Shown here one piece after another: positions 1-53,404 of a stretch of 53,404 bases of DNA; positions within the stretch are counted from its first letter, which is position 1; every line of letters begins with the position of its first letter. Under the pieces are notes generated by a model that was not told the DNA's origin, made no database searches, and saw nothing but the letters and a program-made list of their open reading frames with translations. Position numbers and translations under genes: made by a program. This DNA comes from an uncultured Bacteroidota bacterium (GTDB lineage Bacteria; Bacteroidota; Bacteroidia; JABEUT01), in assembly GCA_903916255.1 (NCBI GenBank), contig CAIWVW010000057.1:1-53404 (forward strand). The letters run 5' to 3'.

Positions 1-141
1 ATCAATGTTCATATTCATGCCGAAATCCGCTGTACCGGCGTTTCCCGGGGCAATATATAAGGCTTCTAAAAGAGGGCTATCTGCCATTTTCCATGCCAAG
101 GCATGTTCCCTTCCTCCGCTTCCAAGCAATAAAATATTCAT
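1..141 (-). CDS. purD: Phosphoribosylamine-glycine ligase, N-terminal part (partial at window edge)
   Basis: Reverse-strand reading from an ATG at 141 gives a protein beginning [18 protein letters not shown], the very conserved N-terminal nucleotide-fold signature of GAR synthetase (GSGGREHAL), followed by an APGNAGT segment that is also typical. The enzyme joins 5-phosphoribosylamine and glycine with ATP in step two of purine biosynthesis and is an ATP-grasp protein of about 425 residues; only the first 47 residues are here and the rest lies off the left edge. It is divergent from the O-antigen-ligase-like gene, with about 75 bp between the starts. The family assignment from this short stretch is strong because the motif is nearly diagnostic. 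Confidence 0.9.
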
Positions 142-150
142 GGTATAGTT

Positions 151-158
151 TAAATTTG
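151..158 (+). promoter_or_regulatory. Possible -7 element TAAATTTG in the purD / O-antigen ligase divergent gap
   Basis: TAAATTTG matches the Bacteroidota -7 consensus TAnnTTTG and lies about 58 bases before the TTG start of the O-antigen-ligase-like gene. No good -33 TTG is visible about 20 bases upstream, so this is a weak call. Confidence 0.35.
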
Positions 159-215
159 TGCAAAGAAAACTAAAACTCCTGTCCCAATCAAAAATAAAAG
201 CCTAAAGAAATAGAT

Positions 216-1795
216 TTGTTTTCAACCACCGAAACACTAACCGATAATAGTTCCTTACGGACACAAATTCACCGCTATCTTTTTTTAGCGGGGATAATAT
301 GTGTTTGCATAGGTATGCCCTTATCAAACGGGCTAAATAGCATAGGGCAGGCCGTAATTGTTATTAACTGGGTCTTTGAAGGGAATTTCACTTTCAAATT
401 CCGGAATTTCAGCAAAAATAAACCTGCCATAGTATTATGTGCCGTTTACATAATGCATTTGCTGGGGTTGCTTTATAGCACCAATTTCGATTATGGGTTG
501 GAGGACATTAATAAAAAAATCCCGCTGCTTATTTTTCCCCTTGTGTTTTCTACTACAACCCCACTTTCAATAAAAGAATGGAGGCTGGTTTTACTTTCCT
601 TTATGCTCGCGGTTACCTGTACCACATTTATAGGCGGCTGGATTTTGGTGCACCATGAAATAGTGGACATACATGATATTTCTCCCTATATAGCGCCTGT
701 AAGGCTCGCCATGATGATGGTGCTTTCCATATTTATATTGGCGCACTATATTGCTACCAACAAGATTACATTTTTGTCGGCCATTTTCATAATCTGGATT
801 GGCTGGCTATTGTTTTTTCTAACCGTAATGCAATCACTTACGGCTGTAATAATGGTAGTGATTATTTTTCTGGTGCTATTGCTGTATGCAGCTATCAAGG
901 CTATAAATAGAAAGAAAATAGCACTGGGCTTAACAGTGATATGCTTATTTGCGTTGGGTTTAATTAGCTCGATTGGATATGTATTTTATTTTTATCACCA
1001 CTACTTTCCAAAGGCAGATGTGGCAGATGAAAAAAAACTTGACCAAAAACTGTAAACGGAAATTACTACTCGTTGGATTATGCAGGCAATTCAACAGAAA
1101 ATGGCCATTATGTGCTTTATTATGTTTGCCCCAAAGAATTGAAAAAGGAGTGGAACAAAAGGAGTAAAATTCCATTCGACAGCAATGATTTGAAAGGGAA
1201 CCCTGTGCGCGGTACACTTGCGCGATATATGGCATCGCTGAATTTGCGGAAGGACTCGGTGGGAGTTTGGGCGCTTTCTCAGCAGGATATAAATGCTATT
1301 GAATTAGGAATTCCAAACTATCGGTTTAATTCGCTGACAAGTATGAGTTACCGTTTGTATCAAGTGTTTTGGGAGGTTAAGGATTATGAGCAAGGCGGCG
1401 ATATTAACGGGCACTCCATAACTATGCGTTTAGAATATTGGCAAATAGCGCTAATGTTAATCAAACGACACCCTTTAGTAGGAGCAGGTACAGGCAATGT
1501 GCGGAAAGGATTCGATGATTATTATGATGCTACCCATTCATCGCTAACCCATGAATTCAGGTTGAGGGCGCATAATCAATACCTTGAAATTGGGGTCGGT
1601 TTCGGTTTAATCGGATTGTCGTTTTTTATATTTTCTCTTTTTTATCCGGGAATAAAAACAGGAAAAATATTTACTTGGTTCTATTTTATTTTCTGGATGA
1701 TTTTTATGCTGTCACTCTTTACTGAAGACACGCTTGAAACAGAAGCAGGCGCTACATTCTATGCCTTTTTCAATTCATTTTTCCTGTTTCTGTAG
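216..1795 (+). pseudogene. O-antigen ligase-like membrane protein, split by a single-base frameshift
   Basis: Two abutting open frames (216-1055 and about 1043-1795) together make one polytopic membrane protein of roughly 525 residues. The first part has several hydrophobic segments; the second carries NSTENGHYVLYYVCP and later HNQYLEIGVGFGLIGL, the latter a typical O-antigen ligase (Wzy_C/WaaL-like) motif with its conserved histidine in a periplasmic loop. The frame changes at the A5 run 1045-1049: one more A restores DQKTVNGNYYSLDYAG across the junction, which reads smoothly into the second half. Such proteins transfer undecaprenyl-linked glycans to an acceptor at the outer face of the inner membrane. 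The start chosen is TTG 216. The 3' end overlaps the convergent exporter gene by 26 bp. It is either a genuine disrupted gene or a homopolymer sequencing error; I cannot tell which. The ligase family is known, but the substrate here is not. Confidence 0.8.
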
Positions 1796-4208
1796 AAGAT
1801 TCTGAATCTTCCTCTTCCTCATCCATGTGGTGATGCTTTATATCCACTAAAGATTTCATTTCTTCTTTACGGTGTATTCTTTTTTCTAACGAAAGCAGGA
1901 ACGATGGAAGTACAATCAGGTTGGAAGAATAAGCCATCAGCAGCGTTACCGAAACCAGCAACCCTAAAGCCCTTGTGCCGCCAAAGCCGGAGAAAATAAA
2001 TATCATAAATCCACTGGCGAGAATGATGGCAGTGTATATCATGCTTACTCCTGTTTCTTTTATCACCAGCGAAACAATTTCAGAAATGCTTAGTTTGTAT
2101 TTTTTAATATCCTGTTTGTATTTGGTAAGAAAATACATGGTGCCGTCCGATGAAATGCCAAACGCAATACTGAAAATAAGTATAGTGCTTGGTTTCAGGT
2201 GAACATTGAAGAAGCCCATCAATCCCAGCGTAATTGCCAATGGAATAAGGCTGGGAATGGTGGCAATAATTACCATGCGCACCGACATGAAAAGCAGGTA
2301 CATTACCAACGACACAAGTATTACAGCCAAAAACACGCTTTCGATTAAATTCTTTACCAAATAATCGTTTCCTTTTGAAAAAATAAGGCAGGTTCCGGTA
2401 AATGTTACTTTGTCGCGCTTGTCTATAGGCAGCCATGATTTGGTTGCATACGAGTAATTAAAAATGCTGTCGGCCCGGGGTTCAATTTCGGCAACTATAT
2501 CTTTCATTTTTGCCGAGCCAACGTCCTGGATAAATAAATCGATACAGGTGTATTGTTTGGTGCTGTCGAGAAAAGCTTTGAACAAATCCTGCTTCTTTCC
2601 TGCGCCCTGCGTATATTGAGATATCGATTGCAAATCGCTTTGCGAAGGCATGATATAGTATTTAGATTCCCCGTCATGAAAAGCCTGGTTCGCAAATTTC
2701 AACCCTTCCACAATAGATAATGGTCGCGAGAAAAAAGGATAGCCTTTGAGCATTTTTTGCAGACGTTCCATTTTATAAAGCGTCTTTCCGCCTTCTGCAA
2801 AAACACCTTTAGCCCGGCGTGTATCTATTTTTATTTCCATTGGCAATACACCGCCAAAGCAATTTTCAAAATAATGCATATCGGCATAAATAGGGTCATT
2901 CTCTGGCAGGCCATCCACTACAAATCCTAACGATTTTATTTGGGATATGCCGCAAATGGAAATTAGTATTGCAAGTGTAACAACCGTATAAATGAACTTT
3001 CTGCGGGTATGCACCAGCTTATCGATTTTAGTAAGCAGTGTAACGGTATATTTTCTATCCAGATGTTTGGTGTGTTTCACTTTAGGAGGAGGAAGGAAAC
3101 TGAAAATGATTGGAATGAGAAAAAGAGAAATAAGAAACGTGCACATTACGCCGAGAGACGCTACCAGCCCAAATTGCACAAGCACTTCACTGTGTGTGGA
3201 ACAAAAAACGGCAAACCCGATGGCGGTAGTAACATTAGCCAGAAATAAAGAGATTCCGATTTTGCCAACCATCCGTTGCATGGCTTTTATTTTATTGCCA
3301 TGGATGCGGTATTCGGTATGGTATTTATTCAATAATAAAATGCAATTGGGCACTCCAATAACCATGATGAGCGGAGGAATTAAACCCGTTAAAACAGTAA
3401 CCTGGTAGCCGAATAAATTTATTAATGCGGCCGACCATGTTACCCCTACAATTACTACCGATAGCGGGAATACAACCAGATAAAAAGAACGGAATATAAA
3501 GAAAAGTATCAGCGAAGTAATGAGTATGGCAAGCACCAAAAACATAATCATTTCATTCATTATTTTGCGGGAGATAATGGTCCTTATATAAGGCATGCCC
3601 GAATAATGCATGGTTATGTGATGTTTGAGTCCAAAGGCATCCATTTGGTTTTTAACGGAATCTACAACAGCTATTCTTCGAATGGTATTTATATTATCCT
3701 CTTTAAATGTAATCAGCATAAGCGTGGAGCCCGTATGCTTGTTGTAAATAAAATTTTCGAAGATGGGCAATCCGTAAATAGCTTTTCTAACGCTGTCGAG
3801 CTGCACTAAATTAGCAGGCTTTTTATGCAATAGCGTGTCGACTTTAATCTCATTCAGGCTATCATCTTTTACCGCTTTATATAGCGATGCCACCGACATA
3901 ACATTTTCTATTCCTGCCGTATGTTTTATATCATGGTCGAGGGTGCACCAATCATTAAATAATGGAAGATTGGAATATAAACTGTCGGTTTGCATACCGG
4001 CAATCATTACCCTTCCGTCGGGCCCAAATTGTTCCTGGAATTTTTCGTAATCTATCCATGCCGTATCATCAGCCGGAAGAAGCTGAGTAAAGTTATAGGC
4101 AATTTTTACCTGCTTTGCCTGAAAGCCCATGAAAACAGTAATTCCTGCAATTACAAAAAATAATACAATCCTGTTTTTTAAAATAAAGTTAGCAAGCCGA
4201 TTCCACAT
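1770..4208 (-). CDS. MMPL/RND superfamily exporter (HAE3-like, two sterol-sensing-like membrane domains)
   Basis: An 812-residue protein with a membrane segment at about residues 12-30, a periplasmic domain, a block of five to six membrane helices at about 215-400, a second periplasmic domain and a second helix block at about 640-790. This duplicated TM1-loop-TM2-6 plan is that of the MMPL / hydrophobe-amphiphile efflux-3 branch of RND permeases, which are proton-driven exporters of lipids and hydrophobic molecules; in many bacteria they handle hopanoids or envelope lipids. The C-terminus is acidic and histidine-rich (KHHHMDEEEEDSES), an unusual tail of about 25 residues that may be cytosolic. 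It lies 78 bp downstream of the HMA protein on the same strand, so the two may share a transcript. The substrate cannot be read from the sequence. Confidence 0.85.
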   Translation of the reverse strand: MWNRLANFILKNRIVLFFVIAGITVFMGFQAKQVKIAYNFTQLLPADDTAWIDYEKFQEQFGPDGRVMIAGMQTDSLYSNLPLFNDWCTLDHDIKHTAGIENVMSVASLYKAVKDDSLNEIKVDTLLHKKPANLVQLDSVRKAIYGLPIFENFIYNKHTGSTLMLITFKEDNINTIRRIAVVDSVKNQMDAFGLKHHITMHYSGMPYIRTIISRKIMNEMIMFLVLAILITSLILFFIFRSFYLVVFPLSVVIVGVTWSAALINLFGYQVTVLTGLIPPLIMVIGVPNCILLLNKYHTEYRIHGNKIKAMQRMVGKIGISLFLANVTTAIGFAVFCSTHSEVLVQFGLVASLGVMCTFLISLFLIPIIFSFLPPPKVKHTKHLDRKYTVTLLTKIDKLVHTRRKFIYTVVTLAILISICGISQIKSLGFVVDGLPENDPIYADMHYFENCFGGVLPMEIKIDTRRAKGVFAEGGKTLYKMERLQKMLKGYPFFSRPLSIVEGLKFANQAFHDGESKYYIMPSQSDLQSISQYTQGAGKKQDLFKAFLDSTKQYTCIDLFIQDVGSAKMKDIVAEIEPRADSIFNYSYATKSWLPIDKRDKVTFTGTCLIFSKGNDYLVKNLIESVFLAVILVSLVMYLLFMSVRMVIIATIPSLIPLAITLGLMGFFNVHLKPSTILIFSIAFGISSDGTMYFLTKYKQDIKKYKLSISEIVSLVIKETGVSMIYTAIILASGFMIFIFSGFGGTRALGLLVSVTLLMAYSSNLIVLPSFLLSLEKRIHRKEEMKSLVDIKHHHMDEEEEDSESSTETGKMN

Positions 4209-4286
4209 CCGGTATCTGGGATATTAAGTATAAATGACTGGCAAATGTACGTATTAATAGAGAGTTATTGAAAACAGAAAAGGCGC

Positions 4287-4793
4287 TTACAAGATTACAT
4301 GGAAAACCCGCATATATGAACCTTCGGGATGAGCAGCCAGGTAGTCGGCATATTTTTTATATTCTTTTTTGCTGATGAATCCTGCATCTACAATTTGTAA
4401 TTCGGCTTCTCCGTTTAAGGTTTGGGTATTTGCATTAATAAAACAAAAAACAGCACCGGCCATATTAAAGCAATGGGAAGTATCTACAGTAAAATTATTG
4501 AAGGTGTAGGTGGCTTTTAACATGCCTACGGTAAATCCTGCAAACTCAACTTTATTTCGTATTTTTTCAAAATCTACTGTTTTATCTTTATTAAAATAGA
4601 GAAGAAATGTGGCATGGTCAAGGTCCATGCCAATACTGTCGATAAAATCAAGGGTTTTTAATTGCTTGTAGGTAGCGTTAGAACATAGTGAACAGGTGAG
4701 CCCGTCGGCCCGCAATTCTGCTTTGGTGAACTGGGCAGAGACCACATTAAGCATTGCCAGAAAAAATAGGACGGAATAAAATATCTTCTTCAT
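4287..4793 (-). CDS. Secreted heavy-metal-associated (HMA) domain protein
   Basis: This 168-residue protein has a signal peptide (MKKIFYSVLFFLAMLNVVSA, cleavage near residue 20) followed directly by an HMA-type fold with the motif GLTCSLCS, cysteines 34 and 37, at the usual position after the first strand. The segment DFIDSIGMDLDHATFLLYF also matches the second helix and strand of the ferredoxin-like HMA fold. The C-terminal third (about 105-168) is not part of that domain and I do not recognise it; it contains two further cysteines (FNMAGAVFCF and the preceding SHCF). Cytosolic HMA proteins carry Cu(I) or Zn(II); a periplasmic copy suggests metal buffering or delivery. It is divergent from the barrel protein with 78 bp between starts, and the two are probably functionally linked. 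Confidence 0.75.
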   Translation of the reverse strand: MKKIFYSVLFFLAMLNVVSAQFTKAELRADGLTCSLCSNATYKQLKTLDFIDSIGMDLDHATFLLYFNKDKTVDFEKIRNKVEFAGFTVGMLKATYTFNNFTVDTSHCFNMAGAVFCFINANTQTLNGEAELQIVDAGFISKKEYKKYADYLAAHPEGSYMRVFHVIL

Positions 4794-4871
4794 CAGGATA
4801 GTAAAGATACAGAAAGTTTTAATTCTGCGGATTCATCTTCAAAGCATAACTTTACAAAATAAATTAATGAG

Positions 4872-5804
4872 GTGGGTCGTGTCATTTTAATAATCTTATG
4901 CTTACTGCCAAAATATGGTTGGGCGCAGGAATTATTTCCTAATACCGACCCTGCCAGCAATGTGCCAAAAGGTGTTTTGCGTTTAAAGCTGGAAAATGAA
5001 ATATTTAAAGAAATAACCCAAATTCGCTTGCAGCAGGGTTATTCATTTATCTATGGCATCAGTTCAAAGTTGGAACTGGACCAAACCCTTAGTTTCTCTA
5101 ATCATCATGACCTTACGCTTCCCTATAATTTTATTTATTATAATCCTGAAATCGGAAGTTTGCAAACCAATGGCTATGTGCGAGGGGAGTCGCATCCATT
5201 TTGGTTTGAGAACTATTCCGCCCGATTGAAATACCGTTTTTTAAATTTCGATTCTTACCAGGAACATTTCCGCATGGCGGCATATTTGCAGGTGGCAGGC
5301 GGTAACGAGCCGCATTTGGAATCGGAACCTGATTTGACAGGAGATAATTCCGGTGTTGCCGGAGGAATAATAGCCACGTATTTGAAACATAAGTTTGCTG
5401 CCTCGCTTGCTGTCGGATATATAATGCCATTCAAATTCCAGCAGGTAGATTCGAACATAACCATAAAATATTCAAATGCCATAAACTATAGTTTGTCTTT
5501 CGGGTATTTGCTTTTTCCGCGCAGCTACAAAAATTTCAAGCAAGTAAATGTGAATATATATATGGAATTTATGGGGGAAGATTATGGAACTGCTTCTATT
5601 ACCAAGCAAGGAGAAGCAGTCTATTCCGGCGGCATTCCATCCCTTGCAAAAGGCAGTTATTTGGAGGCAAGGCCAGGGCTGCAGTTTATTTTTGCATCTA
5701 ATACTATATTGAGCATTTCTCCTGCATTTCCGCTAATTAATCACTCATACAGCAAGACCTATCCGGTTTATTACGTGTATCTGCAACACGATTTTTTATT
5801 GTGA
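4872..5804 (+). CDS. Putative outer-membrane beta-barrel protein
   Basis: A 310-residue protein with a signal peptide (LILCLLPKYGWAQ-like, ending near residue 19) and then alternating amphipathic strands rich in aromatic residues (FIYGISSKLELDQTL, SFGYLLFPRS), ending in aromatic/hydrophobic residues (YLQHDFLL) as barrel proteins do. I see no enzymatic motif. It starts divergently from the HMA-domain gene, so a role in metal or small-molecule passage is plausible but inferred. The start is odd: the frame has only a GTG (4872), while an ATG five bases earlier (4867) runs into a stop after seven codons, so a one-base deletion near the start is possible. An imperfect -7 element TAACTTTA lies about 20-30 bp upstream. 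Confidence 0.6.
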   Translation: MGRVILIILCLLPKYGWAQELFPNTDPASNVPKGVLRLKLENEIFKEITQIRLQQGYSFIYGISSKLELDQTLSFSNHHDLTLPYNFIYYNPEIGSLQTNGYVRGESHPFWFENYSARLKYRFLNFDSYQEHFRMAAYLQVAGGNEPHLESEPDLTGDNSGVAGGIIATYLKHKFAASLAVGYIMPFKFQQVDSNITIKYSNAINYSLSFGYLLFPRSYKNFKQVNVNIYMEFMGEDYGTASITKQGEAVYSGGIPSLAKGSYLEARPGLQFIFASNTILSISPAFPLINHSYSKTYPVYYVYLQHDFLL

Positions 5805-5820
5805 TTTTTTAGCAGAATTT

Positions 5821-6732
5821 TTAATTGAAATGCAACGCTGATTTGGTTGTATCCAAATCCAGTTCCATATTTCTACCCATATATAGCGGATAGTTCCTTG
5901 TTCCGTGCCCTGCCGGGAAACCAAAACAAACAGGGTAATTATATTCCTGCACAGCTTCCAGAATAATTTCTTCAGCTGTTTTTCCGAAGGGGATAGTGTT
6001 GTCTTTCATATCTGAAAAACTGCCAATAATCAAACCGCTGAGATGAGCCAGCTTTCCGCTGCGTTTCAGTTGCATCATCATGCGGTCGATATGATAAAAG
6101 TATTCGTCTAAATCTTCAAGAAATAATATTTTGCCTTTCATGTCAATATCTGACGGTGTTCCTGCAAGGGCATATAAAAGAGAAAGGTTGCCTCCGCAAA
6201 GTATTCCTGTGCCTTTTCCTTTTTTATTGGTTGGTTGGGCGTTCAAAATATATTCGTTTACTTCTCCGAACAGCGCTTTTTTAAGCAGTTCGGTAGATGC
6301 TGCATCTTTACCAAAACTAATAGGCATGGTGCTATGCAATGTCTGTATGCCAAAATGCGTTTGGATATGATTATGGAAAACCGTTATGTCGCTATATCCC
6401 GCAATCCATTTAGGGGTTTTGCAGAATTGCGTAAAATCGAGTTTATCGATAATTCTTACTGCACCATATCCGCCCCGGGCGGATATAATAGCTTTCACTT
6501 CTGTATCGTTCAGCATGTGCTGCATATCTGCCGCTCGTTCTTCATCCGTCCCTGCAAACTGGTTGGATGTGGAATAAATATGTTTTCCCAATTTCACTTT
6601 CAGGCCCCAGGTTTCCAGTTGCTGAATTGCAGGTGCCAGTTCTTCAGTAGAAATTTTACGGGCAGGGGCAACAATGGCTATACAATCGCCGGGCTTTAAA
6701 AATGGGGGAGAAATGAGGTTTACTTTAGTCAT
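5821..6732 (-). CDS. LD-carboxypeptidase (peptidase family S66)
   Basis: A 303-residue protein that fits family S66 (LdcA/MccF) over its full length. The N-terminal half has LKPGDCIAIVAPA and SARGGYGAVRIIDKLDF, then the nucleophile motif GYSDIT with Ser114. The other catalytic residues are visible as Glu206 in FLEDLDE and His276 in GHGTRNYPL. LdcA-type enzymes remove the terminal D-alanine from the tetrapeptide of recycled murein in the cytosol; MccF-type members instead hydrolyse microcin C-like peptide-nucleotides. I see no signal peptide, consistent with cytosolic action. It is convergent with the barrel gene (16 bp apart) and divergent from apaG. Murein recycling is the default reading; the MccF alternative cannot be excluded from sequence alone. 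Confidence 0.9.
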   Translation of the reverse strand: MTKVNLISPPFLKPGDCIAIVAPARKISTEELAPAIQQLETWGLKVKLGKHIYSTSNQFAGTDEERAADMQHMLNDTEVKAIISARGGYGAVRIIDKLDFTQFCKTPKWIAGYSDITVFHNHIQTHFGIQTLHSTMPISFGKDAASTELLKKALFGEVNEYILNAQPTNKKGKGTGILCGGNLSLLYALAGTPSDIDMKGKILFLEDLDEYFYHIDRMMMQLKRSGKLAHLSGLIIGSFSDMKDNTIPFGKTAEEIILEAVQEYNYPVCFGFPAGHGTRNYPLYMGRNMELDLDTTKSALHFN

Positions 6733-6873
6733 ACGGTAAGGATTGTCAAAGATGTTGAATTTTTTGGTCGATATATCAAAATAAGAGTAAAAAGGACAGT
6801 TTTCTATGATACATCAATAATTTAGAACAGAAAAATTACTCCGGGTTATAGATGAATTTACTATACTTGCGTT

Positions 6874-7260
6874 ATGGTTACGCTCACAACCCACGGGGTT
6901 AAAATAACGGTGCAAAGTAATTACGAGGATTTACATTCCCGTCCTACTAACCGTTATTTCATTTTTTCATATCGTATTACCATTGAAAATAATACTTCTA
7001 ATCCTGTGCAACTCCTTAGAAGGCACTGGTATATATTCGACAGTATGAGCGGCTGGAGCGAAGTGGAAGGAGAAGGTGTAGTATCGCGCAAACCTTTACT
7101 TTATCCTTCGGAAGAATACCAATACGAGTCGTTTTGCCCGCTTGTGAGCGAAGCCGGAAAAATATACGGAACCTACCTGATGGAAAATAAATTAGACGGA
7201 ACAACGTTCTTTGTTAATATTCCGCTGTTTAAACTAATCGTACCTTGCAAAAATAATTAA
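6874..7260 (+). CDS. apaG: ApaG family protein (DUF525)
   Basis: A 128-residue single-domain protein that matches ApaG from end to end: THGVKITVQSNY at the N-terminus, FSYRITIENNTSNPVQLLRRHWYI in the middle and the loop GWSEVEGEGVVSRKPLL followed by YPSEEYQYESFCPL. The fold is an immunoglobulin-like beta sandwich also found in the FBXO3 F-box protein. Members are linked genetically to Co/Mg homeostasis and Ap4A metabolism, but the biochemical function is not settled. It is followed after 17 bp by the carboxypeptidase-regulatory-domain protein, so it may head a short transcript that continues to the TonB-dependent receptor. Confidence 0.92.
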   Translation: MVTLTTHGVKITVQSNYEDLHSRPTNRYFIFSYRITIENNTSNPVQLLRRHWYIFDSMSGWSEVEGEGVVSRKPLLYPSEEYQYESFCPLVSEAGKIYGTYLMENKLDGTTFFVNIPLFKLIVPCKNN

Positions 7261-7277
7261 TTGCTTTTTTAGATATT

Positions 7278-7919
7278 ATGTTCAAACGCCTTTTATTCAT
7301 TGTTTTAGCCCCTGTTTTAATTTTATCGCTGTCCAATAAATCAGTTGCTCAAACGGCAAAGCATACGCAACTTATTCAGCTTTCGGGTATTGTGGTGGAT
7401 AGGGATAGCGTTCAGGCAATACCCTATGTGGCTATACTTGTAAAAAGGTCGAGCGGAGGAACCATCGCCGATAATAACGGTTATTTTTCCTTTATCGCAG
7501 TTCCCGGAGATACTGTTTTATTTCAGGCTTTAGGGTATAAATCTAATTCGTATGTGGTGCCCGATACACTTTCTACGGACCGGTATTCATTGATACATAT
7601 AATGGCCAGAGACACTACCAACCTGAAACCCTTTGTGTTTTATTCATGGCCATCGAAAGAAGCCTTTAAATCGGCCTTTCTGAAATTAGATTTGCCGGAT
7701 AATGACCTTGCCCGCGCCCGAAAAAATATGGCGTTGGCGGCCCGTCATGCCCGCTATGCTGATGCCCGTTCGCCGGGAACCAATTACCTGCAAACCGTTC
7801 AGCAGGAAAACGACAAACTTTATTATGCCGGGCAATATCCACCCAACAACCTCCTGAACCCTATTGCATGGGCCAAGTTTATACAGGCTTGGAAAGATGG
7901 TTCATTGAATATTCAATAA
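7278..7919 (+). CDS. Secreted protein with carboxypeptidase-regulatory-like domain
   Basis: A 213-residue protein with a signal peptide (hydrophobic residues 5-20, cleavage after SVAQ near residue 25) and a carboxypeptidase-regulatory-like beta-sandwich at about 35-105: SGIVVDRDSVQAIPYVAI, then IADNNGYFSFIAVPGDTVLFQ and ALGYKS. This is the same domain type found at the N-terminus of the TonB-dependent receptor that follows 64 bp downstream, but here it stands alone. The C-terminal 80 residues (LPDNDLARARKNMALAARHA and onward) form a helical region I do not recognise. Proteins of this plan are common in Bacteroidota envelopes and generally uncharacterised. Co-transcription with apaG and the receptor is inferred from spacing. 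Confidence 0.75.
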   Translation: MFKRLLFIVLAPVLILSLSNKSVAQTAKHTQLIQLSGIVVDRDSVQAIPYVAILVKRSSGGTIADNNGYFSFIAVPGDTVLFQALGYKSNSYVVPDTLSTDRYSLIHIMARDTTNLKPFVFYSWPSKEAFKSAFLKLDLPDNDLARARKNMALAARHARYADARSPGTNYLQTVQQENDKLYYAGQYPPNNLLNPIAWAKFIQAWKDGSLNIQ

Positions 7920-7983
7920 ACGGCCAAGAATTGGTACATTTATCCCCTGATTGATTAAAAAGCATTACCAATTTTAATTTCAT

Positions 7984-10530
7984 TTGACTAAAGTGCTCAA
8001 GGGTAAATTCAAATTTTTATTTGTTGTATCCTGCTTATTTTTATTTCTTCACAAGGCTGCCGTATGTCAGTCTCAACGGGAGCCTTCGGGAAAAACTGCC
8101 ACTATTTATGGCATTGTTACCGATAGTGCCGGGCAGCCGCTGCAATCAGTTTTGGTGGGTATAACAGGGAGTGTTCTGACCCCTGCATATTCTGATAGCC
8201 TGGGTAAATTTTCGTATTCCGTACCTGCCGGAAAAGAGCTTGAAATAGGGTTTTTCCATTTCGGTTATGTAACCCGTCTTCTGAAAGTGAATTTGAAAGA
8301 AGGGGAACGATATGAATACAACCCTGCCATGCGTTATTCTTCCAGCCACATGCTCGATACCGCCAGTATTGTCAGCCTGAAACATAATACGCAAGGCATG
8401 ACGGAACTTAATACTTCGGTAATAACTTCAATACCTATGCCTTCCGGCGATTTTAATGCCATATTAACAACCATGCCCGGCGTGGCTACCCGCAGTGAAT
8501 TAGGTTCGGAATATTCGGTGCGTGGCGGCGGATATGATGAAAACCTTGTATATGTGAACGGAATAGAAGTGTACCGCCCATTTTTAATTGAGAATGGTGA
8601 ACAGGAAGGGCTCAGCTTTATAAATCCCGATATGGTTCAGTCTGCCTATTTCTCTGCCGGAGGATTCGAGGCTCAATATGGCGATAAAATGTCATCGGTA
8701 TTGGATGTAACCTATAAAAAACCTACTGCTTTTGCCGCTTCTGTTTCGGGTAGTTTGCTGGGTGCAACACTCCATTTGGAAGGAGTCGACAAAAGCCATC
8801 GCTTTACATGGATTTTCGGCGCGCGGTATAAAACCAATCAATATTTGCTAAACTCGCTGGATGTGCAAGGTTCATACAAACCCAAGTTTGGCGACGCACA
8901 ACTGTATATGACCTATGCAATAACCGACCGCCTCGAACTGGATGTGCTGGGGAATGCTTCCATAAATATTTACCAGTTTGTTCCGCAAACTGAAACAGCC
9001 AAATTCGGTACCGTTAGCCAGGCTTATCAATTGCAAGTATATTTTCAGGGGCAGGAAGTAGACCAATATTTAACCTTTACAGGAGCGGCCTCCTTAAATT
9101 ATACCGCCAGCGGAAAAGTAAAACTCAGGCTTATATATTCCCAATATTCCGACCAGGAACAACAAGATTACGACATTTTAGGCGAATACCTCATCAGCCA
9201 GTTAAATTCAAATTTAGGCAGTTCAAATTTAGGAAAACCTGCCTTTGATTTAGGTGTCGGCAGTTACCTTAACCATGCCCGCGATGATATAAATGCAATG
9301 GTATACAGCTGGCAGCATAAAGGTTCATTCGATTACCATACCGGCGACCAGTTGCTGTGGGGAGCCACCTTCCAGCATGAAGTAGTGACCAGCCAGATAA
9401 GCCAATGGAATTTTATCGACTCGGCGGGATATTCACTTCCATACAATCCTTACGTATTGCAATTGCAGAATACAGTAAAAGCTGCCGATTCGCTTCAATC
9501 GAACAGGGTGATGGGCTACATTGAGAATATAGATAAATGGCACTTTGGCGGAAACTCTTCACTTATAATTACCGAAGGGGTACGTGCCAATTATTGGGAT
9601 ATGAATGGGCAAACAGCAGTCAGTCCGCGAGGCTCCATTGCATTTAAACCCAACTGGAGGAGGGATGTGCTTTTCCGCCTTGCAAGCGGTATTTATTACC
9701 AACCGCCGTTTTACAGGGAACTCATAGACATGTACGGTAACTTGCATACTAATGTAAAAGACCAGGAATCTGTTCACTACTTAGCAGGGATGGATTACAA
9801 TTTCAAAGCATGGACAAGGCCCTTTAAATTGGTTGTAGAGGCCTATTACAAGCAACTGGTAAGTGTTATTCCGTATGATATAGATAATGTATACGTGAAT
9901 TATTATCCCACACAAACTGCCCATGGATATGCTGCCGGTGTCGACAGTAAAATTGGCGGAGAATTTGTGCAGGGGCTGGAATCATGGGCCAGTGTGTCCA
10001 TATTAGATGCGCGATATACGATTAACAATGCCTACACCACTATTAATTATAATATCTACGGGCAGGATGTGAGCACCGGCGTAGCTGATAAAACAGTGGC
10101 ATATAGTGAACAACTTCCGGTTTATTCCATGCCGATGCCATTAGACCAGCGTGTAACTTTCAGTATGTTTTTTCAGGATTACCTGCCGAGGTTCCCAAAC
10201 TTTAAAGTCAACCTTAATTTAATTTTCGGAACAGGCCTTCCGTTTGGCCCTCCGGGCGATGAATATGACCAGGTTTTTCGCTCACCACCTTACGAACGGG
10301 TAGATATTGGCGGCTCGTATCTTATACTCGGTAAAAGAGGGCAAAAGAATAACACGGGCGCTAAAAAATATTTTAAAAAACTATGGATAGGCATTGAAGT
10401 GTTTAACCTCCTGCAGGCGAACAACGTAATTTCTTATGAATGGGTTGCCGATGTAAGCGGAAACAAATATGCCGTGCCTAATTATCTTACAGCAAGGGAA
10501 GTGAATTTGAGATTGATGCTGGAGTTTTAA
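7984..10530 (+). CDS. TonB-dependent outer-membrane receptor with N-terminal carboxypeptidase-regulatory-like domain
   Basis: An 848-residue protein: signal peptide (about 1-28), carboxypeptidase-regulatory-like domain (about 38-110, beginning IYGIVTDSAGQPLQSVLV), plug domain (about 145-240, with LTTMPGVATRSELGSEYSVR and GGGYDENLVYVNGIEVYRP, the classic plug signature), then a 22-strand-type barrel to a terminal hydrophobic residue (LRLMLEF). It imports a substrate across the outer membrane using TonB energy. At under 900 residues and with no SusD gene beside it, it is not a typical SusC; it is closer to the general outer-membrane receptor group. A local duplication encodes NSNLG/SSNLG near residue 410. 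The start is TTG at 7984 (GTG at 7993 is an alternative); no ATG fits before the signal peptide. The ligand is unknown. Confidence 0.88.
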   Translation: MTKVLKGKFKFLFVVSCLFLFLHKAAVCQSQREPSGKTATIYGIVTDSAGQPLQSVLVGITGSVLTPAYSDSLGKFSYSVPAGKELEIGFFHFGYVTRLLKVNLKEGERYEYNPAMRYSSSHMLDTASIVSLKHNTQGMTELNTSVITSIPMPSGDFNAILTTMPGVATRSELGSEYSVRGGGYDENLVYVNGIEVYRPFLIENGEQEGLSFINPDMVQSAYFSAGGFEAQYGDKMSSVLDVTYKKPTAFAASVSGSLLGATLHLEGVDKSHRFTWIFGARYKTNQYLLNSLDVQGSYKPKFGDAQLYMTYAITDRLELDVLGNASINIYQFVPQTETAKFGTVSQAYQLQVYFQGQEVDQYLTFTGAASLNYTASGKVKLRLIYSQYSDQEQQDYDILGEYLISQLNSNLGSSNLGKPAFDLGVGSYLNHARDDINAMVYSWQHKGSFDYHTGDQLLWGATFQHEVVTSQISQWNFIDSAGYSLPYNPYVLQLQNTVKAADSLQSNRVMGYIENIDKWHFGGNSSLIITEGVRANYWDMNGQTAVSPRGSIAFKPNWRRDVLFRLASGIYYQPPFYRELIDMYGNLHTNVKDQESVHYLAGMDYNFKAWTRPFKLVVEAYYKQLVSVIPYDIDNVYVNYYPTQTAHGYAAGVDSKIGGEFVQGLESWASVSILDARYTINNAYTTINYNIYGQDVSTGVADKTVAYSEQLPVYSMPMPLDQRVTFSMFFQDYLPRFPNFKVNLNLIFGTGLPFGPPGDEYDQVFRSPPYERVDIGGSYLILGKRGQKNNTGAKKYFKKLWIGIEVFNLLQANNVISYEWVADVSGNKYAVPNYLTAREVNLRLMLEF

Positions 10531-10613
10531 TACTTTTTAATCAGGCAGAAGTTCCCCTTCTTCATTAACAATTTTTAACGCGGAAACTCTTTTAAAACAA
10601 GTATTCCCGTTTG

Positions 10614-10621
10614 TAAATTTG
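10614..10621 (+). promoter_or_regulatory. -7 promoter element TAAATTTG for the 58-codon gene
   Basis: TAAATTTG is a perfect match to TAnnTTTG. A TTTT tract at 10590-10593 lies 20 bases upstream where the -33 TTTG is expected. Transcription from here would give a leader of about 70 bases before the ATG at 10701. Confidence 0.55.
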
Positions 10622-10700
10622 CGATAGCTAAAAAATAAATAGATAACTTAATAAAAAGGTACCATTGTAATTTAATGTTTAACCCTAAAAACAATAAAGT

Positions 10701-10877
10701 ATGAAAAAGTATCGGATTATTGAAAGAATCAGTAGATTGTTCAAAAGGAAAGCATACACCTATAAACTCAAGAGGGCTGTGTCGCAATCGCAAGAGCGGG
10801 TTTCGCAGGAACTATCAAGTATTGAGAACACCTTTAAAGATGGCAGAACAGAGATGCCTAAATATCTGTATATATAA
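10701..10877 (+). CDS. Small hypothetical protein (58 residues), stand-alone transcription unit
   Basis: The ATG at 10701 opens a 58-codon frame beginning MKKYRIIERISRLFKRK and ending TEMPKYLYI. The product is strongly basic at the N-terminus (about ten K/R in the first 25 residues) with a polar helical middle (AVSQSQERVSQELSSIENTF, a possible short amphipathic helix). There is no signal peptide, cysteine pair or membrane segment. It is flanked by its own promoter-like element (10614-10621) and a strong intrinsic terminator (10945-10976), giving a predicted transcript of about 350 bases that is not shared with either neighbour. I do not recognise the family. The regulatory packaging is the main reason for calling it real; a structured non-coding RNA is the alternative. 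Confidence 0.55.
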   Translation: MKKYRIIERISRLFKRKAYTYKLKRAVSQSQERVSQELSSIENTFKDGRTEMPKYLYI

Positions 10878-10944
10878 TTTCCGCTTATACAGATTTCAAA
10901 ACAAACATATCATAGCAGGTAATAAATTGTTTGTTTTCTTGCAG

Positions 10945-10976
10945 GCGGGCTTGCAAATGCAGCCCGCTTTAATTTT
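10945..10976 (+). terminator. Intrinsic terminator after the 58-codon gene
   Basis: GCGGGCT at 10945-10951 pairs with AGCCCGC at 10961-10967 and the stem extends inward with GC pairs around an AAAT loop, followed by TTTAATTTT. It is oriented to end the small plus-strand gene. Confidence 0.8.
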
Positions 10977-11006
10977 ATAAGGCAATTACATTTATCGGTA
11001 AAAAAA

Positions 11007-12776
11007 TTACTCCGCATATATCTTCTCCACTGCCCACTTATATTTTTCTAAAATAAATTTGCGTTTCAGTTTCAGGGTAGGGGTAAGTTCTCCACCAATG
11101 GTGGTCCATTCGTCGGGGAGGAGTTCATATCGCTTCACCTGTTCCACATGGCCAAAGTTTGTATTTAAACGGTCGCGTTCGGCATCGAATAAACGAAGAA
11201 CTTTATCGTTTTGTATAAGCATATTGTGTGCACTTATCTCCACATTATTGTCTTTGCACCATGCTTCCAGGTTGTGGAAATTAGGAACAATTAATGCACC
11301 GGTAAACTTGCGTCCGTCGCCCACCACCATTATCTGCGATATGTATGGAGATTCCTTAAATTTATTTTCGATAGGCTGCGGCGCCACATATTTTCCGCCC
11401 GAGGTTTTTAATAATTCTTTTTTCCGGTCGGTAATCATCAGGAATTTATTGTCGAGGAAAACACCAATGTCGCCCGTATGGAACCAGCCATCCCTGTCTA
11501 TCGCTTCCATGGTAAGGTCGGGGCGTTTGTAGTAGCCCATCATTACGCCCGGGCTCTTGCATAATATTTCACCGTCATCGGCAATTTTAATTTCCACACC
11601 GGGAATTAAAGGTCCCACTGTTCCGAACTTGGCATCGCCCGGCGTAAGCCTGTTTACCGAAATAACGGGTGATGTTTCCGTAAGCCCATATCCTTCAAGT
11701 ACAGGTATCCCTGCCGCCCAGAATATGCGCTGCAGCCTGGGTTGCAGCGGTGCGCTGCCAGAAGCGATTACTTTAATATTTCCGCCTACGCCTTCCTGCC
11801 ATTTTTTAAATACCAGCTTGCGCGCAATGCTCAACTGGAAATCATACCACCAACCATTGGCATGGTTCATTTCAAAGCGCACACCCAAATCAACGGCCCA
11901 AAAGAAAAGTATCTTTTTAATTCCGGTTAATGTATTTCCCACTGCGAGCACTTTATCGTAAACTTTTTCCAACACCCTTGGAACAGCTACAAATACATCA
12001 GGTTTCACTTCTTTCAAGTTGTCGCCGATGGCATCAATGCTTTCAGCATAATAAATAGAGATGCCTAAGTATTGGTATAGATAATTCAGCATTCGTTCAT
12101 ATACATGGCAGAGCGGAAGAAAACTTAATGCTTTCCCATACTCGTTTACCGGGACAAATACTTTGGAGGCTTCGGCATTGCTTACAATATTATTATGTGA
12201 TAGCATTACACCCTTTGGCGTTCCTGTAGTTCCGGAAGTATATATCATGGTGGCTAAATCAGCCGGGCTGATAGACCTTTTTACTTCTTCCAGCTTTTCG
12301 GGTACAGGTTTTTTTTCGCCGATACTCAAAAATTCTTTCCAATGGGGGGCTCCATTTATTTCATCGAATGTATGAACATTTTTTATAGTAGAAATTTCTT
12401 TTGCAATAACCTTAATACGGCCATACAACTTTTCGTCGGAAACAAAAACATATTTTATTTCCGCATCGGTAAAAATAAATTTATAGTCATCATCACTGAT
12501 GGTGGGATAGATGGGCACATGAATGGCTCCGGTCATTAAAATAGCCAAATCGACGAAGTTCCATTCAATACGGTTATTCGAGCAAATGGTAGCTATTTTA
12601 TCGCCTTTTATAATTCCCGCATCTATAAATCCATAGGCTAAATTTTCGGCTGTGGAAATAAATTTTTCCGTACTTATTTTCAACCATGAACCGTTTACTT
12701 TAGATGCAATGCAATCTTCCTTTGGATATTTTTCTTTTTGAAGATAGGGGATATCGAATATGCGGAGGGAATCCAT
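11007..12776 (-). CDS. Long-chain fatty acid-CoA ligase (AMP-forming)
   Basis: A 589-residue ANL-superfamily enzyme. The ATP-binding motif YTSGTTGTPKG is at residues 179-189, the acyl/adenylate motif GYGLTETSPVISVN follows near 375, and the hinge with GWFHTGDIG near 435 and TDRKKELLKTSGGKYVAP near 460 are the regions characteristic of long-chain acyl-CoA synthetases of the FAA1/FadD15 type. It activates fatty acids to acyl-CoA through an acyl-AMP intermediate, feeding beta-oxidation or phospholipid remodelling; it is cytosolic or membrane-peripheral. The length is normal for this subgroup. It is transcribed alone, separated from the upstream adhesin gene by a 44-bp palindromic terminator. Chain-length preference is not readable. 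Confidence 0.92.
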   Translation of the reverse strand: MDSLRIFDIPYLQKEKYPKEDCIASKVNGSWLKISTEKFISTAENLAYGFIDAGIIKGDKIATICSNNRIEWNFVDLAILMTGAIHVPIYPTISDDDYKFIFTDAEIKYVFVSDEKLYGRIKVIAKEISTIKNVHTFDEINGAPHWKEFLSIGEKKPVPEKLEEVKRSISPADLATMIYTSGTTGTPKGVMLSHNNIVSNAEASKVFVPVNEYGKALSFLPLCHVYERMLNYLYQYLGISIYYAESIDAIGDNLKEVKPDVFVAVPRVLEKVYDKVLAVGNTLTGIKKILFFWAVDLGVRFEMNHANGWWYDFQLSIARKLVFKKWQEGVGGNIKVIASGSAPLQPRLQRIFWAAGIPVLEGYGLTETSPVISVNRLTPGDAKFGTVGPLIPGVEIKIADDGEILCKSPGVMMGYYKRPDLTMEAIDRDGWFHTGDIGVFLDNKFLMITDRKKELLKTSGGKYVAPQPIENKFKESPYISQIMVVGDGRKFTGALIVPNFHNLEAWCKDNNVEISAHNMLIQNDKVLRLFDAERDRLNTNFGHVEQVKRYELLPDEWTTIGGELTPTLKLKRKFILEKYKWAVEKIYAE

Positions 12777-12853
12777 AATGGTATTAATGATAGTTATAAA
12801 AAACCAAGATACTATTATTTTTAATTCCTGTTCTGCTTTTGCAAAGCATATAT

Positions 12854-12897
12854 CGTTTTTTACCCTGAAACAACATGTTGTTTCAGGGTAAAAAACG
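12854..12897. terminator. Perfect 44-bp palindrome, probable bidirectional terminator
   Basis: The arms 12854-12875 and 12876-12897 are exact reverse complements with no spacer (CGTTTTTTACCCTGAAACAA and two further bases, then the mirror arm). The arms start and end with T6/A6 tracts, so either strand yields a GC-containing hairpin followed by U residues. It lies just past the stop of the adhesin gene at 12916 on the minus strand, where a terminator is expected. Confidence 0.75.
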
Positions 12898-12915
12898 AGG
12901 GATTACAAAATTTAT

Positions 12916-15900
12916 TTATTTAACATTTGGGCTGGCCGTTGGAGGCGCCGCCTTAATCAATGGTACTGATTGCACTTTCTCGTAATTGAATTTAGGGAAG
13001 CGCAAATCGGCATAATTGTTTCCGGGCTCTCCTGCTTTCAGCTTCTTCTCTGCACGGTTGGCTATCACTTCATACGTAAACGAAGCGCCGGATGTGCCGT
13101 GGTTCATTTCCACTACGTCGAAGCCTGTGGCAGTGCGGTTTGTAACATATACATTATTCGGGCATTCGTCATTCATGGTAATAATTACGCGAAGCGGATG
13201 CTTTTCATTAATGGTTACATTGGATGCATAAATAGGGTCAAGGTCGATATGAACTTTTCCATTAACAAGCGAGGATGTGCCATAGTCCTGGAATAATACT
13301 TCAGGCGATTCATTGCAAAACATGGAACGCATGTTGCCTTCTTTATCTTCCACTAATGTGGCTTTTGTTCCGCCTGCGGTAAAGTTTCCGGATACGGTTA
13401 AGTTGCCTAACCCGTTGATATTTCCTGTAGCGTTCATGTTTCCGGCTGCGTTTATATTACCCGATGCGTTTACGTTGGTAAGAGTATATATACTGGAATC
13501 GGAATAGACACCGAAGTAGTTAGTTCCATTATAATAAGCGGTATAAATAAAACAATGGCCTGTGTTGTTGGAGAAATAACCTCCTGCAGAACCGTTGGAA
13601 TTATTGGCATCGCCATATACGGCAACCGGGCCTATGCCATAAATACCATACGATGTACCATTTCCTTCTGTTCCGGTATTGCCGGAACCATAAACGCCAA
13701 CACTGCTGGGTGCAACACCTTCTACACCATATGTACTGCCGGTACCGTATATTCCAACACCGCCTGCATTTGTACCATAAATAGCATATCCATTGGGTTG
13801 AGAACTTTGTCCATATAACCCGATACCTGTTCCACCGCTTGCATAACCTGCCGAATTAATACCTGCCAACGCAGTTCCGGCAGAATTTGAATTATTAACC
13901 TGGTGTGCAAAATTTAAGAGTGGTGGGCCGGGCTGATTGGCAGTTTCAATCAAATTATACGTACTTAAAGGCAATGTTGTATTTTGGATTAAAGGGTTGG
14001 TTCCGAATTGTACGTTGCTGGCTGTGCTCATGTAAGCGCCATTATTGGCAGTAATAGTACTTGAAAAAGTTGTAGCAGGGTTAATCCATTGCAATGTTGC
14101 ATTGGCTCCTGTGCTTGCCAGTACATAGTTGGTTGCAGCGGCAACATTGGTAGGCAGTGTCATAGTATAGGTGGCAGCTGTAGTATTGGGAGAGACAAGG
14201 GTAACGCTGTTTGCGCTTGTGTTGGCAAAAAGTAAAGAACCCTGTTTTGAACTCACCGTACCTACTTGGGCAATACCATTAACGTGTAATAAATTAGCAG
14301 GTGATGTTGTACCTATACCTACATAAGTAGGAGTTGCTGTTTGACCCAGCACTATGGCATTACTGATGCTTACAGAAGCGTTATATCCTATAGCGCCTGC
14401 ATTGGTTAATGCGGCGGATGCTACGTTTGCCCCATAGCCTAAAGCAGTATTATCGGTTCCAGTGGTATTTGTAGTCAAGGCATTGTAACCAATTGCAGTA
14501 TTGCCGCTTCCGGAATTGTTTAAGTTTAATGCCGTGTAACCAATCGCTGTATTGGTAGAGCCGGTAGTATTTGCAACAAGAGCTTGTGAACCTATAGCCG
14601 TATTCTGATAGCCATTTGTTGCTAATGTCGGCTGGTTCACTTTTAATGCGTTGAATCCAACAGCAGTGTTATCGGTAGCCCAGGGAGTGCTGGCATTAAT
14701 AAAACTTTGAGTTTGCAATGCTCCGCTGCCCACTGCTACGTTCTGTTTGGCGTAAGTATTGGCTGTTAGTGTATTGTATCCTAATCCGGTATTGTCATTT
14801 GCAGAAACATTCGCTGCCATAGAATTATAACCAAGTGCAGTATTATTAAGCCCTGTGTTATTGGCTGCAGTAGCAGAACCCTCAAGCGCCTGGTATCCTA
14901 CAGCAACATTTGTGTTATTAAATGCTACTGCCTGGCTATTGGCGTAGTACATTGCATAATAACCTATTGCAGTACCACTGTTTCCTGCAACATTACTAAA
15001 CATTGTGTTTATTCCTAGGGCTGTATTATTGCCTCCCGTTGTATTATTTTCTCCTGATTGTTCTCCAATCATGGTATTACTACCGCCTGTAGTAGTATGA
15101 AACATAGCTGACATTCCTACCGCCGTATTATTGCTTCCGCTTGCATTATTTACTCCATAAAGCGCCTGAGCACCAATAGCGGTATTTCCAAACAGAGCTA
15201 CAGCCGCACCGGGCATAGCATTGAAACCTACAGCAGTATTCAGGTTAGAGCCCGATGTAACATTACTTAATGCATTGGAACCTATGGCCACACTTTGCTG
15301 GCTGGTAGTGTTCGATTTCATAGCCTGGTAACCAATAGCAGTATTTGCCTGGTTTGCAGCAGCAGTATTTACGTTCCCTGCCAGATAACCCAAAAAGGTA
15401 TTCGCGCCACTGTTGGTTCCGGTATTATCTTCAATTCTTCCGGCTTTACTTCCATCCACTTTAAGGGTTAATGGAACATCAGTAGTGGTTCCTAAAAAAT
15501 TGGTTCCGTCAACAATATTATTGTTTCCTGTAATTAACCAGGCAGTGGAAAGTGTTGCTCCGGAGTTAAATACATATAGCCAGGTATTAGCCGGAGTGCC
15601 TGTAGGGCCTGTCCAATAATAATAACCAGCACCGCTTAAGCCGTTGCTTGTAGATGTACTTGTATTATATACCAGTAATCCGGCAGGGCCGGGATTGGGA
15701 ACAGGCGCTAATACTGTTGTGCTTGTTAAAACAACCTGTGGTGCTAAAAACGCCATGGAGCCGGTGTTACTCAAATCGAGAATGGCAGAAGCGCTTGCAG
15801 AAGTGCCGGAAGTGTTGATGGCAACATTTTGTGCCTGTGCAGCGAACGTTGTAATTGCGAAAATGCCAATTAAGCTGAAACGCAGGGTTGAGTTTTTCAT
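12916..15900 (-). CDS. Large YadA-head-like repeat protein (adhesin / tail-fibre-like)
   Basis: A 994-residue secreted protein: signal peptide (ending AAQAQ near residue 24); an N-terminal region with SASAILDLSNTGSMAFLAP, common at the start of Bacteroidota tail-fibre-like proteins; then about 20 head repeats at about residues 165-510 of the form NTAIGYNAL/NTALGYNSM, the left-handed beta-roll motif of YadA/trimeric autotransporter heads. A second repeat set with GIYG/GVYG units follows at about 690-790, then GNINAAGN-type stalk units (about 845-865). The C-terminus is not the S74 intramolecular chaperone usual for such fibres; instead residues about 870-975 form a compact domain (VLFQDYGTSSLVNGKVHIDL, then TATGFDVVEMNHGTSGASF). 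No T9SS sorting signal or membrane anchor is visible, so the export and anchoring route is unclear. A surface adhesin role is inferred. Confidence 0.75.
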   Translation of the reverse strand: MKNSTLRFSLIGIFAITTFAAQAQNVAINTSGTSASASAILDLSNTGSMAFLAPQVVLTSTTVLAPVPNPGPAGLLVYNTSTSTSNGLSGAGYYYWTGPTGTPANTWLYVFNSGATLSTAWLITGNNNIVDGTNFLGTTTDVPLTLKVDGSKAGRIEDNTGTNSGANTFLGYLAGNVNTAAANQANTAIGYQAMKSNTTSQQSVAIGSNALSNVTSGSNLNTAVGFNAMPGAAVALFGNTAIGAQALYGVNNASGSNNTAVGMSAMFHTTTGGSNTMIGEQSGENNTTGGNNTALGINTMFSNVAGNSGTAIGYYAMYYANSQAVAFNNTNVAVGYQALEGSATAANNTGLNNTALGYNSMAANVSANDNTGLGYNTLTANTYAKQNVAVGSGALQTQSFINASTPWATDNTAVGFNALKVNQPTLATNGYQNTAIGSQALVANTTGSTNTAIGYTALNLNNSGSGNTAIGYNALTTNTTGTDNTALGYGANVASAALTNAGAIGYNASVSISNAIVLGQTATPTYVGIGTTSPANLLHVNGIAQVGTVSSKQGSLLFANTSANSVTLVSPNTTAATYTMTLPTNVAAATNYVLASTGANATLQWINPATTFSSTITANNGAYMSTASNVQFGTNPLIQNTTLPLSTYNLIETANQPGPPLLNFAHQVNNSNSAGTALAGINSAGYASGGTGIGLYGQSSQPNGYAIYGTNAGGVGIYGTGSTYGVEGVAPSSVGVYGSGNTGTEGNGTSYGIYGIGPVAVYGDANNSNGSAGGYFSNNTGHCFIYTAYYNGTNYFGVYSDSSIYTLTNVNASGNINAAGNMNATGNINGLGNLTVSGNFTAGGTKATLVEDKEGNMRSMFCNESPEVLFQDYGTSSLVNGKVHIDLDPIYASNVTINEKHPLRVIITMNDECPNNVYVTNRTATGFDVVEMNHGTSGASFTYEVIANRAEKKLKAGEPGNNYADLRFPKFNYEKVQSVPLIKAAPPTASPNVK

Positions 15901-16342
15901 AGGTAGAAGGGTTAGTAGCTTTTTATAATAGGTCTTTTATTAAAAGATGATGCAATTTATTACAAGTTTTTGAATTTTAATGATTTTTTACGTGTTATTT
16001 TTCAGGGGGTTGATTATTAGAAATTTCTATAAGTGATAAATATCATATTGGCAAGCATGAATAACAGTTTACTAAAATGCAACTATAATAATGCATTAAT
16101 AGTTGATAATAAGTTAGTTAAATAATAAGGCAGACAAACAGGTGCTTTCAAATAAACTTCTATCAATGTATACCTTAACAATGGCATAATGTCACAATCT
16201 ATACCCTATTGATTTTTTCAATAAAAGCCAGCTAATAAATAACAGGGAATATTTAAGGATAAACCCCCTTAATAACTATTGAAAAGTTTATGCCGTCTCT
16301 GCTTCTTATAAATCCCTAAATTCGCAACCGAAAAATTACAAC
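15901..16342. other. Divergent intergenic region between adhesin and carB
   Basis: This 442-bp AT-rich gap holds the promoters of two divergent genes and no convincing gene. A near-palindrome at 16081-16104 (AACTAT on the left, ATGCAT core, ATAGTT on the right) could be a protein-binding site. A short inverted repeat TATTGA/TCAATA lies near 16208-16226. A weak -7 match TAAATTCG at 16317-16324 lies 19 bases before the carB ATG. Confidence 0.4.
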
Positions 16343-19162
16343 ATGCCAAGGGATAAAAGCATAAAATCGGTACTTATTATTGGAAGCGGCCCTATTATTA
16401 TCGGGCAAGCCTGTGAATTTGACTACGCTGGTTCGCAAGCATCAAGGTCATTGCGGGAAGAAGGGATAGAGGTTTCCCTTATCAATTCCAACCCGGCCAC
16501 TATCATGACCGACAAGGTTACTGCCGACCATATTTACCTGCTTCCGCTGAATGTAAACTCCATTATTAAAATATTAAACGAACGCAAAATTGATGCCGTT
16601 CTTCCCACCATGGGCGGACAGACCGCCCTTAACCTCTGCATAAAAGCAGATGAAATGGGGATTTGGAAAAAGCATGGCGTTCGTATTATCGGTGTTGATA
16701 TCCAAACGATTGAAATAACCGAGAACCGGGAGAAGTTCCGCAAGTGCATGTTGGATATAGGAGTGGCTTGTGCCCCATCTGCCATTGCAAATTCATTTTT
16801 AGAAGGAAAGGAAATCGCCCAAAAAATTGGGTTTCCCTTAGTAATTCGCCCTTCCTATACATTGGGTGGAACAGGCGCATCGTTCGTTCATAAAAAAGAT
16901 GAACTGGATGAAGCATTAAGCCGCGGTTTGCATGCTTCGCCTATCCACGAAGTGCTGATAGATAAAGCTATGCTCGGCTGGAAAGAATTTGAGTTGGAGT
17001 TGCTGCGCGATAGCAACAACAATGTAAATATCATCTGCTCTATCGAGAATTTTGACCCAATGGGCATCCATACGGGCGATTCTATTACAGTCGCTCCTGC
17101 GATGACGCTTTCCGATACCACCTACCAGAAGATGCGTACCATGGCTATCCGCATGATGCGCTCCATCGGTACTTTTGCCGGAGGTTGCAATGTGCAGTTT
17201 GCCGTTAGCCCCGATGAAAGGGAAGATATAATTGCCATTGAAATCAATCCGCGCGTGTCGCGTTCATCGGCACTCGCATCTAAAGCCACGGGCTACCCGA
17301 TTGCTAAAATAGCAGCCAAGCTGGCTATAGGCTACAATTTAGATGAATTAAAGAATCAGATTACGTTAAGCACTTCCGCATTTTTTGAGCCGACACTCGA
17401 TTATGTAATCGTAAAAATTCCACGCTGGAACTTCGATAAATTCAAAGGAGCAAAACGCGAATTGGGTTTGCAAATGAAATCGGTAGGCGAGGTGATGGCC
17501 ATTGGCCGCAGTTTTCAGGAAGCATTGCAGAAAGCCTGCCAATCGCTGGAAATAAAACGCAACGGATTAGGCGCTGACGGGAAAGAATTAAAAAAACAGG
17601 ACCAGATTATCCAGAGCCTTGAAAAACCAAGCTGGAACAGGCTTTTCCATGTGTATGACGCATTGAAATTAGGCATACCTGTTAAGACCGTTCATAAGCT
17701 TACGCAAATAGACCCTTGGTTTTTGAGGCAGATAGAAGAGCTGATTATTCTGGAAAGGGAAATAGAAAAACAAACCCTTCCAAGCATTACCCGTGAGTTG
17801 ATGATGGAAGCAAAACGCAAGGGTTATGCCGACAGGCAAATTGCGCATTTGCTCGGTTGTCTGGAAAGTGAAGTATTTAAAAAACGCTACGAGGAATTCG
17901 GGATTAAACGGGTTTATAAAATGGTGGATACCTGCGCCGCAGAGTTTGAAGCCAAGACCCCGTATTTCTATTCCACATTTGAAGAAGAAAATGAATCAAT
18001 CGTATCAGATAGGAAAAAAATAATTGTTCTTGGTTCAGGCCCAAACCGCATTGGGCAAGGCATTGAGTTCGATTATTCCTGCGTACATGGTGTGCTTGCC
18101 GCTAAAGAATGCGGCTACGAAACCATCATGATAAATTGCAATCCTGAAACTGTTTCCACTGATTTTAATGTGGCGGATAAACTCTATTTCGAGCCTGTTT
18201 TCTGGGAACATATTTATGAAATCATCCTGCATGAAAAGCCCGAAGGAGTTATTGTGCAATTAGGTGGACAAACTGCACTTAAGCTCGCTGAAAAACTCGA
18301 ACGCTACGGCATAAAAATCATCGGTACCGATTTTGAATCCTTGGATTTGGCAGAGGACAGGGGAAAATTTTCTGCGCTCTTGCGTGATAATGATATTCCA
18401 TATCCAAAATTTGGAGTGATTGAAACCGTTGACCAGGCAAGCGAGTTCACCAAAGATTTGGAGTTCCCTTTATTGGTGCGCCCTTCTTACGTGTTAGGCG
18501 GACAAAGCATGAAGATTGTAATTAACGAAGAAGAACTGGAACAGCACGTAATTGCCTTGCTGGAAGATATCCCAGGAAATAAAATATTGATTGACCACTT
18601 TTTAGAAAACGCCATAGAAGCCGAAGCCGATGCTATTTGCGATGGCAAAGATGTTTACATCATCGGTATTATGGAACATATAGAGCCTGCCGGAATCCAC
18701 TCCGGAGATTCCTATGCAGTACTTCCTCCCTTCGATTTGGATGAAAATGTAATTAAGCAAATCGAGGACCATACCCGCAAAATTGCTGTCGCGCTAAAGA
18801 CGGTGGGATTACTCAATATTCAGTTTGCAATAAAGAATGGCATCGTATATATTATTGAAGCCAACCCCCGTGCATCCCGCACCGTTCCTTTCATCTGCAA
18901 GGCCTACGATGAGCCGTATGTAAACTACGCCACCAAAATAATGCTGGGGGCTAAAAAGGTAAAAGACTTTAAATTCAACCCCCGCAAAAAGGGATATGCC
19001 ATAAAAGTTCCGGTATTTTCATTCGATAAATTCCCGGAAGTGAAAAAAGAATTAGGCCCTGAAATGAAATCAACGGGTGAGGCGATTTACTTTATTGATG
19101 ACCTCACCGATGAATATTTCCTCGATGTTTATGCCCAGAGGAATTTGTATTTGAGCAGGTAG
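16343..19162 (+). CDS. carB: Carbamoyl-phosphate synthase large subunit, short form
   Basis: A 939-residue protein with the two homologous synthetase halves of CarB. The first opens SVLIIGSGPIIIGQACEFDY and the second, near residue 560, IVLGSGPNRIGQGIEFDYSC; each has an ATP-grasp core (RPSYTLGGTG and RPSYVLGGQS; AIEINPRVSRSSALASKATG and IEANPRASRT). It makes carbamoyl phosphate from bicarbonate, ammonia (passed from the CarA glutaminase) and two ATP, for pyrimidines and arginine. It is about 130 residues shorter than the enterobacterial enzyme and ends right after the second synthetase half (QRNLYLSR), so the C-terminal MGS-like allosteric domain that binds ornithine, UMP and IMP is missing. 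The short form is, as I recall, usual in Bacteroidota. carA is not in this window. Confidence 0.95.
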   Translation: MPRDKSIKSVLIIGSGPIIIGQACEFDYAGSQASRSLREEGIEVSLINSNPATIMTDKVTADHIYLLPLNVNSIIKILNERKIDAVLPTMGGQTALNLCIKADEMGIWKKHGVRIIGVDIQTIEITENREKFRKCMLDIGVACAPSAIANSFLEGKEIAQKIGFPLVIRPSYTLGGTGASFVHKKDELDEALSRGLHASPIHEVLIDKAMLGWKEFELELLRDSNNNVNIICSIENFDPMGIHTGDSITVAPAMTLSDTTYQKMRTMAIRMMRSIGTFAGGCNVQFAVSPDEREDIIAIEINPRVSRSSALASKATGYPIAKIAAKLAIGYNLDELKNQITLSTSAFFEPTLDYVIVKIPRWNFDKFKGAKRELGLQMKSVGEVMAIGRSFQEALQKACQSLEIKRNGLGADGKELKKQDQIIQSLEKPSWNRLFHVYDALKLGIPVKTVHKLTQIDPWFLRQIEELIILEREIEKQTLPSITRELMMEAKRKGYADRQIAHLLGCLESEVFKKRYEEFGIKRVYKMVDTCAAEFEAKTPYFYSTFEEENESIVSDRKKIIVLGSGPNRIGQGIEFDYSCVHGVLAAKECGYETIMINCNPETVSTDFNVADKLYFEPVFWEHIYEIILHEKPEGVIVQLGGQTALKLAEKLERYGIKIIGTDFESLDLAEDRGKFSALLRDNDIPYPKFGVIETVDQASEFTKDLEFPLLVRPSYVLGGQSMKIVINEEELEQHVIALLEDIPGNKILIDHFLENAIEAEADAICDGKDVYIIGIMEHIEPAGIHSGDSYAVLPPFDLDENVIKQIEDHTRKIAVALKTVGLLNIQFAIKNGIVYIIEANPRASRTVPFICKAYDEPYVNYATKIMLGAKKVKDFKFNPRKKGYAIKVPVFSFDKFPEVKKELGPEMKSTGEAIYFIDDLTDEYFLDVYAQRNLYLSR

Positions 19163-19190
19163 AGAATATTTTATCTATCCAATAGAGTTG

Positions 19191-19481
19191 ATGAAAAAAT
19201 TACTCTTAATTCTTTCTTTACTTTACGGTTGTGCGACTGCAAATAAATTAAGTGAATTAAAATTTGATTGTAGTAAAAAAAATGAAATAGGAAGAATAAG
19301 TGATAGTTTAATGATTAGAGGGGGGTACAAGCTTGAATTACTAAATAGGAGGATTAAGGAGAATCAGGATAGTATTATAGTTCAATACTTGCTTAAGGAC
19401 AGTCTTTCAACAGGCGGAGGAGCGGAAATAAGAATCTCAAAAAAAGATTGCAAAATAATGCTGATGATACGATACCAGTAA
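19191..19481 (+). CDS. Small putative lipoprotein
   Basis: A 96-residue protein beginning MKKLLLILSLLYGCAT: a lipoprotein signal with lipobox LLYGC, cysteine near residue 14. The mature part is about 80 residues, polar and lysine-rich, with SIIVQYLLKDSLSTGGGAEI and KKDCKIMLMIRY suggesting two or three beta strands. I do not recognise a family. It follows carB by 28 bp on the same strand; the ATG at 19191 is preferred to the TTG one codon earlier because it starts the canonical MKK. The gene is AT-richer than carB and functionally unrelated, so the shared direction may be coincidental. Confidence 0.55.
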   Translation: MKKLLLILSLLYGCATANKLSELKFDCSKKNEIGRISDSLMIRGGYKLELLNRRIKENQDSIIVQYLLKDSLSTGGGAEIRISKKDCKIMLMIRYQ

Positions 19482-19522
19482 ATAAAAAAACTTACATAAG
19501 TAACTAAAATATAGTTAGTCAC

Positions 19523-21184
19523 TTATTCCTTCACCACCTTACTCGAATAAACCCTACCTTTTTCATCCGTCACTACTACAAGATATATCCCATTTGGAAG
19601 GTTTTGCAATCCACCCAAATTAATAAGTGTGTTTCCTCCTCCGGCTACTTTCCAATCTTTTTGAGTCACCGTTTGTCCCAATGTATTATACATTTTCACA
19701 CTCACATTTTGAATGATGGAAGAGAAAAATGAAATAGTTATATTATCTGTGAACGGGTTTGGGTAAATGCTATTAAGATTGGTTATAATTTTATTTTCAA
19801 CCAATCCTCCGGCGATAGTTTTAGCAAGGCAAAAATTTGGAATACCATAGCCCAATAATGAATCCGGATGGGTATACTGGCTTGCGCTTTGTCTAACAGC
19901 TTGCATTATTTGCACGCAATTAGCATTGGAATCTGCTTGCCATAAGGAAGCGCAGGCGCCTGCAATTTGCGGCGTGGCAAAAGAAGTCCCGCTGCCAAAT
20001 GTAATTCCTCCGCCCGGAGATGCCAACGCTGTATTTTCACCTTGGGCAACTACATCCGGTTTTACCCTATGGTCGGATGTGGGCCCTGTGGAACTGAAGG
20101 GTGCGTAATTACCTGAACCATCCACGGCGCCAACTGTGAGAATGCTATCAGCATCACCAGGAGAAGTGATATATTGCCACCCGCCTCCGCCTTCATTCCC
20201 GGCGGCCACGCATACTATCAATCCTTTCTCCACGGCAATGGTAGCAGCAATGCTGGCGACTGCCACTTTGCCATTCATATCGGCATAGGTATAACTGGTG
20301 CCCGGGTCGCTGGTGAAAATGGAATATCCGAGCGAAGAAGTAATAACATCCGCGCCTGCGCTGTCGGCATATTCGGCAGCAGATGCCCAGTTGTCATCTT
20401 CAATTTCAAATTCGGAATTTATATCTTCCGTGCGCAGCAAATAATAGTCTGCATCCATGGCATCGCCCAGCATTTGCCCGGGAATATTTCCTGCCATGCA
20501 CGATAAAACCATTTGCCCATGGTTATCTACATTATTGGTGTCGTCATAAGTATTGGGGTCTTCCCAAACAAAATCCCATGTGCCTAATATTCCGGAGCGG
20601 TTGTATAAACTATCGAAAGCAGGAAGCGTGTTGGCCACTCCAAATCGTGCATCTATTTGTGCAATGCGCTTGCCTTTTCCACGGTACCCCATATTGTTCA
20701 GGCAATCTACTCCAATCATGTGGCTCTGATTATAGGATGCCGCATAATTAAAAGTATCTACTGCATAGGGGCTGTAATCTTGTGTGGTTTCTATAAAATG
20801 CTTTTTAACGGGAGCGTGCGGCTTGATGCTAAGAACAAATGTGGAATGTTTCACAAAGGGCAATGCCCGTATAGCTGCCAGATGGCTGGTATCTGTAGTA
20901 TTAATACTGATTGCATTGAACCAACCCGAACGGTTTAATAAATGAACTCCTTTAGAAAGCACGCTGTCGACATATGCAGGGTTGGGCGGTAAATCATTAT
21001 ATTGAACAGGAATACTGTACTTAGCACGCCTTTGAATAGCCCTTGCCGAAAGGAAAGCGGTAGGATTACTTATGGAGTAGGGGCTGTTATTTTTATCGGT
21101 AAATTCTATCCAGTATTTATATGTTTGAGAAAAAATGTCTCCGTGGATAAGGAAGGCGGCAATAAGTACGAGTAGTTTTTTCAT
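19523..21184 (-). CDS. Secreted subtilisin-family serine peptidase (S8) with T9SS type A sorting domain
   Basis: A 553-residue protein starting at the ATG at 21184 (MKKLLVLIAAFLIHGDIFSQ, signal peptide); an upstream in-frame start would add 17 residues that break the signal. A prodomain-like region spans about 20-150. The catalytic residues are visible as Asp178 (RIAQIDARFG), His222 (DNHGQMVLSCMAG) and Ser401 (GSGTSFATPQIAGA), with oxyanion Asn330 (VAAGNEG). The His motif is NHGQMV rather than the usual HGTHVAG. The C-terminal 80 residues (SIYPNPFTDNITISF, LPNGIYLVVVTDEKGRVYSS, VVKE) are a typical type IX secretion sorting domain, so the enzyme is exported by T9SS and probably cell-surface attached or released. 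It degrades extracellular protein; the specific substrate is unknown. Confidence 0.9.
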   Translation of the reverse strand: MKKLLVLIAAFLIHGDIFSQTYKYWIEFTDKNNSPYSISNPTAFLSARAIQRRAKYSIPVQYNDLPPNPAYVDSVLSKGVHLLNRSGWFNAISINTTDTSHLAAIRALPFVKHSTFVLSIKPHAPVKKHFIETTQDYSPYAVDTFNYAASYNQSHMIGVDCLNNMGYRGKGKRIAQIDARFGVANTLPAFDSLYNRSGILGTWDFVWEDPNTYDDTNNVDNHGQMVLSCMAGNIPGQMLGDAMDADYYLLRTEDINSEFEIEDDNWASAAEYADSAGADVITSSLGYSIFTSDPGTSYTYADMNGKVAVASIAATIAVEKGLIVCVAAGNEGGGGWQYITSPGDADSILTVGAVDGSGNYAPFSSTGPTSDHRVKPDVVAQGENTALASPGGGITFGSGTSFATPQIAGACASLWQADSNANCVQIMQAVRQSASQYTHPDSLLGYGIPNFCLAKTIAGGLVENKIITNLNSIYPNPFTDNITISFFSSIIQNVSVKMYNTLGQTVTQKDWKVAGGGNTLINLGGLQNLPNGIYLVVVTDEKGRVYSSKVVKE

Positions 21185-21257
21185 GTAGTTGTTTCTTTTG
21201 CAAACATAGGAAAATAAGAAGATTCGGACGTGCATTTGCCTGCATAATTAGCAGCGA

Positions 21258-21280
21258 GATTCCTCACTTCGTTCGGAATG
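21258..21280. repeat. 23-bp inverted repeat, left copy
   Basis: The motif begins GATTCCTCACTTCGTTCGGA and ends ATG. Its exact reverse complement lies at 21358-21380. The two copies flank a strong terminator. Elements of this general look (TTCCTC...GAACGAAG) are familiar to me as intergenic repeats in many bacterial genomes, but I could not count copies. Confidence 0.8.
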
Positions 21281-21302
21281 ACAATTTTCAACAGGGTAAT
21301 AG

Positions 21303-21338
21303 AAAAGAGGGGATGCGCAAAGCGCACCCCCTCTTTTT
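21303..21338. terminator. Strong hairpin terminator between the subtilase and CHU_C genes
   Basis: A stem with left arm AAAAGAGGGGATGCGC and right arm GCGCACCCCCTCTTTT, one A-C mismatch and an AAA loop, followed by T on the plus strand and A4 on the other side, so it could work in both directions. It lies downstream of the CHU_C gene (minus strand) and upstream of the subtilase. Confidence 0.8.
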
Positions 21339-21357
21339 GCTAAAATCCTTGATACTG

Positions 21358-21380
21358 CATTCCGAACGAAGTGAGGAATC
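21358..21380. repeat. 23-bp inverted repeat, right copy
   Basis: Exact reverse complement of 21258-21280, starting CATTCCGAACGAAGTGAGGA. It ends 9 bp before the CHU_C protein's stop codon. Confidence 0.8.
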
Positions 21381-21388
21381 TATGCGGA

Positions 21389-24300
21389 TTACTTAATCAG
21401 GTTAACGCTACCTGTGTAGGAGTGTTCTATATTTTTATTGTCGGTAACTTTAATCATGTAAACATAGGTGTCTTCCTGGCAAACAGAGCCACCCGCTTTG
21501 GCCGTGCCATCCCAACCAATGTTAATATTGGTAGAGTGGAACAGTTGCATTCCCCAACGGTCGAAAATATACATTTCGAATGTTTTAATGTCATTGCCTT
21601 TTGCCATAAACACTTCATTTTTGTTATCTGCGTTCGGTGTAAATGCGCTTGGAATATATAAGGCAAAAATCGGGTCGATTACCACGCAATTGGTTATGGA
21701 ATCGATACAGCCATATAAGTTGGTTACCGTTTCGGTTGCGCAGTATGTTCCGGTATCCCAATAGGTATAGGTAGGATTTTGCAAATAACTTAATGTGTCA
21801 TTTCCCGGTACGCCAAACTTCCACGACCAGAATACGATTCCATAAGCATCTGTAGTTTGGTCGGTGAACTGGATGGTTGGCTGCAACATGGTGGTTGGCT
21901 GCGGAGTTGCCGTAAAGCTTGGATTAGGGTTGCTGTAAACCGTAATCAAATTAACTTTACTGAGACTTGCACTGCATCCGCTATTAGATGTAACAGTTAG
22001 GCCGACAGAATATATGCCTGATTTCTGATAACAATAAATAGGCGTATGCACCAGTTGCGTATCGCCATTTCCGAACGACCATGCCCATTGGGTAATGCTG
22101 CCCGAATTAACTGTACTCAAATCTCGGAATGAAACGCACAATGGCGCGCAACCCTGAGAAGGAATAACAGAAAAATTAGGGGTAGGGGTAGGCATAATAA
22201 ACACAGTTACATTTGCCGAAACGGTACCGCAGGCATTGGTAGCCGAAACAGTATATATTGTTGTGCTGGCAGGAGCAACGGTAATATTTTGTGTAGTAGC
22301 GCCACCGGGCGACCATACATATGTAATTCCGCCTCCGCTTGCCGAAGCGGAAAGGGTTACTGTTTTGCCACCGCAAATGCTGTCATTCTGGCTAACTGTA
22401 ACGGCAGGCCCATCGGAAACATAAACAGTATAAGTAGCTGTACCGGTACAACCTTGTGCATCTTTTCCAATAACAGTATAAGTAGTTGTTACAGTGGGAG
22501 TAACTGAAAGGCTGGCATTAGTAGAAGCTGTCGGAGCCCATGAGTAGGTTACAAGGCCTGCTCCTGATGCTGTTAATGTTACCGAATTTCCGGTGCACAT
22601 AGAATCAGTTGGTGCGGTAATTGAAACGGTTGGTGCGGTAATCACAACCACCGAAACAGTTGTGCTGTTGGAACAACCATTAACATCTGTAACGGTTACT
22701 GAATAGGTAATTGTAGCTGCCGGGGTTACGTTCGCTGTGCTGTTCGTTGCTGCATTGCTCCATAAATAATTGTAAGGTGCTGTGCCGCCTGTTACGGTTG
22801 CCGTGAGGGTTGAAGAGCTACCCGCACAAATGGTATCAGGAGCAGAGGTTGCAACAACGGTAGGTAACGTAGCGCCTGTAACAGTTATGCAAAGTGAATC
22901 GAAGCAGCCTGAATGGTCGCGGATACCCACACAATAGCTGCCTGCACCCACCGGGCCGGTGCTGGATGCAGTGGAGCCATTGCTCCAGTCATATGTGTAA
23001 GGAGGTGCGCCACCTGTAAGGGTAACACCTGCACTTCCCGGGGTAGCGCAAGTTGCATTGGTGGAGTCACGGGTAACGGTGTATCCGCCTGATTGGCTGC
23101 TTATAGTTAATGTGTCCTTATATGTTAATCCGCACTCTATAGTAACAGCAACAGTATCTACGCCCGAGCATAAGTGGGAAGCAGTGCGTGTGGTTTCGCC
23201 ATCACTCCACAAATAGGTGACATTTAAGGTGTCAAGCAATCCGCAAGGCATGGCAGATGCTGTAGCCGAACCACTGCAAAGGGCACAGGTTGTAGGTACT
23301 TTTGTAATAACAATAGGTACTGTAGCCGGCGGGCCAAGGCTGATAGAAGACACAAAGTTTTGTCCGCAGGCATAAACCACCTGGCTGGTATAAGCCCCTA
23401 CTGCAACATCATAAACTACACCCGGTAGGGTTGGAAGTGTGGAGGATAATGTGAAAGTACCTCCGTCGTAAACCTGGATGTCATTATTAACACCTACATA
23501 AATATTATCGCATAAATCTACATCAATGCCGCCCCATTGATACAGCGTACTCGATAGCGACTTGACGGCGTTTACAGCTCCGGTATTTCTATTAACTTGT
23601 TTGAGTGTGTCACCATTGTAGGAATAAATCCATTGCCTTCCGCAAACTAATCCATTCATGGCATTAAATACCAGATTCGGGTCGTAGAAAATACTGCCAA
23701 TTTCATGGAAAGCAAAACCATCAGGCACATCCCAGGCCGAAGGAGCAAGCGCAGGAATAGGTGATTTAATCATGTAATTATTCTGTACGGTTGTATATAA
23801 TAGCGACTGTGTGGTTGCAGTGAGCGCATAACCTCCGAACGGGTCTACCGCAACAAGGGCCATATCATGATATCCGGTTGTAAGGCTCGGGCCGACAATA
23901 TTCACAGGTGTAATGCCCACCATATTTGTATCGAGCATGGCGGCCTGTGTAGGGCAACATGTTCCATTTCCAAAGGCAACAAAACCCGGAGGGCAAATAC
24001 TGGATGCTACTCTCCACATTTCATTAAATGAACTGGTAGATTGGGTCATGGTTGTTATAAGTGAACCGTTGGCACCCACTTTTTGAACACGCGCTCCTCC
24101 GGATATATTCCATCCTTCTACAAGATAGTTTTCAAGCGAATGTTTATCCACTGCAAAGTCTCCGTAAAAGTTAGTAGATGAATTCATAACTGTAGCATTG
24201 TATACCCACAGTATGGCTCCGGCAGGACTCATTTTAATTAACTGCAAAGGATAAGTTGTTTGGTCTCCTCCTCCGTAGCAATATACGTTGCCCAGGTTGT

Positions 24301-25171
24301 CATAATCCAAATCATAAGCGTAATCATATCCGCTGGTATTGGTAAAGTTTGGGTTAGTGGTCCATGTAATGGTAGGGTCGATAACCAAAGTTTTGGTAGC
24401 ATCTAAATTGGTTGCTGCAAATGATTCATCCGGATTATTAGCATGCGATGAAACGCTTACCGGGGCATGGTTTTCCATATAATAAGCCTTGGGAGCGCTT
24501 TCCTTCAAGGTGCCAATTTCATTACTTATCACTATATTCCCATTTGCATCTACATGCATGCCGTTTGATTTGGAGTATTGCAGTTTAACCAGACTTAAAT
24601 CAGCGCCCGGATGGGCAACGATAGTGTATTCCATATTGTTGCTTCCTTCAGCAAACGAGTACACCACATCTATTCCCGGATAAAGGTTATGATAGGTTAT
24701 TTTCTTGTAAACATTGGCATAATAGGTATCGTAGTACCCTTTTGAATAAGTATAGTAATACGAAAGTTTGTCTTCCTGGCTGGCATCAACGGTAACATTC
24801 GCATTGGCTCCTTCCCATGTGGATGTTAAATAATAATACGATTTTTTAGGAGCCCCGTTTTGGTCAGGGTCTTTGCCGCCATCAAAGTCAAGTTTTTCGA
24901 TTTCTCCATGCTTGTATATAATGCCTTTAGATGTAAAAAATGCACCAACAGAGCCTAATTTGGCTTCAAAATAAATTTTTATTCCCGGGAAAGCGGTATC
25001 AAACTGGCCTGTATTTTCAACAAAAATGGCATGTTCAAAAGGGTCAACCGACCATTGAATTTTTCCTGCCTGCGGAACCTGAGGTTGTGTGGACCCTTTG
25101 GTTCCGGTTTGGGCAAAGGCACTTGCAAAACATAAAAAAACAAAGAAACTGGGAAGTAATAATTTTTTCAT
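21389..25171 (-). CDS. Gliding-motility-type secreted protein with SprB/PKD-like repeats and T9SS type B (CHU_C) domain
   Basis: A 1260-residue protein. Residues 1-20 are a signal peptide (ending ASAFAQ). Residues about 40-260 form the DUF7948-type N-terminal domain (HAIFVENTGQFDTAFPGIKI). A middle region with YDLDYDNLGNVYCYGGG and similar segments suggests beta-propeller-like blades. From about 680 follow SprB/Ig-like repeats (GGAPPYTYDWSNGSTAS; GGTAPYNYLWSN; YSWAPTASTNASLSV) and PKD-like units (PLCVSFRDLSTVN, WAWSFGNGD). The last 90 residues (IPSAFTPNADNKNEVF, FDRWGMQLF, YTGSVNLIK) are the CHU_C/gliding-motility C-terminal domain, a type B sorting signal. Such proteins are exported by T9SS, and the best-known relative, SprB, is the mobile surface adhesin. 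The T9SS machinery itself is not in this window; the adhesion role is inferred. Confidence 0.9.
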   Translation of the reverse strand: MKKLLLPSFFVFLCFASAFAQTGTKGSTQPQVPQAGKIQWSVDPFEHAIFVENTGQFDTAFPGIKIYFEAKLGSVGAFFTSKGIIYKHGEIEKLDFDGGKDPDQNGAPKKSYYYLTSTWEGANANVTVDASQEDKLSYYYTYSKGYYDTYYANVYKKITYHNLYPGIDVVYSFAEGSNNMEYTIVAHPGADLSLVKLQYSKSNGMHVDANGNIVISNEIGTLKESAPKAYYMENHAPVSVSSHANNPDESFAATNLDATKTLVIDPTITWTTNPNFTNTSGYDYAYDLDYDNLGNVYCYGGGDQTTYPLQLIKMSPAGAILWVYNATVMNSSTNFYGDFAVDKHSLENYLVEGWNISGGARVQKVGANGSLITTMTQSTSSFNEMWRVASSICPPGFVAFGNGTCCPTQAAMLDTNMVGITPVNIVGPSLTTGYHDMALVAVDPFGGYALTATTQSLLYTTVQNNYMIKSPIPALAPSAWDVPDGFAFHEIGSIFYDPNLVFNAMNGLVCGRQWIYSYNGDTLKQVNRNTGAVNAVKSLSSTLYQWGGIDVDLCDNIYVGVNNDIQVYDGGTFTLSSTLPTLPGVVYDVAVGAYTSQVVYACGQNFVSSISLGPPATVPIVITKVPTTCALCSGSATASAMPCGLLDTLNVTYLWSDGETTRTASHLCSGVDTVAVTIECGLTYKDTLTISSQSGGYTVTRDSTNATCATPGSAGVTLTGGAPPYTYDWSNGSTASSTGPVGAGSYCVGIRDHSGCFDSLCITVTGATLPTVVATSAPDTICAGSSSTLTATVTGGTAPYNYLWSNAATNSTANVTPAATITYSVTVTDVNGCSNSTTVSVVVITAPTVSITAPTDSMCTGNSVTLTASGAGLVTYSWAPTASTNASLSVTPTVTTTYTVIGKDAQGCTGTATYTVYVSDGPAVTVSQNDSICGGKTVTLSASASGGGITYVWSPGGATTQNITVAPASTTIYTVSATNACGTVSANVTVFIMPTPTPNFSVIPSQGCAPLCVSFRDLSTVNSGSITQWAWSFGNGDTQLVHTPIYCYQKSGIYSVGLTVTSNSGCSASLSKVNLITVYSNPNPSFTATPQPTTMLQPTIQFTDQTTDAYGIVFWSWKFGVPGNDTLSYLQNPTYTYWDTGTYCATETVTNLYGCIDSITNCVVIDPIFALYIPSAFTPNADNKNEVFMAKGNDIKTFEMYIFDRWGMQLFHSTNINIGWDGTAKAGGSVCQEDTYVYMIKVTDNKNIEHSYTGSVNLIK

Positions 25172-25291
25172 CGTGTGGTATTTATATCAAGACAGATAAC
25201 GCTAAGGTATGCTAACTTATTGCTTAACCCCTCATGTGGGAGAAAGTAAAGCGTCGCAATTTAGGAAGAATAATCGTACTTAACGAAGGAA

Positions 25292-26368
25292 TCAGGGAGT
25301 TACAGCGTTATTTTGTTCCCGGTAGATGATATTCATCAGTGTTTTGCCAACCACGCTCATGGTGTTTTTATCTATTACGCTCATATTATCACTGTGTTTG
25401 TGATGAAAATAAGGGTAGTCATGGGTTTTGGTATCGTATGCCACAATATCGATGGTCGGAATGTTTGCAAACTTATTGACATACAAATGGTCGTCGATAG
25501 TTGGCGTGGTCCTGTCGCGGGTAAAATAGTTGCCATAACCCAGTTGGGCAGCAATTCCCCAAACTTTGTTTACAATTTGAGGAGCACACTGCATTGATGT
25601 TCCTTCCGTAGGAAACAATGCATTTTTACAACCTACCATGTCAAGCAATATTCCATAGCGAGGTGTTATATAATCTGCCGGAAGATTTTTTGCCCAATAT
25701 TGGGACCCCAGGCACCAGGTATCATCCTGAGGCGGATATTTTGTATCCTCTCCATTCACTCCGTTTTGCTGGCCATAATCTTCCAAATCGAAAAACACCA
25801 AATCGACCCCGATACCTGCATCTTTCAGATGGTGGGCTACTTCCAGCAACATTCCAACTCCGCTGGCTCCATCACAGGCTCCGTCAAATGGTTTGGTAGA
25901 TTCAAATGTGTCGGCATCGGCCCAGGGGCGGGTGTCCCAATGGGTGCATAGCATTATGCGCACATTGTTTTTCGGTTGAGATTGCGCTATTACGTTGTCT
26001 ATTTCGTAGTATTTTCCGTCAAAAGTTCTTGCTTTGGTTTTTTGAATAGTGGGGTGTAGGCTGTCTTTTTCTAATTCCGCCACAATAAAATTCAGGCATT
26101 CCGTATGCGCTTTGGTTCCCGGGATGCGCGGGCCGAAATCAACCTGGGTTTTGGTATAAGCGTAAGCGTTATCGGCACTAAAAGCAGGAACATTAACCGT
26201 AGTTTCGGTAACGGTTTTTACAGTATCAACATTGGAAACATTTCCTTTATCACCATTGTTATGGCAACTTGCTGCCAATAGTGAATAGCCAATTGCTAAT
26301 ATCCCAACCGCTTTATGAACTTTACAAACTTTATAAACTTTCAACTGAAGGCTACTTTTTCTTTTCAT
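25292..26368 (-). CDS. M28-family metallopeptidase / glutaminyl-cyclase-like lipoprotein
   Basis: A 358-residue protein with a lipoprotein signal ending LLAASC (Cys35). The catalytic domain (about 85-350) shows the M28/glutaminyl-peptide cyclotransferase pattern: [30 protein letters not shown] (zinc Asp), [10 protein letters not shown] (zinc Glu), [17 protein letters not shown] (zinc His) and a late His in [12 protein letters not shown]. Family members are co-catalytic zinc aminopeptidases or single-zinc glutaminyl cyclases; the WxDxD-like tryptophan and HxD arrangement favours the cyclase-like subgroup in Bacteroidota, but I cannot settle it. It overlaps the 3' end of cysS by 17 bp, so it is translationally coupled. 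Oddly, the N-terminal signal ([20 protein letters not shown]) is encoded by a 9-bp tandem repeat. Confidence 0.85.
26311..26346. repeat. 9-bp tandem repeat inside the signal-peptide coding region
   Basis: Units CTTTATGAA, CTTTACAAA and CTTTATAAA at 26311, 26320 and 26329, with a degenerate fourth (CTTTCAACT) at 26338. On the coding strand each unit is three codons, giving K-V-Y, K-V-C, K-V-H. The reading frame is therefore unaffected by unit gain or loss. Confidence 0.8.
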
Positions 26369-27851
26369 GTTTCCAACTGGTTTTATCGGCTGAATCCTTC
26401 AAGGTAACAAACTTAGAAAGTACGTTCCTTATTGCATCAGCAAGTGTAAAATCTTTTTTCTTTTTGGCTTCGTTGCGCACTTCCAATAAACTATCCACCA
26501 AATTCCCAAATTCTTCCCCGCTCTGCGCGGCACTTTCGTTAGGCACAAGCCCAAGTATATCTGTAAAGAAAGTGCAGTAAGCATTTTTAAATTTCTCGAA
26601 TGTTTCTTTACTTACACCTTCCGTTTTTCCGCTTGTGGAAAATATATTTACGTTGGTAGAAACCTTAAACATGTTGGAAAGCACGATAGCGGTATTCATA
26701 TCGTCATTCATGGCATCAATGCAATCTTGTTCGAATGAGGAGAGTGTTTTTTCAACTTCAAGATTAACTGTAGTTCCGTTCCAGTTCATATCTTTCAGTA
26801 AAAGATATATATCGCTTAGTTTGCTATATGCTTTTTCGGCATCATCTAATCCTTTATTCGAAAAATCAATAGTGCTTCTGTAATGTGCCTGCAGCATGCA
26901 AAAACGCAATGCCATAGGGCTGTAGGGCTTTTCTAAAAGAGAATGCTTCCCGCTGAAAAGTTCGTCGAGGGTAATAAAGTTATTGAGCGATTTGCCCATC
27001 TTCTGCCCGTTGATGGTAAGCATATTGTTATGCATCCAATAGCGGACGGGCTGTTTACCGTTTGCACCCAGTGATTGGGCTATTTCGCATTCATGGTGCG
27101 GGAAAAGCAAATCCATTCCGCCGCCGTGAATATCGAAAGTCTCGCCTAAATATTTTGCGCTCATGGCGGAGCATTCAATGTGCCAGCCGGGGAAACCTTC
27201 GCTCCAGGGAGATGGCCAGTGCATAATATGTTCCGGTGATGCTTTTTTCCACAATGCAAAATCAAGCGGATTTCTTTTTTCGCTTTGCCCGTCCAGTTCG
27301 CGGGTGTTGTGCTGCAAATCTTCCGTTACCCTGCCGGAGAGTTCTCCATAGGGATAATCTTTCTCAAACCGTTTTACATCAAAATAGACCGAGCCTTCCG
27401 AGATATAAGCATAGCCATGCTCGATTATTTTTTCAATCATCAATACCTGTTCTATAATGTGCCCCGAGGCGCGTGGCTCAATGGATGGCGGTTTCACATT
27501 CAACTGACCCATGTTCCGGTGATAAGCGAGTGTATATTGCTGCACCACTTCCATGGGTTCCAAATGTTCCAGCCTTGCCTTTTTTTGTATTTTATCTTCT
27601 CCTTCATCCGCGTCATTTACCAAATGGCCCACATCGGTAATGTTGCGCACATAACGTACTTTATACCCTAAATAAGTGAGGTAACGGAACAACACATCAA
27701 AAGTAACAGCTGGGCGGGCATGGCCCAAATGCGCATCTCCATAAACGGTGGGGCCACAGAGGTACATTCCGACAAATCCGGGATGCAGAGGTTCAAAAAG
27801 TTCACGCTCCCTTTTAAGGGTGTTATATATATATAGTTTGGAGTCTGTCAT
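26352..27851 (-). CDS. cysS: Cysteinyl-tRNA synthetase
   Basis: A 499-residue class I aminoacyl-tRNA synthetase that charges tRNA-Cys. It has [16 protein letters not shown] with Cys32 and the HIGH-equivalent HLGH at 41-44. Zinc ligands are visible as Cys32, Cys227 (HIECSAMS), His252 and Glu254 ([11 protein letters not shown]). The KMSKS loop reads KMGKS at 284-288, a variant I believe is common in this phylum. The C-terminal helical anticodon region is present, ending in a lysine-rich tail (WKHEKKK). The length is about 40 residues more than the E. coli enzyme. A TATCTTTG element lies upstream (27875-27882 on the opposite strand). The downstream M28 gene overlaps by 17 bp. Confidence 0.96.
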
Positions 27852-27874
27852 AATTATCTTGCCTTCTGAATTGG

Positions 27875-27882
27875 CAAAGATA
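27875..27882 (-). promoter_or_regulatory. -7 promoter element TATCTTTG for cysS
   Basis: On the minus strand the element reads TATCTTTG, a perfect TAnnTTTG, 24 bases before the cysS start. No clear -33 TTG is seen at the right distance. Confidence 0.5.
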
Positions 27883-27960
27883 AGGAAGTAAGGACAACTG
27901 GGATGGTTGATAATATTCTAAAGTACGCTTTTTAATGTTGGTGGGCTTCCGATTTGTTTT

Positions 27961-28890
27961 CTATAGAGTAAAAGGAAATAGGACCTTTATTTTTTCCCAT
28001 TTATCAACCGTGATCTTTATTTTGCTCACATAAAAAAGAGCAGTAAATACTATTATTCCTGTTGTAAGCATTGAAAATATTGAAAAATAAATCGCGCTGT
28101 CGAATCCATTTTTTATCACTATAATAATAAACTCCATCCCAAAAACTGAACCATATAGAGATACAAGCCGTGTGAAAATTTTATCATGATTTATATTCTC
28201 AAATTTTAAAATTGAAGTGGAGTTATTGAGTGCATTATTTATAATGGTTCTGAATATTGGAATGGTTATAAAAAAGAACAAGATGCTTGGAATCCACCCA
28301 TAGGAATTTATGGAGAAGAAAGATGCGCAAAAATCATATACTCCATGTGAAAGAATGCCTAAAATGGAAAAAACTAATAGAGTTAAAAATTTTGATTTTG
28401 TCGGTCTAAATTTACATAATAGAATTCCGTAAGCTATAAATGAAGTATCTATAATATGCCCCAATGTGCACAATATGGCCCGCATTAGAATAATATATGA
28501 GCCTGTAGAAAAATACCCAATATTTTCAATAGTTGAGAATCCCAATGCAATAAATGAGAAGTAAGCTAGGTAGTCTATCGGGTTTTTAAATTCCTTTTTG
28601 AAAACAAGATAAATCAGGATGAATGGGCTTGCTTTTGCAAATTCTTCTACTAAACCAACATTTATTGTGAAATATAAAAATGAGTTAATAAAATGGTTAT
28701 TCGTATAAAATAAAGGTTGGCTAAGAAATGTCTTGTTAAGCTCTACTACAATAATCACAGACAAACAACCAATAATGTATGCAGATAAAATGGGTAGTAA
28801 GCTATTTCGTTTATAATTTCCGATAAATCTGTAATAATCTAACCATATAGCAGATATATAAATGGAAACAATAATATAAAGAACTATCAT
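27961..28890 (-). CDS. PrsW-family intramembrane metalloprotease
   Basis: A 309-residue protein with about eight membrane helices and the PrsW motifs in order: VEEFAKASPF with Glu82-Glu83, ALGFSTIENIGYF with Glu122, LGHIIDTSFIAYG with His145 and LSHGVYDFCAS with His182/Asp186. PrsW in Bacillus subtilis cleaves the anti-sigma factor RsiW at site 1; relatives are widespread and mostly uncharacterised. The C-terminal 90 residues add two more hydrophobic segments beyond the conserved core. Its ATG overlaps the stop of the upstream double ABC ATPase (ATGA, 28887-28890), so it is co-translated at the end of a four-gene run. The DNA is clearly AT-richer than its neighbours, a sign of recent acquisition or relaxed codon choice. 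Confidence 0.8.
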   Translation of the reverse strand: MIVLYIIVSIYISAIWLDYYRFIGNYKRNSLLPILSAYIIGCLSVIIVVELNKTFLSQPLFYTNNHFINSFLYFTINVGLVEEFAKASPFILIYLVFKKEFKNPIDYLAYFSFIALGFSTIENIGYFSTGSYIILMRAILCTLGHIIDTSFIAYGILLCKFRPTKSKFLTLLVFSILGILSHGVYDFCASFFSINSYGWIPSILFFFITIPIFRTIINNALNNSTSILKFENINHDKIFTRLVSLYGSVFGMEFIIIVIKNGFDSAIYFSIFSMLTTGIIVFTALFYVSKIKITVDKWEKIKVLFPFTL

Positions 28891-30701
28891 TTTAATGTAT
28901 GTATAGCTCCTGTTGATTTTAAGGCAATATCTTCAATCCTCCCCTTCGGAACCGCATTAATCAATCGTTTGGTATATTCCTTTTGCGGGTTAAAATAGAT
29001 TTCATCGGCATCGCCCATTTCTTCAATTTTTCCGTTGTATAAAACCACCATGCGGTCTGAAATAAACTTTACGACTGAAATATCATGCGAAATAAACAAA
29101 TAGGTAAATCCGAAATCTTTTTTCAGTTCAGCCAGCAAATTTATCACTTGCGCCTGAACGGACACATCGAGGGCTGAAATACATTCATCGCATACAATAA
29201 ATTCCGGGTTCAAAGCCAATGCCCGCGCTATGCAAACCCGCTGCCGTTGCCCGCCGGAGAACTCATGCGGATACAAATTAAATTGCGAAGCTGTCATATT
29301 TACCCGCTCCATCAGTTCGATGGCTTTCTTCTTCCGTTCTTTTTCATCATTAAGAATATTATGCACTCGCATAGGCTCCACAATAGATTCTCCAACTGTG
29401 AAATGGGGATTGAGCGATGAATAGGGGTCTTGAAAAATGATTTGCAATTTTTTGCGGTATTGCCGCATTTCTTCGTCTTTCAATTTCAAAATATCAGTTC
29501 CTTTATAAATAAGATTGCCGGAAGTTGGTTCTATCAATCGCAAAATAGTTCGGCCCAATGTAGTTTTACCAGAACCCGATTCCCCAACAATACCAAGTGT
29601 TTCACCGGGGTATATATTAAAACTTATATCATCTACTGCTTTCACATAATCGGTGGTTTTTCCGAAAATACCTTTGCTGACAGGGAAATACGTTTTAAGA
29701 TTTTCCACTTTTAAAAGAGGTTCGGAGGCGTATAGTTTTTGATGGGCAGTTTTTCGTTCTTCGGGGGATATTATATTTGTTAGCCCCAAAACCTCCCGCA
29801 GAGATTGCGGGATGCTACTCAAAGCCCCTTTAGGGGTTTGGGGCGGCTGTTCTGGTTGCAGAAAGTCCTTCACCGTAGGAAGCACCTTCAACCTTTTATC
29901 CAAGGGCGGCCGACAGGCCAATAATCCTTTTGTATATGGGTGTTGGGGGTTTGAGAAAATATCCAAAATATTACCCTGTTCAACAATATCGCCTTTATAC
30001 ATTACCAATGCTTTGTCAGCTATTTCGGCAATCACACCCAAATCGTGCGAGATGAAAATAATGCTCATTCCATTTTCTTCCTGCAACTCTTTCATCAGTT
30101 CGAGAATGGTCTTTTGAACTGTTACATCCAATGCGGTTGTTGGCTCGTCAGCTATTAGTAAGGAAGGATTGCAGGACATCGCCATCGCAATCATCACCCG
30201 TTGTTTTTGTCCGCCAGATAATTGATGCGGATATGAATCGAGTATCGTTTCCGGCCTGGGTAACTTTACTTTTTTAAATAATTCTAATGTGCGGTTCCGG
30301 CTTTCATTCTTTGAAATATGCTGATGCAGCATAATGGCTTCCATCACTTGGTAACCGCATGTCAAAACTGGATTAAGTGATGTAAGCGGTTCCTGAAAAA
30401 CCATCGCAATTTCATTCCCGCGGAAACTGCGCATCTCTTTTTCGGAAAGATTTTGTATAGCGGTTCTTCCATTCTTTTGAGAGTTGAAAATAAGTTCACC
30501 GCCTGTAATTTTTCCTGCTCGCGGAATGAGCCGCATAAGCGCGAGCGATGAAACCGTTTTACCTGAACCCGATTCTCCTACTATACCCAAACATTGGCCC
30601 CGTTCCAGCGTATAGCTGATGCCATTGATGGCTTGGGAAGAACCGTTTTCCGTTTTAAAATTAACAGTTAGGTTATTTACTTCGAGTAAGGTGTCTTCCA
30701 C
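28887..30701 (-). CDS. Oligopeptide/dipeptide-type ABC transporter ATPase, fused pair
   Basis: A 604-residue cytosolic protein carrying two complete ABC ATPase domains of the Dpp/Opp type. Domain 1 (about 1-275): Walker A GESGSGKT at 42-49, signature LSGGQKQR at 161-168, [12 protein letters not shown]; domain 2 (about 328-600): Walker A 373-380, signature FSGGQRQR at 481-488, CDECISALD. Each ends with the [15 protein letters not shown] tail of peptide transporters. This DppD-DppF fusion is like E. coli GsiA and drives a peptide or glutathione-type importer; the permease and binding-protein genes are not beside it. The second Walker B reads CDECISALD, with Cys instead of the usual Pro after Glu. 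The linker (about 285-313) includes a structured palindromic DNA insert. Upstream is a lipoprotein (23 bp gap). Confidence 0.9.
29784..29843. repeat. Structured palindromic element in frame in the ABC ATPase linker
   Basis: An outer stem CCCCAAAACC (29784-29793) and GGTTTGGGG (29835-29843), an inner hairpin TCCCGCA (29794-29800) with TGCGGGA (29806-29812), and a second hairpin CCCCT/AGGGG (29825-29836). Together they could fold as a three-way junction. It encodes a proline/serine-rich linker ([19 protein letters not shown]) with no stop. Confidence 0.7.
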
Positions 30702-30724
30702 GCTGAATATATTATGGAAGCAAG

Positions 30725-31336
30725 TTAATATTCTTCACTGTAAAGCACCAGCAACAGCTTTCCGTTATCATACTCCTCGCTTTGGTCGCTCAATGAAATC
30801 CATTCTTTTTTACCCCTGTGGTTTACCCGCCACACACGGCTGTCATTCTGCGAAGCATAATCACCGTATTTGGATGTGAAGTAATCTGTAAAACGCTCCA
30901 ATAAATTAGCGGCTGCCGAATCGCTTTCTAAATAAATATCTTCATCAATTTCATTTAATTTTTCCCTATCGAAATAGTAGGTGATTTTATAATAATTTAC
31001 GGAATCAAAAGGCTCATTGATGGAATCGGGTTGGATCGTATCAATAGGCATTGTATAACTTATATCGTCGGTGTCATTTTCATCGGGAATTTTTTTCTCG
31101 GCACTTAACACGGTTTTAAAATCCACGCCCAAGTCAACGGAACGGAATAAATTGGTGCCACTACCTATTAATAGTTTTATCAATGTGGTTTTTTGTTCCG
31201 TTTTAGAAACAGGTGCATTGGTAGTATTAGTAGAAGCTGTGTTGGGGTTGTTGCAGGCGCTATACATCAGAATCGAAACGATTCCACATATAACATAAAT
31301 ACCGCGTGATTTTTTATGAAGTAGATTTTCCTGCAT
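30725..31336 (-). CDS. Putative lipoprotein, unknown function
   Basis: From the ATG at 31336 (MQENLLHKK) this is a 203-residue protein with a basic n-region, a hydrophobic stretch (GIYVICGIVSILMYSAC) and a lipobox LMYSAC. The mature part begins with a Thr/Asn-rich linker, then a mixed fold with acidic clusters (DENDTDDISYTMPIDTIQPD, FDREKLNEIDEDIYLESDSA) and ends KLLLVLYSEEY. I do not recognise a family. The in-frame TTG three codons earlier is a less likely start. It sits between dprA (gap about 50 bp upstream) and the ABC ATPase (23 bp downstream), all on the minus strand, which suggests a shared transcript but not a shared job. Confidence 0.65.
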   Translation of the reverse strand: MQENLLHKKSRGIYVICGIVSILMYSACNNPNTASTNTTNAPVSKTEQKTTLIKLLIGSGTNLFRSVDLGVDFKTVLSAEKKIPDENDTDDISYTMPIDTIQPDSINEPFDSVNYYKITYYFDREKLNEIDEDIYLESDSAAANLLERFTDYFTSKYGDYASQNDSRVWRVNHRGKKEWISLSDQSEEYDNGKLLLVLYSEEY

Positions 31337-31383
31337 TCGTGCCAATCAGAAAGCGAATGTACGAAAAATAAAAATGGCCTAAA

Positions 31384-32481
31384 CTAAAGGCTGTACATTT
31401 TCCCCGGAAGGGACTTTAAAATCCCTGCAAACTCAAGCGTTAACAAGTGTGTTGAAAGGTTTCCCGGCGACAGGTTGGCCTGCAATGAAATATCATCCAC
31501 ATGCATAGGTGCGCCCTGCGTTTGCAGCACCTTTACAATTAGTTCTTCATTCGGGTTCAGGTCGTTGAATAATTGTATTTGCGGCTTCTTTTTCTTTTTG
31601 GCGTCTTTCCAGCCTAAACTGCTAAGTAAGTCGTCGGCTGATTGTATGAGGCCCGCTTTATTTTGGCGGATTAAAAGGTTGCATCCTTGTGAAAATGTAT
31701 CCTCGCTGCGCCCCGGGAATGCAAATACCTCACGGCTATATGAAAAAGCAATATCAGCAGTAATAATTGCACCGCCTTTTGCTTTTGATTCCACTACTAC
31801 CACAGCATCTGACAGGCCTGCAATAATGCGGTTCCGTTTCGGGAAATTTTCCGGTGAAAGTTTCGTGCCACTTGTAAAATCAGTTAGCAATCCGCCATTC
31901 TCCAACATTTTTTGCGAGAGGTTATAATGCTCTGCCGGATACATGGAATCAAGCCCATGGCCAATAACACCAACGGTTGGCAAATTATATTTCAAGGCTG
32001 CTTTATGGCTTGCTGCATCTATTCCATAGGCAAGCCCGCTGATGATTAATGCATTGGAATCTTTCAATCCTTCCACCAAATCAGTGCACATTTTTTTGCC
32101 GTATTCAGTGGCGTTGCGGGTCCCGACTATCGCCACAATCCGTTCGGCATCTAAATTGGCAGTGCCTTTATAATAGAGCACTACAGGGCAATCAGGGCAT
32201 TGCTTTAAGCGTAACGGATAGTTTTTGTCCAAATAAAAAAGAGGGGTGACATTATTTTGCTCAATGTATTTTAATTCCTTTTCCGCAAGGTGGAGAATAT
32301 CCTGGTTGACGATTGCTTCCGCGGTCTTTTCACCAATGTCGGGTATCTTAAGCAGGTTTTGTTTCTTCTCGTTAAACACAGCCTCTGCGCTGCCGCAATA
32401 GGATATAAGCACCTTGGAAGTGATATGGCCCACATGGTCTATAAATGTAAGCCCGATTTTATACAGGAGGTCCTTGTCCAT
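31384..32481 (-). CDS. dprA: DNA-processing protein DprA
   Basis: A 365-residue protein. An N-terminal helix-hairpin-helix/SAM-like region (LLKIPDIGEKTAEAIVNQDI) precedes the Rossmann-like DprA core at about 70-290: GTRNATEYGKKM, ISGLAYGIDAASHKAAL, VGVIGHGLDSMYPAEHYNL, FPKRNRIIAGLSDAVVVVESKAKGGAIITA and FAFPGRSEDTFSQGCNLLI. A C-terminal winged-helix-like DprA domain (about 305-365) ends KSLPGKMYSL. DprA loads RecA onto incoming single-stranded DNA during natural transformation and is the only competence gene seen here; it is widely conserved, so its presence alone does not show competence. It heads the run towards the ABC ATPase and prsW. Confidence 0.95.
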   Translation of the reverse strand: MDKDLLYKIGLTFIDHVGHITSKVLISYCGSAEAVFNEKKQNLLKIPDIGEKTAEAIVNQDILHLAEKELKYIEQNNVTPLFYLDKNYPLRLKQCPDCPVVLYYKGTANLDAERIVAIVGTRNATEYGKKMCTDLVEGLKDSNALIISGLAYGIDAASHKAALKYNLPTVGVIGHGLDSMYPAEHYNLSQKMLENGGLLTDFTSGTKLSPENFPKRNRIIAGLSDAVVVVESKAKGGAIITADIAFSYSREVFAFPGRSEDTFSQGCNLLIRQNKAGLIQSADDLLSSLGWKDAKKKKKPQIQLFNDLNPNEELIVKVLQTQGAPMHVDDISLQANLSPGNLSTHLLTLEFAGILKSLPGKMYSL

Positions 32482-32505
32482 TTTTGCGAATTATAGGGTA
32501 GTCAT

Positions 32506-32847
32506 TTATTCTTTAAGATATCCACAACTCTTGATTTTTTTAAGATGCTCAATATCCTTTATTTTATAAGTCCAAATAGTAATATAATCAGGATTAACAA
32601 TTACTTGCCCAGTTTCTTTTTCTCGGTATTCCCCGGGCGCAGCTAATCGAATACTTTCTTTGTCGTAAGGCATTTGAAACAAAGAATTGTCAGGGCGAAT
32701 AAACTTAATGATACCCTCATCGGTTAATTCTTTTACAGTCCCTGAAGTTTGATACTCTTCAATTAATTGGTCGTTTTTGTCAATAATGGTTATACCGATT
32801 AAAAAAACCTTGTCCTTTATAAATAATTTAAGTTCGCTCCATTCCAT
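32506..32847 (-). CDS. Small hypothetical protein (113 residues)
   Basis: The chosen start is the ATG at 32847 (MEWSELKLFIKDK). An ATG 11 codons earlier (32880) is open too, but a perfect -7 element (TACATTTG, 32866-32873 on the opposite strand) lies within that longer frame, so it is probably upstream of the transcript's coding part. The protein is cytosolic and mixed alpha/beta, with a strand-rich middle (VFLIGITIIDKNDQLIEEYQ, GTVKELTDEGIIKFIRPD) and the pattern GEYREKETGQVIVNPDYI towards the end. I do not recognise the family. It is separate from dprA (24 bp downstream) and divergent from the secreted paralogue pair. Confidence 0.55.
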   Translation of the reverse strand: MEWSELKLFIKDKVFLIGITIIDKNDQLIEEYQTSGTVKELTDEGIIKFIRPDNSLFQMPYDKESIRLAAPGEYREKETGQVIVNPDYITIWTYKIKDIEHLKKIKSCGYLKE

Positions 32848-32865
32848 TTTTTTAATAATAAAAGG

Positions 32866-32873
32866 CAAATGTA
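32866..32873 (-). promoter_or_regulatory. -7 promoter element TACATTTG
   Basis: On the minus strand this is TACATTTG, a perfect TAnnTTTG, 18 bases upstream of the ATG at 32847. It decides the start choice of the small hypothetical gene. Confidence 0.5.
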
Positions 32874-32936
32874 AAATCATTCACCGATTACTAATTAAAA
32901 ATCCTGTATTTTTACTTCTGCTAATTTATCCATATC

Positions 32937-33524
32937 ATGAAAAAAATCCTTTTTATCGGTCTTGCATTATTTTCGGTTCTCTTATTCGGCGCACTTTCCA
33001 AACCCGAGGATAATAAAATACTAGTACAAACGAAAGATGCTAAACTCGCCGACTGGGAATGGACCTCCGGAGAAGTGGATATTACAAAAACGGCAGCCAA
33101 AGAGTGCTTCACTATTTCGTTTGACCCTAAAATTTACCGCCCAAGGGATAGCGTGAGAATTATTTTTTCGTCTTATAAAGTCTCCTTGGGCAATGTGGAT
33201 AAAGGAACCAAAATAGGCCAGTGGAGCGGCAAAGTGAGCCTGGTTTATTTTATAAATAACAATTGGATTCCTCTTGTAAGCGATACCAACGACCGGATAA
33301 ATCAACCCTTTACCGGTAAAAATAATGTGCTGGAAGATGGCCTGAAAAATTATACACTTCTGTTAACTGTTCCTTTGAGCCATACATTAACCATCACTGC
33401 TTCCGTCCTTTCGTTTGAAAAAGATAACCACATGGGCTCGCTGATATTGCAAAACGGAAAAACAGGCATAACACTCACCACTAGTATCAAAGGAATTGAA
33501 GTAGGGAAGATATTGAGGAATTAG
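32937..33524 (+). CDS. Secreted protein, first of a tandem paralogue pair
   Basis: A 195-residue protein with a signal peptide (MKKILFIGLALFSVLLFGAL) and then a beta-rich domain. Segments shared with the next gene: DWEWTSGEVDITKTAAKECF (compare the WQWNSGNLSFAKTIAKPCF of the paralogue), RDSVRIIFSSYKV, GKVSLVYF, and a terminal SIKGIEVGK. The two align over their whole length with perhaps a third identical residues by eye, including one matched cysteine. I do not recognise the family or function. No lipobox, enzymatic motif or sorting domain is visible, so the mature protein probably stays in the periplasm or is secreted by an unrecognised route. Confidence 0.65.
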   Translation: MKKILFIGLALFSVLLFGALSKPEDNKILVQTKDAKLADWEWTSGEVDITKTAAKECFTISFDPKIYRPRDSVRIIFSSYKVSLGNVDKGTKIGQWSGKVSLVYFINNNWIPLVSDTNDRINQPFTGKNNVLEDGLKNYTLLLTVPLSHTLTITASVLSFEKDNHMGSLILQNGKTGITLTTSIKGIEVGKILRN

Positions 33525-33602
33525 GGAAAGTAAGTGAATTTGGTTTTTAGTTTGTTTTTTCTTACTTTTATCTTCGGAAAGTAACGAATTAATAAAAATC
33601 CC

Positions 33603-34172
33603 ATGAAAAAAATACTGTTTGCACTAAGCGCAATTTTATTATGCAGTAGCCTCGCGTCGCCTGATGATAAGGGGGTATGGGCAAATGATAAAGATGTAAA
33701 ACTGCCCGGCTGGCAATGGAATTCCGGCAATCTTTCCTTTGCAAAAACAATTGCCAAACCTTGCTTTGCTATTGCGTTTTCTCCTTCTGTTTACCATCCC
33801 GGCGATAGCGTTAAAATTACCTTTAACTCTTTTAAGGTTATGATTGCTAACCTAAACAAAAGCACAACTTTTGGCAAGTGGATAGGAACAATAAGGCTGG
33901 TATATTATAAAGATAAAAAATGGGTTTCTTTGGTGAAAGATACAAGTCGGTTAATAAACCATCCATTCTACGGTAAAAATAATAATAAGATAGATTCATT
34001 GGCTAATTGTTCCATAGTGGTCGCGGTTCCGGCAAACATGTCTTACACTATTGCAGCGGCAGTTCGCGGTATTGAAATGGATGAAGCCAATGGCAACGGG
34101 CAGCCTATTGAAGCTGCCGGTGGGCGCATGCTTGCTGTTTCTATAAAGGGAATAGAGGTGGAGAAGAAATAA
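33603..34172 (+). CDS. Secreted protein, second of a tandem paralogue pair
   Basis: A 189-residue protein with signal peptide MKKILFALSAILLCSSLAS and the same plan as the preceding gene: GWQWNSGNLSFAKTIAKPCF, GDSVKITFNSFKV, FGKWIGTIRLVYYKDKKWVSLVKDTSRLINHPF, and a terminal SIKGIEVEKK. The gap between the two genes is 78 bp and includes an AT-rich stretch with TACTTTTA resembling a -7 element, so each may have its own promoter. The conserved blocks (WxWxSG, SFKV, KxIxLVY, FxGKNN, SIKGIEV) define what looks like a small family. Function unknown. Confidence 0.65.
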   Translation: MKKILFALSAILLCSSLASPDDKGVWANDKDVKLPGWQWNSGNLSFAKTIAKPCFAIAFSPSVYHPGDSVKITFNSFKVMIANLNKSTTFGKWIGTIRLVYYKDKKWVSLVKDTSRLINHPFYGKNNNKIDSLANCSIVVAVPANMSYTIAAAVRGIEMDEANGNGQPIEAAGGRMLAVSIKGIEVEKK

Positions 34173-34198
34173 AGTTTCGTAGATATGCGGGAAAGAAT

Positions 34199-35557
34199 TT
34201 ACCCAAACACCTTCCCGAAAAACTCCTCCATTTTGCCTACCGTAACAACTTTTATAGCTGTTTTTTCTGGAATACTCTTCTTATTGTAGCGGGAAATAAA
34301 GATTTGTTCAAAGCCCATTTTTTCTGCTTCGGAAATGCGTTGTTCAATCCGGTTCACGGGGCGTATTTCTCCTGAAAGGCCTATCTCTGCAGCAAAGCAG
34401 AATTTAGGCGAGACAGGTATTTCTTCGCTGGAGGAGAGTATGGCTGTAACAATGGCAAGGTCGGTGGCGGGGTCTTCCACTTTTATTCCGCCTGCAATAT
34501 TAAGGAATACATCTTTTGCCCCCAACCTGAAACCGCAGCGTTTTTCAAGCACTGCCAGCATCATGGATAGGCGGCGCAAATCATAACCGGTGGAGGAACG
34601 TTGCGGAGTTCCGTACACTGCGGAACTCACCAACGCCTGAGTCTCTATTAATAATGGTCTTGCTCCTTCGGTGATGGCTGCAATAGCCACACCGCTTACA
34701 GGCTCTTCGCGGGCTGTAATAAGCACTTCGGAGGGATTGCTTACTTCACGCAGACCACCTCCTGTCATTTCATAAATACCCAATTCATTGGTAGAGCCAA
34801 AACGGTTTTTAGTGGTGCGAAGTAATCTATATAAGTGATGCGTATCGCCTTCAAATTGCAATACCGTATCCACCATGTGCTCCAAAACTTTTGGCCCGGC
34901 AATAGAACCATCTTTCGTAATATGCCCAATGATAAAAACGGGCACCTGTGTGGTTTTTGCGTAACGCATCAAATCAGCGGTGCATTGTCGAATTTGCGAA
35001 ATGCTTCCCGGTGCTGAATCAATCTGGCCGGTGTAAAGTGTTTGTATGGAATCAATCACCAACAGTTGCGGCTTCACCGCTTCCGCCTGCTGGAAAATAT
35101 TTTGGATTAATGTCTCGGTAAGTATATAACACTCTTGGTTTTTTATGCCGATGCGTTTGGCACGCATATTCAACTGTTCCTGGCTTTCTTCTCCGGAGAT
35201 GTATAGTACACGCAAATTTTTAACGGCCAAGGCAATTTGCAACAGCAATGTGGATTTCCCAATTCCCGGTTCGCCACCAAACAAAGTGAGTGAGCCCGGT
35301 ACAAGCCCGTCACCCAACACACGATTCAATTCCTTGTCAGGCATAGTGATGCGGGGAGTGCTGCCGCTGGTGATTTCCGAAATTAATGTGGGCTTATCGG
35401 CGGCGGCTGTAAAGGCGTTTATAGTAGGTTTCGCTTCCTGCTGAATTACCTCTTCCACATAGGTGTTCCATTCCCCGCAGGAAGGGCATTTACCAATCCA
35501 TTTAGGGGATTGGGCCCCGCAATTCTGGCAGAAAAAAGCGCTCTTTACTTTAGCCAT
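34199..35557 (-). CDS. radA: DNA repair protein RadA (Sms)
   Basis: A 452-residue protein with the full RadA layout: N-terminal C4 zinc finger (Cys10, Cys13, Cys24, Cys27), RecA-like ATPase with Walker A GGEPGIGKST at 94-103, the RadA-specific KNRFG motif at 250-254 and a C-terminal Lon-protease-like domain (GLSGEIRPVNRIEQRISEAEKMGF). RadA is a hexameric helicase-like branch-migration protein that helps RecA-mediated recombination and repair. Its ATG is separated by one base from the stop of the VapC-type toxin gene, so it is probably translated from the same transcript. Confidence 0.96.
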   Translation of the reverse strand: MAKVKSAFFCQNCGAQSPKWIGKCPSCGEWNTYVEEVIQQEAKPTINAFTAAADKPTLISEITSGSTPRITMPDKELNRVLGDGLVPGSLTLFGGEPGIGKSTLLLQIALAVKNLRVLYISGEESQEQLNMRAKRIGIKNQECYILTETLIQNIFQQAEAVKPQLLVIDSIQTLYTGQIDSAPGSISQIRQCTADLMRYAKTTQVPVFIIGHITKDGSIAGPKVLEHMVDTVLQFEGDTHHLYRLLRTTKNRFGSTNELGIYEMTGGGLREVSNPSEVLITAREEPVSGVAIAAITEGARPLLIETQALVSSAVYGTPQRSSTGYDLRRLSMMLAVLEKRCGFRLGAKDVFLNIAGGIKVEDPATDLAIVTAILSSSEEIPVSPKFCFAAEIGLSGEIRPVNRIEQRISEAEKMGFEQIFISRYNKKSIPEKTAIKVVTVGKMEEFFGKVFG

Positions 35558-35558
35558 A

Positions 35559-35987
35559 TTATAGTACTACTGACAATCCTTCCATTTCCATTATTTTTTG
35601 CAAAATTTTATCAGAAGTAAGGAATTGGACGGTTTCGTCTTTTAACGAAACTGCGCAAGCTAATTGAATTGAATCCAATGTTCTTAGCCCCATTTCACGA
35701 TATTGGGTTAATAATTCTTTTGCTGAACGGATAATTTCCCTGTCAATAATGACCCAATTAAATTTTGGATAATCGTTTTCAAATAAACGAATTGCTTCTT
35801 TTGCTTCAGCTTCCTTTGTTTTTTCATATCTCACTTTTTTCCAAAATGCAGAAATAAATTCAATTTTCGTTAATTCGGATAAAAAAACAGCCTGATATTG
35901 AGGCAGTGTTTTTATTATTTTATCGCTGTCCGGCTCTTTATGATAGGCTTTTACAAGGGAAGATGTATCCAGATATATGCGTTTCAT
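35559..35987 (-). CDS. PIN-domain ribonuclease toxin, VapC-like
   Basis: A 142-residue single PIN domain. The acidic metal-binding residues are in place: Asp7 (IYLDTSSLVK), Glu43 (LTKIEFIS), Asp105 (LRTLDSIQLA) and Asp126 (FLTSDKILQ). VapC toxins are Mg/Mn-dependent endoribonucleases that cut initiator tRNA, other tRNAs or rRNA. Its start overlaps the stop of the preceding small gene by four bases (ATGA, 35984-35987), the usual antitoxin-toxin coupling, and its stop is one base before the radA start. Whether it still acts as a toxin cannot be judged from sequence; all four acidic residues remain. Confidence 0.88.
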   Translation of the reverse strand: MKRIYLDTSSLVKAYHKEPDSDKIIKTLPQYQAVFLSELTKIEFISAFWKKVRYEKTKEAEAKEAIRLFENDYPKFNWVIIDREIIRSAKELLTQYREMGLRTLDSIQLACAVSLKDETVQFLTSDKILQKIMEMEGLSVVL

Positions 35988-36199
35988 TCACTCCTTCTTT
36001 CTTCTATCACAGCATCACTTATTGAGCCCTTTATCCCCTTTGTTGCCTCCATCGACTGAAAAAAGGAGAATTCATTCAAATCAATGCCTTTAGTTTTTGT
36101 CTTCTTTTGTTTTAGAGTATTCAAATAGCTGTATACCTTTGGAAGTATATCTTCCGGCAAGGCATCAATCTCTTTAAGGATTTTTTGTTTTACAGTCAT
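35984..36199 (-). CDS. Antitoxin of the VapBC-like pair
   Basis: A 71-residue protein directly upstream of the PIN toxin and overlapping it by 4 bp. It opens with MTVKQKILKEIDALPEDILP, a helical start like DUF2281/VapB-type small antitoxins, and continues into a polar C-terminal tail (KGSISDAVIEERRSE) of the kind that wraps the toxin. No ribbon-helix-helix or AbrB fold is obvious. The call rests mainly on position and length. A perfect -7 element TAAATTTG sits 26 bp upstream. Confidence 0.75.
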   Translation of the reverse strand: MTVKQKILKEIDALPEDILPKVYSYLNTLKQKKTKTKGIDLNEFSFFQSMEATKGIKGSISDAVIEERRSE

Positions 36200-36224
36200 T
36201 GTCTCTTAGTTTCTTTTAACAGAA

Positions 36225-36232
36225 CAAATTTA
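36225..36232 (-). promoter_or_regulatory. -7 promoter element TAAATTTG of the antitoxin-toxin-radA unit
   Basis: On the minus strand TAAATTTG matches TAnnTTTG and lies 26 bp upstream of the antitoxin ATG at 36199. A TTG lies 17 bases further upstream, slightly closer than the usual -33 spacing. Confidence 0.55.
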
Positions 36233-36307
36233 AGCAATTTTTTACAACCCAAGTCCTTTCAGGAAACCTCCAAGTAATTACATAGAAACTTTCATTTCAA
36301 GCACTAT

Positions 36308-37735
36308 TTAGACGAACTTGATTTTCCTTGCTGCAAATGCACACATCCTTAGCAAAAGGAATCCATGTTTGAAGCGGGAAATATTAGTGGAACCGTAAGT
36401 GCGGTCGCGGTAGCGAATCGGTATTTCAACAATTTTAAGGTTGAGTTTATGCGCCCCGAAAATCAAATCGAAATCGCCGAATGGGTCAAAATCCCCAAAG
36501 AATTTCCGGTTCTCGATTAACCGCTGGTAATCTTTTTTGAAAATTACTTTGGTTCCGCAAAGGGTATCTTTAAATGGTTGTTCGAGCAACCATGTAAATG
36601 CCAGACTGAAAAATTTATTTCCTAATAAATTGAGGAAGCGCATAGCTTCTTTTTCCATTGGATATACAAGGCGTGAGCCATTCACAAAATCACCTTTGCC
36701 GGATGATATCGCCTGGTAGAATTTTGGTAAATCTTCCGGTGGAACGGTAAGGTCGGCATCCAGAATCATCAGGATGTCACTTGTTGCAATATCAAACCCG
36801 AGGCGCACCGCATCGCCTTTCCCTTTTCCTTTCTGGCGGTCTATTTTAATATCGTGTGTAGCGGAATATTTTTTCTGAATCTCCTGAATTTTATCCCAAG
36901 TATCATCTGTAGAATTTCCTTCAATAAAAATTACTTCAACATGCTTGCCAAATTTTGGCAGGCGTGTGATGGCATTTTCAATATTGCCGCTTTCATTTCG
37001 TGCAGGGATAACAACCGAAACTGAATATTTAGTGTTAGCTTCTTCCGTTGTAATTTCAGGTATAGGTTTTGCAAATGCAAACTGGTTGATACAGAAATAA
37101 CGGAAGAATGGCATTTTAGCCAGGAAGCCATTAAAGAATTCAGATAACAGTGGAATATAAATAGGGAACAGCATACGCCGAACATTGCGGTAAACATCAA
37201 ATCCCGATATATAAAGGAGGTTATTAATATCGCGCAGGGTGAGCCAGTTTTGGCGGGAGGGTGCTGATTTAAGCCCTAAAAATTCTGCCAGTTTCAGCAG
37301 GGGTTCCCACATGTAATTATAGTAGCTGACAATAATTTTTGTTCCCGGATGGCAGAGCTTGTTGAGTTGGAGCAGGACCTTTTCCACATCATCCAAATGG
37401 CCTATAAGATTGGAAAGAATAATAAGGTCAAACTTTTCAGTTAGCTGGATATCCTCGGCATTCATGCAATGGAACTCCACATCGGGAAACTGCTTTTTGC
37501 CATTTTCTATCATGGCCGGACTGAAATCAATGCCCACTTTATGCTTGCCTTTCAGTTTGCCAATCAATTCGCCGGTGCCGCAGCCTACCTCCAATACGGA
37601 TATTTCTTCGTGGGAAAAATAATTGCAGAAAAAGGTAATATCCTTCCAGTAATAGCCATTTAACCAGCCTTTACGCGGTTTTTTCTGCGCTACTTTGTCA
37701 AAATATTCCAGTCTCGATGTCGCTTCTATACTCAC
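36308..37735 (-). CDS. Methyltransferase - family 2 glycosyltransferase fusion protein
   Basis: A 475-residue protein. Residues about 1-215 are a class I SAM-dependent methyltransferase (VLEVGCGTGELIGKLKGKHK, then NAEDIQL and FDLIILSNLIGHLDD). Residues about 230-475 are a GT2 domain of the dolichyl-phosphate/polyprenyl-phosphate type: YSVSVVIPARNESGNIENAI, ILDADLTVPPEDL, GSRLVYPMEKEAMRF, and the late RYRDRTYGSTNISRFKHGF. It has no membrane anchor at its C-terminus, unlike many DPM1-like enzymes. A plausible job is building a polyprenyl-linked sugar while methylating a related lipid or sugar, but this is inferred. It is divergent from the phosphodiesterase and next to the YfhO-type protein. 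Fusion of the two domains is seen in Bacteroidota genomes, but I know of no characterised example. Confidence 0.85.
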   Translation of the reverse strand: MSIEATSRLEYFDKVAQKKPRKGWLNGYYWKDITFFCNYFSHEEISVLEVGCGTGELIGKLKGKHKVGIDFSPAMIENGKKQFPDVEFHCMNAEDIQLTEKFDLIILSNLIGHLDDVEKVLLQLNKLCHPGTKIIVSYYNYMWEPLLKLAEFLGLKSAPSRQNWLTLRDINNLLYISGFDVYRNVRRMLFPIYIPLLSEFFNGFLAKMPFFRYFCINQFAFAKPIPEITTEEANTKYSVSVVIPARNESGNIENAITRLPKFGKHVEVIFIEGNSTDDTWDKIQEIQKKYSATHDIKIDRQKGKGKGDAVRLGFDIATSDILMILDADLTVPPEDLPKFYQAISSGKGDFVNGSRLVYPMEKEAMRFLNLLGNKFFSLAFTWLLEQPFKDTLCGTKVIFKKDYQRLIENRKFFGDFDPFGDFDLIFGAHKLNLKIVEIPIRYRDRTYGSTNISRFKHGFLLLRMCAFAARKIKFV

Positions 37736-37851
37736 AGTATTCTAAAATTGAACGGGTAAAAATAGTTAATATCTTCAAAATAGCTAATAGCCCATAACTG
37801 GGGGCTAGTAGTTTTAAAATACAAATTGCATGATTTAGAACATTTTTTCCG

Positions 37852-37859
37852 TATGTTTG
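37852..37859 (+). promoter_or_regulatory. -7 promoter element TATGTTTG for the phosphodiesterase
   Basis: A perfect TAnnTTTG, 14 bp before the ATG at 37874. A TTG lies 23 bases upstream of it, a bit far from the usual -33 distance. The position supports the start at 37874 rather than earlier in-frame codons. Confidence 0.5.
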
Positions 37860-37873
37860 TTTTGACTAAGCCT

Positions 37874-38698
37874 ATGACATCAATTTACGGACATCGCGGA
37901 GCACGGGGCTTATACCCTGAGAATACGATAGAGAGTTTTCTTTATGCGGCAGGCCTTGGCTTGGCCGGGATTGAACTGGATTTGGTTATTTCCAAAGATG
38001 ATAAAGTGGTAGTGTCCCACGAGCCGTGGATGAACCCTAAAACCTGCACCAAACCAAATAATTCCAACGTAAGCTTCCTGAGGCGAAAGAACCTTTACAG
38101 GATGAATTATGAGGATATAAAGAAATATGATTGCGGGCTTCGGGGTAACCCCTATTTCCCGGAACAAAAGAAAATGCCTGCATATAAGCCATTATTAACG
38201 GAAGTAATAGAGAAGGTAGAATCCTTTGTGAAGCAAAATGCTCTTCCGTTGCCCGTCTATGTTATCGAAATAAAAAGCATGTGGATTACCGACGATGAAA
38301 TGCACCCTCTGCCGGTTGAATTTGTAAGGCTGGTATTGGCTGAGCTTTTGCCGTTCAATATCAATAACCGCATACTAATACAATCATTCGATATGCGGCC
38401 TTTGAATATTCTCAATGAAAACAATCCGGGTTTTATGCTGGGTATGCTGGTGCGTAGCCCGCGATTTATTAAACGGAGAATGAAATCACTTACCTTTATT
38501 CCCGATACTTGCGGGACCCATTACAAGCTTACTTCCGAAAAATGGGTAAAAAAAATCCACGATTTAGGCATGAAATCGCTGGTATGGACCGAAAATGAAA
38601 AGCCCGATATGTTAAATCATCTTAAAATGGGGGTTGATGGCATTATAACAGACTATCCTGACAGAGCTATTGAAGCCTTAAAAGAATTTCAGAAATAA
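37874..38698 (+). CDS. Glycerophosphodiester phosphodiesterase family protein
   Basis: A 274-residue protein from the ATG at 37874 (MTSIYGHRGARG), or 281 from a 37853 ATG; the -7 element within that longer reading favours 37874. It shows the GDPD TIM-barrel signature: HRGARGLYPENTIESF, ELDLVISKDDKVVVSHEP, and later IEIKS, IQSFDMRPL, WTENEKPDMLNHLKMGVDGIITDYPD. The enzyme hydrolyses glycerophosphodiesters to glycerol-3-phosphate and an alcohol. There is no signal peptide, so it is cytosolic. It is divergent from the methyltransferase-GT2 gene and 33 bp before the YfhO gene, which has its own promoter. Confidence 0.88.
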   Translation: MTSIYGHRGARGLYPENTIESFLYAAGLGLAGIELDLVISKDDKVVVSHEPWMNPKTCTKPNNSNVSFLRRKNLYRMNYEDIKKYDCGLRGNPYFPEQKKMPAYKPLLTEVIEKVESFVKQNALPLPVYVIEIKSMWITDDEMHPLPVEFVRLVLAELLPFNINNRILIQSFDMRPLNILNENNPGFMLGMLVRSPRFIKRRMKSLTFIPDTCGTHYKLTSEKWVKKIHDLGMKSLVWTENEKPDMLNHLKMGVDGIITDYPDRAIEALKEFQK

Positions 38699-38706
38699 AA
38701 GAATTC

Positions 38707-38714
38707 TATCTTTG
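38707..38714 (+). promoter_or_regulatory. -7 promoter element TATCTTTG for the YfhO-type gene
   Basis: A perfect TAnnTTTG placed eight bases past the phosphodiesterase stop and 17 bp before the ATG at 38732. No clear -33 TTG is seen. Confidence 0.5.
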
Positions 38715-38731
38715 CTTTTTTATTAAACCTT

Positions 38732-41356
38732 ATGAAGAGCACCGCAAAGCCCACATCGTTGAAACCCGCATCTCCACCCAGCAAATTTAGTAAATGGCTG
38801 CCGAATATTATAGCCATACTTGTTTTTGCAATAATTGCCATTATCTATTTTTTCCCTGCATTAAAGGGAATGGTGCTTTCACAAAGCGATATCACCCAGT
38901 TTTTAGGTTCATCGCATGAAATTGTAGATTTCCGTGCCAAGTATCATACAGAGCCTTTGTGGACCAATTCCACATTTGCAGGTATGCCCGCTTACCCTAT
39001 ATCTACTGAATATCCGTCAAATTTAGTTCATTATCTTTTTGTAGGCTTGCTGAAATGGCTGCCGTTTCCATGCGCTTTTTTCTTCCTGTTTTGTATCGGA
39101 TTCTATATTCTTCTTCGTGTATTGGATGTTAACCCTTGGGTGGCAATTATCGGTTCTTTGGCGTATGGATTCTCATCCTATTTTTTCATAATTCTTGGTG
39201 TAGGGCATAACTCCAAAGCGGCTGCAATTGCTTTTATGGCACCGGTTTTGGCAGGTATAATTCTTGCATTTAAAGGTAAACGATTGCAAGGTGCTGTATT
39301 AACAGCGCTTGCCCTTGCCCTGGAACTTTTTTCCGACCATCCTCAAATTACTTATTATTTATTCATGATGGTAATTGTATATGCCATTCTTGAACTGCTG
39401 AAAGCAATAAAAGACAAAGCGCTGCCTGCTTATTTTAAAACAGTCGGGGTACTTGCCATAGCTGCCGGAATAGCTGTCGGTACTGATATTACAAGCCTTT
39501 GGATGACCTATGATTACGGAAAAGCTTCTACCCGCGGCAAATCGGATTTGACATTGAACGGAGAAAATAAAACAGCCGGTTTAACAGTAGAATACGCTAC
39601 ACAATGGAGCTATGGTGTTCCGGAAACATTTTCATTGTTGATACCCAATTATCAGGGTGGCGGCAATAAAGCATTAGGTTCTGATAAAGATGCCATAAAA
39701 GATATTGACCCTCAATATAAGGAGACAGTCGCAAATTTCGACCAATACTGGGGAGACCAAGGTATAACATCGGGCCCCGTATATGTCGGTGCTATTATTT
39801 GCTTCTTTGCATTTCTCGGGCTGTTTATAATTAAAGGTCCTGTGAAATGGTTTGTATTTTTTACAACCATTTTGTCTGTAACGCTTTCATGGGGGCATAA
39901 TTTCCAATCGATGACGGATTTGTTTTTCTCCTACTTCCCTGGCTATAATAAATTCCGCTCTGTGTCCATGATATTGGTGATTGCGGAACTTTCCATACCC
40001 CTCCTGGCTGTCCTGGCTATTGACAGGATATTTAAAAGCAAGAAATTTTTGGAAGAAAGCATACCTGTAATCGGCAAAAAGATGATGTCCGGAAGGAACA
40101 TATTTTTCGGTTCGCTCATTGTTGTCGGTGGATTCACAGTTCTTGCTTTTATTACACCCACCACCTTTAGCAGTATGGAAAGAACTAATGAGGTAAATAA
40201 TATGTTGCAGGAAGACCAGCAGCAATCGGGTGGAAGGATGTCCCAGTCTCAGATAAATAGCGAAAGGCAAGGTATAGAACAAATAATGCCCTATGTTGTT
40301 GAAGCCAGAAAGCATGTATTCACCGCCGATGCCGCACGAAGCAGCATATTTATTATTCTGGCTGCGCTGATTGCCTGGCTCTATATGAAGAAAATAATAG
40401 ATTGGAAATGGTTTGTTGCTGTAATGGGTGTATTTATTGTAGCCGATATGTTCCCATTGGATAAGCGATACTTGAGCGACAACAACTTTAAAACCAAGCA
40501 ACCCGTCAGCGAGCAGTTCCAGCCCGATGAAGCGGACCAGGAAATCTTGCGCGACACAACATTGGATTATCGTGTTATTAATACCACTATGGCACTCGAC
40601 CAGGATGGAATAACTTGTTATTTCCATAAATCGCTGGGCGGTTATAATGGCGCTAAAATGAAACGCTATAATGAATTGATGACCTATCATATTAACAGGG
40701 AACTGCGTGGAATTTATCAGGCATTAAATGGCCAGCCTGCTTACCTGAGCGTGCTTAATATGCTGAACACAAAATATGCAATTGTGGAAGTGAAAGGAGG
40801 ACAAAAAGTGGCAGCTCCAATTCCCGGAGCGCTTGGCAATGCATGGTTTGTGGATAATTACAGGAAAGTAGATAATGCCGATTCTGAGATTATTGCATTG
40901 GATAATTTCACCCCTGCAACAACAGCTATCGTGGATAAGCGTTTCAGCGATTATTTAAAAATAAATGCAAGCCAGCCGCATGATTCTACCGCGGGAATAA
41001 GAATGACAACCTATGAACCAAACGACCTGAATTATGTTTCACATTCTAAAACGGATAGGCTCGCGGTATTCTCTGAAATATATTACAAGGAAAATGGCTG
41101 GCAAGCATACATAGATGGACAACCTGCCGACCATATAGAAGTGAATTATGTGCTAAGAGGTATGATAATTCCTGCCGGAAATCATACCATAGAATTCAAG
41201 TTTCATCCTTCGCATTATTTCATCGGCGAGAAAATATCGTTGGCAAGTTCTATCATTCTTTTCGGCGGTTGTATAGGATTCTTGTTTATGCAATTCCGCA
41301 AGAAAAAGGGGGACGGTCCCCTGCCAATTAAAGAGGAGCCAAATCCTGCGAAATGA
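38732..41356 (+). CDS. YfhO-family polytopic membrane protein (putative GT-C glycosyltransferase)
   Basis: An 874-residue protein with a membrane segment at about 25-47, an exposed acidic loop (MVLSQSDITQFLGSSHEIVDF, WTNSTFAGMPAYPI), then about ten more helices to residue 570 and a large C-terminal periplasmic domain with a last helix near 830-855. This plan and the motif order match the YfhO/GT-C membrane glycosyltransferase family, in which a polyprenyl-phosphate sugar is used as donor outside the membrane; in Bacillus, YfhO works with a GT2 (CsbB-type) enzyme and a flippase in three-component glycosylation. Its stop overlaps the GT4 start by 4 bp (ATGA, 41353-41356). The acceptor in this organism is unknown. 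Confidence 0.75.
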   Translation: MKSTAKPTSLKPASPPSKFSKWLPNIIAILVFAIIAIIYFFPALKGMVLSQSDITQFLGSSHEIVDFRAKYHTEPLWTNSTFAGMPAYPISTEYPSNLVHYLFVGLLKWLPFPCAFFFLFCIGFYILLRVLDVNPWVAIIGSLAYGFSSYFFIILGVGHNSKAAAIAFMAPVLAGIILAFKGKRLQGAVLTALALALELFSDHPQITYYLFMMVIVYAILELLKAIKDKALPAYFKTVGVLAIAAGIAVGTDITSLWMTYDYGKASTRGKSDLTLNGENKTAGLTVEYATQWSYGVPETFSLLIPNYQGGGNKALGSDKDAIKDIDPQYKETVANFDQYWGDQGITSGPVYVGAIICFFAFLGLFIIKGPVKWFVFFTTILSVTLSWGHNFQSMTDLFFSYFPGYNKFRSVSMILVIAELSIPLLAVLAIDRIFKSKKFLEESIPVIGKKMMSGRNIFFGSLIVVGGFTVLAFITPTTFSSMERTNEVNNMLQEDQQQSGGRMSQSQINSERQGIEQIMPYVVEARKHVFTADAARSSIFIILAALIAWLYMKKIIDWKWFVAVMGVFIVADMFPLDKRYLSDNNFKTKQPVSEQFQPDEADQEILRDTTLDYRVINTTMALDQDGITCYFHKSLGGYNGAKMKRYNELMTYHINRELRGIYQALNGQPAYLSVLNMLNTKYAIVEVKGGQKVAAPIPGALGNAWFVDNYRKVDNADSEIIALDNFTPATTAIVDKRFSDYLKINASQPHDSTAGIRMTTYEPNDLNYVSHSKTDRLAVFSEIYYKENGWQAYIDGQPADHIEVNYVLRGMIIPAGNHTIEFKFHPSHYFIGEKISLASSIILFGGCIGFLFMQFRKKKGDGPLPIKEEPNPAK

Positions 41357-42705
41357 AGAAGGTTCTTATTATTACCTATTACTGGCCACCCAGCGGTGGC
41401 GCGGGGGTTCAGCGCTGGTTGAAATTTACCAAGTACCTGCGCGATTATGGATGGGAACCGATAATTTATACACCGGAAAATCCTGAATCGCCGAATAATG
41501 ATGCATCATTGGAGAAGGATTTACCCAAAAACCTGACCGTATTGAAAACAAAAATTTGGGAACCTTATGATTTTTATAAGGTATTTATCGGGCAGAAAAG
41601 AGACCAAAAGGTAAATGCAGCTTTCCTTACGGAATCAAAGAAACCAAAGAAGTTTGAAAAGATAGCGGTTTGGATACGCGGTAATTTTTTCATTCCCGAT
41701 GCACGGAAATTTTGGGTGAAACCATCTATCCAACATTTGCAAAATTATGTAAAGAGTAATCCAGTTGATGCGGTTATTTCAACGGGGCCTCCCCATAGTA
41801 TGCACCTTATTGCACTGGGGTTAAAAAGAAAGCTGAATATCCCCTGGATGGCTGATTTCCGCGACCCATGGACCAACATAGATTTCTATTCCAAACTTAT
41901 GCTAACTTCGTTTGCAGACCGTAAACACAAGCGTTTGGAATTAGAAGTTCTGAAAGAAGCGGATGTAGTTACCTGCGTTGGCAAAACATGGTTGGATGAA
42001 TTGGAAGAATTATATAAAAAAGGAAATCCTTCCCTCTCTAGTGGTAGAGAGGGGTCGGGGGTGAGTACTTCGAAATTCAAATTCATCTCCAATGGCTATG
42101 ACCCCGATGATTATACAGATGAAAAAGTAGAAGCCGATAAAAAATTCAGCATCGTTTATATTGGCACATTAGACAAAAGCCGCAACCCGGGAATACTTTG
42201 GAAAACATTATCGGATATAGTAAAAAAGAATAAAGATTTTGCCAATGACCTTCAACTGAAATTAGTCGGTAAAACCGATATAGCGGTTACGGAAGATATT
42301 GAAAACAATGGCCTGAAGCCATACATGGAGAAGATTGCCTACCTGACTCATGCAGAGGTTACACAAGTGCAAAAAAAATCGCAAGTGTTGCTATTACTCA
42401 TCAACAATACGCCTAATGCAATGGGTATTACAACTGGAAAACTCTTTGAATACTTTGCTGCCAAACGCCCCATATTATGCATAGGCCCGGAAGGCGGAGA
42501 TGCCGATAAAATTTTGGAAGAAACTAAAGGCGGGCTTATATCCGGCTATGAAGACAGCCAAACACTGGAAGCCAATATCCTTTATTTTTATAACAAATAC
42601 AAACAGGGATATTTGCCTTGTGAAAGTATAAATATTGAAAAATATTCAAGAAAAATGCTGACAGGTGAGGTTGCTGAGGTGTTGAACGATATAACTAAGA
42701 ACTAA
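41353..42705 (+). CDS. Glycosyltransferase family 4 protein
   Basis: A 450-residue GT-B enzyme: N-terminal acceptor half opening KKVLIITYYWPPSGGAGVQR, with DFRDPWTN near 170; C-terminal donor half from about 260 (FSIVYIGTLDKSRNPGILW) with the nucleotide-sugar region LFEYFAAKRPILCIGPEGGDADKIL. This type is common in Bacteroidota surface polysaccharide and lipid-glycan loci; the sugar is not predictable. It is coupled to the YfhO gene by a 4-bp overlap. Inside the coding region, residues about 226-239 (NPSLSSGREGSGVS) are encoded by a palindromic DNA element (42026-42064) that looks like an in-frame insert in the loop between the two halves. Confidence 0.9.
   Translation: MKKVLIITYYWPPSGGAGVQRWLKFTKYLRDYGWEPIIYTPENPESPNNDASLEKDLPKNLTVLKTKIWEPYDFYKVFIGQKRDQKVNAAFLTESKKPKKFEKIAVWIRGNFFIPDARKFWVKPSIQHLQNYVKSNPVDAVISTGPPHSMHLIALGLKRKLNIPWMADFRDPWTNIDFYSKLMLTSFADRKHKRLELEVLKEADVVTCVGKTWLDELEELYKKGNPSLSSGREGSGVSTSKFKFISNGYDPDDYTDEKVEADKKFSIVYIGTLDKSRNPGILWKTLSDIVKKNKDFANDLQLKLVGKTDIAVTEDIENNGLKPYMEKIAYLTHAEVTQVQKKSQVLLLLINNTPNAMGITTGKLFEYFAAKRPILCIGPEGGDADKILEETKGGLISGYEDSQTLEANILYFYNKYKQGYLPCESINIEKYSRKMLTGEVAEVLNDITKN
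42026..42064. repeat. In-frame palindromic element in the GT4 gene
   Basis: CCCTCTCTA (42032-42040) and TAGAGAGGG (42045-42053) form a 9-bp hairpin with loop GTGG, followed by GGGGTCGGGGG. It begins AATCCT and encodes NP-S...GSG. The thiL element at 48808-48844 shares AATCCT at the start and GGGGTCGGGGG at the end, in the same reading frame. Confidence 0.75.
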
Positions 42706-42712
42706 TTATTCC

Positions 42713-42720
42713 TACATTCG
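42713..42720 (+). promoter_or_regulatory. Possible -7 element TACATTCG for the GH92 gene
   Basis: TACATTCG differs by one base from TAnnTTTG and lies 22 bp before the TTG start at 42743. Confidence 0.35.
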
Positions 42721-42742
42721 CCTTTACAAACACCCTCACATC

Positions 42743-45673
42743 TTGAAGAAAATCATTTTCCTTTCGTTTCTTTCGTTTTACGCAGTAAGCATTTTTGCAC
42801 AGCAAAGAAACCTTACCCAATATATAAACCCCTTTGTAGGAACTGCTGAGCACGGGCATACATTTCCCGGCGCATGTTATCCTTTTGGCATGATGCAACT
42901 AAGCCCCGATACCCGCCTCTCCGGCTGGGATGGCTGCTCGGGCTACCATTATTCCGACAGTGTTATTTATGGTTTCACACATACACACTTGAGCGGCACC
43001 GGTTGCTCCGATTGGGGTGATATTTTATTGATGCCGGTTTCTGTAATTTATAATGCAAAAACTCCCGCAGGTGAAATTATTGGTTCCTATTCTTCAGGTT
43101 TTTCACATAAAAATGAAACCGCAACAGCCGGATATTATTCTGTTTTGTTGCACAATGGAAGTATTAAAGCGGAGTTGACGGTAGGTGAACGGGCCGGGAT
43201 TCACCGCTACACCTATCCTAAAAAAGATTCCTGCATAATAGTGCTCGATTTGCAGCACCGCGATGAAGTGCTTGGCTCCGAAATTACTTTTGTCAGCGAT
43301 ACGGAAGTCTGCGGCTACCGCCGCTCCAAAGCCTGGGCTACTGACCAGGTTGTTTACTTCGATATTCGGTTTTCAAGGCCAATTGCAAACAAGCAATTGT
43401 TTCAGGATAATAAGCTGATTGCACTTAAAAAGGATTATACCGGGAAAAATATAAAAGTTGTTTTTGGTTTTAAACATAGCGATAAAATTCTTGTGAAGGT
43501 TGGAATCTCGGGAGTAAGTGCCACGAATGCCGCGCTTAATCTTACCTCCGAAGTTCCTGCTTGGGATTTTGAAGCATTGCAACATAAAACAGAAGCTGCC
43601 TGGAATGAGTATCTGAACAAATTGCAGGTTTCTTCCAAAGATAAAAACCTGTTGGTTACATTTTATTCCGCGCTATACCATACCGCTATTCACCCAAGTT
43701 TATATACCGATGTAAATGGAGAATACCTTGGCCGCGATTTGAAAATGCACATAGCCAAAGGATATAATGTGTACACTGTTTTCTCGTTGTGGGATACCTA
43801 TCGCGCCGAACATCCGATGCTTACCTTAATAAAACCTTCACTCGATTTGCAATTTATACAAACCTTTTTGCGGCAATATGAACAAGGCGGAAAGTTGCCC
43901 GTGTGGGAACTTTCGGCAAATGAAACAAACTGTATGATTGGCTATCATTCCGTTCCCGTAATAGTAGATGCTTACATGAAAGGCATTCGCGGATTTGATG
44001 CGGAAGAGGCGCTGAAAGCCATGAAACATAGCGCCGAAGCGCGATGGAGAGGATTGCATTCTTTCCGCAGCTATGGTTATATTCCATCGGATAAGGAGCG
44101 TGAATCAGTTTCTAAAACATTGGAATATTCATATGATGACTGGTGCATTTCGCAATTTGCAAAAGCACTGGGCAAGCACGAAGATTACTTGGAATATAAA
44201 TTGCTTGCGGAGAATTATAAAAACCTTTTCGACCCAACAACAGGCTTTATGCGGGCAAAGGCAAACGGCGCATGGTACAAGCCGTTCGACCCGAGAGAGG
44301 TTGATTTTAATTATACCGAAGCCAATGCGTGGCAGTATACGTTCAATCCTCCGGATGATATTAGCGGCCTGATTACACTATATGGCGGCAAAGAAAAAAT
44401 GGCATTAAAATTAGATAGCCTTTTTCATGTTTCTTCTAAAACTACGGGTAGAGAACAGGCCGATATAAGCGGTATGATTGGCCAATATGCACAAGGCAAT
44501 GAACCCAGCCACCACATGGCTTTCCTGTTTAATTATTTAGGGCAGCCGCAAAAAACGGTGGAATATGTTAGACAAATAGAAGCTATGTACACTTCGGGCG
44601 CTGACGGCTTATGCGGCAATGAAGATTGCGGACAAATGTCGGCATGGTATGTAATGGCATCTATTGGGCTTTATCAGGTTTGCCCGGGCGATAACCAGTT
44701 TTCTATTACTACTCCTTTGTTCGATACCGTGAAAATAAATATGGAAAATGGGAAATCATTCTCCATTATTTCACATACAACAAAACCGAATGCCAAATAT
44801 ATCAACTCCGCAAAACTTGATGGCGCAGACCATAAGCAATCATTTATTCCGTATGAAAAAATAACCAAAGGCGGAACCCTCGACTTGAATGTGGATGAGG
44901 AAAGCTATGGCACATGGGGCACAGGCAATAATGTTCCAGTTGATTCATTAGGTTATAATGATGTGGTTCCGGAACCCTATTTTGAAAATGGAACAACTAC
45001 TTTTTCCGATTCAATACAAGTTGCATTGAAAGGCTATTCAAAACACGATACTATTCACTATACCATTTTCGATTCAGCTATGGGGGTAGCACCAAAACAA
45101 TATACCAAGCCTTTTTATTTAACGCATACAGCTTGTGTTATGGCCTGGCTTACCCGTGATGGCAAAGGCAGTATGGAGAATTCCGGTTGCTATACCAAAA
45201 TTCCTAAAGGGAGAAAAATCCGGTTAGCGTCACCTGCCGATAAACCATATACTGCCGGAGGGCCGGGTGCGTTAATTGATTACCAGCATGGCAGCGCTGA
45301 TTTCAGCACAGGAAGCTGGGAAGGTTTCGATGGAAAAGATTTTGAGGCTGTTGTAGATTTAGGAAGAATCGAACCTGTGAAAAAAGTTGCAGCCGAGTTT
45401 TTGCAGGACGTGGGCAGTTGGATAATGATGCCGAAATACGTAGATATTTTTATTTCTACCGACAGCATTAATTACAAACCTGTAATGCATAAGGTAAATA
45501 CCTTCCCCGATAATGATTATGCGGCTAGCATTCAATCATTTGGAATTGATATAGCCCCACAAAATGCCCGTTATGTAAAAGTATTTGCCAAAAACTATGG
45601 AAAATTACCAGCCTGGCATTTGGGCGCCGGAGGCGATTCGTGGGTATTTATCGACGAAATAACTGTGGAGTAG
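42743..45673 (+). CDS. GH92 family alpha-mannosidase with C-terminal CHB_HEX-like and F5/8C-like domains
   Basis: A 976-residue secreted enzyme: signal peptide (MKKIIFLSFLSFYAVSIFAQ), GH92 N-terminal beta-sandwich (YINPFVGTAEHGHTFPGACY, FGMMQLSPDTRLSGWDGCSG, HTHLSGTGCSDWGD) and (alpha/alpha)6 domain with the signature GNEDCGQMSAWYV near residue 625. GH92 enzymes are calcium-dependent exo-mannosidases acting on N-glycans and yeast mannan. Two added C-terminal modules appear: a chitobiase C-terminal-type unit at about 755-820 (FSDSIQVALKGYSKHDTIHY) and an F5/8 type C-like carbohydrate-binding unit at about 840-975. The start codon is TTG. Placed right after the GT4 gene, it may trim or degrade mannose-containing glycans, but a SusCD pair is not present. 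Confidence 0.92.
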   Translation: MKKIIFLSFLSFYAVSIFAQQRNLTQYINPFVGTAEHGHTFPGACYPFGMMQLSPDTRLSGWDGCSGYHYSDSVIYGFTHTHLSGTGCSDWGDILLMPVSVIYNAKTPAGEIIGSYSSGFSHKNETATAGYYSVLLHNGSIKAELTVGERAGIHRYTYPKKDSCIIVLDLQHRDEVLGSEITFVSDTEVCGYRRSKAWATDQVVYFDIRFSRPIANKQLFQDNKLIALKKDYTGKNIKVVFGFKHSDKILVKVGISGVSATNAALNLTSEVPAWDFEALQHKTEAAWNEYLNKLQVSSKDKNLLVTFYSALYHTAIHPSLYTDVNGEYLGRDLKMHIAKGYNVYTVFSLWDTYRAEHPMLTLIKPSLDLQFIQTFLRQYEQGGKLPVWELSANETNCMIGYHSVPVIVDAYMKGIRGFDAEEALKAMKHSAEARWRGLHSFRSYGYIPSDKERESVSKTLEYSYDDWCISQFAKALGKHEDYLEYKLLAENYKNLFDPTTGFMRAKANGAWYKPFDPREVDFNYTEANAWQYTFNPPDDISGLITLYGGKEKMALKLDSLFHVSSKTTGREQADISGMIGQYAQGNEPSHHMAFLFNYLGQPQKTVEYVRQIEAMYTSGADGLCGNEDCGQMSAWYVMASIGLYQVCPGDNQFSITTPLFDTVKINMENGKSFSIISHTTKPNAKYINSAKLDGADHKQSFIPYEKITKGGTLDLNVDEESYGTWGTGNNVPVDSLGYNDVVPEPYFENGTTTFSDSIQVALKGYSKHDTIHYTIFDSAMGVAPKQYTKPFYLTHTACVMAWLTRDGKGSMENSGCYTKIPKGRKIRLASPADKPYTAGGPGALIDYQHGSADFSTGSWEGFDGKDFEAVVDLGRIEPVKKVAAEFLQDVGSWIMMPKYVDIFISTDSINYKPVMHKVNTFPDNDYAASIQSFGIDIAPQNARYVKVFAKNYGKLPAWHLGAGGDSWVFIDEITVE

Positions 45674-45700
45674 GCACTTGCCTGAAAAGCGGCTTTTTTC
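45671..45700 (+). terminator. Possible weak terminator after the GH92 gene
   Basis: AGGCA/TGCCT with a two-base loop, then AAAAG-CGG-CTTTTTT, directly after the stop codon. Two short stems rather than one long stem, so the call is weak. Confidence 0.35.
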
Positions 45701-45719
45701 CTCAAAAAATGCCCTTTTT

Positions 45720-45770
45720 TACCATTCACCGCCAAAATCCTACCATTCAATAAATAAATCCTACCATTCA
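45720..45770 (+). promoter_or_regulatory. Three direct repeats TACCATTCA with 21-bp period
   Basis: TACCATTCA occurs at 45720-45728, 45741-45749 and 45762-45770, so the units are 9 bp with 12-bp spacers and a period of two helical turns. LytTR-type response regulators bind direct repeats of this kind (about 9 bp, 12-13 bp spacing), and ACCATTCA resembles their core. The binding protein is not known. Confidence 0.6.
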
Positions 45771-46005
45771 ATAAATGGTGGTTGTAATATATGGTTTAAT
45801 TATTTTTCTTTGTCAGGAAGCAATTTAAACAATATGTACCCCCGCGTTAAAGTTAATACCTATAATATCCGATTCACGATTTTAAGCTTTTGCCTTGAGA
45901 TATATCTATCCTTACCTTTATTTCCACCTTTAACTGCGCTTCCGGCGAGGGCTTCAACGGAAACGCGAAAAAGGATTAATGGATATTGGTGAGACTGCCG
46001 ATTCC

Positions 46006-46051
46006 CCTGCCGCAACGAATAGTCATGACATAAACTTAATGTTGCGGCGGG
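46006..46051. other. Hairpin with 11-bp stem in the GH92-panD gap
   Basis: CCTGCCGCAAC (46006-46016) pairs with GTTGCGGCGGG (46041-46051) with one G-T wobble; the 24-base loop contains GTCATGAC, itself a palindrome. No T-tract follows, so it is not a classical terminator. Confidence 0.5.
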
Positions 46052-46133
46052 TCCGGTTGGTTTAAAATACAGATTAATAACTAGTTTTCCAGACCTTTAG
46101 TTAGTTGCCTGTCGGGCTTCCGACAAATTTGTC

Positions 46134-46141
46134 TAATTTTG
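46134..46141 (+). promoter_or_regulatory. -7 promoter element TAATTTTG before panD
   Basis: TAATTTTG matches TAnnTTTG and lies only 7 bases before the panD ATG at 46149, giving a very short leader. A TTG lies about 26 bases upstream, longer than the usual spacing. Confidence 0.45.
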
Positions 46142-46148
46142 CAGCCCT

Positions 46149-46496
46149 ATGTTGTTAACTATCTTAAAATCAAAACTCCACCGTGTCCGGGTTACCGAGG
46201 CTAACATCAACTACGTTGGAAGCATTACTATTGACGAAGACTTAATGGACGCTGCCAGCCTTTTGGAAAACGAGAAGGTGCAGGTGGTCAATATAAATAA
46301 TGGTGAAAGGCTTGAAACCTATGTAATTAAAGGCCCAAGGGGTTCCGGAATAATTTGTTTGAATGGACCTGCCGCACGTAAAGCATTGGTAGACGATTTG
46401 GTAATTGTTATTTCCTACGCCCTTATGACACCGGAAGAAGCCAAAACCTACGAGCCTGTTTTGGTTTATCCGGATAGCCAGACGAACAAATTGTAA
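46149..46496 (+). CDS. panD: Aspartate 1-decarboxylase
   Basis: A 115-residue protein matching pyruvoyl-dependent PanD over its full length. The self-cleavage site is Gly24-Ser25 (NYVGSITID), Ser25 becoming the pyruvoyl group; Lys9 (ILKSKLHRV), Tyr58 (ETYVI) and the block [14 protein letters not shown], all part of the active-site surroundings, are present. It makes beta-alanine from aspartate for pantothenate and coenzyme A. It is followed after 79 bp by the flippase-like membrane gene; the gap holds an AT-rich inverted repeat. The PanD maturation factor PanZ/PanM of enterobacteria is not expected in this phylum. Confidence 0.96.
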
Positions 46497-46575
46497 ATGG
46501 TAAATTAGAAACGATGAACTTAAAGGTATACAACATGCATTTCATTCACAATTTGCCATTTACCAATTACAATTG
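46491..46575. repeat. AT-rich imperfect inverted repeat between panD and the flippase gene
   Basis: TTGTAAATGGTAAATT at the panD end is mirrored imperfectly by AATTTGCCATTTACCAATTA just before the next start. The repeat includes the end of panD. Confidence 0.5.
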
Positions 46576-47595
46576 ATGAAGAACGCATTAAAGTTCCTGC
46601 TCTTTTTGGGTATAGGCGTAGCGCTCGTTTATCTGATTGTACGAAAAATTACTCCCGCAGAATGGGAACAGATAAAAGATGCTGCCCGTCATGCAAATTA
46701 TTTCTGGGTGGGTGCGGCTCTTTTCATTAGCGTTTTAAGCCACATTTTACGTGCGATGCGTTGGCAACTGTTAATCGAACCAATCGATAAGAAGCCAAAC
46801 TTAATCAATACTTTTTGCGCCGTAATATTAGGTTATATGGCAAGTTACGGACTTCCCCGCATCGGTGAATATTTTAAAACTGTAGTATTGAGCAGGTATG
46901 GCAAAGTATCATTTGCTGCATTAGTCGGTACGGTGATTGTTGAAAGAGCCATTGACACGCTATTGCTTTTTTTGCTGTTTGTGTTAATGGTTATTATGAA
47001 CTTGAACAGTAAAGTATATACCATTGTTAAAACAAAGGCCACCGCCTTTTTAAGCGATAAATGGGCTTCCTATAGTCACATCAACCCACTTATCTATGCA
47101 GCAATTGCAGTTATCCTGATTGCCGGGGCATGGTTTTTATATAAGAAAAGAGACCATCTTTTCGGCTTTGCCAAAAAATTCATCGGTAACTTTATAGGCG
47201 GAATTAAAAGCGTAGCCCATTTAAAAAGACCGTTACTTTTCTGGGTTTATTCTGTCGGGATATGGATTTTATATTTACTGATTGTGTATGTTGGCTTTTT
47301 CTGTTTAGAAGAAACTTCGCACCTTACGTTATCAGATGCATTAATCGTTTTAATTTTCGGGACCGTGGGTGTAATTGTGCCTACCCCCGGCGGAATGGGT
47401 GCTTACCAATATCTTGTAAAGAGCGTGCTTGTAAGTGTGCTGCTAATCTCTTCCAGCAATGCATTTACCTTTGCATGGATAATGTGGGGCTCGCAACTTG
47501 TTTTAATTGTATTTTTAGGACTCGTTTCACTAATACTATTGCCAATAATTAATAAGGATGACAAAACCGGAGTTCATACAGTCGAAAATATATAA
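46576..47595 (+). CDS. LPG-synthase-TM/flippase-like membrane protein
   Basis: A 339-residue protein with seven or eight membrane helices (FLLFLGIGVALVYLIV, NYFWVGAALFISVLSHILRA, and so on) and the patterns AMRWQLLIEPIDKKPN and FGTVGVIVPTPGGMGAYQYL, which mark the lysylphosphatidylglycerol-synthetase transmembrane-region / flippase-like family (UPF0104). Members include the membrane half of MprF and AglD-like proteins, thought to move or present lipids across the membrane. There is no synthase half. The ATG at 46576 is chosen over the TTG one codon upstream. Its 3' end overlaps the adenylyltransferase gene by 38 bp, indicating coupled translation. Confidence 0.82.
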   Translation: MKNALKFLLFLGIGVALVYLIVRKITPAEWEQIKDAARHANYFWVGAALFISVLSHILRAMRWQLLIEPIDKKPNLINTFCAVILGYMASYGLPRIGEYFKTVVLSRYGKVSFAALVGTVIVERAIDTLLLFLLFVLMVIMNLNSKVYTIVKTKATAFLSDKWASYSHINPLIYAAIAVILIAGAWFLYKKRDHLFGFAKKFIGNFIGGIKSVAHLKRPLLFWVYSVGIWILYLLIVYVGFFCLEETSHLTLSDALIVLIFGTVGVIVPTPGGMGAYQYLVKSVLVSVLLISSSNAFTFAWIMWGSQLVLIVFLGLVSLILLPIINKDDKTGVHTVENI

Positions 47596-48058
47596 ATGGG
47601 AAGACCTTTCGAGGGCCATTGCCATTTGGAAATTCAAAGACAACAAAATTGTTTTTACCAACGGTTGTTTCGATATTTTACACAAAGGGCATGTTACCTA
47701 TTTGAGCCGGGCCGCCGATTTGGGTGATATTTTAATTGTTGGGTTAAACTCCGATGAATCAGTTAAGAAATTAAATAAAGGTGTTAACAGGCCTATACAG
47801 GACCAGGATTCAAGAGCATTGATTTTGGCATCGTTGCACCATGTGAATGCAGTAATAATTTTTGATGAAGAGACTCCAATGGACTTAATTAGCAAAGTGC
47901 AGCCCGATATATTAGTGAAAGGCGGAGACTGGAAACCAGAACAGATTGTAGGCTACGATTCCGTGAAAGCAAGGGGTGGGGAAGTGGTGTCTATCGAGTT
48001 TGTGCCCGGATATTCCACCACGGCCATCGAACAAAAAATTAAGGAAAGTGGAAACTGA
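47558..48058 (+). CDS. hldE: D-glycero-beta-D-manno-heptose 1-phosphate adenylyltransferase-type nucleotidyltransferase
   Basis: A 166-residue single-domain protein of the cytidylyltransferase-like family with IVFTNGCFDILHKGHVTYL (nucleotide-binding HxGH at 42-45), VGLNSDESVKKLNKG and the RaE-like ending VKGGDWKPEQIVGYDSV, VSIEFVPGYSTTAIEQKI. It corresponds to the second domain of bifunctional HldE (RfaE), which adenylates heptose 1-phosphate in ADP-heptose synthesis for LPS core; here the kinase domain is a separate gene not seen in this window. It overlaps the flippase gene by 38 bp and the thiL start by 11 bp. The gene symbol refers to the domain only. Confidence 0.85.
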   Translation: MTKPEFIQSKIYKWEDLSRAIAIWKFKDNKIVFTNGCFDILHKGHVTYLSRAADLGDILIVGLNSDESVKKLNKGVNRPIQDQDSRALILASLHHVNAVIIFDEETPMDLISKVQPDILVKGGDWKPEQIVGYDSVKARGGEVVSIEFVPGYSTTAIEQKIKESGN

Positions 48059-49127
48059 AGACACTACCCCATCCTACACCCGCATAGATAAGTTAGGTGA
48101 GTTTGGATTAATTAAAAAGCTTACCGAAAATATTGTGCTCAAACAGCCTTCTTCCATAAAAGGGGTTGGCGATGATGCGGCAGTTATTGAACCTGAAAAG
48201 GACCATGTAATGCTTTTCTCCACGGATATGCTGGCGGAAGGAGTGCATTTTGATTTAACCTATACCCCGCTTCGTCACTTGGGTTATAAAGCAGTTGCGG
48301 TAAATGTTTCCGATATATGCGCCATGAACGGAACACCCACGCAAATTACAGTATCCATGGGTGTTTCCAATCAATTTTCAGTGGAAGCATTGGAGGAATT
48401 GTATAGAGGAATGCAGTACGCCTGCGACGAGTATGGAGTTGATTTGGTAGGCGGCGACACCACTTCTTCCAATAGCGGAATGATTATAAATATTGCTATT
48501 TTAGGTAAAGCGAAAAAGGACCATGTTACTTATCGTAATACCGCCAACATAGGAGATATTATTTGCGTGAGCGGAGACCTTGGAGCAGCTTATTCAGGTT
48601 TGCTGGTGCTGAACAGAGGTAAAGAGCAATTTGCCAACGACCCCGAAGCAAAACCCGATTTAACGGGCTATGATTATGTATTGAAACGCCAATTAATGCC
48701 CAGTGCACGGGTTGATATTGTGGAGATTTTTAAAACCCACAACGTAATCCCTACTGCTATGATTGATATTTCCGACGGGCTTTCATCAGAAGTGAACCAT
48801 TTGTGCAATCCTATATCTCCCCGCATGGGGTCGGGGGCTATAGGCGCTATTATTGACGAAGAGCGGCTTCCCATTAACGAAAACACTAAAAAGGTAGCAG
48901 AGGAATTTAAGAAGTCAGCTATTTCATTTGCATTAAGCGGTGGTGAAGATTACGAATTGCTTTTCACCGTTTCGCCCAAAGATTTTGAAAAATTAAAACT
49001 CTCCGATAAACTAAAGCGTATAGGAGAAATAGTTACCCCTGCACAAGGTGTTTCTTTCCGCGATAAAACAGGGATACTTCATCCATTATCTGCCAAAGGC
49101 TGGGATGGGTTGAAGGGGGAGAAGTAG
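48048..49127 (+). CDS. thiL: Thiamine-phosphate kinase
   Basis: A 359-residue protein from GTG 48048 (overlapping the upstream stop by 11 bp); a further in-frame start 24 codons earlier would add residues that run inside the preceding gene and is less likely. It matches ThiL: GVGDDAAVIEP, FSTDMLAEGVHFDL, GGDTTSSNSGMIIN, MIDISDGLSSEVNHLC and LSGGEDYELLFT. It converts thiamine phosphate to the diphosphate with ATP. Residues after HLC (NPISPRMGSGAIG) lengthen the loop before AIIDEERLPI by about eight residues relative to the usual spacing, and are encoded by a palindromic DNA element. Confidence 0.93.
   Translation: METEDTTPSYTRIDKLGEFGLIKKLTENIVLKQPSSIKGVGDDAAVIEPEKDHVMLFSTDMLAEGVHFDLTYTPLRHLGYKAVAVNVSDICAMNGTPTQITVSMGVSNQFSVEALEELYRGMQYACDEYGVDLVGGDTTSSNSGMIINIAILGKAKKDHVTYRNTANIGDIICVSGDLGAAYSGLLVLNRGKEQFANDPEAKPDLTGYDYVLKRQLMPSARVDIVEIFKTHNVIPTAMIDISDGLSSEVNHLCNPISPRMGSGAIGAIIDEERLPINENTKKVAEEFKKSAISFALSGGEDYELLFTVSPKDFEKLKLSDKLKRIGEIVTPAQGVSFRDKTGILHPLSAKGWDGLKGEK
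48808..48844. repeat. In-frame palindromic element in thiL
   Basis: Outer arms CCTATA (48810-48815) and TATAGG (48839-48844), inner hairpin CCCC-GCAT-GGGG (48819-48830), and the shared GGGGTCGGGGG (48827-48837). It encodes NPISPRMGSG in frame. Compare the element in the GT4 gene at 42026-42064. Confidence 0.75.
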
Positions 49128-49202
49128 GCAGGTTTTAATATTAGTTTTAGTTCTCAATCAATTTTATACTGAATAAGAGTACATTTATTTAAATAATGTC
49201 TT

Positions 49203-49210
49203 TATTTTTG
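49203..49210 (+). promoter_or_regulatory. -7 promoter element TATTTTTG for the unknown membrane protein
   Basis: TATTTTTG fits TAnnTTTG and lies 39 bp before the ATG at 49250. No clear -33 TTG. Confidence 0.45.
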
Positions 49211-49249
49211 TAAACAATAGCCGGAAACGTCTATCGGAAAATATTAGTG

Positions 49250-50416
49250 ATGAGCGAATCGAAAAATATAAAATATGTTTTTAATCACAGAACATTGAGC
49301 TACGATAAATATCCTGAAAAGAAAGGCTTTAGGCAGGTTTATCAAATAGTTATTTCATTAATTGGTCTTTTTGCTGGGACTATAGGTATTTATGCCTTCT
49401 TCTTTCAGGAAAAAAAGGTATCAATTGAATATGAGATACTAGCGAACACGAACGTACTTGATATAAATGCAGATATAACGAAACTTGATATTACATATGG
49501 GGGCACAAGTTTGAAAAGTAATAATGAAAATTTACGTGTTATAAATATTCGGATTAGAAATAATGGCAATGAAAGCATTCTGAAGGATTATTACGACGAA
49601 CACGATCCATTAGGATTAACTATTGGAAATGGTAGAATTATTGAAAGACCAGAACTAATTAATACAAGTAGCGAGTATCTCAAGAAAAATGTCAAAATAA
49701 ATTTTGATAGTTCTGGAAAAATAACATTTAATGAAGTTATACTAGAACCCGATCAGTATTTTACAATTAAGCTACTAGTTCTACATCCGACAAATCAAAT
49801 ACCCGGCATAATTTCTTTTGGAAAAATTGCTGGGCAAAATAACATACCTTTGATTTCACTTGTACAACAACAAAAGGATCAAAAATCATTTTGGATGGAT
49901 ACTTTCAGCGGAAATGTAATCATTCAAATTACAAGGGCACTATGCTATTCCATTGTGGTTTTACTAATTGGACTTGGAATTTTTCTCGCTAAGTCTTCAA
50001 TTTCCGATTATAGAGCGAAGAGAAGAAGAATAAAAATTGTTCGAGATTTTAAAAATATTGGAGGTTATGAATATAATAAAATGGATGATGCGATTTTTTC
50101 TAGATTTATAGAGTTAGAGTACAATTCTTTAGATGAGTTTCAAGAACTAATTAAAGATGAAAATGTATTAAATATTAAATATAGAAAATGGATTGAGAAT
50201 TTAAAAAAGGAGTATTCTGGTAATATTGCAGAATGGGATAATTTCAATACCATGTTGAACGATGGTTATGTTATTAAAGATAAGGGAAACATTGTAATTA
50301 ACCAACCAATGAAAAAAACTTTGACGCAGTTTATAGATTATTTAAACAAAATAGGATATAAAAGCCCATTTTGGAATCTATTTCGAAGGGTGCCGAGTTA
50401 TAATACTGAAATCTGA
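49250..50416 (+). CDS. Hypothetical two-transmembrane protein, AT-rich
   Basis: A 388-residue protein with a cytosolic N-terminus, a membrane helix at about 31-52 (IVISLIGLFAGTIGIYAFFF), an outer domain of about 160 residues with beta-strand-like pattern (VSIEYEILANTNVLDINADI; LRVINIRIRNNGNESI), a second helix at about 232-254, and a basic, largely helical cytosolic part (YRAKRRRIKIVRDFKN onwards). I do not recognise a family. The DNA is much poorer in G+C than the flanking genes, and codon use is AT-biased, which suggests recent acquisition. It sits alone between thiL and the convergent regulator. Similar topology is seen in some defence-associated membrane proteins, but nothing here supports that. 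Confidence 0.6.
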   Translation: MSESKNIKYVFNHRTLSYDKYPEKKGFRQVYQIVISLIGLFAGTIGIYAFFFQEKKVSIEYEILANTNVLDINADITKLDITYGGTSLKSNNENLRVINIRIRNNGNESILKDYYDEHDPLGLTIGNGRIIERPELINTSSEYLKKNVKINFDSSGKITFNEVILEPDQYFTIKLLVLHPTNQIPGIISFGKIAGQNNIPLISLVQQQKDQKSFWMDTFSGNVIIQITRALCYSIVVLLIGLGIFLAKSSISDYRAKRRRIKIVRDFKNIGGYEYNKMDDAIFSRFIELEYNSLDEFQELIKDENVLNIKYRKWIENLKKEYSGNIAEWDNFNTMLNDGYVIKDKGNIVINQPMKKTLTQFIDYLNKIGYKSPFWNLFRRVPSYNTEI

Positions 50417-50453
50417 CTTTAAAAAGGGAGATATTCTAACCGGAAAAGGTATA

Positions 50454-51923
50454 TTATATTTTCTTAATCACCTCTGTCATTTCATGAATGGCTTTGCCCA
50501 TTTCTTCCGGGTTCATCCAGCCAAAACCCATGCGGGTAGCGTTCAGCTTTTTCCCATCCGCATCATGAATTAATCCGCTTGAAAGTGCAATTCCCCTTTT
50601 CATTAACTTCACGGATAATTCCGGCAAAACTACTTTTTTGTTGAATTTGGCCCAAACTGCCAGTCCGCCATCAGGCTTTTTAAAGTCTATAACATGTCCC
50701 AGTTTTTCCTGTAACATCTTACATGCAAAATCTCTCCGCGAGTGATATTCCTTCAAAGATTTTTTCATGTGCCTTCTTATCTCGCCAAAGTTGTACATTT
50801 CAGCCACCGCCTTTTCTAACACAGGGTCGCCCTGTACATCCACTATCTGCCTGTACTTGCTTAATTCATTAATTATAACTTCTGGAGCAGCCACATACCC
50901 TATGCGCAGGGCGGGAGCAATGGTTTTGCTAAGGGTGCCAATATAAATGACCATTCCGTTTTTATCGGAACTGGCCAAAGGGAGAATCGGATTGCTTTCA
51001 TAGTGGAAATCGTAATCGTAATCATCTTCCAGAATGACAAAACCGTATTGCTCGGCAAGTGCCAGTAATTCCATCCTGCGCGATGCGCTTAAGGTAACAG
51101 TAGTAGGGTAGTGGTGGTGTGAGGTAACGTACACTGCACGTATTTTCTTTTTCCGGCAGAGTTTTTTCAATTCATCCATGTTCATTCCCCAGTCATCGAT
51201 AGGTACCCGTGCAAGATTAGCCCCGCAATTGATAAATATTTTATCGGTATAGTAGTAACCTATATCTCCCACCACAACATTGTCACCCTTTTCTAAAAGC
51301 AAGCGTGCAAGCAGGTATATTGCCATCTGGCTTCCTCTGGAAATAAAAATATTATCTGCAGTAGTCTGAAAATCCCGGGTTGTATTTAATTCCTGCGACA
51401 AAACAGTCCGTAAATCTATATTACCCCGGTTATCTACATACGATAGATTATGCAACCACGATGGGCGGTTTATAATTCCCTTATATGTGCGCGCCAGTTG
51501 TTTAATAGGCACCAGTCTCACATCCGGCCCGTCATGAAAACCCATAACCCAGCGGTTGGTATCACCGGATTCTTTAATAGTGGTGTTAATTTTTAATTTG
51601 TATCCGGGATTCTCTGCGGCTGTTTTTTTATCATCCGATAAATTCCACTTCACAGGCATAATCTCCGGCAGTTCAGTACTTACAAAAGTTCCGCTTGTGT
51701 CCGCAGTATATATCCACCCCTGTGCATCCAGCTCAGTGTATGCGTTTACAATCGTTTTGCGGTGTACTTTTAAAAGAGATGATAATTCCCGCGAGGATGG
51801 AATTTTGCGCCCCGGTTGCAGCTGTCCGCTCTTTATTGCATGGATGATAGCATTGCTGATTTGCAGGTAAACAGGCAACTCACCCTTTTTATTTTTTAGT
51901 GAAATACTGTTCCATAAAAACAT
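50454..51923 (-). CDS. MocR/PdxR-family transcriptional regulator
   Basis: A 489-residue fusion of a GntR-type winged helix (about 12-82; GRKIPSSRELSSLLKVHRKT) with a class I aminotransferase-like domain (about 125-489). The PLP lysine is Lys333 (YIGTLSKTIAPALRIGYVAA); the partner aspartate lies in LEDDYDYDF near 300. MocR proteins use PLP as effector or cofactor and often control vitamin B6, GABA, taurine or D-alanyl-dipeptide genes. Its promoter contains an operator-like set of TGGACTA sites. The nearest gene on the other side is the secreted YciI-like gene, so that gene may be its target, or it may only regulate itself. Which effector it senses is unknown. Confidence 0.9.
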   Translation of the reverse strand: MFLWNSISLKNKKGELPVYLQISNAIIHAIKSGQLQPGRKIPSSRELSSLLKVHRKTIVNAYTELDAQGWIYTADTSGTFVSTELPEIMPVKWNLSDDKKTAAENPGYKLKINTTIKESGDTNRWVMGFHDGPDVRLVPIKQLARTYKGIINRPSWLHNLSYVDNRGNIDLRTVLSQELNTTRDFQTTADNIFISRGSQMAIYLLARLLLEKGDNVVVGDIGYYYTDKIFINCGANLARVPIDDWGMNMDELKKLCRKKKIRAVYVTSHHHYPTTVTLSASRRMELLALAEQYGFVILEDDYDYDFHYESNPILPLASSDKNGMVIYIGTLSKTIAPALRIGYVAAPEVIINELSKYRQIVDVQGDPVLEKAVAEMYNFGEIRRHMKKSLKEYHSRRDFACKMLQEKLGHVIDFKKPDGGLAVWAKFNKKVVLPELSVKLMKRGIALSSGLIHDADGKKLNATRMGFGWMNPEEMGKAIHEMTEVIKKI

Positions 51924-51924
51924 A

Positions 51925-51969
51925 GTGGACTACTTTATATATAATAATTGGACTACAAATATAGTCCAA
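51925..51969. promoter_or_regulatory. Operator-like sites around the MocR promoter
   Basis: Site 1 GTGGACTA 51925-51932 abuts the start codon; site 2 TTGGACTA 51948-51955; site 3, inverted, TAGTCCAA 51962-51969. Sites 2 and 3 form an inverted repeat (AATAATTGGACT mirrored by AGTCCAAATTATT) around TATATTTG (minus strand, 51956-51963), a perfect -7 element. PdxR-type MocR proteins of Corynebacterium recognise a related AGTGGWCTA motif, as I recall. Confidence 0.7.
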
Positions 51970-52176
51970 ATTATTCTCAGTTTTGCATCGTGAAATTGAT
52001 ATACTTATAAAGTGATTGAAAGAGGAAATGTTAACAAGAGTTAAATTTTAAAACAGGCGCCACAAGTAAGAATAAAAAAGTCGTCTGATAAAAAAACTGT
52101 AACTAATTCCAATATCAATCCGTCGTATGTCAAAATCGTTACTCGAATAAAATTTCAATAATTTAAAAAAACACCT

Positions 52177-52647
52177 ATGAAAAAACAACTTGGACTAATT
52201 GCTGCCATTATGGCTACCACATTATGTTTTGGACAAAACGCAACACCAGCCGAAACAACCCCGTATGATTCTGTACTCGCGAAAAAATTGGGCGCCGATG
52301 AATATGGAATGAAAGGATATGTAATGGTAATTCTGAATACCGGCTCTGCCAATATAAAGGATGCGGCCGAACGGAATAAAATTATGGAAGCGCACAGAAG
52401 GACGCTGGAAACATGGGGACAGGAAGGTAAACTCGTATTTGCGGGGCCCTTCATGCAGGACAATGACATGCAGGAAGTTTTTATTATGCAGGTAAAAACC
52501 ATGGATGAGGCAAAAAAACTGGCTGATAATGACCCCGCCGTTCAGGCAGGAATATATTCGGTGGAATACCATTTGTGGTACGGCCCGGCTGCCTTGCAGG
52601 AAATTGCGCCTCTGAATAAAGCTATTCAGAAAAAGAAACTGTCTTAA
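52177..52647 (+). CDS. Secreted YciI-like (YCII-related) protein
   Basis: A 156-residue protein with a signal peptide (LGLIAAIMATTLCFGQ, cleavage near residue 20) and a YCII-related ferredoxin-like domain at about 45-135: YVMVILNTGSANIKDAAE, IMEAHRRTLETWGQEGKLVF, AGPFMQDNDMQEVFIMQ, ADNDPAVQAGIYSVEYHLW. The His of the AHRR segment is the residue usually proposed to be catalytic or structural in the family. Secreted YciI homologues are less common than cytosolic ones and their role is not known. It is divergent from the MocR regulator with 253 bp between the starts, an AT-rich stretch in which the first 45 bp hold the operator and the rest shows no clear feature. Confidence 0.75.
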   Translation: MKKQLGLIAAIMATTLCFGQNATPAETTPYDSVLAKKLGADEYGMKGYVMVILNTGSANIKDAAERNKIMEAHRRTLETWGQEGKLVFAGPFMQDNDMQEVFIMQVKTMDEAKKLADNDPAVQAGIYSVEYHLWYGPAALQEIAPLNKAIQKKKLS

Positions 52648-52867
52648 TAAAGACGTAGTTGGGACAAAGCCCGCCGTGGCTTAGCATATCGTGGAGGATA
52701 GTGTTTAGGTTGCGGCGGCGTAGTCCCGGAAATAATGTTGGTTAGAATTTTGCGAAGGGTTAAGCCCTGCGCTTTTATGAATAATGCCCTAAAGTATTTA
52801 AATAACATTTCACTTGTTAGTGCAGCAAGTCCTGTAAGGACGAAATCGTATCGTAATAGATAAATAA
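52648..52867. other. Intergenic region with palindromic repeat
   Basis: No gene seen. GTCCTGTAAGGAC at 52830-52842 is a small palindrome followed by GAAATCGTATCG, of a type I associate with intergenic repeats in Bacteroidota. Upstream are pieces such as GTAGTTGGGACAAAGCCCGC that also look repeat-like. Confidence 0.35.
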
Positions 52868-53176
52868 TTACTCCAACAAATCCTTATGCTTCTCTATAAA
52901 GCCCGGTGAAAGTTTTTGGTGCAGCTTAATTACTTTCCAATTCAGTAACGATTTAAAATCGTTCATGGCTTTTTCCGATAAAACCTGGTGTTCGGAAACG
53001 AGGTTCCAGTCAAGTTTATCTTTAAATTGTTCCATAAATGCTTCCGACAGATGTTTATGTTTGGAGACCCGTTCCCAATTTATATCGTCTTGAATAAATT
53101 TATCTACCGATGAGTTTAATTTTAATTCCGTAATCAGTTCGTGAATTTCCCGGGCTAATGAAGGTGTGTATTGCAT
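52868..53176 (-). CDS. Small protein with three 23-residue repeats
   Basis: A 102-residue protein. After an N-terminal helical lead (MQYTPSLAREIHELITELKL), three repeats with tryptophans at residues 34, 57 and 80, period exactly 23: INWERVSKHKHLSEAFMEQF, LDWNLVSEHQVLSEKAMNDF and LNWKVIKLHQKLSPGFIEKH. The consensus is W-x-x-(V/I)-S-x-H-(Q/K)-x-LS-x-x-(F/A)-(M/I)-x-x-(F/H)-K. Similar repeats occur in phage and bacterial proteins I cannot name with certainty. No signal peptide. Likely a helical solenoid for protein contact; the function is unknown. Confidence 0.65.
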   Translation of the reverse strand: MQYTPSLAREIHELITELKLNSSVDKFIQDDINWERVSKHKHLSEAFMEQFKDKLDWNLVSEHQVLSEKAMNDFKSLLNWKVIKLHQKLSPGFIEKHKDLLE

Positions 53177-53298
53177 GGTGTTGGGTTCATTAAGTAATTG
53201 TTAATTTAATTTTTCATACAATTACGAATATACAAAAAAATCAGCGTATTAAGTGTGACTTAAAGCATTCCCCCTTTTCACCCGTTCATCCAAATAAT

Positions 53299-53306
53299 TA
53301 CCTTTG
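53299..53306 (+). promoter_or_regulatory. -7 promoter element TACCTTTG before the DinB-family gene
   Basis: A perfect TAnnTTTG, 28 bp before the ATG at 53335. TTTTC at 53275-53279 lies 19 bases upstream near the -33 position, but without the G. Confidence 0.55.
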
Positions 53307-53334
53307 TATAATAACAATTAAAATCTTTTCACCT

Positions 53335-53404
53335 ATGGCAATTAAAGACGGAATGATAATGGAGTTTAAACATGAAATGGAGGCACCCGCAAAATGCTGG
53401 GGCG
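53335..53404 (+). CDS. DinB-family protein, N-terminus (partial, probable frameshift)
   Basis: The frame begins MAIKDGMIMEFKHEMEA, which fits the start of DinB/YfiT-like four-helix proteins (EFKHEMEATRKML-type). After Ala17 the reading goes PAKCWG, unlike the family; one extra base after GCA (about 53384) would give EATRKMLGR, the expected sequence. So a one-base deletion near 53384 is likely, either real or a sequencing error. The rest is outside the window. DinB-like proteins are often metal-binding thiol-dependent enzymes or of unknown function. Confidence 0.55.
   Translation, partial: MAIKDGMIMEFKHEMEAPAKCWG

Follow-up and report, generated by a model that had tools for sequence, protein, structure and literature searches.

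Which protein reads three identical 9-bp direct repeats placed between two genes of an uncultured Bacteroidota bacterium, and what is transcribed behind them? The initial annotation of this locus proposed a LytTR-type binding site in front of a possible promoter and left the target unclear, since the gap that follows held no known gene. In the window analysed here (the whole stretch of DNA, 53,404 nucleotides long; coordinates of features inside it refer to its + strand) the gap is indeed found, at 45674-46148, between a gene for a GH92 glycosidase (42743-45673) and panD (aspartate 1-decarboxylase, PF02261, 46149-46496), and a conserved RNA-like element inside it is now the proposed target. 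The reading developed below, which we consider reasonably probable, is that the repeats are the operator of a LytTR-type activator, that this activator serves a regulon of cargo genes of type IX secretion (T9SS), and that the product at this locus is a conserved RNA. Control of T9SS cargo genes in Bacteroidota is little known, unlike control of the secretion machine, and literature searches for LytTR together with T9SS, or together with direct repeats in Bacteroidetes, returned nothing on point.

Results and Discussion

A class of triple arrays at a fixed distance from a promoter box

The three repeats, exact copies of TACCATTCA, are located at 45720-45728 (unit 1, distal), 45741-45749 (unit 2) and 45762-45770 (unit 3, proximal), with the phase of exactly 21 bp originally described; all are on the + strand, and the window contains no further exact copy. 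Units 2 and 3 share an identical 21-bp unit (TRF, 45735-45776, period 21, 100% matches). Other exact 9-mer triplets at a single period of 10-60 bp were not found in the window, and 60 first-order Markov simulations produced none at these periods. The array has the format of LytTR-type repeats (units of about 9 bp, spacers of 10-13 bp).

In order to look for further copies, as the initial annotation had suggested, the two-unit pattern was searched in the genome of origin (G000, 3.74 Mb) and the matches were aligned. They share conserved spacers (such as CCGCCAAAAACA and CTCAATAAAACC), and their alignment revealed triple arrays, followed by ATAAATGG and then by TTTG. A profile trained on 12 arrays (R1) retrieved 23 arrays at E<0.003, including 11 that had not been used for training, so the array in the window is not a one-off; the lack of other genomic copies, which would have spoken against the initial proposal, is thus not what the genome shows. 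Both this array and the 22 others aligned with it have 9-bp units and 12-bp spacers, the average unit being T(A/G)CC(A/G)T-N-(C/T)A; every spacer contains an A-tract. The ATAAATGG element (45771-45778 in the window) comes after unit 3 in nearly all arrays and forms a partial inverted repeat with it. At 45761-45781, unit 3 and the bases that follow give a partly covarying inverted repeat, CTCCCATTTA-A-TAAATGGGAG, with matching inverted repeats in other arrays (CCAC..GTGG and CTGCC..GGCAG), which suggests an extra inverted half-site.

The possible promoter, annotated about 39 bp past the repeats, corresponds to a predicted -7 box, TTTCTTTG (45805-45812, placed by the array alignment), whose TTTG starts 38 bp after unit 3; the consensus for this box in Bacteroidota sigma-A promoters is TAnnTTTG (PMC9723704). 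The distance is a property of the whole class: in 18 of the 23 arrays the distance from unit 3 to TTTG is 37 or 38 bp (P about 1e-26), a feature outside the stretch covered by the array profile, and most arrays of three relatives (G002, G003 and G007) have TTTG at 36-38 bp. Transcription would start near 45818, about 6 nt past the -7 box, which would place the end of unit 3 near -47. In LytTR-activated promoters the direct repeats are mostly 12 bp apart and about 10 bp upstream of -35, as in the LytTR Regulatory Systems HdrRM and BrsRM, where the regulator gene is autoregulated (PMC6193735); those systems have two repeats and a membrane inhibitor protein, whereas the array here has three repeats. 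The 37-38-bp TTTG spacing, with the start taken as above, gives the same fixed position of about 10 bp before -35, and the arrays would be the activator region of one promoter class, with the geometry of LytTR-activated promoters.

In mechanistic terms, we infer that the three repeats serve as operator for a sigma-A promoter that depends on an activator and belongs to a class of about 23 in this genome. The 9-bp units all face the same side of the helix, where a LytTR-family regulator would most likely bind them, and, with the proximal unit ending at about -47, the bound regulator would help RNA polymerase at the TAnnTTTG promoter.

Genes behind the arrays and distribution of the class

The gene that follows the array encodes a T9SS C-terminal sorting domain and a signal-peptide-like start in 17 of the 23 cases (if a 10% background is assumed, the binomial P is about 1e-12; the genome has at least 150 T9SS C-terminal domains). 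The window locus is one of the exceptions, together with a lipoprotein, an outer-membrane receptor-like protein, another secreted protein, a 147-aa LytTR-like regulator and a tiny ORF. In the latter case (L039:4008-4300, +) only the tiny ORF (MDSFYRKIVCAIIVAVITVVFG...) lies downstream of the array, with no ordinary target gene.

A second profile, made from the 23 arrays (R2), was used on the relatives. Within the genus it found 13 arrays in G002, seven in G007, five in G003 and two in G004, with a single weak match in each of G001 and G009, whereas G005, G006, G008 and G010 had none; elsewhere in the class the matches were few and all weak. The four array-rich genomes form one clade, and predicted secreted proteins are encoded downstream of most arrays in the relatives as well. 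Judging from these genes, the regulon would consist mostly of T9SS-exported surface proteins, and it can be predicted from sequence alone, because about two dozen promoters share one readable operator. A related theme is the regulation of the T9SS in Bacteroidota by PorXY-SigP (cited in PMC9723704), in which an ECF sigma factor acts on the secretion machinery, while the promoters described here have sigma-A type -7 boxes and serve mainly cargo genes.

Candidate regulators

As for the proposed LytTR assignment, unit length, spacer and position of the -7 box all fit, but a comparison by eye shows TACCATTCA to differ from the classical LytTR consensus. LytTR operator sequences do diverge from that consensus (PMC6193735). 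RcoM-1 and CoxC provide documented cases of triple LytTR operators, with three direct repeats that lie about two helical turns apart, like those of the window, and that a LytTR domain reads (PMC11347149). The spacers of RcoM-1 measure 12-13 bp (PMC11347149), compared to 12 bp here. Those two systems differ from ours in the unit (TTCNNGCA, 8 bp, instead of TACCATTCA, 9 bp) and in being CO-sensing regulators of cox genes in Proteobacteria; moreover, CoxC is a repressor with an operator that overlaps the -35, unlike the present array. The E. coli site of BtsR (YehT), with ACC[GA]CT[CT]A-N13 repeats, resembles ACCATTCA-N13, and its operator has two repeats and different targets (pyruvate transport).

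The genome contains eight classical LytTR matches. It also has three genes of a divergent LytTR group, a stand-alone one and two with a REC fusion (L034:3324-3767, -; L050:1150-1869, +; and L051:1162-1875, +). These three genes are missed by the Pfam LytTR model at its cut-off; the group is LytTR by profile comparison (hhalign 93.6%, E 2e-7), and one homologue in it scores above the Pfam cut-off. A predicted secreted protein gene lies after each of the three. The initial proposal is further favoured by what surrounds the divergent LytTR genes in the genus, since 21-bp triple arrays flank them in 7 of the 28 regions tested, against about 0.1 expected. The unit sequences differ among these seven arrays, one of which is a TACCATTCA array, and the relatives' differing arrays, together with the divergent LytTR genes beside them, are possibly regulator-operator pairs with different specificities. 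Arrays with other units are seen on both sides of the regulator gene at L085, upstream at L091 and downstream at L083, and the one downstream of the gene at L095 reads CTTGTTACA-N12-CTTATTACA-N12-CTTGTTACA. This divergent LytTR family, several members of which have 21-bp arrays of their own and adjacent secreted proteins, would make a LytTR specificity code testable.

Two arrays of the class precede LytTR-family genes themselves (the 147-aa stand-alone gene in G000 and a truncated REC gene in G002), and LytTR-family genes are the only regulator genes seen directly behind arrays. The gene in G002 (L138:494-750, +) is a REC-LytTR gene that keeps only about 28 codons before it runs into a histidine-kinase-like fragment, and it looks like a pseudogene or an assembly join. 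The 147-aa protein was considered as the sole reader of the arrays and not accepted, given that no TACCATTCA array precedes its orthologue in G003 and that G002 (98% complete, 13 arrays) has no close orthologue; other repeats are instead found downstream of this gene and of its orthologue. Phyletic profiles and co-occurrence were also tried, and no single gene stood out; with all four array-rich genomes in a single clade, presence and absence cannot point to one regulator here.

Direct repeats with a phase close to 21-22 bp are found in certain AraC-family and PhoB operators, too. The operator could accordingly be read by another binder of direct repeats (AraC/XylS, hybrid two-component AraC or OmpR/PhoB), with the promoter class and its targets unchanged, and the fact that no one regulator gene is singled out in the array genomes leaves room for this. 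We nevertheless regard such a reader as unlikely: direct repeats with 12-bp spacers, placed some 10 bp ahead of -35, follow the LytTR pattern (PMC6193735), triple arrays of the same 21-bp phase flank divergent LytTR genes in the genus, and no other family of regulator is encoded right behind an array. A LytTR protein is thus the favoured reader, on the strength of these sequence comparisons.

A conserved RNA-like element behind the array

The locus, made up of the GH92 gene, the array and about 300 bp after it, recurs in G007, G003 and G002, where it contains a sequence in common with the genome of origin. Comparison of the four genomes delimits the conserved core of a candidate RNA (model R3) at 45920-46071. 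Folding and alignment place in it a first hairpin, H1 (45927-45974, loop region AGGGCUUCA), and a second one, H2 (46006-46051), formed by CCTGCCGCAAC...GTTGCGGCGGG (CCUGCCGCAAC...GUUGCGGCGGG); between them lies an invariant GGTGAGACT (45988-45996), and GGUGAGACU is likewise invariant in the core. The loop of H2 contains a self-complementary palindrome (GTCATGAC / GUCAUGAC, 46022-46029), invariant in the four species, and this GUCAUGAC loop could allow loop-loop dimerisation of the RNA. Matches to possible antisense targets of the H2 loop in its own genome were no commoner than for a reversed control.

The core occurs once in each of G000, G002, G003 and G007, always behind the array and the GH92 gene. 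Among 295 genomes of the class, the R3 covariance model detected these four at 136-154 bits (a weak match in G044, at 26 bits, was taken as chance), and a pattern scan of genomes from 84,980 species found the RNA only in these relatives; viral contigs and plasmids gave no match. The four genomes that carry it are those richest in arrays, a co-occurrence that may reflect a single event in one clade. Conserved sequence and structure are found together, at an orthologous place, in several species (four genomes). The folding of the core beats all but 1 of 200 shuffles (z -2.8), while that of the whole transcript does not stand out (z -1.7). In H2, 98% of the cells are paired. Over the four-sequence alignment the paired cells amount to 90%, against 30-50% when the sequences are slid, and 131 of 500 shuffles also reach 90%; four base pairs have both sides changed among the four sequences. 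Covariation in the RNA does not rise above the level of the shuffles and is no more than suggestive. Rfam covariance models gave no match at the gathering threshold on the window, and none at E<=10 on 45780-46160. Considering these comparisons, the element in the gap is probably a structured, non-coding RNA, previously undescribed and absent from Rfam.

It might be argued that array and RNA are remnants, the promoter having once served a T9SS gene, now decayed, of which a conserved stretch was left over. Nearly all other arrays do precede protein genes, and the RNA is limited to one clade; however, the four species conserve the core far more strongly than its flanks, and it is single-copy at an orthologous place and has in all four genomes an intact array with the 38-bp spacing in front of it, which makes decay a very improbable explanation. 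Control of panD by the array, through a long structured leader, is just as hard to sustain. Although panD directly follows on the same strand in G000 and G007, it has a -7 box of its own (TAATTTTG, 46134-46141), placed 7 nt ahead of the ATG and also conserved in G007; in G002 an ORF on the opposite strand lies between the RNA and panD, and in G003 a different gene follows the RNA. These three observations argue that the RNA is not a panD leader, and panD is not our proposed target.

A more substantial alternative, though still a doubtful one, is that the array here drives a short peptide gene of 52-59 codons, by itself or within a dual-function RNA, and that the hairpins beyond its stop codon are the structure of the 3' end. 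In the window an ORF of 52 codons (45834-45992) ends at a UGA inside GGUGAGACU, and ORFs of 52-59 codons running to this conserved UGA are present in three of the four copies of the RNA (G000, G002 and G003), in each of which the ATG is about 21-32 nt after the -7 box; shuffled sequences contain such ORFs in only 0.1-1% of cases each. The peptide is however poorly conserved (23-42% identity), the conserved GGCTTCA falls in differing frames, no such ORF exists in G007, and the strongest conservation lies beyond its UGA, where the 1- and 2-nt indels make the most conserved part of the core unlike coding sequence. Owing to the poor conservation of the peptide and to its absence from G007, the ORF (possibly a leader or peptide ORF) is kept only as a rival or as a dual function of the RNA.

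Under our preferred reading, in which the product of the locus is the structured RNA, a transcript of roughly 250 nt would carry the two-hairpin core towards its 3' end. This RNA, which has no relatives in Rfam, appears to be part of the same programme as the T9SS cargo regulon; it would be made in step with the exported proteins, and is plausibly a regulatory RNA of that programme.

RNAIII, the product of the P3 promoter, acts as a structured regulatory RNA and in addition codes for a small peptide. In the agr system of Staphylococcus aureus, the LytTR regulator AgrA acts at P3 on direct repeats upstream of the promoter (PMC4227749), which is similar to what we propose here. The agr system has two repeats and a Firmicute host, whereas there are three repeats here, and neither RNA nor operator is related in sequence; the likeness would thus be one of mechanism and not of membership, with the RNA function and the regulator of the present locus only proposed. 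As a speculation to which we give a rather small chance, an agr-like logic might operate in Bacteroidota, a LytTR protein acting through 21-bp triple arrays on T9SS surface proteins and on an RNA that tunes them. The RNA would then found a new family, whose members might dimerise by way of the GUCAUGAC loop and also encode a short peptide.
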